This document shows positions 1-35,034 of a stretch of 35,034 nucleotides of DNA, in pieces (position 1 is the stretch's first letter; every line of letters starts with the position of its first letter). The notes beneath the pieces are model-generated. The model was not told the origin of the DNA. It was given only the letters and a program-made list of their open reading frames with translations, and made no database searches. Position numbers and translations under genes: made by a program. Source of the DNA: a virus; IMG/VR virus record IMGVR_UViG_3300046006_003476, positions 1 to 35,034 of that record; one strand, written 5' to 3'.

Positions 1-2
1 TA

Positions 3-209
3 ACTGTCTACTTGGTTAGATCAGCGTGGGGGTCCATAGGAAGACCAACAAGAGATTTCTATACTGTGGGTCTACTGAAAGACGATGGGTATGTCCACAA
101 GCAAATGTGGGTAGTCCCAGAGCTTCTCCTAGACAAAGAGTACGAAGACGATCTATCAGAATGTTTTGAGGAGGCATTGATTTACGATGATAGAAACAGA
201 ATGTTTTGA
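3..209 (+). CDS. Unknown protein, 5' end outside window
   Basis: The frame is open from the left edge, so the true start lies outside the window; only about 68 C-terminal residues are visible and they match no family I recognise. The segment reads YTVGLLKDDGYVHKQMW and then turns acidic (EYEDDLSECFEEA). The stop at 207-209 falls inside the second copy of a 40-bp tandem duplication. If the duplication were collapsed, this frame would continue through a basic tail rich in Lys and end at 265-267, so the present C-terminus appears to have been changed by the duplication. The next gene starts just downstream with the duplicated GAGGAGG as its ribosome site. Function unknown. Confidence 0.5.
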   Translation, partial: TVYLVRSAWGSIGRPTRDFYTVGLLKDDGYVHKQMWVVPELLLDKEYEDDLSECFEEALIYDDRNRMF

Positions 210-236
210 GGAGGCATTGATTTACGATGATAGAAA
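157..236 (+). repeat. 40-bp perfect tandem duplication
   Basis: Positions 157-196 and 197-236 are identical. Each unit holds a GAGGAGG ribosome-site core and an ATG (187 and 227). Because 40 is not a multiple of three, the duplication shifts the reading frame of the upstream gene and cuts its C-terminus. It could be a true recent slippage event or an assembly artefact. Confidence 0.95.
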
Positions 237-697
237 AAAGAAAAAGAACAGACAAGAGCAAGTATAAGCACGAGTCTACAGGTGATCACTGTACTTGTGC
301 AGCTTATGTTGCTGAAATAATGTGTCGAAAAAATGCAGAAAATAAAAACGAAGGATCGTTGCCTTATAAATTCTGGAACAAAAAACCGTGGGATTGGACC
401 TTCAGAAAACAGCTTTACGTTGCAAATAACTTGATCAAGTTATTCTCAGAAGAAGCTGTTGTCAAAGCTATCAACTCATCTGAGTTTTATGGAATATTTT
501 CTTTAAATCATCCGAAAGTCAATGGGGTAATCCACAAATATCAGCTACTATTAGATGAACAGGAAGCTAAACCGAAGCAAGAAATAGAAGTTAAAAATGA
601 CGCTAAGGTAAGAAAATCTAGTTACGGTGGTAAAAATATTCTAAATAGATTGAGGAACATCGAGAATGGCGAAAAAGTCGAAGACATTGATAACTGA
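227..697 (+). CDS. Hypothetical phage protein, 156 aa
   Basis: No family recognised. The protein starts with a very basic stretch (MIEKRKRTDKSKYKHES), followed by a short cysteine group (HCTCAAYVAEIMC, about residues 21-33), an aromatic segment KFWNKKPWDWTFRKQ, then a helical region and a charged C-terminal tail. The ATG at 227 follows GAGGAGG at 208-214. The last 32 nt overlap the start of the recombinase gene, so the two are probably translated together. Its position directly before a RecA-like gene suggests a DNA-metabolism accessory role such as a mediator or nuclease partner, but this is only inference from location. Confidence 0.65.
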   Translation: MIEKRKRTDKSKYKHESTGDHCTCAAYVAEIMCRKNAENKNEGSLPYKFWNKKPWDWTFRKQLYVANNLIKLFSEEAVVKAINSSEFYGIFSLNHPKVNGVIHKYQLLLDEQEAKPKQEIEVKNDAKVRKSSYGGKNILNRLRNIENGEKVEDIDN

Positions 698-1784
698 TAG
701 TGATTCGGATCAGATGGTAGCAACACTAATCAAGAAATATGGAAAGATTATTCAATCTGGCACCGAGGTTCTACAGAGATTAGAATCGTACAAAACCATA
801 AGTATCGGTCCAGCGTTGGACATAGCTTTGGGTGGCGGAATCCGTGAAGGTCAGTGCGTGGTCATGACAGGAGATCCAAAGACAGGAAAGACAACCACCG
901 CTCTTTATTTTGCGGCGAAGGCTCAAGCCGAAGGCAAAAGGATCTATTATTTAAATACCGAGGGTAGATTAACAAAGGAAAACTTTCACGGCATCAAGGG
1001 TCTGAACATTGAAGAAATTCAGATAGTTCAAGCTACAGATGACAAGCCTGTTATTTCCGCTGAAACATACCTCAATATTTTGGAACAACTGATCAAAGAA
1101 GAAGAAAACTTAGTTGTTATTGTGGATTCGACATCAAACATGGTTCCTCAGGATGAGATTGACGGAGATATCAGAAGCGGTGTACGCAACGCTTTGCCTA
1201 GATTGCTGTCAATGTTCTTCAAAAGAATCAGTGGCGACATGGCAAGAATGAAAGCTATAGCTATATTTGTTACTCATAATATTGCTAATACTGGAGGATC
1301 TAAATACGCTCCAGCAAAAATGGCTGACTGTGGAAATATGATTCAGTTTCAGGCTGGTACAAATATGGTTATTACTCACAGAGGAAAGTGGGAAGTTCCA
1401 AAGGAATCCGGAAACCATGTCGGTCAAGTGGCGAATTGGCAGATCAAGACTTCCGCCGCTGGTGGTCGTCCAATGAGCACAGCTCAAAGTTGGATTAGAT
1501 ATGGAGTAGGAATCGACGAATGCCAAGAGATAGCTCAGATCGCCACAGAGTTCGCTATAATAAGCCTAAAAGGATCGTGGTATACTATCAATAAGTTTGT
1601 AGAAAAGGCAGAAGATCCAATCATAAAGACTTGGCTAACAGCAAACGGCATTGATTCAACCAAAGAAGAAGAAGTGACCAAAGCCTTTAAATTTCAAGGG
1701 ATAGAAAATGTGGTAACGTTCTTGAATGAGAATGAAACTTTATTAAACTATCTAAATGAAAGCATCAGAGAAGTATTGCTATGA
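666..1784 (+). CDS. RecA/UvsX-like recombinase
   Basis: ATP-dependent strand-exchange protein, expected to coat single-stranded DNA and drive homologous recombination and recombination-dependent replication. The 372-residue length suits the family. Walker A is GDPKTGKT (residues 69-76). The glutamate that activates water in RecA proteins fits E99 in LNTEGR. Walker B is LVVIVDSTS (149-157). The segment IAIFVTHNI resembles the strand leading to the loop-L2 region, and IQFQAGTNMVITHRGKWE follows. The start at 666 has GAGGAA at 652-657 ahead of it. The stop overlaps the ATG of the nuclease gene by 4 nt. Family membership is clear; whether it is closer to bacterial RecA or T4 UvsX cannot be settled by eye. 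Confidence 0.92.
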   Translation: MAKKSKTLITDSDSDQMVATLIKKYGKIIQSGTEVLQRLESYKTISIGPALDIALGGGIREGQCVVMTGDPKTGKTTTALYFAAKAQAEGKRIYYLNTEGRLTKENFHGIKGLNIEEIQIVQATDDKPVISAETYLNILEQLIKEEENLVVIVDSTSNMVPQDEIDGDIRSGVRNALPRLLSMFFKRISGDMARMKAIAIFVTHNIANTGGSKYAPAKMADCGNMIQFQAGTNMVITHRGKWEVPKESGNHVGQVANWQIKTSAAGGRPMSTAQSWIRYGVGIDECQEIAQIATEFAIISLKGSWYTINKFVEKAEDPIIKTWLTANGIDSTKEEEVTKAFKFQGIENVVTFLNENETLLNYLNESIREVLL

Positions 1785-2197
1785 AAGTTTTTGGGTTAAA
1801 CGAAAGAGAATATATTCTGGATCTTAAAAAATGCTCCAAACCAAGAGATCGATGTTCTGTTTACCATAAAATGGCCAGAGTCCTGCTTCATGAAATGTTT
1901 TCTGGCTACAATATTTATGAAGAGGTTAAATTACCGGGATCGACAGATCCTTCAAAAAAATCCGTTTTATACCTTGACTTCTTTATTCCCAATGGTAAGG
2001 TTGGAGTAGAGGTTCATGGAGAGCAACATTTTAAATTTGTACCATTTTTTCATAAAACTAAAATGCAATATCTACAAGCTAAGGCGAGAGATGTGGCCAA
2101 GATACAGTGGTGTGAAATAAATTCGTTCAAATTGATTGAGTTACGCTGGGACGATAACATAGAATATTGGAGAGAAAAAATTGAACGCAGCAGATAG
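1781..2197 (+). CDS. PD-(D/E)XK-like nuclease next to recombinase
   Basis: A 138-residue protein with a compact nuclease-like signature: D66 in LYLDFFIPNGK, then E77-V-H79-G-E-Q-H83-F. The D-x10-E-V-[H/D]-G-x2-H-F pattern is shared with the homing-type nuclease at 33630 and resembles the Vsr/DUF559 branch of the PD-(D/E)XK superfamily. A glutamate pair at 47-48 could supply the first acidic residue. The gene overlaps the recombinase stop by 4 nt (ATGA), suggesting tight co-expression. It might therefore be a resolvase or recombination nuclease rather than a selfish homing enzyme; the lack of an added DNA-binding domain points the same way. Family is inferred from the motif, exact function unknown. 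Confidence 0.6.
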   Translation: MKVFGLNEREYILDLKKCSKPRDRCSVYHKMARVLLHEMFSGYNIYEEVKLPGSTDPSKKSVLYLDFFIPNGKVGVEVHGEQHFKFVPFFHKTKMQYLQAKARDVAKIQWCEINSFKLIELRWDDNIEYWREKIERSR

Positions 2198-2645
2198 ATT
2201 AAGGCATTTTTTAGATGGCATAGATGCGTATATAACCGCAAAAAACATCACACCCACACCGTTCAACGCAGAGTTTGCTATCGCAGAAACCTTTACGCTT
2301 GAGCAAATGCAGAAACTCATTCAAGATGAATGTTTTAATTATGCGTATTTATTATATCAATATGCTGATCATGTGTCTCACGAGCGAGCTAATTGTGAAA
2401 ATGTTGTAAAATGGTGTGATTACAATCTGCAAAGTATCATAGCAGAAGATTTGAAAAATGGCGTATGGGAACAGTACGCAAAGCATGAGACGAAAGTGGC
2501 CACTATCCTAAGGGACAATGAAGTCGCTTTTAAAATCCATGAATGGAAAATGACAGCAGAAGGTCGTCTTGAAAATGTGAAAAACAGAGAATATAACATT
2601 CGTCGCAAGGCAGATATCTTGATCGAAAAAGGAAAGAAAAGATGA
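2181..2645 (+). CDS. Hypothetical helical protein, 154 aa
   Basis: No family recognised. The sequence is mostly predicted helix with regularly spaced charged residues (for example FTLEQMQKLIQDE and TMEGR-like repeats near the C-terminus) and no signal peptide or membrane segment. A TTG at 2181 is the likely start because GGAGAG sits at 2169-2174, six bases upstream, and no ATG fits better. The gene overlaps the end of the nuclease gene by 17 nt and is overlapped by the next start (ATGA), so it belongs to the same operon. A structural or loader role in the replication complex is possible but not shown. Confidence 0.65.
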   Translation: MNAADRLRHFLDGIDAYITAKNITPTPFNAEFAIAETFTLEQMQKLIQDECFNYAYLLYQYADHVSHERANCENVVKWCDYNLQSIIAEDLKNGVWEQYAKHETKVATILRDNEVAFKIHEWKMTAEGRLENVKNREYNIRRKADILIEKGKKR

Positions 2646-3055
2646 GTAGTGAATCTATGCAAGCGTTTTTAGACTCTTTGACAGATGATCAAAAGGCTAA
2701 ACTTATAAGCGAGTTGTCTAAATCAATACCTATTATTCATAAAGAAGAAGTGGTTTCTTCTGTGAAGCCTCGTGTGCAAGTGAACGAGGATTTTACTGTT
2801 GTTCGTGGTGAAAATTATTCAGATAAGAGGAAAACTCAGGTGAAAGCAAAGAACAATCAGTGGAGCGACACTGGTGAAGATCGTGATCCAAGTTTTGATG
2901 CATCTAAATTTGAACGTATGGGCAAAGCCATTCGAAACCGTGAAAGAACAAAGAAGCAATCTGTTGATTGCCACGTTTGCGGAAGGTCTATTGAATTAAA
3001 TTCAAACCTAGTTTACGGAGAATTCGTTCGATGTAATAGATGCACAGGAAAGTAG
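2642..3055 (+). CDS. Small protein with C-terminal zinc ribbon
   Basis: A 137-residue protein. The N-terminus is helical and charged (FLDSLTDDQKAKLISELSK), the middle is polar and probably disordered, and the C-terminus carries two CxxC knuckles: CHVCGRSIEL and, 20 residues on, CNRCTGK. Four cysteines in this spacing suggest a structural zinc ribbon. The start overlaps the previous stop by 4 nt and the stop lies one base before the DnaB-like helicase start. A helicase loader or primosome adaptor is a reasonable guess from location alone; no sequence signature proves it. Confidence 0.65.
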   Translation: MSSESMQAFLDSLTDDQKAKLISELSKSIPIIHKEEVVSSVKPRVQVNEDFTVVRGENYSDKRKTQVKAKNNQWSDTGEDRDPSFDASKFERMGKAIRNRERTKKQSVDCHVCGRSIELNSNLVYGEFVRCNRCTGK

Positions 3056-3056
3056 A

Positions 3057-4508
3057 ATGGATTCACAACTTTCTGACATTGGAGCAGAACGCGCTGTGTT
3101 AGCAGGGCTTTTTGCTTACGGTTTAGATTCATATGTCGAGATAAACGATTTCATTACACACAATAGCTTTGCTCATCGCAGCAATCAGGTTATTTACAAG
3201 TGTATCGAAAAAGTACTTGAAAAAAGTAATGCTATTGATATCCCGTCGATCCTGTCTGCGGCAGAGCAACTCAATCTATCAGAAGCAATACAAACAAAAC
3301 AAGAGCTAGAATACATCAGAGACTTGATGGATTATCCAGTCAAGCAAACCAATGTATTGATTTTTGCGGCTCAAGTTAAAAAGTTTGAATTTGCCCGTAA
3401 GGCTAGGCTTATAGCCAACAAGATAGACAAAGATATATCATCGATCAATGGCGATGAGACTATAGATGAAATCATTAGTCTTGTAGAAATGCCGTTGATG
3501 GATTTTCTTCGAGGAGATGACTCTGGTAAAAAACCCGAGATGCTCGGAGACGACATTGATGAATATCTTGATTTTCTCATAGAGAATAAATGTGACCAAA
3601 TCGGATTGACTAGCGGTTTTCCGAGATTCGACTCTGTGGTTGGAGGAGGTCTACGTAGAAAATGCGTAGACTTAGTCTCCGCTCGTCCCGGAGTTGGTAA
3701 GTCTGTCTTTGCCGACAACGTAGCTATACACAACGCTCGCAAAGGCATCCCCGTTTTGATGCTAGACACAGAAATGTCTAAAGAGGATCATCTCAATAGA
3801 ATTTTGTCTAATATCAGCGGAGTTGACATAGGAGAAATATCAACAGGAAAATTCTCAGAAGATGATGAAAAGCTTATCCGTGTGAAAAAAGCTAAAGAAG
3901 AAATCAAAAGCATTCCATACACTTATGCGAGTGTTGCCGGAATGCCGTTTGACGCACTCTTGAACATTATAAAGAGATGGATATTGAGAAGTGTGGGTCA
4001 AGATGATAAAGGCAAGACAAAAGACTGTTTGGTCGTTTGTGACTACCTAAAGTTAATGTCTTCAACATCTATCAAAAACAATGTACAAGAATATCAAGCT
4101 CTTGGTTTTCAGATAACCGACCTTCATAACCTAGCTGTCAAATATGATTTTCCATGCTTGTCTTTTGTTCAATTGAACAGAGATGGTATCACAAAAGAGT
4201 CTACAGACGCTGTGAGCGGTTCTGATAGGCTCATTTGGTTATGCACATCTTTCTCCATATTTAAACTCAAGTCTGTTGAGGAGCTTGCAGAGGATGGACC
4301 GAATGCAGGTAATCGTAAGTTGGTAACGTTAAAAGCTCGTCATGGAGCTGGTTTGATCGACGGTAATTATATCAATATGAACATGATAGGATCTCATGCA
4401 AAACTTGTAGAACTAAGAACTAGAAATGAAATGAGAATGTCTCCAAACGGAGGTATTATTGAGGGTTCGAATCTACCTTTTGACGCAGAGGAAGAAGATG
4501 AAGATTGA
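3057..4508 (+). CDS. dnaB: DnaB-like replicative DNA helicase
   Basis: Hexameric replicative helicase that unwinds DNA ahead of the polymerase and recruits primase. At 483 residues it is close to bacterial DnaB length. The N-terminal helical domain is present (GAERAVLAGLFAYG to about residue 100). The RecA-like C-terminal ATPase has Walker A ARPGVGKS (209-216), a downstream LDTEMSK segment (motif 1a region), Walker B VVCDYLKLM (D329), and FVQLNRDG, the usual sensor-like QLNR motif of DnaB proteins. The gene starts one base after the previous stop and overlaps the GMP reductase start by 11 nt. Identification is secure; an intein was looked for and none is present. Confidence 0.93.
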   Translation: MDSQLSDIGAERAVLAGLFAYGLDSYVEINDFITHNSFAHRSNQVIYKCIEKVLEKSNAIDIPSILSAAEQLNLSEAIQTKQELEYIRDLMDYPVKQTNVLIFAAQVKKFEFARKARLIANKIDKDISSINGDETIDEIISLVEMPLMDFLRGDDSGKKPEMLGDDIDEYLDFLIENKCDQIGLTSGFPRFDSVVGGGLRRKCVDLVSARPGVGKSVFADNVAIHNARKGIPVLMLDTEMSKEDHLNRILSNISGVDIGEISTGKFSEDDEKLIRVKKAKEEIKSIPYTYASVAGMPFDALLNIIKRWILRSVGQDDKGKTKDCLVVCDYLKLMSSTSIKNNVQEYQALGFQITDLHNLAVKYDFPCLSFVQLNRDGITKESTDAVSGSDRLIWLCTSFSIFKLKSVEELAEDGPNAGNRKLVTLKARHGAGLIDGNYINMNMIGSHAKLVELRTRNEMRMSPNGGIIEGSNLPFDAEEEDED

Positions 4509-5562
4509 TAATGATGTGAAGTTAGACTTTGATGATGTATTACTCGTACCACAAAGATCAAAGGCTGCTAGCAGAAAAGATGTTGATTTAAAAAGAACAT
4601 TCAAATTCTATCACTCAAACAGAGATTGGAATGGAATACCAATAGTCGCTGCAAATATGGACACAACTGGCACCTTTGCTATGGGAACAGCGTTATCAGC
4701 TTATGATTGCTTAACATGTCTCAGTAAACATCATGAAGCATCTTCCGTTGCGTCATACTACAGTATGCGTAATAACCAAAATAATGTTTGGGTTAGTGTG
4801 GGCATGGAAGATGATTCTGATAAAATCAGTGAAATAACAGATATTCTTGGGCACTCTCCTAATATCTGCGTAGATGTAGCCAATGGATACACTGAGAAGT
4901 TTATTGATCGGTGTGCCTCGATAAGAAGAAAATTCAATGACTCTATAATTATGGCTGGAAATATTTGCACTCCAGAAATGGTTTCAGAGCTTATTCTTCA
5001 TGGTGGAGTTGATATTGTGAAGGTTGGGATTGGTCCCGGATCTGCTTGCACAACGAGATTAAAAGCTGGAGTAGGATATCCTCAGCTATCTGCTATTGCA
5101 GAATGCTCACACGTAGCTCACGGATTAAGCTCCGATGTTGGTAGACTTGGTTTGATATGTGCTGATGGAGGTTGTCGTTACCCAGCAGATGTAGCCAAGG
5201 CTTATGCTGCTGGAGCAGATTTTGTTATGTTGGGAGGAATGCTTGCTGGCACATGGGAATGCGACGGTGAGTGGACATACGATGAAAACGGCGAAAGAAA
5301 AAGCATGTCATTTTATGGAATGTCTTCAAAAAAATCTCAAGAAAAACATGGAGAAGGTCTTCAAGATTACAAAGCTAGTGAAGGCAGGGTAAAAACTGTT
5401 GACTATAAAGGCACAGTATTCTTGACACTCAGAGATATTTTAGGTGGAATTCGCAGTGCTTGTTCTTACACAGGAGCAACAAATCTTAAAGATTTTAGTA
5501 AAACCGCTAAGTTTATAAGGGTCAACAGAATACACGACAATAAATCTGTAGAGGAATTATGA
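4498..5562 (+). CDS. guaC: GMP reductase
   Basis: NADPH-dependent reductive deamination of GMP to IMP, a purine salvage step. The 354-residue length matches GuaC (about 347 aa) and there is no CBS domain, which argues against IMP dehydrogenase. Diagnostic parts are KLDFDDVLLVPQRS at the N-terminus, the catalytic loop GPGSACTTRLKAGVGYP with Cys184, the LGGMLAGTWE phosphate/loop segment, and the C-terminal GGIRSACSYTGATNL. The ATG at 4498 has AGAGGAAG just upstream; an upstream TTG at 4459 is less likely because it would extend far into dnaB. The gene sits between helicase and primase, so it is expressed with replication proteins. A metabolic gene of this type is unusual in phage replication operons. 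Confidence 0.9.
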   Translation: MKIDNDVKLDFDDVLLVPQRSKAASRKDVDLKRTFKFYHSNRDWNGIPIVAANMDTTGTFAMGTALSAYDCLTCLSKHHEASSVASYYSMRNNQNNVWVSVGMEDDSDKISEITDILGHSPNICVDVANGYTEKFIDRCASIRRKFNDSIIMAGNICTPEMVSELILHGGVDIVKVGIGPGSACTTRLKAGVGYPQLSAIAECSHVAHGLSSDVGRLGLICADGGCRYPADVAKAYAAGADFVMLGGMLAGTWECDGEWTYDENGERKSMSFYGMSSKKSQEKHGEGLQDYKASEGRVKTVDYKGTVFLTLRDILGGIRSACSYTGATNLKDFSKTAKFIRVNRIHDNKSVEEL

Positions 5563-5606
5563 TCATTTACATCTTGATGGCTAACACAAGGTCACGATTT
5601 ATATGA
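5559..5606 (+). CDS. 15-codon mini-ORF linking guaC and primase
   Basis: A short frame (MIIYILMANTRSRFI) starts in an ATGA overlap with the guaC stop and ends in an ATGA overlap with the primase start. GAGG at 5551-5554 lies in ribosome-site position, whereas the primase ATG has no good ribosome site of its own. This arrangement would allow reinitiation on the primase gene. Whether the peptide itself matters is unknown. Confidence 0.4.
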   Translation: MIIYILMANTRSRFI

Positions 5607-6658
5607 AGACAACAAATGCTCGTCTTGATCTCTCTAAAGTAAAAGATATAATTTTTAACGATATCTTCATTCTTCTGGACAGTTTTAAGTTGGAATATAC
5701 TCAGGATAGAGATAACATCTTTATGAGGTGTCCTATTCATGAAGGCAGTGACAATCAAAACGGACTGTCTATTTCTTTGAACAAGCAGATGTGGAAATGT
5801 TGGACCCGTGGCTGTCATGATCATTTTCAATCAGATATTTTTGGTTTGATAAAAGGGTTATTGGATACAGAATCATTCTCAGAGGTATTAAAATACACGT
5901 CTAAATTGTATAATTTTTACGACGCAAAAAGCGATAAGATCACTATCGACACTGTTTCTGGATATGATGCAGACGACTGTTACAATGACTTTAATAAAAT
6001 TGTTAGTTCTATCTCTAGATCTAAAAATAACCCTGAGGGCTGCACCAAGTCACTCAACAATGATTTGTTGGGAGACTCATGGATCATGTCTCCTTATTTC
6101 TTATCCAGAGGGTTTAAAGAAGAAACACTCAAATTCTTTGAGGTTAAAGAAACGAAAGATCGCCAAGGGATTTTTAGACACAGGGCAATCATTCCTATTC
6201 GTTTCAAATCCCATGCCGTTGGATTCATTGCTAGAGCAACCAAAGAATGGATACAACCAAAATACATCTTCTCCGAGGGGTTAAGAAAAACAGATTATTT
6301 ATACAATTTTGACAATGCTATAAGTTCTGCACAAGATACAAATTCAATGTTTTTGGTGGAAGGTCAAGGTGATGTTTGGAGACTGTGGGAATGTGGAGTT
6401 CGCAATTGTGTTGGATTATTTGGAAAAGATATATCCGGAACACAAAGAAGCTTGTTATTGAATTCAGGTGTGACGACGCTCGTCGTGTTGACAGACAATG
6501 ATCAGGCTGGAAGAGAATCTAAAATAAAGATAAACAGAGACCTCGGCAGATTATTCAAATTAATTTTTCCAAACATCAACGCTAAAGATATTGGTTCTAT
6601 ACAAAATAAAACCGTTAAAACGAATATCTTAAAAGACTTAAAAGGATACTATCAATGA
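5603..6658 (+). CDS. DnaG-like primase (CHC2 zinc finger plus Toprim)
   Basis: Synthesises RNA primers for lagging-strand replication. The 351-residue protein has an N-terminal zinc-binding region with C43-P-I-H46 and C66 and C71 (WKCWTRGC), typical of CHC2 primase fingers, and a Toprim domain with E253 in LVEGQGDVW and LTDNDQAGRES (D298, D300) for metal binding. The stretch FRHRAIIPIR and the following GFIARA match the RNA-polymerase-like core that precedes Toprim in DnaG. The protein is shorter than bacterial DnaG and lacks an obvious helicase-interaction domain, as in many phage primases. Its ATG overlaps a mini-ORF stop and its own stop overlaps the next ATG (ATGA). Confidence 0.9.
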   Translation: MKTTNARLDLSKVKDIIFNDIFILLDSFKLEYTQDRDNIFMRCPIHEGSDNQNGLSISLNKQMWKCWTRGCHDHFQSDIFGLIKGLLDTESFSEVLKYTSKLYNFYDAKSDKITIDTVSGYDADDCYNDFNKIVSSISRSKNNPEGCTKSLNNDLLGDSWIMSPYFLSRGFKEETLKFFEVKETKDRQGIFRHRAIIPIRFKSHAVGFIARATKEWIQPKYIFSEGLRKTDYLYNFDNAISSAQDTNSMFLVEGQGDVWRLWECGVRNCVGLFGKDISGTQRSLLLNSGVTTLVVLTDNDQAGRESKIKINRDLGRLFKLIFPNINAKDIGSIQNKTVKTNILKDLKGYYQ

Positions 6659-7452
6659 TTCTAGGAATTTCTGGACGCAAGCAAGCTGGCAAAAACACTA
6701 CTGCAAATATCTTGCATGGCATTGTTCTCAAGGAACAGGGATTTATTAAAGATTGGGAAATTGGAGATACTGGTCAATTATTGATCAAGACATCTGGTGT
6801 AGATGGTTGGGGCGAATTCTGTGTTGAACGTAAAGATAAAACGTTTGTAGCATGGGCAGATAATAATATGTGGCCATTCGTTAAGCTTTATAGTTTCGCA
6901 GACAGTCTAAAATGGATGTGTACAGAGCTTTTTGATATTCCAAATGAATGCGTTTGGGGAACCAATGATCAAAAAAATCAAATTCAAGAACATTTACTTT
7001 GGGAAAATATGCCCGGAGTAACTACAACAGACATGTTTCAGATTCAGTGTGTAGACATTGGATGTAAAGCGTTTGGTATGATGTTCCATGAATCTGGTCC
7101 AATGACCGCTCGCGAGTTTATGCAATACTTGGGCACAGATGTGATGCGCAAGATGTATGAGCCAATTTGGGTTAAAGCATGTCTTAAAAAGATACAACAC
7201 GAACAATCTCAGTTGGCAATAATAGCAGATGTTCGTTTTCCAAGTGAAGTTAAAGCGATAGAGCAAGCTGGCGGAACGCTGGTGCGACTAACAAGGAAAG
7301 TTTTCTCAAAAGATAATCATTCCAGTGAAGTAGCCCTTGACGATTACCCATTTGTCCATGTCATGGAAAACAGCAATGAATCAATAAATGAACTAAAGAA
7401 TAAGGTAAAATCTTTTTATCTTAATTTAGTAAAACCCACTTACCTTAATTAA
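6655..7452 (+). CDS. Deoxynucleoside monophosphate kinase (T4 gp1-like)
   Basis: Phosphorylates dNMPs to dNDPs for phage DNA synthesis. The protein opens with a P-loop GRKQAGKNT (residues 7-15). Later motifs are the FADSLKWM segment, TAREFMQYLGTDVMR, and the late signature ADVRFPSEVKAI followed by GGTLVRLTR, an order typical of T4 gp1-like kinases. The length (265 aa) is slightly above T4 gp1. There is an insertion-like stretch between residues 30 and 75 (IGDTGQLLIKTSG onward). The gene overlaps the primase stop by 4 nt, so dNTP supply is co-expressed with priming. Substrate range cannot be read by eye. Confidence 0.87.
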   Translation: MILGISGRKQAGKNTTANILHGIVLKEQGFIKDWEIGDTGQLLIKTSGVDGWGEFCVERKDKTFVAWADNNMWPFVKLYSFADSLKWMCTELFDIPNECVWGTNDQKNQIQEHLLWENMPGVTTTDMFQIQCVDIGCKAFGMMFHESGPMTAREFMQYLGTDVMRKMYEPIWVKACLKKIQHEQSQLAIIADVRFPSEVKAIEQAGGTLVRLTRKVFSKDNHSSEVALDDYPFVHVMENSNESINELKNKVKSFYLNLVKPTYLN

Positions 7453-7461
7453 AGGAATCTG

Positions 7462-8499
7462 ATGCTAGTAACATATGTAAGAAGTTCCAGCTACAACAAT
7501 TATGACTTTTGCCAAATGCAATATTTCTTGACCTATGTCTTGGGATGGCAATCTGACAGTGGCAAAAAGGCAGATATGGGAACGATGTCACATAAAGTTA
7601 TGGAAATTTTAGCTTCCTTTAAAAAGTATCAACAAGACAATCCACGCAAAAAGATTTTTGAAATACAAGACGATAAATGCGGCAAGATAAAGGTTTCAAA
7701 AGATGAGCTTTATACCGATGGGTTTGTGGATAAAATTATTGATCTATCGATATTGAAATATTCAGATGGTTCAAAACATAAATTTCTTAAAAGTGATAAA
7801 GCAGATGTTCGAAGTACGGTTTTTGCTTTTTTAACACATACAGATGGACTGTTTGACCCCAGAAACAGAAACATTTATCATCCAGAAGCTCATTTTGATA
7901 TTCTCATAGAAGAAGAATGGGCTAAATTTGAATATGAAATAGACGGCAAAATGGTCAAGGGTCAACTGGCAATAAAAGGAACCATTGACTTGACAACCTT
8001 GGTGAATGACTCTACAATAGAAGTTATCGACTGGAAAAGCGGCAGACGCATGGATTGGGCTACCGGACAAGCCAAGGATTACAAGAAGCTGGAAGATGAC
8101 CCTCAGTTGCTTTTATATTTTTACGCTATTTCCAAATTGTATAAAGATTTTCCCAACAGAATAATGAGCATCTTTTTTTATAAAGATCCTGAAGGTAAGC
8201 CAGATCCAAAACCTTTCAGCATTTGCTTTGGACCAGAAGATGAACAAAGGTTTCTAGAAAAACTTAAAAACAGGTTTTTAGAGATTCAACAAAACAATAA
8301 TCCAAAGCCTGTAGATCCAACAAGAAACAATATGAAATGTAAATATCTGTGTCATTTTTGCAAAAACAATTGGGAGGATACCAATGAGAATATGTGTATA
8401 TACATAGAGAAGCATTTAAAACAACACGGCATGAAAGAGACTATCAAAGATTGCACCCGTCCCGGTTTCAACATAGGTTTCTATGAAGCACCGGGCTAA
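7462..8499 (+). CDS. Cas4/RecB-like PD-(D/E)XK exonuclease with probable Fe-S cluster
   Basis: A 345-residue nuclease of the Cas4/AddB-like branch. The active-site pieces are H44 (TMSHKVME), D176 (GTIDL), D190-W-K192 (VIDWKSGRR) and Q215 (DPQLLLYF). One cysteine near the N-terminus (C17) and a C-terminal group C293-x3-C297-x2-C300-x11-C312 fit the split four-cysteine iron-sulfur arrangement known from Cas4 and AddB. It probably resects DNA ends for recombination. AAAGGAA at 7451-7457 serves the ATG at 7462. The gene ends the replication operon; the stop at 8497-8499 abuts the first copy of a 24-bp direct repeat. No CRISPR genes accompany it, so a role in CRISPR adaptation is unlikely. Confidence 0.82.
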   Translation: MLVTYVRSSSYNNYDFCQMQYFLTYVLGWQSDSGKKADMGTMSHKVMEILASFKKYQQDNPRKKIFEIQDDKCGKIKVSKDELYTDGFVDKIIDLSILKYSDGSKHKFLKSDKADVRSTVFAFLTHTDGLFDPRNRNIYHPEAHFDILIEEEWAKFEYEIDGKMVKGQLAIKGTIDLTTLVNDSTIEVIDWKSGRRMDWATGQAKDYKKLEDDPQLLLYFYAISKLYKDFPNRIMSIFFYKDPEGKPDPKPFSICFGPEDEQRFLEKLKNRFLEIQQNNNPKPVDPTRNNMKCKYLCHFCKNNWEDTNENMCIYIEKHLKQHGMKETIKDCTRPGFNIGFYEAPG

Positions 8500-8522
8500 A
8501 AAAAGAAAGATTTATCATGTTA
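8499..8522 (+). repeat. 24-bp direct repeat, left copy
   Basis: Identical to 9033-9056: six A, then GAAAGATTTATCATGTTA. It spans the ribosome site and start codon of the methyltransferase-fold gene. Flanking bases differ on both sides, so the match is exactly 24 bp. Confidence 0.95.
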
Positions 8523-9029
8523 AATGAAAATGAGTATCTAATGGAATTAAAACTTTCCGATAAGATTAAGATCAATATAGATGGCTATGCTAGTTATATG
8601 CCTATTATTTATCAGATTGCTAGATTATTCAAAGATGCACCTCCACTTGAATTTGGTTCTGGATTTTACTCAACTCCATTTATACAGGCTCTTGGTGGTG
8701 AATCTGTAGAGTCGATAGAAGACTTTTATGAAGGTATCAGAACATTATATCCAGAAGTCATTTACTACGATAATTGGGTGCCCAAAGAAAAGTACGGCTT
8801 TGTCTTTGTGGACAGCGTTCCCGCATCTAGTCGAGCAGATTTTGTAAAAAAATATATTCATCTATCTGATACTTGGATTTTACACGATGCTATGCCAGCT
8901 TGGGAACACTCATTTCAATACGAGCAATTAAAAGGGTCTTTCAAATTTACCAAGTTGTATGATAAGACTTGTCCTTATACTTTAATTTTGTCAAATAGAG
9001 ATCTTGACGTCTGTTCTTGTATTCGGTAG
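8517..9029 (+). CDS. Class I methyltransferase-fold protein
   Basis: A 170-residue protein with the start of a Rossmann-like SAM site: LEFGSGFYSTPF (E45, G47, G49), an acidic residue at the end of the second strand (SIEDF), FVFVDS as the fourth strand, and WILHDAM. This order resembles the Methyltransf_24 type found beside glycan genes. The substrate is unknown. The gene is bracketed by 24-bp direct repeats that include its own start and the start of the following DUF1501 gene, suggesting it was gained as a cassette. A second, related fold occurs at 30893. Catalysis is not proven; some proteins of this shape are hydroxylases or have lost activity. Confidence 0.65.
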   Translation: MLNENEYLMELKLSDKIKINIDGYASYMPIIYQIARLFKDAPPLEFGSGFYSTPFIQALGGESVESIEDFYEGIRTLYPEVIYYDNWVPKEKYGFVFVDSVPASSRADFVKKYIHLSDTWILHDAMPAWEHSFQYEQLKGSFKFTKLYDKTCPYTLILSNRDLDVCSCIR

Positions 9030-9032
9030 TTT

Positions 9033-9056
9033 AAAAAAGAAAGATTTATCATGTTA
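9033..9056 (+). repeat. 24-bp direct repeat, right copy
   Basis: Identical to 8499-8522 at a distance of exactly 534 bp. It spans the ribosome site and ATG (9051) of the first DUF1501 gene. Recombination between copies would remove the methyltransferase-fold gene cleanly and place the DUF1501 leader right after the nuclease gene. Confidence 0.95.
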
Positions 9057-10328
9057 CACCATGTTCACATTGGTCGCAGAGGCTTCTTGCAAGCTGGAGT
9101 TTTAGCTGCAATCGGTCATAATATGACGCTTGCTGACATCAAGAGTCACAGCAGTGTGGAAGGCACAGCAAAGAGTGTGATTTTTATATATCTTCCCGGA
9201 GGTATTGCTGCTCAGGAATCATTTGATCCTAAAATCAATGTGCCTGTAGAGTACCGAGGGTCCATGAAGCCAATCAATACCAATGTCGATGGTATTCAGC
9301 TAAATGAGTCTTTGGTGAAAACAGCGACGATTGCAGACAAGTTAACAATACTTCGCTCTATGACTCATGGTGAAGCTGCTCATGAACGAGGCACACACAA
9401 TATATTCACTGGATATAAACCAAGTCCAGCGATTCAATACCCATCTATAGGAGCCGTTGTAAGTCATGAGTTTGGATCTAAAAACAGTATACCTGCGTAC
9501 ATCTCTATTCCAAATCAATCAAATGAATTTGCTGGAACTGGTTATCTGAGCAGTTCTTTTGGATCTTTTGATCTTAACTCTGATCCTGCTAGTGATAATT
9601 TTCAGGTAAAAGATCTTGCTCTTCAAATCGACGCCAAAAGATTCGACAAAAGAAAAAAGGCTTTGGATCTGATAAACTCAGATTTTATCAATCAAAATAA
9701 ATCGGCAGATACTTTGATGGCTATGAACTCCTTTTATGACAAAGCCTATGACTTGATAGGAAATTCTGAGACTCAAGAAGCCTTTAAGCTAGAAAAAGAA
9801 TCGCCAGAAACACGAGACAGATACGGTAGAAATACCGCTGGAGCCAGAATGCTTTTGGCTCGTAGACTTGTGGAAGCTGGAGCAAGGTTCGTCACCTTGA
9901 CATATGGCGGTTGGGATATGCATGATGGTATAGAAAATGGTATCAAATCTCAACTTCCAGCTTTTGATCAAGGTTTTGCTTCATTGATTCAAGATCTATC
10001 AGACCGAGGGCTTTTGAGTTCAACTTTGGTTTGTGTAATTTCTGAATTTGGAAGAACTCCAAAAATTAATTCTACAGCAGGACGAGACCATTGGCCTAGG
10101 GTTTTTAGTTCAGTTCTTGCTGGTGGCGGAATCAAGGGTGGTATTGTTTACGGATCTTCAGACACAACTGGATCAGAACCTCAAAACAATCCGGTTGAAA
10201 TTCATGATTGGGCAACGACAATCTACCATCAAATGGGAATCAATGCTGATAAAGAACTTATGGCCCCCGGAGGCAGACCGATAGAGATTGTTGATTTTGG
10301 AAAAATTATAAAGGATATTATTATATGA
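9051..10328 (+). CDS. Tat-signal DUF1501 protein, first of a pair
   Basis: DUF1501 proteins belong to the alkaline-phosphatase/sulfatase-like fold and are best known from planctomycetes; their substrate is not established. The N-terminus has a twin-arginine signal (IGRRGFLQAGVLAAIG), so export in folded form is predicted. Family motifs are GGIAAQESFDPK near residue 50, HERGTHNIFTGY, YGGWDMHDG, and EFGRTPKIN followed by AGRDHW. The canonical aspartate in the first motif (GGPSxxD in relatives) is Glu here, unlike the partner gene. At 425 residues it is about full length. It overlaps the next DUF1501 gene by 4 nt, suggesting equal expression and perhaps a heteromer. Presence in a phage is very unusual. 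Confidence 0.9.
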   Translation: MLHHVHIGRRGFLQAGVLAAIGHNMTLADIKSHSSVEGTAKSVIFIYLPGGIAAQESFDPKINVPVEYRGSMKPINTNVDGIQLNESLVKTATIADKLTILRSMTHGEAAHERGTHNIFTGYKPSPAIQYPSIGAVVSHEFGSKNSIPAYISIPNQSNEFAGTGYLSSSFGSFDLNSDPASDNFQVKDLALQIDAKRFDKRKKALDLINSDFINQNKSADTLMAMNSFYDKAYDLIGNSETQEAFKLEKESPETRDRYGRNTAGARMLLARRLVEAGARFVTLTYGGWDMHDGIENGIKSQLPAFDQGFASLIQDLSDRGLLSSTLVCVISEFGRTPKINSTAGRDHWPRVFSSVLAGGGIKGGIVYGSSDTTGSEPQNNPVEIHDWATTIYHQMGINADKELMAPGGRPIEIVDFGKIIKDIII

Positions 10329-11557
10329 TAAACAGAAGACATTTCTTAGAGCATGTTGGTGGACTTGCAGCTTTAGCCTCCACATCTTACGCTTTTGGTC
10401 ATAGTATCATTGAAAATGCGTCTAAATTACGCAAACAAGAAAAATCTGCAATTTTAATATGGCTGGGCGGCGGTCCTCCAACTATCGATATGTGGGACTT
10501 GAAACCAAACACCAAGAACGGTGGTCCATTCAAGCCTATCAGCACAACTGGGGATTTTCAGATTTGTGAACATCTGCCTTTGTTGGCACAGCTTGGCGAT
10601 AGCTTTTCTTTGATCAGAAGCATGTCCACTCAAGAAGCAGATCATGAGCGTGGCGCATATTATATGCACACTGGATTCAAACCCTCTCCAACAGTGCAGC
10701 ATCCATCCATTGGCTCTGTGGCATCTTTTGAACTTGGAAAAAACAGAAAAGAACTAGATATTCCATCGTTTTTTTCTGTCAACACCGGAAGTGTCGGCGG
10801 TGGCTTTTTGGGAACTTCGCACAACCCCTTTGTGGTAGATTCCAATGGAAATGTAAATAATCTAGGCAACAAACTCAATCTGAATCGTTTGGACGCTTTA
10901 TCTTTTGTCGAAGATAATTTTATCAATTCTAGACGAGGAGAATTGCCAATAGACCATAAAAAGCTGTATGAAAAAACCATAAAGTTAAATACTTCTCCAC
11001 AGATGGATGCTCTCAAGGTTGACACAGAACCTCAACAAACGAAAGACGCTTATGGAAACACGAGCTTTGGCCGAAGCGTATTGATGGCACGCCGTTTGAT
11101 TCAAGTCGGAGTTCCTTTTGTGGAAGTTGGATTTGGAGGCTGGGATTTGCATCAAATGACTCACGAAACGCTAAAAGACAATAAATTGCCAGAATTAGAC
11201 AAAGCAATTTCCGCATTGATAGTTGATCTCAAAAGGCTTGACATGTGGGAAAATACCGCTATCATCATGATGGGCGAGTTTGGTCGAACGCCCAAAATCA
11301 ATCGGGATGCTGGCAGAGATCACTGGGCTATGAGTTGGAGCGCTTTTGTTTCAGGTGGGTTGTTCAAGAATGGGCAAGTCATTGGATCAACTTCAGAAGA
11401 CGGAACTCAACCTAAAGGATCGATCTATCAAGCTTCAGACCTTATGGCAACCGTTTGTTCTGCTCTTGATATAGACACCAGCAAAGATTATACGTCGAAA
11501 AATGGCCGACCAATGCGTATCGCAAATGGCGGAAACGCAATCAAAGAACTCGTTTAA
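10325..11557 (+). CDS. Tat-signal DUF1501 protein, second of a pair
   Basis: Second DUF1501 paralogue, 410 residues, starting in an ATGA overlap with the first. The Tat signal is NRRHFLEHVGGLAALAS, with a likely cleavage region near TSYAFG. Motifs are intact: LGGGPPTIDMWDLKP (aspartate retained, unlike its partner), HERGAYYMHTGF, FGGWDLHQ, EFGRTPKIN and AGRDHW. The two proteins are clearly related throughout but diverged, so the duplication is old or the pair was acquired together. The predicted location is periplasmic or cell-surface, after infection. A role in altering host envelope sulfated or phosphorylated glycans is possible but only inferred. Confidence 0.9.
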   Translation: MINRRHFLEHVGGLAALASTSYAFGHSIIENASKLRKQEKSAILIWLGGGPPTIDMWDLKPNTKNGGPFKPISTTGDFQICEHLPLLAQLGDSFSLIRSMSTQEADHERGAYYMHTGFKPSPTVQHPSIGSVASFELGKNRKELDIPSFFSVNTGSVGGGFLGTSHNPFVVDSNGNVNNLGNKLNLNRLDALSFVEDNFINSRRGELPIDHKKLYEKTIKLNTSPQMDALKVDTEPQQTKDAYGNTSFGRSVLMARRLIQVGVPFVEVGFGGWDLHQMTHETLKDNKLPELDKAISALIVDLKRLDMWENTAIIMMGEFGRTPKINRDAGRDHWAMSWSAFVSGGLFKNGQVIGSTSEDGTQPKGSIYQASDLMATVCSALDIDTSKDYTSKNGRPMRIANGGNAIKELV

Positions 11558-11580
11558 TTTTAAATCACAAGGATATGTAA

Positions 11581-12594
11581 ATGCCAATTCCAAAGAAGCA
11601 AAAGAATGAAGACTCAAATGATTTTATGAGTCGTTGCATGAGTGACCCAAATATGGGAAAAGATTATCCAGACAAAGAGCAAAGAGTTGCTGTTTGTATG
11701 AGCAAAGCTTGCGAAGATATGAATTATATCGCATCAGCAGATTTTCAAATGTATTTTGACGCTTATGGTTCTGAAGAAGAAATCAATGAAGATAATTTTT
11801 ATATTCCACATTCACACGAATACGTGACCACCGACGAAGTATCTTTTGAAGAATCAGAAGTTGAAACTTGGGATGTTTCTGTAGCAAAGCCGGGACTGTG
11901 GGATAATATCAACAAAAAGAGAGACCGTGAAGGCAAAAATTATAAGCCAGCAAAACCCGGAGATCCAGATCGCCCAGACCCAAAGTCTTGGAAAAAGGCA
12001 CAGTCATTGCTAAAGATCGCTTTTGCAGCTTACGATGAAGGTCAAATGCAACGAGAGCAACTCAAAAAGATGCATGAGCAATTGATGGAAATTGAAGAAT
12101 ATCTCGAAGGTATTACTTTTGAAGAGTGGACCAAGGATATGATTTCCAAGGCTGAGATTTATATTCAGAACATCTATGATTTTATTGAAACCAATAAAAT
12201 AGAAGATGAAGAGGATGACACTGAGGATGACACTGAAGATGAATCTGAAGCAAAATTTAAATATGAAGACCCAAAGACTGGTGAAATCTATATGTACAAG
12301 CGTCAGGGTATTTATAGAAAAGAGGGAAGAATTTTGACCCCGGCAAACGCCTCTGAATATCAGGGTCGCAAGGTTCAGTTGGGCAAACCTTTCAGAACTC
12401 CTGACGGTCCAAAGAAGTTCAGTGTGTACGTAAAGAACGAAAAGGGCAATGTTGTCAAGGTCAATTTCGGTGATCCCAACATGACAATCAAGAAGAATAA
12501 CCCAGAGCGTCGTAAAAGCTTCAGGGCGCGTCATAATTGTGACAATCCCGGTCCAAAATTTAAAAGTAGATACTGGGCATGTCGGAGCTGGTGA
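11581..12594 (+). CDS. Acidic phage protein with conserved basic C-terminal module
   Basis: A 337-residue protein of three parts. The N-terminus has a cysteine-containing motif (FMSRCMSDPNM, then PDKEQRVAVCMS) of a type I recall from many phage virion-associated or head-protease-linked proteins. The middle is strongly acidic (EDEEDDTEDDTEDE, about residues 206-222) next to a helical region. The C-terminus, from KKFSVYVKNEKG to RARHNCDNPGPK and RYWACRSW, is a basic module that recurs in large tailed phages. AAGGAT lies upstream of the ATG at 11581. It is the only gene here that looks structural. Function is unproven; scaffolding or head-maturation roles are candidates. Confidence 0.6.
   Translation: MPIPKKQKNEDSNDFMSRCMSDPNMGKDYPDKEQRVAVCMSKACEDMNYIASADFQMYFDAYGSEEEINEDNFYIPHSHEYVTTDEVSFEESEVETWDVSVAKPGLWDNINKKRDREGKNYKPAKPGDPDRPDPKSWKKAQSLLKIAFAAYDEGQMQREQLKKMHEQLMEIEEYLEGITFEEWTKDMISKAEIYIQNIYDFIETNKIEDEEDDTEDDTEDESEAKFKYEDPKTGEIYMYKRQGIYRKEGRILTPANASEYQGRKVQLGKPFRTPDGPKKFSVYVKNEKGNVVKVNFGDPNMTIKKNNPERRKSFRARHNCDNPGPKFKSRYWACRSW
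12211..12246 (+). repeat. 12-bp in-frame microrepeat in acidic linker
   Basis: Two perfect copies of GAGGATGACACT (12211-12222, 12223-12234) and a third diverged copy (12235-12246) encode the repeated acidic EDDT unit. The length is a multiple of three, so the frame is kept; copy number may vary among relatives. Confidence 0.85.
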
Positions 12595-12597
12595 TAT

Positions 12598-13083
12598 ATG
12601 AGAAAATGTCGCAAGTGCAAAATAAATGAAGTTATAGAAACTAGAAAATTCTGCAGTGACTGCAAAATACAATCAAAAAATTGTATATGTGGTAAAGCGT
12701 TTAAGTCTAAAAAACATAACTATTGTCCTAGATGTAGAACATCTAAAGGTGACAATGAAAAATGCTATGTTTGCGATGAATTCAGATTTATTTATGCTCA
12801 GGGGTGTTGCACAACCTGCTATAGATTTTTAACTAAATATAAAGTTACACCAAATGAATTACTTGAACTGCGCAAAATTTTAAACTGTCAATTGTGCGGA
12901 ATTGAGGTGTCTCATCATATAGGAAATGGAAAGGGCAGAGCTGTGATAGATCACTGTCATGAAACTGGTAACGTTAGGGGGATTTTATGCAATCATTGTA
13001 ATATAATTGAAGGAATGATAAGGAACATTGACCACCTAGAAAATTTCTATAAAAATTATAAAAGATGGGTAGATCATGCCTGA
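12598..13083 (+). CDS. Endonuclease VII-like HNH nuclease with zinc ribbons
   Basis: A 161-residue cysteine-rich protein. Four or more CxxC knuckles fill the first 75 residues (CRKC, CSDC, CICG, CPRC, CYVC, CTTC). The C-terminal part is the recombination endonuclease VII / HNH core: CQLCG, then VIDHCHETGNVRGILCNHCN. The His-Asn chemistry cleaves DNA at branched or specific sites. In phages, free-standing copies of this type are usually homing endonucleases, although T4 gp49 resolves Holliday junctions. The gene is wedged between a structural-type gene and a glycosyltransferase and overlaps the latter by 8 nt, which favours a mobile-gene interpretation. Confidence 0.82.
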   Translation: MRKCRKCKINEVIETRKFCSDCKIQSKNCICGKAFKSKKHNYCPRCRTSKGDNEKCYVCDEFRFIYAQGCCTTCYRFLTKYKVTPNELLELRKILNCQLCGIEVSHHIGNGKGRAVIDHCHETGNVRGILCNHCNIIEGMIRNIDHLENFYKNYKRWVDHA

Positions 13084-14977
13084 ATGTCAATGTGCAAATG
13101 CCGGTTGGTGTGATTTATTCAAAAAAGAAATGACGTATGATCCTCCAAACTGGCAGTGGTGCAAATCACTGTCAGAGGATCAGCGTCGTGACTATTTTAA
13201 TAAAATGGATAGTACTGTGAGGGTTTTAAAAAAAGCCCCTGACGAAACAAAAGCTGACATAGTAAATTTCTTTGATATTCTACCAGAGAAAAAAAGTAAA
13301 TACGCTGTGTGTGTCATTCCCGCGAATGATTCCGCTATGGAATTGCTTGATATCACACGGTCTGGCGTAAAGAAGTACGCAGAAAAATGTGGCGCTGATT
13401 ACATAGAGTTGTCTGGAGATCAAAACCCAAATTGGCCTATGTCAAATAAGTATAGACTAAACAGGGTAGCAAAAGCGTATGACAAAACATTATATTTAGA
13501 TTGTGACATTGTCGTAAAGGATGATGCTCCCAATATATTTGAGCTAACACCAGATGATAAAATATCTGCATACGATGAATATGAGATTTTTGAACAAAGA
13601 AATGATACTGGATGGATCAGAAAGCAACAAGAATCTATATTTCTCACCACACTAGACTCCTTTCCAGAAGAGATAAAAGAAGAGTATGTAAAAAATGGCG
13701 AATTCATAACAGAATCAATGATCAACGGTGGCGTTCTTGTTGTACCAAACGCTTTGGCGGATTATTATAAACAACCAAGCAGTCCATATACTAAATTTTG
13801 GTGTTTTGATCAACATCTTTTAACTTTGGAGCTTCCAGAGGAAAAATTTAATAATCTTACTCACAAATTTAATTGTGAATATGAACGAAAAGATTTTTGG
13901 AATTTTATACATGATGCTCATTTTATTCACTTGAACGGACTCAACGATAAGCCTGACCTTAGAAAAAGTCTATTAAATCAATTTAGTTTTGGAGACTTTA
14001 AGAAAGCTATAAGTGTTGGATTCATTGCGATTTCGTACTTGCTGGCAGGCGGAACGGAGACGTTTCATCGCAGTCTTATTCCACGACTGAAGAATGTCGT
14101 CGATATCGTGGGATTCGTAGCAACCACAGTTATTGGCGGCGATGGATCAAAACTTGCAGTGCCGTACCACACTGGTGTTGAAGCCGCAATAAAATTGGCT
14201 AGTGATTGCGATGTGCTTGTCATTTGGGGAATCGACGATATTGCGCATATCCTGCAGCACAATCGTCCTCGAATTATTGCTGTGCATCATGGAGATTGGG
14301 CCAGTGTATGGAGTAATTATTCTATCCTGAAGCAGACCGACGTGATTGATGACGTTGTTTGTGTGAATGCGGATACAGCCAGTAGGCTTTCCGAGTGTGT
14401 AAAGAATGTTTACTTCATCCCAAACGCGATTGATCCGGATCGGATCACTCCGAGCGGAAATCAATCAGATCTAAGGTCGCTATTCGGTATTTCTCCAGAC
14501 TCCAAAATTGTATTGTTTGGTCATCGGTTGAGCCATGAGAAGCGACCGCGATTGGCTGTAGAGATTGCACAGCACCTCCCAGACGATTGGGTGATGGTGA
14601 TTGCTGGAGATGGTCCAGAGCGGAGTGCGGTGGAGGCTGCTGCGGCTGAAGGATGCAATCGCGTACGCATAGTTGGTAGCTGTGATTCGCTTGCTGACTG
14701 GCTTCAACTGTCCGACTGCTTTCTTTCACTAGCAACAGAAGAGGGATTTGGATTATCCGTTGGTGAAGCGATGGCGGCGGGCGTACCAACTGTCAGCACT
14801 CCAGCAGGTATCGCTCCGGGGCTTGCAACCACAATGCCGACAGATTCGACCGCGGCTGAATGGGCAGAGGCTATTGTCAACTCGAAGGTATTAGTCCAAC
14901 CTAAAGTGATCCTTGAGCGATTCAATTTTCATAGTATGATTAATTCATGGGTTCGCGTTATCGGAGGACTGCAATGA
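13076..14977 (+). CDS. Two-domain glycosyltransferase (GT-A plus GT4 GT-B)
   Basis: A 633-residue fusion. Residues 1-40 carry a small cysteine motif (CQCANAGWC, later WQWC). About residues 75-310 form a GT-A domain of GT8-like type with the metal motif LYLDCDIVV and a VNGG-like segment MINGGVLVV. From about residue 318 (VGFIAISYLLAGGTE) a complete GT4-type domain follows, with GHRLSHEKRP and EEGFGLSVGEAMAAG, the nucleotide-sugar-binding signature of GT4. Base composition changes sharply at the domain border: hand counts give 33% GC at 13921-13980 and 60% at 14581-14640. The GT4 half thus looks recently acquired. Likely function is adding two sugars in sequence to one acceptor. Confidence 0.88.
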   Translation: MPECQCANAGWCDLFKKEMTYDPPNWQWCKSLSEDQRRDYFNKMDSTVRVLKKAPDETKADIVNFFDILPEKKSKYAVCVIPANDSAMELLDITRSGVKKYAEKCGADYIELSGDQNPNWPMSNKYRLNRVAKAYDKTLYLDCDIVVKDDAPNIFELTPDDKISAYDEYEIFEQRNDTGWIRKQQESIFLTTLDSFPEEIKEEYVKNGEFITESMINGGVLVVPNALADYYKQPSSPYTKFWCFDQHLLTLELPEEKFNNLTHKFNCEYERKDFWNFIHDAHFIHLNGLNDKPDLRKSLLNQFSFGDFKKAISVGFIAISYLLAGGTETFHRSLIPRLKNVVDIVGFVATTVIGGDGSKLAVPYHTGVEAAIKLASDCDVLVIWGIDDIAHILQHNRPRIIAVHHGDWASVWSNYSILKQTDVIDDVVCVNADTASRLSECVKNVYFIPNAIDPDRITPSGNQSDLRSLFGISPDSKIVLFGHRLSHEKRPRLAVEIAQHLPDDWVMVIAGDGPERSAVEAAAAEGCNRVRIVGSCDSLADWLQLSDCFLSLATEEGFGLSVGEAMAAGVPTVSTPAGIAPGLATTMPTDSTAAEWAEAIVNSKVLVQPKVILERFNFHSMINSWVRVIGGLQ

Positions 14978-15057
14978 TCAAAAAAAAACTAAATAACAAG
15001 AATTTGAATGCAAAAAACCGAATAGCTTGCTATAATAGCATAGCGAACTGTCTTTGA
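14974..15057 (+). CDS. Possible 27-residue small ORF
   Basis: Starts in an ATGA overlap with the glycosyltransferase stop, with GGAGG at 14962-14966 ahead of it, and encodes a basic peptide beginning MIKKKLNNKN. It covers the promoter-like element before the polymerase gene, so it may be a chance frame. Confidence 0.25.
   Translation: MIKKKLNNKNLNAKNRIACYNSIANCL
15004..15036 (+). promoter_or_regulatory. Promoter-like element before polymerase gene
   Basis: An extended -10 box TGCTATAAT ends at 15036, with TTGAAT at 15004-15009 separated by 21 bases, longer than the usual 17. The same layout recurs at 19656-19688 (12-base AATTTGAWTGCA start and TATWATAG box at identical spacing). It sits in one of the few real gaps of the window. 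GCTATAATAGC around the -10 is a perfect odd palindrome. Also, AAAAACC at 15013-15019 could pair with GGTTTTT at 15074-15080, next to the polymerase start. Confidence 0.55.
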
Positions 15058-15080
15058 GTTTAAAAGATTGAAAGGTTTTT

Positions 15081-16712
15081 ATGAAATGGTTTCCGTTACT
15101 GAATTACACACACTATTCTTTGCAGTATGGTTTCTCAAGACCCAAAGAGCTTGCTAAAAAGTGTAAAGAGAATTCCTATCCAGCGTGTGGGATAGCTGAT
15201 TACAAGTCAATTTCCGGAGCCGTGTCTTTCTACAAAGCCTGTGTAGACAACGATATCAAGCCTATCATTGGATGTTCATTCGATGACTTTTCCATTTTCG
15301 CTAAGAATAAAAACGGATGGCTTGAGTTGATCCAGATCGTATCTTCTATAGATGAAGATGGCAATTACGATCCTTCTTTACTGATTCAGCTTGGTAAAAA
15401 TGGAAACTTGATTTGCGTAGCTTCGAAAGAAGTTTCATCGCCAATCAATGGTGATGATTTCTACGCTTGGTCTGAATCTTTCACAAAGACATTTTATGCA
15501 AACAAAGATCAAGCTGAATTGCATAGAATCATTCTTTGCTCAGCAAACAAAATGACACTTCCTCAGGTAAAGAAAGAGCTGGCATCAAACAAATGCCCAT
15601 CGATCAAGAATTGGCAATTCTTCACCTCTGACGATTTCTATCTCAAAGCAAAGAATGAGATATCACACATTTTAGTGAATGACGCTCGTGTCGATGATTT
15701 TCAAGAGATTTTCGATAAATGCGAAAACTATAACATTCTCAATCAACCGATGTTGCCCACGTTTGCTACTCCAAGTGGAGAGTCTGAAAAAGACTTTTTA
15801 AAAACATTGGCAAGGCAAGGTTGGAAAGAGCTGTTGAACGACAAAATCAAAAACGTTGATGAACGTACCGTTTATGGTGACAGGTTTCGCAGAGAATATG
15901 AAGTTATCGAGCAAGCAAATCTCTTTGGATATTTCCTGATAGTTTGGGATATTTTAAACTATTGTCGCAGTCAAGGTTGGATGGTTGGTCCCGGCAGAGG
16001 GTCGGCAGCAGGCTGTTTGATATCTTATTTGATTGGTATCACACAAATTGATCCAATTGAATTTGACCTTTTGTTTGAAAGGTTTTATAATGCTGGACGA
16101 AACACTGCGGATCATATCTCTTTGCCAGATATTGACATGGACGTTCCGGGAGAAAAACGTGACGAAATCATCGCTTATCTCAAAGACAAGTACACAAATA
16201 CCAATGTTAGTCAAATGTTAACCTTTGGAAGACTTCAAGGCAGAAGTGCCATCAAAGAAGTTTTAAGAGTAAACAATGCCTGTGGCTTTAGCGAAATGAA
16301 TGAAATCACAAGATATATTCCAAATGAAGCCGATATCTCGGATCAATTGGCAGAAATGGATGAAGAAGATCGATCTATTATTCGTTGGTCTTTGATAAAT
16401 AACGCCAAAGAATTGAGAGATTATTGCTATATTTCAGATGAAGGAGAACTCAAAGGAGATTATGCTGTTTATTTTCAGCAAGCAATAGATATTGAAGGAA
16501 CATTTAAAACCCAAAGCAAACATGCTGCTGGTGTTGTTATATCAGCAGAACCTCTTCATAAAGTATGCCCAATGGTCAATCAAAAAAACGGATCTGAAAA
16601 GATAGCAGGTTTAGAAATGTCTGATTTAGAAGCTTTAGGACACGTCAAATTCGACATTCTCGGTCTCAATTTACTGGATAAAATAATGAAAATCAAGGAG
16701 CTAATAGGATAG
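15081..16712 (+). CDS. dnaE: DNA polymerase III alpha, N-terminal half
   Basis: Holds the PHP-like domain and palm of a C-family replicative polymerase. The palm has PGRGSAAGCLISYLIG (304-319), LPDIDMD (348-354) and HVKFDILGL with the third catalytic aspartate D525. It stops 18 residues after that aspartate, where intact polymerases continue into the fingers. The missing fingers and C-terminal domains are encoded by the gene at 18094. The PHP domain lacks the usual HxH and DH metal ligands (LNYTHYS, IADYKS), so it is probably not an active nuclease. AAAGG at 15071-15075 is the ribosome site. No intein residues occur at the break; the halves likely join as subunits. Confidence 0.93.
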   Translation: MKWFPLLNYTHYSLQYGFSRPKELAKKCKENSYPACGIADYKSISGAVSFYKACVDNDIKPIIGCSFDDFSIFAKNKNGWLELIQIVSSIDEDGNYDPSLLIQLGKNGNLICVASKEVSSPINGDDFYAWSESFTKTFYANKDQAELHRIILCSANKMTLPQVKKELASNKCPSIKNWQFFTSDDFYLKAKNEISHILVNDARVDDFQEIFDKCENYNILNQPMLPTFATPSGESEKDFLKTLARQGWKELLNDKIKNVDERTVYGDRFRREYEVIEQANLFGYFLIVWDILNYCRSQGWMVGPGRGSAAGCLISYLIGITQIDPIEFDLLFERFYNAGRNTADHISLPDIDMDVPGEKRDEIIAYLKDKYTNTNVSQMLTFGRLQGRSAIKEVLRVNNACGFSEMNEITRYIPNEADISDQLAEMDEEDRSIIRWSLINNAKELRDYCYISDEGELKGDYAVYFQQAIDIEGTFKTQSKHAAGVVISAEPLHKVCPMVNQKNGSEKIAGLEMSDLEALGHVKFDILGLNLLDKIMKIKELIG

Positions 16713-16779
16713 CTACGAGTCTTGAGGTCAAATTGTGTATAATATCTTGAAACTGGTATTTATACTCAAGGAGACAAAG

Positions 16780-17391
16780 ATGAAAAAAGATGAAAATGGT
16801 AGATTCTTACCAACCAAGAATTATAATCATGACTTAGATGAGAATGAAATAATAAAAATGTACGAAAGCGGCATAAAAGTGAGAGCTATTGCTAGAGAGG
16901 TAAAAAGTTATCCAAAGAAGATTCAAAAGATTCTCAAGAATAATAGTGTAGAATTTAGGATAAAAACTTGTTATTTGAGTGGTCCGGATAATCCAAGATG
17001 GACAGGATTTAAAGAAATGCAAGGTGCATATCTAACGGCAGTAAAAGGTGCAGCAAGAAGAAGAGGATTCGAATTTTCTGTAAGTTATGAGTATCTTTGG
17101 GATATTTTCGTTGATCAGAAACGTCGATGCGTTTACTCCGGTATTGAAATATTTTTCTCTCGTGATAATATAGAACATATAAATGGCAACTACACTGCCT
17201 CCTTAGATAGAATTGATAGTTCATTGGGCTATATTGAAGGTAACGTACAATGGGTACATAAACGTGTGAATGTAATGAAAGGTAACATGGAAGAACAGGA
17301 GTTTCTCGATTTCTGTGAAGCTATTACCTATAAGAATAAAAAGCAGGAAATAATGAAGACTTTTTCTCATTCAGAAAGTAAACGACTATGA
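16780..17391 (+). CDS. HNH homing-type endonuclease with N-terminal HTH
   Basis: A 203-residue protein lying between the polymerase halves. Residues 15-60 form a helix-turn-helix (IIKMYESGIKVRAIAREVKS, then YPKKIQKILKNN) closely patterned like the N-terminus of the nuclease at 33630. The C-terminal part has RRCVYSG and SLDRIDSSLGYIEGNVQWV, the H-N-H-type signature common in phage homing endonucleases. The start is the ATG at 16780 with AAGGAG six bases upstream; a longer frame from a GTG at 16735 lacks a ribosome site. The stop overlaps the exonuclease start by 4 nt. Its position at a polymerase split is typical of homing-gene invasion. Confidence 0.85.
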   Translation: MKKDENGRFLPTKNYNHDLDENEIIKMYESGIKVRAIAREVKSYPKKIQKILKNNSVEFRIKTCYLSGPDNPRWTGFKEMQGAYLTAVKGAARRRGFEFSVSYEYLWDIFVDQKRRCVYSGIEIFFSRDNIEHINGNYTASLDRIDSSLGYIEGNVQWVHKRVNVMKGNMEEQEFLDFCEAITYKNKKQEIMKTFSHSESKRL

Positions 17392-18068
17392 CCATAAGGG
17401 ACGTGATTTGTTTCGATTTTGAAACGGGTGGTCGCAACCCGCACACATGTCAACCAACTCAAATAGCTGCCGTAGCTCTTGATGGTAGAAATTTTAAACT
17501 AAAAGGAACCTTCAATAGCTTGATGAGACCAATCATCGACGATGAAGCTGCTATTGCAGCAGGAGTGGGTCCGCTAGAAGAAGAAGCGTTAAAAATCACC
17601 AGACAGACACGAGAGGTATTGGCCAAAGCACCATTGCCCAAAGCTGTTTGGAAAAAGTTTACAAACTTTGTGAACAAGTACAATTGGAAAGGCACACCGT
17701 TTTTTGCTCCTATTCCTTGTGGCTTTAACATCAATGGGTTTGATATGCACATTGTGAATAGACTGTGCAAACAATATGGACCGTGGGATGAAGTGCGACT
17801 GCAACAAAAGTTATTTCATCAAATCTATAAAATAGATGTAATGGATGATGTTTGGCTATGGACAGAAAGTGATCCAGAGGTTAAATCCATCAGCATGGAC
17901 GCTCTCAGAAAAAGAATGGGTCTTTCTACTGAAAACGCTCACGATGCATTGCAAGACGTTAAAGATACAGCCAATATTTTTATAAAATTACAAAAGTCAA
18001 GACGTGCAGTATACAGAAACATGAAATTTGATAACGCTTTTGTTGACGGCGATTTGTTCATTGTGTGA
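17388..18068 (+). CDS. DnaQ-like 3'-5' proofreading exonuclease
   Basis: A 226-residue DEDDh exonuclease. Exo I is FDFETGG (D10, E12), Exo II is FNINGFDMHIVN (D119) and Exo III is HDALQDV (H185, D190). It would remove mismatched 3' ends for the split polymerase, whose own PHP domain seems inactive. The gene is translationally coupled to the homing-type nuclease by an ATGA overlap and is followed 25 bp later by the polymerase C-half, so editing and synthesis proteins are made from one message. The insertion between residues 50 and 105, rich in Ala and Lys, is longer than in minimal DnaQ domains. Confidence 0.9.
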   Translation: MTIRDVICFDFETGGRNPHTCQPTQIAAVALDGRNFKLKGTFNSLMRPIIDDEAAIAAGVGPLEEEALKITRQTREVLAKAPLPKAVWKKFTNFVNKYNWKGTPFFAPIPCGFNINGFDMHIVNRLCKQYGPWDEVRLQQKLFHQIYKIDVMDDVWLWTESDPEVKSISMDALRKRMGLSTENAHDALQDVKDTANIFIKLQKSRRAVYRNMKFDNAFVDGDLFIV

Positions 18069-18093
18069 ATAACCATTATATGTTGAGGTTTGA

Positions 18094-19659
18094 ATGATCG
18101 ACAGAAATGATCCTGAGGCTTGGAGCCTATACAAAAACGGTTTGACAAAAGGGATTTTCCAATTAGAAAGTAATCATGGTCGCAATTGGTCTAAAAAGTT
18201 GGCTCCGGAAAATCTAGAGGAACTTGCTGCATTGGTAGCACTTTTGAGACCGGGGTGTACCAAGGCTATCATCGACGGAAAGTCAATGACACAAAGGTTT
18301 GTTGACAGAAAACACAACAGAGAAGAAGTTTCATATCTACATCCATTGCTTGAAGATATTTTAAAACCAACTTATGGGGTTTTAGTTTATCAAGAACAAG
18401 CGATGCGTATTGCTGTAAAGTTAGCTGGTTTCAGCGAAACTGAAACAGACAACCTTCGCAAGGCTATTGGCAAAAAGAAGGCTGATTTGATGGCCTCGAT
18501 TCGAAATGATTTTATTGCTGGATGTAAAAACGTAGGACTTGTAGACGAAGAAACGGCGAAAGAAATTTTTGGATGGATTGAAAAGTCTTCCAGATATTCT
18601 TTCAATAAATCACATGCTGTAGCCTACGCCTTAGACTCTTATTGGTCAGCTTGGTACAAAGCTCATCATACAAAAGAGTTTTTCCTGTCTTACTTGTTCT
18701 ATGCTAATGAAAAGCAAGATCCTCATCAAGAAATCTATGAGCTGGTCAATGAAGCTAAACTGTTCAATATAGAAGTAAAGATTCCTAAACTAAGTGGGTT
18801 TTCTACTAAATTCTGTATTACAAATGACGACATTTGTTTTGGAATAAAAGACATCAAAAGCTTGACGGGTGTGACTGGCGACAAAGTCATTCAGGCTATC
18901 GCTCAAGCAGTTGATGAAATCAAAAAGCAACCATCAGAATTCACTTGGCTGGATGTGCTCGTTTATTTATCCCCAAAGATTAATTCGACAGCATTTAAAG
19001 CTTTGTGTGCTATTGGTTTCTTTTCGACAAAATCCACAGGTGTCACCAGAAATCAAGCTATTTATGAATATTTGATTTTTAAAGAACTAACCAAGAACGA
19101 AGTGCAATGGGTCTTCGAGAATCAAGCGAAAAGACAATGGCAAAAGCTTGACGAATGTTTCAATGATTTGGCTCCAACCAAGAAAAATGGAGGAGGAGCA
19201 AGCAATGTGAATCGCAATCAGATCATATTGAATGAACTGAACATGCTGAAAAATCCACCGTATGATCTGAAAGATGATCCAGCGTGGATCGTCGATCAAG
19301 AAACCAAGATGCTTGGATGTCCAATTTCTCTTTCAAAGATAGACGCTGTGGATACGTCTGTAGCAAACGCTACGTGCAAGGACATTGTGAATGGAAGAAA
19401 GGGTAAAAACATTTGTCTTGTAGCAAATGTTCAGCGTGTATCCAATCACAAGATAAATAAAGCAAACAGCAAACAAAAAGGAAGAGTCATGTCTTTTCTG
19501 ACAATAGAAGACGCCACATGCAGTTTAGACAGCGTGATCGTATTTCCAGACGTCAGAGATGTATACCATTTTATTCTTTATGAAGGAAACAATCTTATGC
19601 TTTGCGGAGAAGTTGATAAGGATAATTCATTTATTGTAGAGAAAATTCATGAAATTTGA
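18094..19659 (+). CDS. dnaE: DNA polymerase III alpha, C-terminal half
   Basis: 521 residues continuing the polymerase where the N-half stops. It opens with DRNDPEAWSLYKNG and GIFQLES, matching the start of the fingers region in intact DnaE, then ALVALLRPG, YLHPLLEDILKPTYGVLVYQEQ, and SRYSFNKSHAVAYAL, all diagnostic. The C-terminus has helix-hairpin-type and OB-fold segments (VMSFLTIEDATCSLDSVIVF). About nine linker residues seem absent between halves by comparison with bacterial DnaE. The ATG at 18094 has GAGG at 18085-18088 and an in-frame stop directly upstream, so this is an independent protein and not read-through. All three catalytic aspartates are in the other half, so both are needed. 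Confidence 0.92.
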   Translation: MIDRNDPEAWSLYKNGLTKGIFQLESNHGRNWSKKLAPENLEELAALVALLRPGCTKAIIDGKSMTQRFVDRKHNREEVSYLHPLLEDILKPTYGVLVYQEQAMRIAVKLAGFSETETDNLRKAIGKKKADLMASIRNDFIAGCKNVGLVDEETAKEIFGWIEKSSRYSFNKSHAVAYALDSYWSAWYKAHHTKEFFLSYLFYANEKQDPHQEIYELVNEAKLFNIEVKIPKLSGFSTKFCITNDDICFGIKDIKSLTGVTGDKVIQAIAQAVDEIKKQPSEFTWLDVLVYLSPKINSTAFKALCAIGFFSTKSTGVTRNQAIYEYLIFKELTKNEVQWVFENQAKRQWQKLDECFNDLAPTKKNGGGASNVNRNQIILNELNMLKNPPYDLKDDPAWIVDQETKMLGCPISLSKIDAVDTSVANATCKDIVNGRKGKNICLVANVQRVSNHKINKANSKQKGRVMSFLTIEDATCSLDSVIVFPDVRDVYHFILYEGNNLMLCGEVDKDNSFIVEKIHEI

Positions 19660-19688
19660 TTGCATTATGATTGTCAATAGACTATTAT
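19656..19688 (+). promoter_or_regulatory. Promoter-like element before sugar island
   Basis: TTGATT at 19656-19661 and TATTAT at 19683-19688 with a 21-base spacer, gaplessly alignable to the element at 15004-15036 (11 of 12 bases over the upstream block, 8 of 10 over the -10 block). CTATTATAG is an odd palindrome. The region lies in the 99-bp gap before the first island glycosyltransferase. Confidence 0.5.
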
Positions 19689-19758
19689 AGTACACAAGCG
19701 GAACAGATGGATAGCTGTGTTTTTTACTGATTCGGACGCTCAGATAGCAAGGAATAAA

Positions 19759-21447
19759 ATGAGAAAAAAGAGGATATTGTTTTGTAGTGAAGCCACTTTT
19801 CTAAACACTGGTTACGCTACTTACACTCGTGAAATTTTAAATTACTTACATTCAACCGGAAAATATGAGCTGGCTGAAATGTCCAGTTATGGTCAAAGAA
19901 ATGACCCAAGAGCTGCCGATATTCCTTGGAAGTATTATGGCGTTCAGCCAAACACAGAGTGTGAGCCAAAAGCCTCAAAGCAAGAGATGGATGCTTATCA
20001 CGAAGTTGGAACAAACCAATTCGGTGAATTTATATTTGAGCACGTTTGTCTAGATTTTATGCCAGATGTTGTCTGCGATATCAGAGACTTCTGGATGCTA
20101 GACTTTGCAGAACGTAGCCCGTTTCGCCCATTCTTTGATTGGGTGATCATGCCAACCGTTGACGCTAGACCTCAAGCTCGCCAATGGATTTCTACATACT
20201 CTGGAGCCAATGGCGTTCTGACCTATTCTGATTGGGCTGGTCAAGTCTTACTGAACCAATCTGGAGGCAAGATGAAATACTGGGGTTCTTCTCCACCTTC
20301 TGCTCATCCAGCATACAAGCCAGTGGCAGACAAAAAGCTTCACAAGATTTCTATGGGTCTCAATCCTGATTATAAAATCATAGGCACTGTGATGCGCAAT
20401 CAGCGTCGTAAATTATACCCAGACTTATTTGAAGCGTTTCGAAAATTTCTTGACAAAGCAAACAGCAAGAATTATTATCTTTATTGTCACACATCTTATC
20501 CTGACTTGGGATGGGATATTCCAGAATTGCTTTTACAAAACGATTTATCTTCACACGTTTTGTTCACATACATCTGTCAAGAAACCAAAAAGCCATTTCC
20601 ATCATTGTTCAGGGGTGCTGTGGCTCAATCTCCGTTCACCGGCAGATGGAACGCAACATTGTCGAATGTTAAAACTGGAGCTTCATACGAAGAGCTATCA
20701 AATATCCAAAATCTATTTGATCTATACACTCAGTATGCAAACTGTGAAGGGTTTGGTCTTCCTTATGTTGAAGCGGCAGCTTGCGGTGTTCCTGTTTGCG
20801 GAACAGATTACTCTGCGATGGAGAGTGAAATAAGAAAGCTTGGAGGTTATCCAATCAAACCAGCAGCACTCTACAAAGAACTGGAAACTGGATGCTTGCG
20901 AGCAGTTCCCGACAATGATCTAGCAGCAGAATATTTTCTAGAATTCTTTGAAAAGTTCACTGACGAAGAACGAGCAGAAATTGGCAAACGCACTCGCTCT
21001 AATTTCGAACAATACTTTCAATGGAACTTGAGTGGATCTAAGTGGGAAAATATTTTTGACTCTTTGCCCATCAGGCCAATCGAACAAACTTGGGCTTCTC
21101 CACCAAGGATTCTAGAACCAGACCCTAAGCCAAGCGAAGAAACCATCGCTCAAGTAGAATCAACAAAGCTTGCTAGGTTTTTGATCGCAAACGTGTTGAA
21201 AGATCCAAGCATGTTGAATTCATTCTTTGAATCTAGATTGACAAGAGACTTGACATACAAGCAAACCACTGGTTCTACCGGAGGAATGTATTTCAATGAA
21301 TCTTCTCAGGCTTTTGACGGCATGAATCATAGACATAATTTTGATTTTAACGCAGCTTACAACCAAATGGTTATGCGACGAAATAAAATCAATCAGTGGG
21401 AAAAACGCAGAGTGGAAGTTATGCAGCAAAGAGGTGCCATACAATGA
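19759..21447 (+). CDS. Glycosyltransferase, GT4-like
   Basis: A 562-residue GT-B enzyme. The N-domain starts with RILFCSEATFLNTGYATY, a nucleotide-fold strand plus glycine-rich loop; the C-domain carries NCEGFGLPYVEAAACGVPV, the GT4 signature in which the glutamate contacts the sugar nucleotide, with TDYSAMESEI following. The last 60 residues are polar and rich in Asn, Gln and Arg and may be a separate tail. The ATG at 19759 has AAGGAA ahead; an upstream GTG at 19717 has no ribosome site. It is the first gene of the sugar island and overlaps the epimerase start by 4 nt. Donor and acceptor are unknown. Confidence 0.87.
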   Translation: MRKKRILFCSEATFLNTGYATYTREILNYLHSTGKYELAEMSSYGQRNDPRAADIPWKYYGVQPNTECEPKASKQEMDAYHEVGTNQFGEFIFEHVCLDFMPDVVCDIRDFWMLDFAERSPFRPFFDWVIMPTVDARPQARQWISTYSGANGVLTYSDWAGQVLLNQSGGKMKYWGSSPPSAHPAYKPVADKKLHKISMGLNPDYKIIGTVMRNQRRKLYPDLFEAFRKFLDKANSKNYYLYCHTSYPDLGWDIPELLLQNDLSSHVLFTYICQETKKPFPSLFRGAVAQSPFTGRWNATLSNVKTGASYEELSNIQNLFDLYTQYANCEGFGLPYVEAAACGVPVCGTDYSAMESEIRKLGGYPIKPAALYKELETGCLRAVPDNDLAAEYFLEFFEKFTDEERAEIGKRTRSNFEQYFQWNLSGSKWENIFDSLPIRPIEQTWASPPRILEPDPKPSEETIAQVESTKLARFLIANVLKDPSMLNSFFESRLTRDLTYKQTTGSTGGMYFNESSQAFDGMNHRHNFDFNAAYNQMVMRRNKINQWEKRRVEVMQQRGAIQ

Positions 21448-22460
21448 AATCTGTAATAATCACGGGATGTGTTGGATTGATAGGGTCTCATTTTACTAGA
21501 CACTTGTTGAAAAGTGGTTACAGGGTAATTGGCATAGATGATCTTAGTGGTGGGCACGTTGACTGCTTGCCAAAAGACACCTCGTTCGAGCAGATTGAAT
21601 TTCATCTTTTGAATTTGTCGGCAGAAAATGCTCCACAAAGACTAAACGATATTTTCAATCGAGAAAAACCAGTGGCTTGCTATCACTTTGCCGCATATGC
21701 AGCAGAAGGATTGTCCCCGTTTATTCGTAACTATAATTATACCAACAATATATTGTCTAGTGTCAATGTTGTGAACGCTTGCGTAAACCACGATGTTAAG
21801 TTGATTTTCACGTCCTCTATGGCTGTCTACGGAGACCAACAAACCCCGTTTACAGAAAATATGACTCCAAGGCCAATCGACCCATACGGAGTCGCCAAAT
21901 ACGCTGTGGAGCAAGATATCAGAATAGCCTCTGTGCAACATGGTTTAAGATACACAATACTCAGACCGCACAATGTCATTGGCATTTATCAGAATATCTG
22001 GGACAGATACAGAAACGTTGTGGGAATCTTTATTCGCAAGGTTTTAAACGATGAGCCAATGTTGATCTACGGAGACGGAAATCAAACTAGGGCTTTTTCA
22101 GACATCAAATATTGTATGCAACCATTAGAAAAATTGATCACTGTGTGCGATGGTTGTACGTTCAATATAGGTTCCGACAAGTCTTATTCATTGAATGAGT
22201 TGTCAGACATTGTGGAGAAAGTGGCACGCAAGTATTCACGCACAGCTTCAAGAAAATATGTGCAAGAAAGACACGAAGCAAAACACGCGGAATGTGACCA
22301 CTCGATGATCAAAGATGATAGAAACTTATGTTTTTATGACAATACAGATTTAGAACAAACTGTAGATGAAATGTTTCAGTGGGCAATCACACAACCTGTT
22401 CGTGAACAAAAAACCATGAAATATGAAATACAAAAAGGAATGTATGAATACTGGAAATAA
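21444..22460 (+). CDS. NAD-dependent nucleotide-sugar epimerase (GalE-like)
   Basis: A 338-residue extended short-chain dehydrogenase. The NAD-binding motif is TGCVGLIGS (G8, G11, G14). The catalytic SSMAVYG serines (124-125) and Y148-x3-K152 (PYGVAKY) are intact. AYAAEGLSPFIRNYNYTNN is a stretch I recall from a GalE-related branch often found beside glycosyltransferases. It probably interconverts UDP-sugars at C4 or a related position. GAGGTG at 21431-21436 is the ribosome site for the ATG at 21444; the frame extends further upstream without support. It overlaps the GT before it (4 nt) and the one after it (17 nt). Confidence 0.87.
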   Translation: MKSVIITGCVGLIGSHFTRHLLKSGYRVIGIDDLSGGHVDCLPKDTSFEQIEFHLLNLSAENAPQRLNDIFNREKPVACYHFAAYAAEGLSPFIRNYNYTNNILSSVNVVNACVNHDVKLIFTSSMAVYGDQQTPFTENMTPRPIDPYGVAKYAVEQDIRIASVQHGLRYTILRPHNVIGIYQNIWDRYRNVVGIFIRKVLNDEPMLIYGDGNQTRAFSDIKYCMQPLEKLITVCDGCTFNIGSDKSYSLNELSDIVEKVARKYSRTASRKYVQERHEAKHAECDHSMIKDDRNLCFYDNTDLEQTVDEMFQWAITQPVREQKTMKYEIQKGMYEYWK

Positions 22461-23223
22461 ATTACAGCTACCAGATGTTACAATCTTTACATTCTGCTGG
22501 GGAACAGAACATGTGACAAAATCTCTCAGAGCGATGCTGATTGGTATGGATCAGGTAAATTTTAAACGTTCAGTTTTAATCACTGATAGTTCAAAAACTG
22601 ATTTGACAATCTTCTCAAAAGTGATAGACTCTTTTGGTATAGAAGTCTATGACATGAATGTCAACTTGAACGAAAACATGTTTGATGATGACACGAATCG
22701 AATAGGTTTTTGCGAATCGTTTATTCAACAGGTGAATCGATACATTGTTGATGATTTTTGTTTGAACGTTCAGCACGACTCCACCATCATCGACGGCAGC
22801 AAATGGGACCAAAGATATCTTGACTATGACTACACTGGTGCTCCTTGGCCTATGAATATCATACAAGCAAGCGATATGGTGGCTGGTCGCATAGAGAAAA
22901 TCCCGAACGTTGTTGGCAACGGAGGGTTTTCACTGAGAACTCGCAAGTTTGTGGAAGAATCAGCGAAACTAGGATGGCAACACAAAAATGAAGATTTAAA
23001 TGCTTGTGTTTTCAGCTATGACGCCATGAAGAATGCTGGTATAAATTTTGCTCCACCTGAACTTGCAGCAAAGTTTTCAGTGGAACATCCTACACCTTAT
23101 AAGAATTTTGACAGAAGAATTTTATTTAGTTATGGGTCTTTTGGATTCCACGGAGAATTTAACAGTGCAGGCATGAACTTTATTAAAAATTATAATTTAG
23201 ATAGCGAGGGAAGTTTCGTATGA
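22444..23223 (+). CDS. DUF5672-like putative glycosyltransferase
   Basis: 259 residues beginning MNTGNKLQLPDVTIFTFCWG. The segments YDYTGAPWP, VGNGGFSLRTRKF and NEDLNACV match the DUF5672 family, a GT-A-like group seen in capsule and phage glycan clusters. The usual metal motif is replaced by LNVQHDSTIID in the expected place. The ATG at 22444 is preferred over that at 22423 because AAGGA precedes it at the right distance. It overlaps the epimerase by 17 nt and the next gene by 4 nt. Family assignment is reasonable, activity not proven. Confidence 0.75.
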   Translation: MNTGNKLQLPDVTIFTFCWGTEHVTKSLRAMLIGMDQVNFKRSVLITDSSKTDLTIFSKVIDSFGIEVYDMNVNLNENMFDDDTNRIGFCESFIQQVNRYIVDDFCLNVQHDSTIIDGSKWDQRYLDYDYTGAPWPMNIIQASDMVAGRIEKIPNVVGNGGFSLRTRKFVEESAKLGWQHKNEDLNACVFSYDAMKNAGINFAPPELAAKFSVEHPTPYKNFDRRILFSYGSFGFHGEFNSAGMNFIKNYNLDSEGSFV

Positions 23224-24332
23224 TAAAGACCAACAAGGTTCTGTACCTAGGATACTACAAAGAATATGGCGATTGGGGAAAGTTTGCGGTAAATAATATC
23301 AAAGCTTTGATGTCCGCAGGTGTGGATGTAGCGTGTCGATCAATTGTATTTCAAGACAATCGAACGCCAAGTGATATATTCAACGCGGAAAAAAATCAAA
23401 CCAATGATTGCGACATTTGTATTCAGCATTTGTTCCCAAATCATATGTTGGCATCTTCCAATTTTAAAAAGAACATTGGAATACTAGCAAATGAATTTGT
23501 GACCATTGATCATTCTTGCTGGGTAGAAAAGCTCAACACAATGGATCAAATATGGGTTTCTTCACCTTTCGCAAAACAGGCGTTGGACAATACTGTTCTT
23601 CGAGATAAAACCGTTGTGGTTCCTTTCGCTTTTGACACAGACGTCTACAAGAAGCATCATCCAGCGTTAAAGGGAGGCATTGAGTCTGAAGGTAAATTTA
23701 GATTTTATACCATCAGCAATTTAGAAAATCCAGAAATAGAAAGAGTGATCAGATGTTTTCATTCTGAATTTGACCATGCTGACGACGCAGTACTTGTAAT
23801 TCAAATCAATGGTGAAAATGCCAACGGTCTTGATGATAGGATTTCTAAAGTAAAATCAAACCTTGGACTTCAGAAGAATCCTACTTTTTACAAAAAGGAT
23901 ATGATTGTCAGCAAGGGCGATCTTGCTCAGTCTTCAGATAATTCTCATGCTTTTTGTGACTGTTATATTTCAAGCCTTAGCCAACGATCTCTTTTTAGTG
24001 AAGAGTTTCACGCTATGGCGTTTGGAAATACCCCCATTGTGTTACAAGATACAGACGCTGAATATTACACTGGAGCCAAATACTCTGTGAGCACTGTGTA
24101 TGAAACCAATGCTGTTCGCTCTGAACTTTGGCCTGACATCAGCAATGGTAAGAATTACATAATCAAACCTTGTGAGAAACAAATCAAAGACACGATGAGA
24201 AGACTGTACAACGAATGGAAAGAAAATCCAGCGGTTTATAAAGTCAACAAGAAAAAAGAAGCTTTTGATAAATCAGAAGCGTTTTCAATCAAAAGTATTG
24301 GGAAGATAATGAAGGAGACATTAGATGCTTAA
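23220..24332 (+). CDS. Putative GT-B glycosyltransferase
   Basis: A 370-residue protein with an N-terminal strand-loop start (KVLYLGYYKEYGDWGKFAVNN), a central WVSSPFAKQAL and VVPFAFDTDVYKK typical of GT4-like proteins at the interdomain region, and a C-terminal LFSEEFHAMAFGNTPIVLQD that corresponds to the usual EGFG..EAMA..G.P signature but is degenerate. The ATG overlaps the previous stop by 4 nt; GAGGG lies 9 bases upstream. The weaker signature could mean altered donor use. Assigned by overall pattern and context. Confidence 0.72.
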   Translation: MIKTNKVLYLGYYKEYGDWGKFAVNNIKALMSAGVDVACRSIVFQDNRTPSDIFNAEKNQTNDCDICIQHLFPNHMLASSNFKKNIGILANEFVTIDHSCWVEKLNTMDQIWVSSPFAKQALDNTVLRDKTVVVPFAFDTDVYKKHHPALKGGIESEGKFRFYTISNLENPEIERVIRCFHSEFDHADDAVLVIQINGENANGLDDRISKVKSNLGLQKNPTFYKKDMIVSKGDLAQSSDNSHAFCDCYISSLSQRSLFSEEFHAMAFGNTPIVLQDTDAEYYTGAKYSVSTVYETNAVRSELWPDISNGKNYIIKPCEKQIKDTMRRLYNEWKENPAVYKVNKKKEAFDKSEAFSIKSIGKIMKETLDA

Positions 24333-25305
24333 ATTACACTCTATTTTTAACAGACACAACAAGCCCAAAGAAACACCTTACAATGTATTGACTTTCAATA
24401 CTCACGAAAGATATCAAACTCAACTAGCTAAAACTGGACATGATTTCTACGCTTTTAATCATGATGGAGGCAAAGATTGGTTTAGCGGTCATGCCCCTAT
24501 GCCAAAGAATTATTATCAGCTTCCTAAGAATTCATTGTATCCCGGAGTGCCTTTTGATTTTATACTGGTGAACAGTAAATTTGGTCAGTTCCAAACGGCT
24601 ACGCAAATCAATAGAACTTTACAGATTCCAATCCTATGCTTGGAACACACACTTCCTTTGCCTCAATGGCCGAATGAGCAGCTTGAACAGTTTCAGTCGA
24701 TGAAGGGCGATGTCAACGTATTCATCACAGAGTACTCCAAGAAGCAATGGGGAATGACAGGAGATGTAATTTATCACTCTATTGACACTGAAGCTTTTAA
24801 GCCAGACAGTCAGATTGAAAGATCTGGCGTTTTGACCGTAGCTCACGATTTTATCAAACGTGATTATGCGTTGAATTATTCTGGATGGGAAAGAATCACA
24901 AAGGGTTTGCCACGCCTCGTTGTTGGTGAAACAGAGGGTCTTTCAAAGCAAAGTGAATCTGTAGAAGATCTGATCAAATCCTATCAAAGTGCTTTGGTTT
25001 ATATAAACCCTAGTGTGTTGAGCCCAGTGCCAACATCTATGCTTGAGGCTATGGCTTGTGGATGTGCAATCGTGACGACTGAAACGTGTGAAATACCAAA
25101 TATAATCAAGCATGGTGTCAACGGATTTATGTCCAACGATGAAAATGAATTGAGAAAATTCACAGAGCAATTGCTTGTAGATCCAGATTTAGCTGCCACA
25201 ATGGGAGCCGAAGCAAGACTAACAATTGAAGAAAAGTTTTCAGAACAGCGTTTTATTAAACAATGGAACAATACCTTTGACAAAGTACACGGGGTGGTAA
25301 AATGA
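24325..25305 (+). CDS. Glycosyltransferase, GT4-like
   Basis: 326 residues with a clear C-terminal GT4 pattern: VYINPSVLSPVPTSMLEAMACGCAIVTT, broken as SVLSPVPTSMLEAMACG, then NGFMSNDENEL. The middle has VIYHSIDTEAFKPD and GVLTVAHDF, the start of the donor-binding domain. The N-domain is short and begins with a basic leader. AAGGAG at 24312-24317 serves the ATG at 24325, which lies 8 nt inside the previous gene. The compact size is common for phage GT4 enzymes. Specificity unknown. Confidence 0.85.
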   Translation: MLKLHSIFNRHNKPKETPYNVLTFNTHERYQTQLAKTGHDFYAFNHDGGKDWFSGHAPMPKNYYQLPKNSLYPGVPFDFILVNSKFGQFQTATQINRTLQIPILCLEHTLPLPQWPNEQLEQFQSMKGDVNVFITEYSKKQWGMTGDVIYHSIDTEAFKPDSQIERSGVLTVAHDFIKRDYALNYSGWERITKGLPRLVVGETEGLSKQSESVEDLIKSYQSALVYINPSVLSPVPTSMLEAMACGCAIVTTETCEIPNIIKHGVNGFMSNDENELRKFTEQLLVDPDLAATMGAEARLTIEEKFSEQRFIKQWNNTFDKVHGVVK

Positions 25306-25721
25306 AAGTGCAAATCGTAAGAAAAGATCAAGAAGCTATTGTTGGATACGAAGTTGTCAAGGTTGAATCTCCAAACTCATTGGAAATTTCACACCTTGTT
25401 GATAACTCGTGTGAAAATATCCTCGCTGCTGACCTCGTGGACTCATTCAACAATGAAATCCTTCCGCAGCTATGCAAAGCTTTGGTGAGCAAGCTCAGGT
25501 TCAATGGTCAACTTGTTTTAGGAGGTACAGACGTTAGATTTTTCGCAAAGCATCTTCTGAATGGAATTCTTTCTCCAGAAGAAGCTTGTGAAATAGTCAG
25601 GTCAATACACTCTATGTCAACATCAGACATGGTTAGGCAGCAATTGGAAAGCGTCAACTTGAGAGTTATTTCAATCCATATGGATGGCTTGCACTACGAA
25701 GTGAAGGCTGTGAGGGCTTAA
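25302..25721 (+). CDS. Methyltransferase-like C-terminal fragment
   Basis: 139 residues resembling the second half of a class I methyltransferase: ILAADLVDSF, then LPQLCKALVSKLRFNGQLVLGGTD, in place of the usual fourth and fifth strands (leader-like helix and 'L.pGG.L' segment). The glycine-rich SAM loop expected at the N-terminus is missing, so SAM binding is doubtful. It is not a broken gene: it has GGGGTGG upstream, an ATGA overlap with the previous stop and normal codon use. It may have a structural or regulatory role in the island. The assignment rests on weak similarity. Confidence 0.55.
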   Translation: MKVQIVRKDQEAIVGYEVVKVESPNSLEISHLVDNSCENILAADLVDSFNNEILPQLCKALVSKLRFNGQLVLGGTDVRFFAKHLLNGILSPEEACEIVRSIHSMSTSDMVRQQLESVNLRVISIHMDGLHYEVKAVRA

Positions 25722-25722
25722 C

Positions 25723-26229
25723 ATGAAAAATACTTTATTTGGACTAGCTGTTTATTGCAATGAAGATGTTGAAATTGAAAATTTAAAAAACACTATCGAT
25801 TCATTAAAGCAGATAAACTATGACAACAACAAGGTCAAGGTTGTTATATCAAAAAATCATTCTAGCAATTGTCAAACGATAGTTCATTTTGTAAACATCC
25901 TTCAAGAGAGATTTCTGGCTTCAGAAGCTGTGTTCCATTTGCATGATAATCTCACCCTGAGAGACACAGAATGCTTTCAAAAATTGGCACAAGCTACATA
26001 CTTTGTAAAAGTGCAAGCTGGAATGACCGTAGATAAAGATTTATTTTCTAAAATAGATACGATGTTAAACGAAGATTCTAGAAAAATAGATCTGTTTGAG
26101 ACAGACCATTTCTTTTTAGCGTCTAACGATAGTGTGCGGGACAATTATTTGAATTTTAATGATTACGATTCAACGATTGAATGTATTAGAAATTTATCTA
26201 TCAAACAGGAAAAATATGAAAAAATCTAA
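25723..26229 (+). CDS. Small GT-A-like protein
   Basis: 168 residues beginning FGLAVYCNEDVEIENLKNTI, the first strand and helix of GT2-type enzymes, then SLKQINYDNNKVKVVISKN. The segment FVKVQAGMTVDKDLF corresponds to the strand that normally bears the metal-binding DxD motif, which is absent here. Either it is an inactive accessory subunit or the domain has been trimmed. GAGGG at 25712-25716 precedes the ATG, and the next gene starts 14 nt before its stop. Confidence 0.55.
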   Translation: MKNTLFGLAVYCNEDVEIENLKNTIDSLKQINYDNNKVKVVISKNHSSNCQTIVHFVNILQERFLASEAVFHLHDNLTLRDTECFQKLAQATYFVKVQAGMTVDKDLFSKIDTMLNEDSRKIDLFETDHFFLASNDSVRDNYLNFNDYDSTIECIRNLSIKQEKYEKI

Positions 26230-26977
26230 TAGATTCACAACAATAGCCAAGTCGAATGGTCATTCTAGTCTCAGAGAAGAAAAGATGACTATAATATTGC
26301 TTGCAGAAAACTATGGCTATAGGATGAAGTCTTACGGTCCAATTTCGTTGGTGCAAGTTGACGATAAGACACTATTAGAAAAACAAGTAAAAGCAATTAG
26401 TTCTGTTTTTATTGATTTTGAGATCATTTTGTGCTCTGGGTTTGAAACCTACAAAGTATATCATTTTATTCAATCTAAATTCCCAAACAACAAAAATATA
26501 AGAATTGTAGAAAATCAAGTATACTACCATTCTAATTGCTGCGAGGGTTTGAGATTATGCATGAGCAACACCACGAACACCCGAATGTTGGTGTGTGGAG
26601 GAGGAATAGTTTTAACCACAGAGTATTTAAGGTCATTGAATTTAAGAAAGTCGTCTGTACTAACTCAATCAGGGGTAAAGGACAGTGCCTTTGAAATAGG
26701 CGTTATCGAGAATGACTCAAGATTAGAAACCATGTCGCTCGCTGTTAAAGAAAAGGTTTGGACAGAATTGCTTTACTTGACAGGCGATACGTTGATCAAG
26801 TCATTCTACAACATAGTGTCAAAACCAGAACTAAAGAATAAGTTTTTATTTGAAGCCCTCAATATCTGGAAGGGCAGAAGACAACTGTACGTATCTGATA
26901 ATTCTTCAGATCCAATTTTTAAAATCGACAATATCAAAACCTTGAAGAGGATAACAGATGAAAATTTTGTATCATAA
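26216..26977 (+). CDS. Nucleotidyltransferase-like GT-A protein
   Basis: 253 residues. After a basic leader, MTIILLAENYGYRMKSYGP replaces the usual sugar-nucleotidyltransferase opening (AAGxGxRL), and VQVDDKTLLEKQVKAI follows as the 'PVxxKPLLEHQI' counterpart. RMLVCGGGIVLTTEYL stands where the nucleotide-sugar DxD strand is expected, without a clear acidic pair. The glycine loop is degenerate, so activity is uncertain. The ATG at 26216 has AGGA at 26207-26210; the longer frame from 26159 overlaps the previous gene too far. Confidence 0.55.
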   Translation: MKKSNRFTTIAKSNGHSSLREEKMTIILLAENYGYRMKSYGPISLVQVDDKTLLEKQVKAISSVFIDFEIILCSGFETYKVYHFIQSKFPNNKNIRIVENQVYYHSNCCEGLRLCMSNTTNTRMLVCGGGIVLTTEYLRSLNLRKSSVLTQSGVKDSAFEIGVIENDSRLETMSLAVKEKVWTELLYLTGDTLIKSFYNIVSKPELKNKFLFEALNIWKGRRQLYVSDNSSDPIFKIDNIKTLKRITDENFVS

Positions 26978-27848
26978 CTATAGTAATTTTCTATCAACAG
27001 AACCCATGTATATGCACAACGCTTTCACAAAATGCGGCATAGAAAGTGTTTTCTGGAATTCTAGTCAAACAAGTGCGTACGACACGTTTGATTTAAACAA
27101 ACCAGATGTGTTTGTCACTCACTTTCAAACATTTACACATGACATCTTAGATTACTTGAAGAACAACAGGTCTAAGGTTGAAATTGTTATGAATGTTACT
27201 GGAGCCACTCAAAGTCAAATCACTTCAATCGAACAAGTGTTTGAAGAATGCAAGGTCAAGTCACCCTTTATTTTTACAAATGACTTTACTTTAAATGTAA
27301 AAAGCAATCTTAAATTGATTCAGCTTTATCCAGCAGCAGATATTTTTATTGCTGATCCTTCTCCTTTCAAGGAGATTGGCGTACCTGAAGCAATCGTTTC
27401 TGATAAATTTACTGAAAATTTGGAAAAACATATTGCCAATAAAGAGGTTTTCCACCTATTACATATAAATGGTGACAAACTGGATAGTAATTTTGACATG
27501 ATGGTGAACGTACAGAGTTTATCTCAATTGTACAAAGTCTATCCAAAGTTTACTATCGTCGGAGACAATGATCTGTGTTGCTCACAATTGTTCTTGGATA
27601 TGAACTTAAACTGTAAGAAACTAGAAGTCAGAAGCTCAGATCCTGCGGGTTTTCAAAAAATGTTAAGAGAAATGTTTTCTGAAACACAAACAGAAGATGT
27701 TCAACTTGAAATAAAGAATCAAATTAAAAATAAGCACACTCCATTTGACAGAGCGTGGAGATTCATGAAATATCTTGGTGATACAAACGCTATGGATAAA
27801 ATCATGAATGTTAAGAATACTATTCCAAATCTATTAAAGGCCGTGTAA
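26958..27848 (+). CDS. Unknown sugar-island protein, possibly GT-B-like
   Basis: 296 residues with no secure family. It opens MKILYHNYSNFLSTEPMYMHNAF, a typical GT-B-like strand and loop, and contains PDVFVTHFQTF and the later VYPKFTIVGDNDLCCS, which resemble nucleotide-fold strands, but no glutamate donor signature is visible. The ribosome site GAGGATAACA is shared, base for base, with that of the gene at 28551, suggesting recent rearrangement or duplication of leaders. It overlaps the previous gene by 20 nt. Confidence 0.55.
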   Translation: MKILYHNYSNFLSTEPMYMHNAFTKCGIESVFWNSSQTSAYDTFDLNKPDVFVTHFQTFTHDILDYLKNNRSKVEIVMNVTGATQSQITSIEQVFEECKVKSPFIFTNDFTLNVKSNLKLIQLYPAADIFIADPSPFKEIGVPEAIVSDKFTENLEKHIANKEVFHLLHINGDKLDSNFDMMVNVQSLSQLYKVYPKFTIVGDNDLCCSQLFLDMNLNCKKLEVRSSDPAGFQKMLREMFSETQTEDVQLEIKNQIKNKHTPFDRAWRFMKYLGDTNAMDKIMNVKNTIPNLLKAV

Positions 27849-28558
27849 TGAAAATTTTAATCCAATTTCCTACATATGGTAGAGCCTCTAAATTTCTAAA
27901 AGTTCTTGACAAGTATGTTGAAACTTGCAGTTCATTCAATGAGGTGTTTTTTAATATAAACTGCGATGGGTCTGATTTAAGTATGACAGACTCATATGTA
28001 TTCGAAAGAATAAAATATATATTGAGCAAGAGAAACAACGTAAGTGGTAAAGTGAATTATGACGATGACACCACGAAAATAAGTGCTATAAACGATCATG
28101 TGGATGAGCAAGATTTTGACATTATTGTCTGTGCTAGCGATGACATGGTTCCAAAAGTAGAATCTTGGGATCAAGAAATCGTAAACGCGATGAAAGATAA
28201 TTTCCCAAATTTAGATGGATGCGTTCATTTCAATGACGGCAATACCAGTGGTAAATTGATTACTTTTTCTATACTTGGAAAAGAGCTTTACAAACACTTT
28301 GGGTATATTTACCATCCAGATTACAAGAGCTTGTATTGCGATGATGAGTTTACTCAGGAGGTCATACGCTTGAACAAGGTGGCATATATCGACAAGATCA
28401 TCATCAGCCACGAGCACTGGAGTATCGAGGGCACAGAGAACCACAATCAAGTAGACATTGCGGTTCAGAAAACCCTTCATTATTCAGGAAGAGACGGTTC
28501 CGTTTTTAGAACGAGAAAAGAGCTTGGTTTTCCAAAAGAGAGGATAACAAATGACTAA
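27848..28558 (+). CDS. GT-A glycosyltransferase, GT2-like
   Basis: 236 residues. MKILIQFPTYGRASKFLKVL is the usual GT2 entry strand (FPTYGR), and VCASDDMVPKVESWDQEI carries the metal-binding acidic pair. DDEFTQEVIR and the late HEHWSIEG could supply catalytic and metal-binding residues. The start overlaps the previous stop by one base (TAATG). A donor is not deducible. Moderately confident in the fold. Confidence 0.72.
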   Translation: MKILIQFPTYGRASKFLKVLDKYVETCSSFNEVFFNINCDGSDLSMTDSYVFERIKYILSKRNNVSGKVNYDDDTTKISAINDHVDEQDFDIIVCASDDMVPKVESWDQEIVNAMKDNFPNLDGCVHFNDGNTSGKLITFSILGKELYKHFGYIYHPDYKSLYCDDEFTQEVIRLNKVAYIDKIIISHEHWSIEGTENHNQVDIAVQKTLHYSGRDGSVFRTRKELGFPKERITND

Positions 28559-29186
28559 AAAAATCATATCCTTTAGCTTGTGGGGCGATAATCCAAAGTA
28601 TACAGTCGGAGCAATCAAAAATGCTTTGCTGGCTCAGATTATATATCCAGAATGGATTTGTAGATTTTATATTGGAAATGATGTTCCTCAGCACATAAGA
28701 AATCAGCTTGATGATTTAAATGTTGAAATAATGGAGATGGGTGACACGGGTTGGAATGGAATGTTTTGGAGATTCTTTGCTGCTGACAGCTATGATATCG
28801 TCATTTGCAGAGACACTGACTCTAGACTAAACCTCAGAGAACGAGTCGCTGTGGATGAATGGCTTTCTAGCGACAAAGATTTTCATATAATGCGTGATCA
28901 TCCTTATCATAACACTGAAATACTAGGAGGAACTTGGGGTTGCAGAAATGGGATTCTAAGAGGAATAGAAGAAGCGATCCAAGATTACAACAAGGGGTCG
29001 TTTGACAATCAATATCAGGTTGATCAAAACTTCTTGCGTGAAGTCGTTTATCCGCTTGTAAAGGATGAATCGATTGTGCATGATGAGTTCTTCGAACTAA
29101 AGCCATTTCCAGCTAATGCGACCAAGCGAACAGGATCGTATTTTGTTGGGCAGGTGTACGACGAGTGTGACACACCAGTTTTTTAG
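28551..29186 (+). CDS. GT-A glycosyltransferase
   Basis: 211 residues beginning KKIISFSLWGDNPKYTVGAI, then RFYIGNDVP, GMFWRFFAAD and VICRDTDSRLNLRE, the last holding the DTD metal motif. MRDHPYHNTEILGGTWGCR resembles the acceptor-side loop of a family often present in capsule and cyanophage islands. The ribosome site is GAGGATAACA, identical to that at 26958. The start overlaps the previous gene by 8 nt. Confidence 0.78.
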   Translation: MTKKIISFSLWGDNPKYTVGAIKNALLAQIIYPEWICRFYIGNDVPQHIRNQLDDLNVEIMEMGDTGWNGMFWRFFAADSYDIVICRDTDSRLNLRERVAVDEWLSSDKDFHIMRDHPYHNTEILGGTWGCRNGILRGIEEAIQDYNKGSFDNQYQVDQNFLREVVYPLVKDESIVHDEFFELKPFPANATKRTGSYFVGQVYDECDTPVF

Positions 29187-29194
29187 GAGCACTA

Positions 29195-29998
29195 ATGAAG
29201 ATTGATACAATTATAACATCTGTTAACGATTCACATGACTACACATCTTTCGTTAAGCCGATCTGCAACGCTTGGACAAGTCTCGGAGTGAACGTCAGGC
29301 TAAACGTGATAGGCGATGAACAGTTCTCATTTCCGGGGGGAGGAGTTACAGTAATTAATAGAAAGCCTATCGATGGAGTAAGAAGCTCATCGCAGGCACA
29401 GCTCTCTAGAATCGCAGACGCTGCCGCCCCAGAGAATAACTCTAAGATCATAATGATAGCAGATATAGACATGATACCCCTGAATGATACGCAATTGAGG
29501 GTGTATGATGACGTTCTTGATACCTATTTATGTAAGTTTGGTTATGATCACCCAGCATTTCAGAATGCCCCAGACATCGGAAAGTGGCCCATGCACGGAA
29601 CGGCGTCGTCTGGCAAAGTCTTTAATAGATTCGTGAACCCAAAAGATCTATCTTACGAGGAACTTATAGAAGAATGGTGTGAGACAGAGTTTTCCGACCC
29701 AAGATCTCAACCTAGACAATCTGGTTACTTCTGCGACGAAAGCCTCGTAAAGATGCTCCTAGATAAAAACCCTCAGCCATCAGTGCTAATAGCTAGAGGA
29801 CTTGTTGGTGGAGGTAAGTTTAAGCAACATCCAGATGGAGGTTATACAGTTTACGGGCGGATCTGTAGGGCAAAACATTCATCTTTAGAAGACATAAATC
29901 TAGATGATTACTTTGAGATACATGGACCTAGACCATTTATAGAAAGCTGGTACAAGCCAGTCACAAAATACTTAGGAGAAACAGATGAACGTACGTAA
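29195..29998 (+). CDS. GT-A-like glycosyltransferase
   Basis: 267 residues with MIADIDMIPLND as the DxD metal motif and CDESLVKMLL further on. The opening KIDTIITSVNDSHDY is an ordinary GT-A first strand. The gene begins a block (to about 30890) in which GC is higher than in its neighbours (hand counts 48-53% in sample lines versus 32-37% nearby) and AGA, ATA and CTA codons are common, consistent with separate acquisition. AGGAG at 29185-29189 serves the ATG. It is followed by a frameshifted remnant rather than an intact gene. Confidence 0.72.
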   Translation: MKIDTIITSVNDSHDYTSFVKPICNAWTSLGVNVRLNVIGDEQFSFPGGGVTVINRKPIDGVRSSSQAQLSRIADAAAPENNSKIIMIADIDMIPLNDTQLRVYDDVLDTYLCKFGYDHPAFQNAPDIGKWPMHGTASSGKVFNRFVNPKDLSYEELIEEWCETEFSDPRSQPRQSGYFCDESLVKMLLDKNPQPSVLIARGLVGGGKFKQHPDGGYTVYGRICRAKHSSLEDINLDDYFEIHGPRPFIESWYKPVTKYLGETDERT

Positions 29999-30159
29999 CT
30001 CACGACACGGAAACGCCCGAATACGGTTGGGAGAATATAGATATGCCCAAATCATGGACTATGCTAGATTATAAAACCCTTAATCCTTGGATTAGTGCGT
30101 TTTTTAGAGATGCTGCTGATGCAAAATTGGTATCTGCATTTTTAGAAAAAACCTTGTAG
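29985..30159 (+). pseudogene. Frameshifted remnant of a small coding region
   Basis: An ATG at 29985 has AGGAGA at the right distance but its frame stops at 30072-30074 after 29 residues. From 29992 another frame reads HDTETPEYGWENIDMPKSW and then DYKTLNPWISAFFRDA, which looks like real protein, stopping at 30157-30159. One indel near the start would join the two. It fills the 193-bp gap before the next gene. Confidence 0.45.
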
Positions 30160-30191
30160 ACCAATCACAATTAATATGGGAGTCCTTAATT

Positions 30192-30890
30192 TTGAAAATT
30201 TTAGGCTTAATGCTGGTGTCAGACAATCAGGAAGGTATTAGAAGTTACTCAGATATGGCAACAGCGTGCAGGGATACTTGGGCAGATGATAGCGTCTTTG
30301 GTGTATATGGACATTCTAAGAGAATGAACCTGCAAAATGAGGCACCTGACTCCTACCACTTGAGGCGAGAAGACTCGACTATTTTCGTCAACACCCCAGA
30401 CGCCCGAGACAACCTCCTAAAGAAAACGATCAAGGGAATGGAGTGTCTACTCAATAATTTTGAGTTTGATTATCTGTTTCGGCCAAACTGCGGAAGCTAC
30501 ATCAACTTGAAACTCTTGAGTGAGTTCCTTGAGGACAAGCCTCGACACGCATATTACGGAGGGATAAACGGATACCATGCGAATATATGGTACGCAAGCG
30601 GATCGTGCATCTTGATGAGCAGGGATGTAGTTGAGATTCTGGTAGAAGACCAGAGTAAGCTAGAGTATAACGGAAACGTGCTGATGGACGATGTTTCAAT
30701 TGGACAGCACTTGATAAATGTCAGAGGTATTGAGCTAGACAAGAACGCGATCCGCAAGGATTGCAGATCAGAATCAGACATTGAGAGAGAATTTGACCCC
30801 AACTGCTATCACTATTATTTTTGTCACACCATAAACCACGCACTTATTTATAAGTGTCATCAAATGTCTTTAGATATAGGAAATAAGTAA
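30192..30890 (+). CDS. GT31-like galactosyltransferase-type protein
   Basis: 232 residues. The segments FDYLFRPNCGSYINLKLL, YYGGINGYH, ASGSCILMSRDVVEIL and LMDDVSIGQHL follow the order of beta-1,3-glycosyltransferases of GT31, with the acidic DDVSIG as the catalytic-site counterpart; the usual first metal triad is RPN here. Start codon is TTG at 30192 with GGAG at 30179-30182; an internal ATG at 30210 would lose the first strand. It shares the elevated GC of 29195-29998. Confidence 0.68.
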   Translation: MKILGLMLVSDNQEGIRSYSDMATACRDTWADDSVFGVYGHSKRMNLQNEAPDSYHLRREDSTIFVNTPDARDNLLKKTIKGMECLLNNFEFDYLFRPNCGSYINLKLLSEFLEDKPRHAYYGGINGYHANIWYASGSCILMSRDVVEILVEDQSKLEYNGNVLMDDVSIGQHLINVRGIELDKNAIRKDCRSESDIEREFDPNCYHYYFCHTINHALIYKCHQMSLDIGNK

Positions 30891-30892
30891 TA

Positions 30893-31444
30893 ATGAATTT
30901 TTTAAGAACTTTCAATGAAATTAAAGAAATACCTTCTGACATCAATGAGCATCTACCAACGCTCTATAAGTATGCACAGATGTCTAATTCTATCGTAGAG
31001 TTAGGTACGAGGTGGATGGTGTCAACATTCGCTTTTCTAGCCGCAAAGCCAGATAGATTATGGAGCATTGACATAGAGAGGCCAGATTCAGACTGCTGGG
31101 GAGATCAAGCTAATTTAAATTTTGAGAATATCCTAAAAGAGGCGAACGATCAAGGAATTGATTATAGGTTTATTCAGGGGGATTCTAGAACTGCCGAAAT
31201 TGAATGCGACAGTTTCGACTTGTTGTTTGTAGATACTATTCATACATCTGAAATGGTAGCGGCGGAATTAAATCATTGGGGGAACAAAGTAGATAAATTT
31301 ATCATCTTCCACGATGTCGTCTTGTGTCCAGAAATTAATATAGCAATCAATGAATTCGTAGATAAGAATCCTCAATGGGTAGAGCTAGAACGGTTTTCAA
31401 ACAATTGTGGGCTACTAGTTTTAAAAAACGAAGAGGGGTCATGA
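30893..31444 (+). CDS. Class I SAM methyltransferase-fold protein
   Basis: 183 residues with VELGTRWMVSTFAFL (motif I, E-L-G-T), LWSIDIERPD (motif II acidic residue), FDLLFVDTIHTSEM (motif IV) and FIIFHDVV. It belongs to the Methyltransf_24-type group like the gene at 8517. It probably modifies a sugar hydroxyl or a related acceptor in the glycan pathway. It starts three bases after the previous stop. Confidence 0.72.
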   Translation: MNFLRTFNEIKEIPSDINEHLPTLYKYAQMSNSIVELGTRWMVSTFAFLAAKPDRLWSIDIERPDSDCWGDQANLNFENILKEANDQGIDYRFIQGDSRTAEIECDSFDLLFVDTIHTSEMVAAELNHWGNKVDKFIIFHDVVLCPEINIAINEFVDKNPQWVELERFSNNCGLLVLKNEEGS

Positions 31445-32268
31445 GAGTTTTAATAATCCAAGAGAACGGTCATCATGACGAGAACCGTAACTATCGGGAG
31501 TGCTTTTGTTTACAGCGTGGCTTTAAGTCTAACGGAGTCGATTCGGATGTTTGGGGTAAGGGCCACGATAACTATGATACGCAGCCAGATTGGGAGTCTT
31601 ATGACCTTATCTTCTCTGTTGAAAACTGGGACTGGATGCCAGATTTAAGCAGTGTTAAAGCTAAAAAATTCATATGGGCAATCGATGCTCACTGTAAAAG
31701 TCCTGAAGTATACGAAGCATTGGCAGACAGAAACAACTTTGACATGGTGCTTCACGCATCTCCAAACCTTGGAGTATGGCTTCCAAATTGTTATGACGAT
31801 ACAATCATTAAACCTTTGAGTGTTGAAAAAAATCATGAAATAGGTTTTTGCGGAAATGTAGCGAACAGACAAAGTAAAATAGATATCATGAAGGCTAATT
31901 TCAAAGATTTTCGTTTTGATGAGTTTGTTATTGGCGACGCTATGGTCAGTGCTATAAACTCATACAAAGTTCACTGGAATGCAAATATTAGTTTCGACAT
32001 AAATTATAGAAACTTTGAAACTATGGGGTGTAAAACAGCTTTGTTGACATCTCAACATTCAGGTTACGAACAGTTGGGTTTTAAAGACTGTGTTAATTGC
32101 GTCATTTATAACAATATGCACGAAATGATTGAAAAGGCTAAAATCTTGATAAAGAATGAAGATCTTCTGAAGAGCATAGCAAATGCCGGATATGATCTAG
32201 CAAGCAAAAATCATACGTATAAAAATAGAGCAAAGCAGATATTAGATATAATGGAGAACTCTAAATGA
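31441..32268 (+). CDS. CgeB-like putative glycosyltransferase
   Basis: 275 residues. MRVLIIQENGHHDENRNYRE is a GT-B-type opening, and IGFCGNVANRQSKI together with NFETMGCKTALLT and KNEDLLKSIANAGYDLA follow the CgeB/Glyco_trans_1_2 pattern. The true start is the ATG at 31441 (ATGA overlap with previous stop, GAGGGG upstream). The frame continues upstream into the methyltransferase gene but has no support there. Confidence 0.75.
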   Translation: MRVLIIQENGHHDENRNYRECFCLQRGFKSNGVDSDVWGKGHDNYDTQPDWESYDLIFSVENWDWMPDLSSVKAKKFIWAIDAHCKSPEVYEALADRNNFDMVLHASPNLGVWLPNCYDDTIIKPLSVEKNHEIGFCGNVANRQSKIDIMKANFKDFRFDEFVIGDAMVSAINSYKVHWNANISFDINYRNFETMGCKTALLTSQHSGYEQLGFKDCVNCVIYNNMHEMIEKAKILIKNEDLLKSIANAGYDLASKNHTYKNRAKQILDIMENSK

Positions 32269-33194
32269 AAGTTTTATTGACTGGTGGTACTGGATTCTTA
32301 GGAAAAAATCTGCAAAGATATTTTCAAAACGATAAACATTACGATGTTGTGGCACTGTCTAGCCAAATGTACGATCTGCGTTGCGGAGAGGCTTGCAGAA
32401 GAGCTATAGAGTATTATGCGCCAAATGTCATCATTCACGCTGCCGGAAGCGTAGGAGGCATTCTGGCGAATCAGCAGAACCCCGGAAAGTTCATGTATGA
32501 TAATCTAGCTATGGGCATGAACATGCTCGAACAAGCTAGGGTTTACCAAGCGTTGCATACTCCATTAAAGTTCATTATGCTTGGAACAGTTTGTGCATAC
32601 CCAAAATACACCCCTGTTCCTTTTCAAGAATCAGAATTGTGGAATGGATATCCTGAAGAAACAAATGCTCCCTACGGAATCGCCAAGAAGACACTCATGA
32701 AGCTTGGCGAAACTTACCATCAGCAATACAATATGGACGTTGTGAACCTTGTGCCTGTGAACATGTACGGGCCGCACGACCATTTTAATCTAACAAGTGC
32801 TCATGTCATTCCAGCCCTGATACTCAAATTTCACGAGGCAATAAAAAACAATCATGATGTCACCGTATGGGGAAGTGGCAAAGCGTCAAGAGAATTTTTA
32901 TATGCTCCAGATTGTGCTGAAGCTATCAAGCTGGCTATCGAAAGCGATGTCGGACCAGAACCAATAAATATTGGAACTGGAAAAGAAATAAGGATCTTGG
33001 ACCTTGCCGAAGAAATTGCCCTTCAAATGAATTTTAATGGTTCGATCATTTTTGATTCTACGAAACCCGATGGTCAACCAAGAAGATGCTTAGATACGAC
33101 CCGTGCTGAAAAGCTATTGGGCTTTAAAGCTAAAACTGATTTTCAAACCGGATTAAAACAAACCATTCAATGGTTCTTGGGAGAACAAAGATGA
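32265..33194 (+). CDS. fcl: GDP-L-fucose synthase-like epimerase/reductase
   Basis: 309 residues, full length for GDP-L-fucose synthase, which turns GDP-4-keto-6-deoxymannose into GDP-L-fucose using NADPH. The cofactor loop is TGGTGFLG (6-13). Family signatures are GSVGGILANQQNPG, LGTVCAYPK (T108, C110), NAPYGIAKK (Y137, K141) and VPVNMYGPHDHFN. The catalytic serine of characterised enzymes (S107 in E. coli) is Thr here, a conservative change. A GDP-mannose dehydratase gene, the preceding step, is not in the window, so the substrate would come from the host or a gene elsewhere. The start overlaps the previous stop by 4 nt. Confidence 0.88.
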   Translation: MKVLLTGGTGFLGKNLQRYFQNDKHYDVVALSSQMYDLRCGEACRRAIEYYAPNVIIHAAGSVGGILANQQNPGKFMYDNLAMGMNMLEQARVYQALHTPLKFIMLGTVCAYPKYTPVPFQESELWNGYPEETNAPYGIAKKTLMKLGETYHQQYNMDVVNLVPVNMYGPHDHFNLTSAHVIPALILKFHEAIKNNHDVTVWGSGKASREFLYAPDCAEAIKLAIESDVGPEPINIGTGKEIRILDLAEEIALQMNFNGSIIFDSTKPDGQPRRCLDTTRAEKLLGFKAKTDFQTGLKQTIQWFLGEQR

Positions 33195-33637
33195 ACTTAG
33201 GCTTTTTTATTCAGAACAATTGCGGAACTCCACAAAACACCAAGATCTATAAGTTTCTAAATGAAGCTATTGGTGATCATGCTTTACGAGACGCAAGTGT
33301 TTTCTTCAATGATGTTGGCTTCAATCCAGTGAATCCAAAGTTTGGTATGTTTGATGGAGCAGATATCTGGAGCTTCAAGGGTAATTTGATCTGCACGTCT
33401 GTAGAGAATTTAAGAAAAGCAGTTTCTATAGTCAACGCTATCAAGGTCGCATATCTTTTTAGCTCAAGCGATCCTGTTGAAAACAATATCTTCGACTTTG
33501 TTAGTATCTCAAAATCTTATAAAGTTTTGGTGGACAACGAGGTTGATCAAAATACTTTTTATAGACTAACAGGCGTAAAACCAATCTTGATGCAAGAATG
33601 GTCAGTTCCTACACTGAGCGAGGTTTTCAATGAATGA
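33191..33637 (+). CDS. Unknown protein at island end
   Basis: 148 residues, no family recognised. The start FFIQNNCGTPQNTKIYKF and the later GADIWSFKGNLICTSVENLRKAVSIVNAI suggest an alpha/beta fold; no donor motif or membrane segment is visible. The ATG at 33191 overlaps the fcl stop by 4 nt and has GGGAG upstream. The gene could be a glycan-island accessory protein by position only. Confidence 0.6.
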   Translation: MNLGFFIQNNCGTPQNTKIYKFLNEAIGDHALRDASVFFNDVGFNPVNPKFGMFDGADIWSFKGNLICTSVENLRKAVSIVNAIKVAYLFSSSDPVENNIFDFVSISKSYKVLVDNEVDQNTFYRLTGVKPILMQEWSVPTLSEVFNE

Positions 33638-34394
33638 TCTTGATCAAAAAATTATAGATTTGTACAACAATGCAAATCAAAGTACTTATGAAATAGCCGT
33701 ACAGCTTAACACATATCCAAATAAAATAAGAAGAACCCTGATTCGTCACGGATATCAATTAAAGGATAAAAGTGAAGCTCAAAAGACCGCTTTAGGAAAC
33801 GGTCGCAGTGCTCATCCAACAGAAGGCAAGAAAAGAACTGAAGCCGAGAAAATAGCGATCAGTAAAAGTCTTGTTAATTATTGGGAAGAAATGAGTGAAA
33901 ATCAAAGGGAAAAGAGAATCAATCAAGCAAAAGACAATTGGAAAAACATGTCTGATGAAGCCAAGGAAAATATGCGATCCAAAGGTATTGCAGCAATCAG
34001 AAATGCAGCCACAGAAGGCTCTAAGCTTGAGAAGTTCATTGCTGAAAGATTGATGATGGCGGGTTTTTCAATTAAATTGCACCAAATGATTATTCCCGCT
34101 GAAAACTTGGAAATTGATTTGTATATTCAGGAATTGAAGACTATCATAGAGGTGGATGGGCCGAGCCACTTTTTGCCAATCTGGGGCGAAGAAAAGCTTC
34201 AAAAGCAAGTGAATGCTGACCTTAGAAAGAGCGGAGCACTGTTGAGCAAAGGATACGTAGTGATACGAGTAAAATCACTGGGACAGGAATCTTTGGCCAA
34301 ACGACAAGAAATATTGAAGTCTCTTCTCGAAGAGGTTTTAAAAATCAAGGATCAGTTTCCGCCAAGATCTAAACGTTTTATTGAGGTTGAATAA
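33630..34394 (+). CDS. HTH plus PD-(D/E)XK homing-type endonuclease
   Basis: 254 residues. Residues 5-42 form an HTH (IIDLYNNANQSTYEIAVQL, then YPNKIRRTLIRHG) with the same pattern as the HNH protein at 16780. A lysine-rich helical linker follows (45-125). The nuclease domain has E134 (KLEKFIAERL), D163 (LEIDLYI), E174-V-D176-G-P-S-H180-F, then RKSGALLSKGYVVIRVKS, similar to Vsr-like (EDxHD-type) homing endonucleases. It starts 8 nt inside the previous gene and ends with a one-base overlap with the next. It is probably a selfish mobile gene. Confidence 0.8.
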   Translation: MNDLDQKIIDLYNNANQSTYEIAVQLNTYPNKIRRTLIRHGYQLKDKSEAQKTALGNGRSAHPTEGKKRTEAEKIAISKSLVNYWEEMSENQREKRINQAKDNWKNMSDEAKENMRSKGIAAIRNAATEGSKLEKFIAERLMMAGFSIKLHQMIIPAENLEIDLYIQELKTIIEVDGPSHFLPIWGEEKLQKQVNADLRKSGALLSKGYVVIRVKSLGQESLAKRQEILKSLLEEVLKIKDQFPPRSKRFIEVE

Positions 34395-35034
34395 TGTTGG
34401 ACAAAGAAAAAGATTTGTTTGAGGACGTTTTTTTACAAACACCACAGAATGTTGACACTAGCGTAAAGGACAGGTTTATGATGGATGGACCAGAAATGAC
34501 AGATCCACAGTGGAGTGATTATGTTATGAAGCTTTTCGATCCAACAGAATTGTATGAAGGAAGACCTTTGTGCTCTGGATTGAGAAGAGTTGCAGAACTG
34601 TTGCTCGGAAGAATCGTCAGCAGCAGACCAACTCAAGTTTTTCCTCCTGCTTCTGGCGATCAAATCGGAAGAGCAACTGTGGTTTGGGAGGTCGTGTTTA
34701 TTGATGGCTCTTTGTTTAGCGATGTGGCCGATTGCTGGGAAGGAAACACGGACGATGCCTTCTGCGTCTTCAACACGGCTACAGCAGCTACACGAGCGGA
34801 AGGCAGAGCTTTGAGAAAAGCCCTCAGGCTAAAGATTGTAGCGGCAGAAGAAATGACAAAGAAGAATACCGCTGGTATCACTCGTAGTATTAGTCAAACT
34901 AAAAGCGTCACAACTGAAGGCGAGTACGACAACTCACAAAGAATGACTGATTCACAGGCAAACTTTGTTGACGTCAAGTGCAAGCAGTTGGATTTAAACG
35001 TTGTTAAATTCTTTAAGGAGGTATTTGATCTCAA
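34394..35034 (+). CDS. Possible DNA-annealing or ssDNA-binding protein, cut by window edge
   Basis: Open from the ATG at 34394 to the right edge with no stop, at least 213 residues. The start DKEKDLFEDVFLQTPQNV is acidic, then a fold with TVVWEVVFIDGSLFSDVAD and NTATAATRAEGRALRKALRLK; the last stretch resembles the ATRA.ARALR segment of phage single-strand annealing proteins such as Rad52-like ones, but only loosely. GAGG at 34384-34387 precedes the start. The function is a guess. Confidence 0.5.
   Translation, partial: MLDKEKDLFEDVFLQTPQNVDTSVKDRFMMDGPEMTDPQWSDYVMKLFDPTELYEGRPLCSGLRRVAELLLGRIVSSRPTQVFPPASGDQIGRATVVWEVVFIDGSLFSDVADCWEGNTDDAFCVFNTATAATRAEGRALRKALRLKIVAAEEMTKKNTAGITRSISQTKSVTTEGEYDNSQRMTDSQANFVDVKCKQLDLNVVKFFKEVFDL

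Follow-up and report, generated by a model that had tools for sequence, protein, structure and literature searches.

Splitting of phage polymerases is already known. In Aeromonas phages 44RR and 25, the family B polymerase is split as gp43A and gp43B, and the phage 25 proteins co-purify with polymerase activity, with the homing gene seg at the break (PMC2988022, in excerpt). Group 2.2 jumbo phages carry a minimal Pol III alpha split between distant genes, with a family B polymerase alongside (Iyer et al., 2021, PMC7824862, in excerpt). By GenBank annotation, DnaE is also split, into adjacent genes, in Cbastvirus (Cellulophaga phi13:1 and Tenacibaculum Larrie). Fractured genes, reportedly described by Dassa et al. 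in 2009, are genes broken in two with split inteins and an endonuclease gene between the parts; cyanobacterial dnaE is also a split gene. In PolC, the exonuclease is an in-frame domain within PHP. The form described here, in which an exonuclease gene is fixed in the middle of a split polymerase, is new.

We analyzed a 35,034-nucleotide window (positions 1 to 35,034 of IMG/VR record IMGVR_UViG_3300046006_003476) in which two halves of a DnaE-type polymerase, called N and C, flank a DEDDh 3′–5′ exonuclease gene (EXO). It is highly probable that N, EXO, and C form the replicase operon of an uncultured phage lineage and are made as three separately translated proteins. All three lie on the plus strand in open reading frames: N (15081–16712; 543 aa) holds PHP and palm, EXO spans 17388–18068 (226 aa), and C (18094–19659; 521 aa) holds the fingers and the domains after them, ending in an OB-like C-terminus. 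Shine-Dalgarno-like sequences, read directly from the DNA, precede N (AAAGG, 15071–15075) and C (TGAGG, 18084–18088), and an in-frame TGA (18091–18093) stands immediately 5′ of the C start ATG; with these sites and their own starts and stops, the two separately translated halves of the original prediction were borne out. The exonuclease and HTH-HNH endonuclease genes that it placed between the halves were likewise supported, with the HNH stop and EXO start overlapping as ATGA (17388–17391). In 44 of 76 junctions lacking the HNH gene, AAGGAG or AAGGAA ends 4–7 nt upstream of the EXO start, the exact pattern being absent from the other 32; by this comparison, an AAGGAG within the 3′ end of N in the window (16695–16700) is likely the ancestral EXO ribosome site, now cut off from EXO by the HNH gene.

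N matched Pfam families PF02811 (PHP) and PF07733 (E = 3e-67, to residue 528), and C starts within PF17657, the finger domain (E = 5e-45). The break thus falls at the palm/finger boundary, with residues matching all three catalytic aspartates in N. In profile alignments, including a PDB profile match for N, N aligned to about residues 6–566 of E. coli DnaE, presumably also covering the thumb, and C to about 591–1058 (591–852 plus a weak match at 1008–1058), so that ~24 E. coli DnaE residues are unmatched between them. D350, D352, and D525 of N were invariant in 16/16 aligned members and align with what we take to be the E. coli DnaE catalytic triad, D401/D403/D555. The AlphaFold model of N gave a query-normalized TM score of 0.75 against E. 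coli DnaE (2hnh). The locus therefore has the three-aspartate palm, PHP, and fingers of a C-family, DnaE-type enzyme, but not the single polypeptide.

EXO matched PF00929 (E = 3e-12) and phrog_192, DNA polymerase exonuclease subunit (E = 1e-26), and its D10, E12, D119, H185, and D190, assigned to the DEDDh motif by eye, were invariant in 16/16 members. The EXO model matched RNase T, ExoI, DnaQ, and PolC exonuclease folds. Because RNase T, DinG, and ExoI ranked nearest and the PolC and DnaQ exonucleases lower, the label of EXO as the presumed proofreading subunit of the polymerase draws on its position and on its being the sole PF00929 match (exactly one per record in 9/9 records). As in PolC, an exonuclease belongs to a C-family polymerase locus, but here it has its own gene, lying between those for palm and fingers. 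An exonuclease of Bacteroides phage SJC03, the first listed of seven weak matches in annotated phages, was considered as a relative and rejected: it is 27% identical and lies directly before a terminase gene, with no polymerase half within the surrounding 12.6 kb.

The split DnaE looks like the sole replicative polymerase detected in seven virus records of 122–174 kb, which had one PF07733 match apiece and no detectable PolA or PolB, although the records may be incomplete and other polymerase families could escape such searches. Like the split Pol III alpha of the jumbo phages, it is a phage C-family catalytic module made as N and C proteins. In contrast to the minimal domains, distant genes, and co-occurring PolB of that type (Iyer et al., 2021, as excerpted), the halves here are nearly full length and adjacent, with an exonuclease between them, and PF00136 (family B polymerase) was absent in 8/8 records searched.

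The N-EXO-C order proved widespread. It was found for 183 of 188 distinct EXO sequences fetched, with the other five leaving the contig end and none fused (0/188), an agreement that places the arrangement far from chance. All three genes were present in order at 80/80 fetched loci with C as query, at 79/80 and 78/80 with EXO, and at 38/49 with N; in the loci without the full set (EXO and N queries), the contig or the stored sequence always stops after N or EXO. Of six loci in a further divergent set, four have N-EXO, with C too in the one long enough, and two end before EXO. N, EXO, and C share one strand in these N-EXO-C loci. Relatives with an intact polymerase and a distant exonuclease were found nowhere inside the clade among the fetched loci; intact DnaE turned up only in phages and genomes further removed. 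Genome contigs, when scanned, yielded one member, on a contig from a SAR202 MAG, and a single distant DnaE, which is intact. In a tree rooted on one bacterial DnaE, 37 sampled members were monophyletic (UFBoot 100), and the nearest outgroup was Cbastvirus plus Chryseobacterium phage MA9V-3, which has an intact DnaE (UFBoot 83); no relative of the Chryseobacterium phage polymerase turned up when IMG/VR was searched. The Cbastvirus break differs from ours (N 342/347, just before the SLPDIDMD motif), and its DEDDh exonuclease gene lies not inside the break but ~2 kb (Larrie) or ~4.6 kb (phi13:1) upstream. Tail sheath was detected in 0/9 records, as was Gp23 (0/9), the latter in a search without a positive control.

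By these comparisons, the split with EXO inside is ancestral and fixed, most simply having arisen once in an ancestor. The likeness to gp43A/gp43B is that a phage replicative polymerase is made as two chains; theirs is family B, and the excerpted account mentions no exonuclease gene between the halves, whereas here the polymerase is family C and its split has become fixed throughout a broad clade. The window is a single metagenomic contig, which leaves room for an assembly artefact or a dead polymerase, but we give that reading practically no credence: the same order recurs in 183 distinct sequences on many contigs, the catalytic residues are invariant in 16/16 members, and an HNH gene of the same type occupies the corresponding seam on other contigs. 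It is also extremely unlikely that the intervening segment is removed at the RNA or protein level (by an intron, trans-splicing, or programmed frameshifting) to give a single polymerase chain. Intein-like elements do occur at other sites of the polymerase in relatives, but each part is separately bounded by a start and a stop, ribosome-site-like sequences precede N, HNH, and C, and the N-EXO seam varies from an overlap to ~1.8 kb holding unrelated genes. All three relative N/EXO frames occur among members, ruling out a conserved frameshift, and no group I or II intron RNA core was found at the Rfam gathering score, which nothing in the window or ten relatives reached.

The HTH-HNH gene has a different history. 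It encodes a 203-aa protein, presumed to be a free-standing homing endonuclease from its PHROG matches and distribution, at 16780–17391 on the plus strand. The ATG at 16780 is a more likely start than the program-listed GTG at 16735, as it follows an AAGGAG at 16768–16773 and the assumed starts of six relatives align there. Alignment of the window with these relatives delimits a leader (16713–16779, plus strand) with a GTGTATAA box, that AAGGAG, and a hairpin predicted from MFE folds without a shuffled control; the GTGTATAA box alone is at chance level within the window. The longer version of the reading frame, from 16735, matched phrog_3322 (E = 7e-27) and phrog_3118, HNH endonuclease (E = 2e-14); no HNH Pfam model matched, and Pfam HTH_7 fell just under the cut-off. 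In blastn comparison with relatives L001 and L010, the inserted segment (16706–17396, plus strand) is 691 bp in the window and 8 bp in L001.

L001 and L010 (flanks ~98.9% identical) and L034 (94–95.5%) lack the HNH gene, yet are split identically with EXO inside. We therefore consider it very unlikely that the HNH gene, or an HNH-exonuclease block, split an intact dnaE in the window genome, as homing genes have split some genes of T4-like phages. The ATGA overlap of HNH and EXO, both within the gap, and the splits documented in T4-like phages (PMC2988022, in excerpt) speak for such an event; against it, the break and EXO occupy the same position in these relatives, and EXO separates N from C in 80/80 C-query loci, whereas HNH or a remnant occurs at only 13 of 113 junctions examined. 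An HNH-caused split is refuted for the window, although some other homing gene may have played a part ancestrally. The original prediction of a single inserted block thus gives way to two layers. EXO does lie inside the split, but the arrangement that the prediction suggested may act as a new operon order is old and fixed, given EXO and N upstream at all C-query loci and the like split of HNH-less relatives, and HNH is a later passenger.

Judged by these comparisons, the HNH gene, probably a selfish DNA-cutting gene, came in between N and EXO only recently. Full-length homologues, at least 55% identical over at least 100 residues, lay in the N-EXO seam in 7/7 cases, five coming from an HNH-driven scan and two from scans that select this locus, as did three of the five HNH remnants; a short match of similar strength in L282 (55% over 65 residues) lies outside the seam. 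Within EXO motif I (30 nt), the difference was at least 20% in 11/11 pairs with HNH or a remnant in one member, against 4/23 pairs without (among them L001/L034), in a comparison of related, non-independent pairs that mixes HNH families; counted by group, the figures were 5/5 and 3/12. Genomes with the HNH gene thus have a recoded EXO motif I. The gene shows three features of free-standing HNH homing endonucleases, namely an HNH sequence match, patchy presence at one site with absence from close relatives, and an altered flank in carriers. The T4 MobA-E proteins are free-standing HNH homing endonucleases (PMC2988022, in excerpt) and offer a parallel, with an HNH gene between conserved genes and a patchy distribution, but the host gene differs and cleavage here is only inferred.

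Another possible, if doubtful, origin of the split is breakage of dnaE at the palm/finger boundary by a split intein or homing endonuclease in an ancestor, with the intein since lost and the exonuclease settled, or already present, in the gap. The likeness to fractured genes and cyanobacterial split dnaE is a broken gene with an endonuclease gene between its parts; in relatives the same polymerase has intein-like insertions (split at N308 and C172, contiguous at C52), and HNH genes and other cargo are found in both seams. However, the break position differs from the FNK|SHAVAYA site, and neither the alignments nor Pfam revealed intein fragments in the N or C ends, upholding the original prediction on this point: N stops ~15 residues past FDILGL, and C opens directly with finger sequence. 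The N end is also poorly conserved, whereas the intein sites lie within conserved motifs.

Taking the locus as a three-protein replicase operon, we propose that N, EXO, and C most probably come together, unspliced, as a single C-family polymerase core, in which N would contribute the catalytic aspartates, C the fingers gripping incoming nucleotide and template, and EXO proofreading. Translation would be coupled by short gene overlaps and, in many members, by an EXO ribosome site inside the N end. In the window genome, a free-standing HTH-HNH homing endonuclease would have recently entered the N-EXO seam; its probable cleavage target is the empty junction around EXO motif I, and carriers may be protected because the insertion separates and rewrites the target site. 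More tentatively, the lineage may have exchanged a C-family replicase of one chain for a core in which three chains are obligatory, with an active site complete only when palm and finger proteins meet; jointly with this, EXO, made between the halves, might be an assembly partner, so that gene order would avoid polymerization without proofreading, and some sub-lineages might add a small conserved operon protein.

Our results suggest that a C-family replicative polymerase can persist stably as a two-chain enzyme divided at the palm/finger boundary, in what seems to be the sole replicase of a broad group of phages. The locus provides a split-polymerase scaffold from nature, on which the assembly of palm, fingers, and proofreader can be tested, and its pairs with and without HNH make homing at the junction directly testable. 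In this lineage, mobile elements are layered on one essential enzyme, with a fixed split, three other intein-like sites in relatives, and homing-type nucleases in the seam.

The original prediction placed the two genes of a DnaE-type polymerase around an HNH nuclease gene and an exonuclease gene; gene positions and domain matches confirmed this split, and the coordinates of the three replication genes held. The upstream half, N (15081–16712), carries the PHP domain and PF07733, the DEDDh exonuclease gene, EXO, lies at 17388–18068, and the start of the downstream half, C (18094–19659), falls within the PF17657 finger model. By profile alignment to solved DnaE structures, N corresponded to E. 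coli DnaE residues ~6–566 and C to residues ~591–852, with a weak further match at 1008–1058. In N, D350, D352, and D525 are conserved without exception in all 16 members compared and line up with the catalytic aspartates of E. coli DnaE. Because N and C fall on these parts of E. coli DnaE and the catalytic aspartates are in N, the break parts the palm, the site of chemistry, from the fingers, with only about two dozen E. coli DnaE residues unmatched. For N, AlphaFold gave a model (pLDDT 85.9) with a TM score of 0.75, normalised to N, against E. coli DnaE (2hnh). The EXO model (pLDDT 85.7) had a DEDDh fold; ranked by E-value, RNase T was nearest, followed by DinG and ExoI, with the exonuclease domains of PolC and DnaQ lower.

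We searched IMG/VR with N, C, and EXO as queries and classified all loci using profiles made from members. Among 188 distinct EXO DNA sequences, the order was N–EXO–C in 183 and N–EXO, cut off by sequence ends, in 5; there were no exceptions to this order and no fused polymerase in this set. In the loci fetched, all three genes were on the same strand. They were present together in 80 of 80 loci fetched with C and in 79/80 and 78/80 of two sets fetched with EXO, the other three loci stopping 300–474 nt past EXO. With N as the query the count was 38/49; five of the remaining loci stop within or soon after EXO and six stop 1–513 nt past the last N match. L211 and L243, both retrieved by the HNH scan, stop ~700 nt after N, with an HNH gene within that stretch. 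In a divergent set from a separate scan (L375–L380), EXO follows N in 4 of 6 loci, the other two end earlier, and the only locus of sufficient length also has C. Sequence comparison indicates that the polymerase split with the exonuclease inside is ancestral.

In a maximum-likelihood tree of palm and finger segments (47 taxa), 37 members formed one clade (UFBoot 100), with Cbastvirus and Chryseobacterium phage MA9V-3 as the nearest outgroup (UFBoot 83). The Cbastvirus DnaE is also split, but at another point, just ahead of the catalytic motif; because the split points differ and the MA9V-3 DnaE is intact, the Cbastvirus break is probably an independent event. N of two relatives (L041, ~5335–5626; L042, ~9050–9349) is broken at model position 342–354, where the two ORFs of Cbastvirus also part, with no obvious intein.

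N, EXO, and C are read as separate proteins. Across the window's subgroup (125 loci), 69 of 113 measurable N–EXO junctions show an overlap of 4, 8, or 11 nt, and the EXO and C genes overlap at 57 of 119 junctions. AAGGAG or AAGGAA stands 4–7 nt before EXO in 44 of 76 junctions without HNH. In the L038-like subgroup, the N–EXO distance is 220–261 nt in 71/81 loci, usually with a small conserved gene there. Its product (~72 aa), found between N and EXO in most L038-like loci (L287–L366, L038) and after C in the more divergent L379 (11105–11365), was not found in the window and had no Pfam match and only weak PHROG matches, to function-unknown families. No Rfam intron match was found in the window or 10 relatives. 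Fixed splicing or frameshifting is hard to reconcile with these loci because all three relative frames of N and EXO occur, N–EXO seams reach ~1.8 kb, and seams hold unrelated genes (by eye, several HNH types and methyltransferase-like, glycosyltransferase-like, and EndoVII-like ORFs). The EXO–C insert of L379 (8601–9299) encodes a DNA/RNA non-specific endonuclease (PF01223, E 5e-45), a kind absent from other seams as judged by eye.

Seven virus records of 122–174 kb each encode one PF07733 protein, with no PolA or PolB and no match to the beta clamp model; the eighth record of the polymerase search is a MAG, which has bacterial polymerases of its own. PF00929 matched exactly once in each of nine records, and in the window's clade this match is EXO. 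Given the single PF07733 and PF00929 matches and the lack of PolA and PolB, the strongest candidate for the replicase is the split enzyme, and for the proofreader, EXO.

For the HNH gene between N and EXO, 16780 is a likelier start than 16735 or 16713. Where the window has 16706–17396, the close relatives L001 and L010 have 8 bp, between flanking blocks 98.8–98.9% identical, and the gene is a recent passenger. The original interpretation was thus only partly supported: the exonuclease within the split stood, but its arrival with HNH as one inserted block did not, as EXO is part of the ancestral order and HNH is recent. All 7 homologues with at least 55% identity over at least 100 residues were in the N|EXO seam (five from the HNH-driven scan; L118 and L338 from scans selecting this locus), compared with 3/33 at 40–55% and 7/31 below 40%; in each of these two lower classes a further homologue follows N where the contig ends. 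One of the carriers, L338, falls in the other main subgroup. Seams also contain five C-terminal HNH remnants (41–64 residues, 52–88% identity), three of them from locus-selecting scans; a short match in L282 (55% over 65 residues) is outside the seam. This distribution is consistent with gain, decay, and loss of the gene. GTGTATA occurs in the HNH leader of the window and in those of all six relatives compared, and a hairpin near the ribosome site was predicted in most, from folds without a shuffled control.

The nuclease would cut in EXO motif I, with carriers recoded there. Differences of at least 20% in the 30 nt of this motif occurred in 11/11 close pairs in which one member has HNH or a remnant and in 4/23 pairs with neither (5/5 versus 3/12 when collapsed to groups), pairs that are not independent and that mix HNH types; L001 and L034, neither with HNH, also differ there. 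Protein-level changes are few (e.g. DVLVFDFETG and DVICFDFETG). The pattern is as would be expected if the nuclease cuts there and carriers are recoded.

Relatives' polymerases carry intein-like insertions (L046, L118, L120, L172, L325, L333, L344, L016, L355). Those at N308 and C172 are divided between separate reading frames, and those at C52 are contiguous; the L046 polymerase is in four pieces. Pfam matches support this reading, with Intein_splicing above the cut-off in L016 (C52) and Intein_splicing/Hint below it in both first fragments of L046. The fixed palm/finger break may be a fossil of such an element; none of the relatives' insertions is at that break.

Other loci also vary. An EndoVII-like gene (12598–13083) seems to be a second nuclease gene acquired recently, since close relative L001 has 22 bp in place of 12601–13057. 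Directly upstream of the polymerase, the glycosyltransferase gene end (14001–14990) is a variable locus, where L001 instead carries ~2.4 kb of other sequence. A protein at 33630–34394 has a DUF559 match just below the cut-off and an N-terminus resembling, by eye, the HTH of the HNH protein. Two adjoining DUF1501 proteins (9051–11557; PF07394, E 1e-110 and 3e-88) have Tat-like N-termini by eye; such proteins are not expected in a phage. A 152,655-bp SAR202 MAG contig (L285, VFHP01000007.1) contains a member with N 73% identical, which could be a prophage or an infecting phage, or the result of faulty binning.

Jumbo phages are described with a minimal Pol III alpha that is split (PMC7824862), and a split gp43 is also on record (PMC2988022). 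Our literature search, which covered titles and the openings of abstracts with few subscription papers among them, returned no description of the N–EXO–C arrangement. In this lineage the palm/finger split of the phage replicase is fixed, free of inteins, and encloses the exonuclease gene, and in the window a homing-type endonuclease gene has entered one of the seams.
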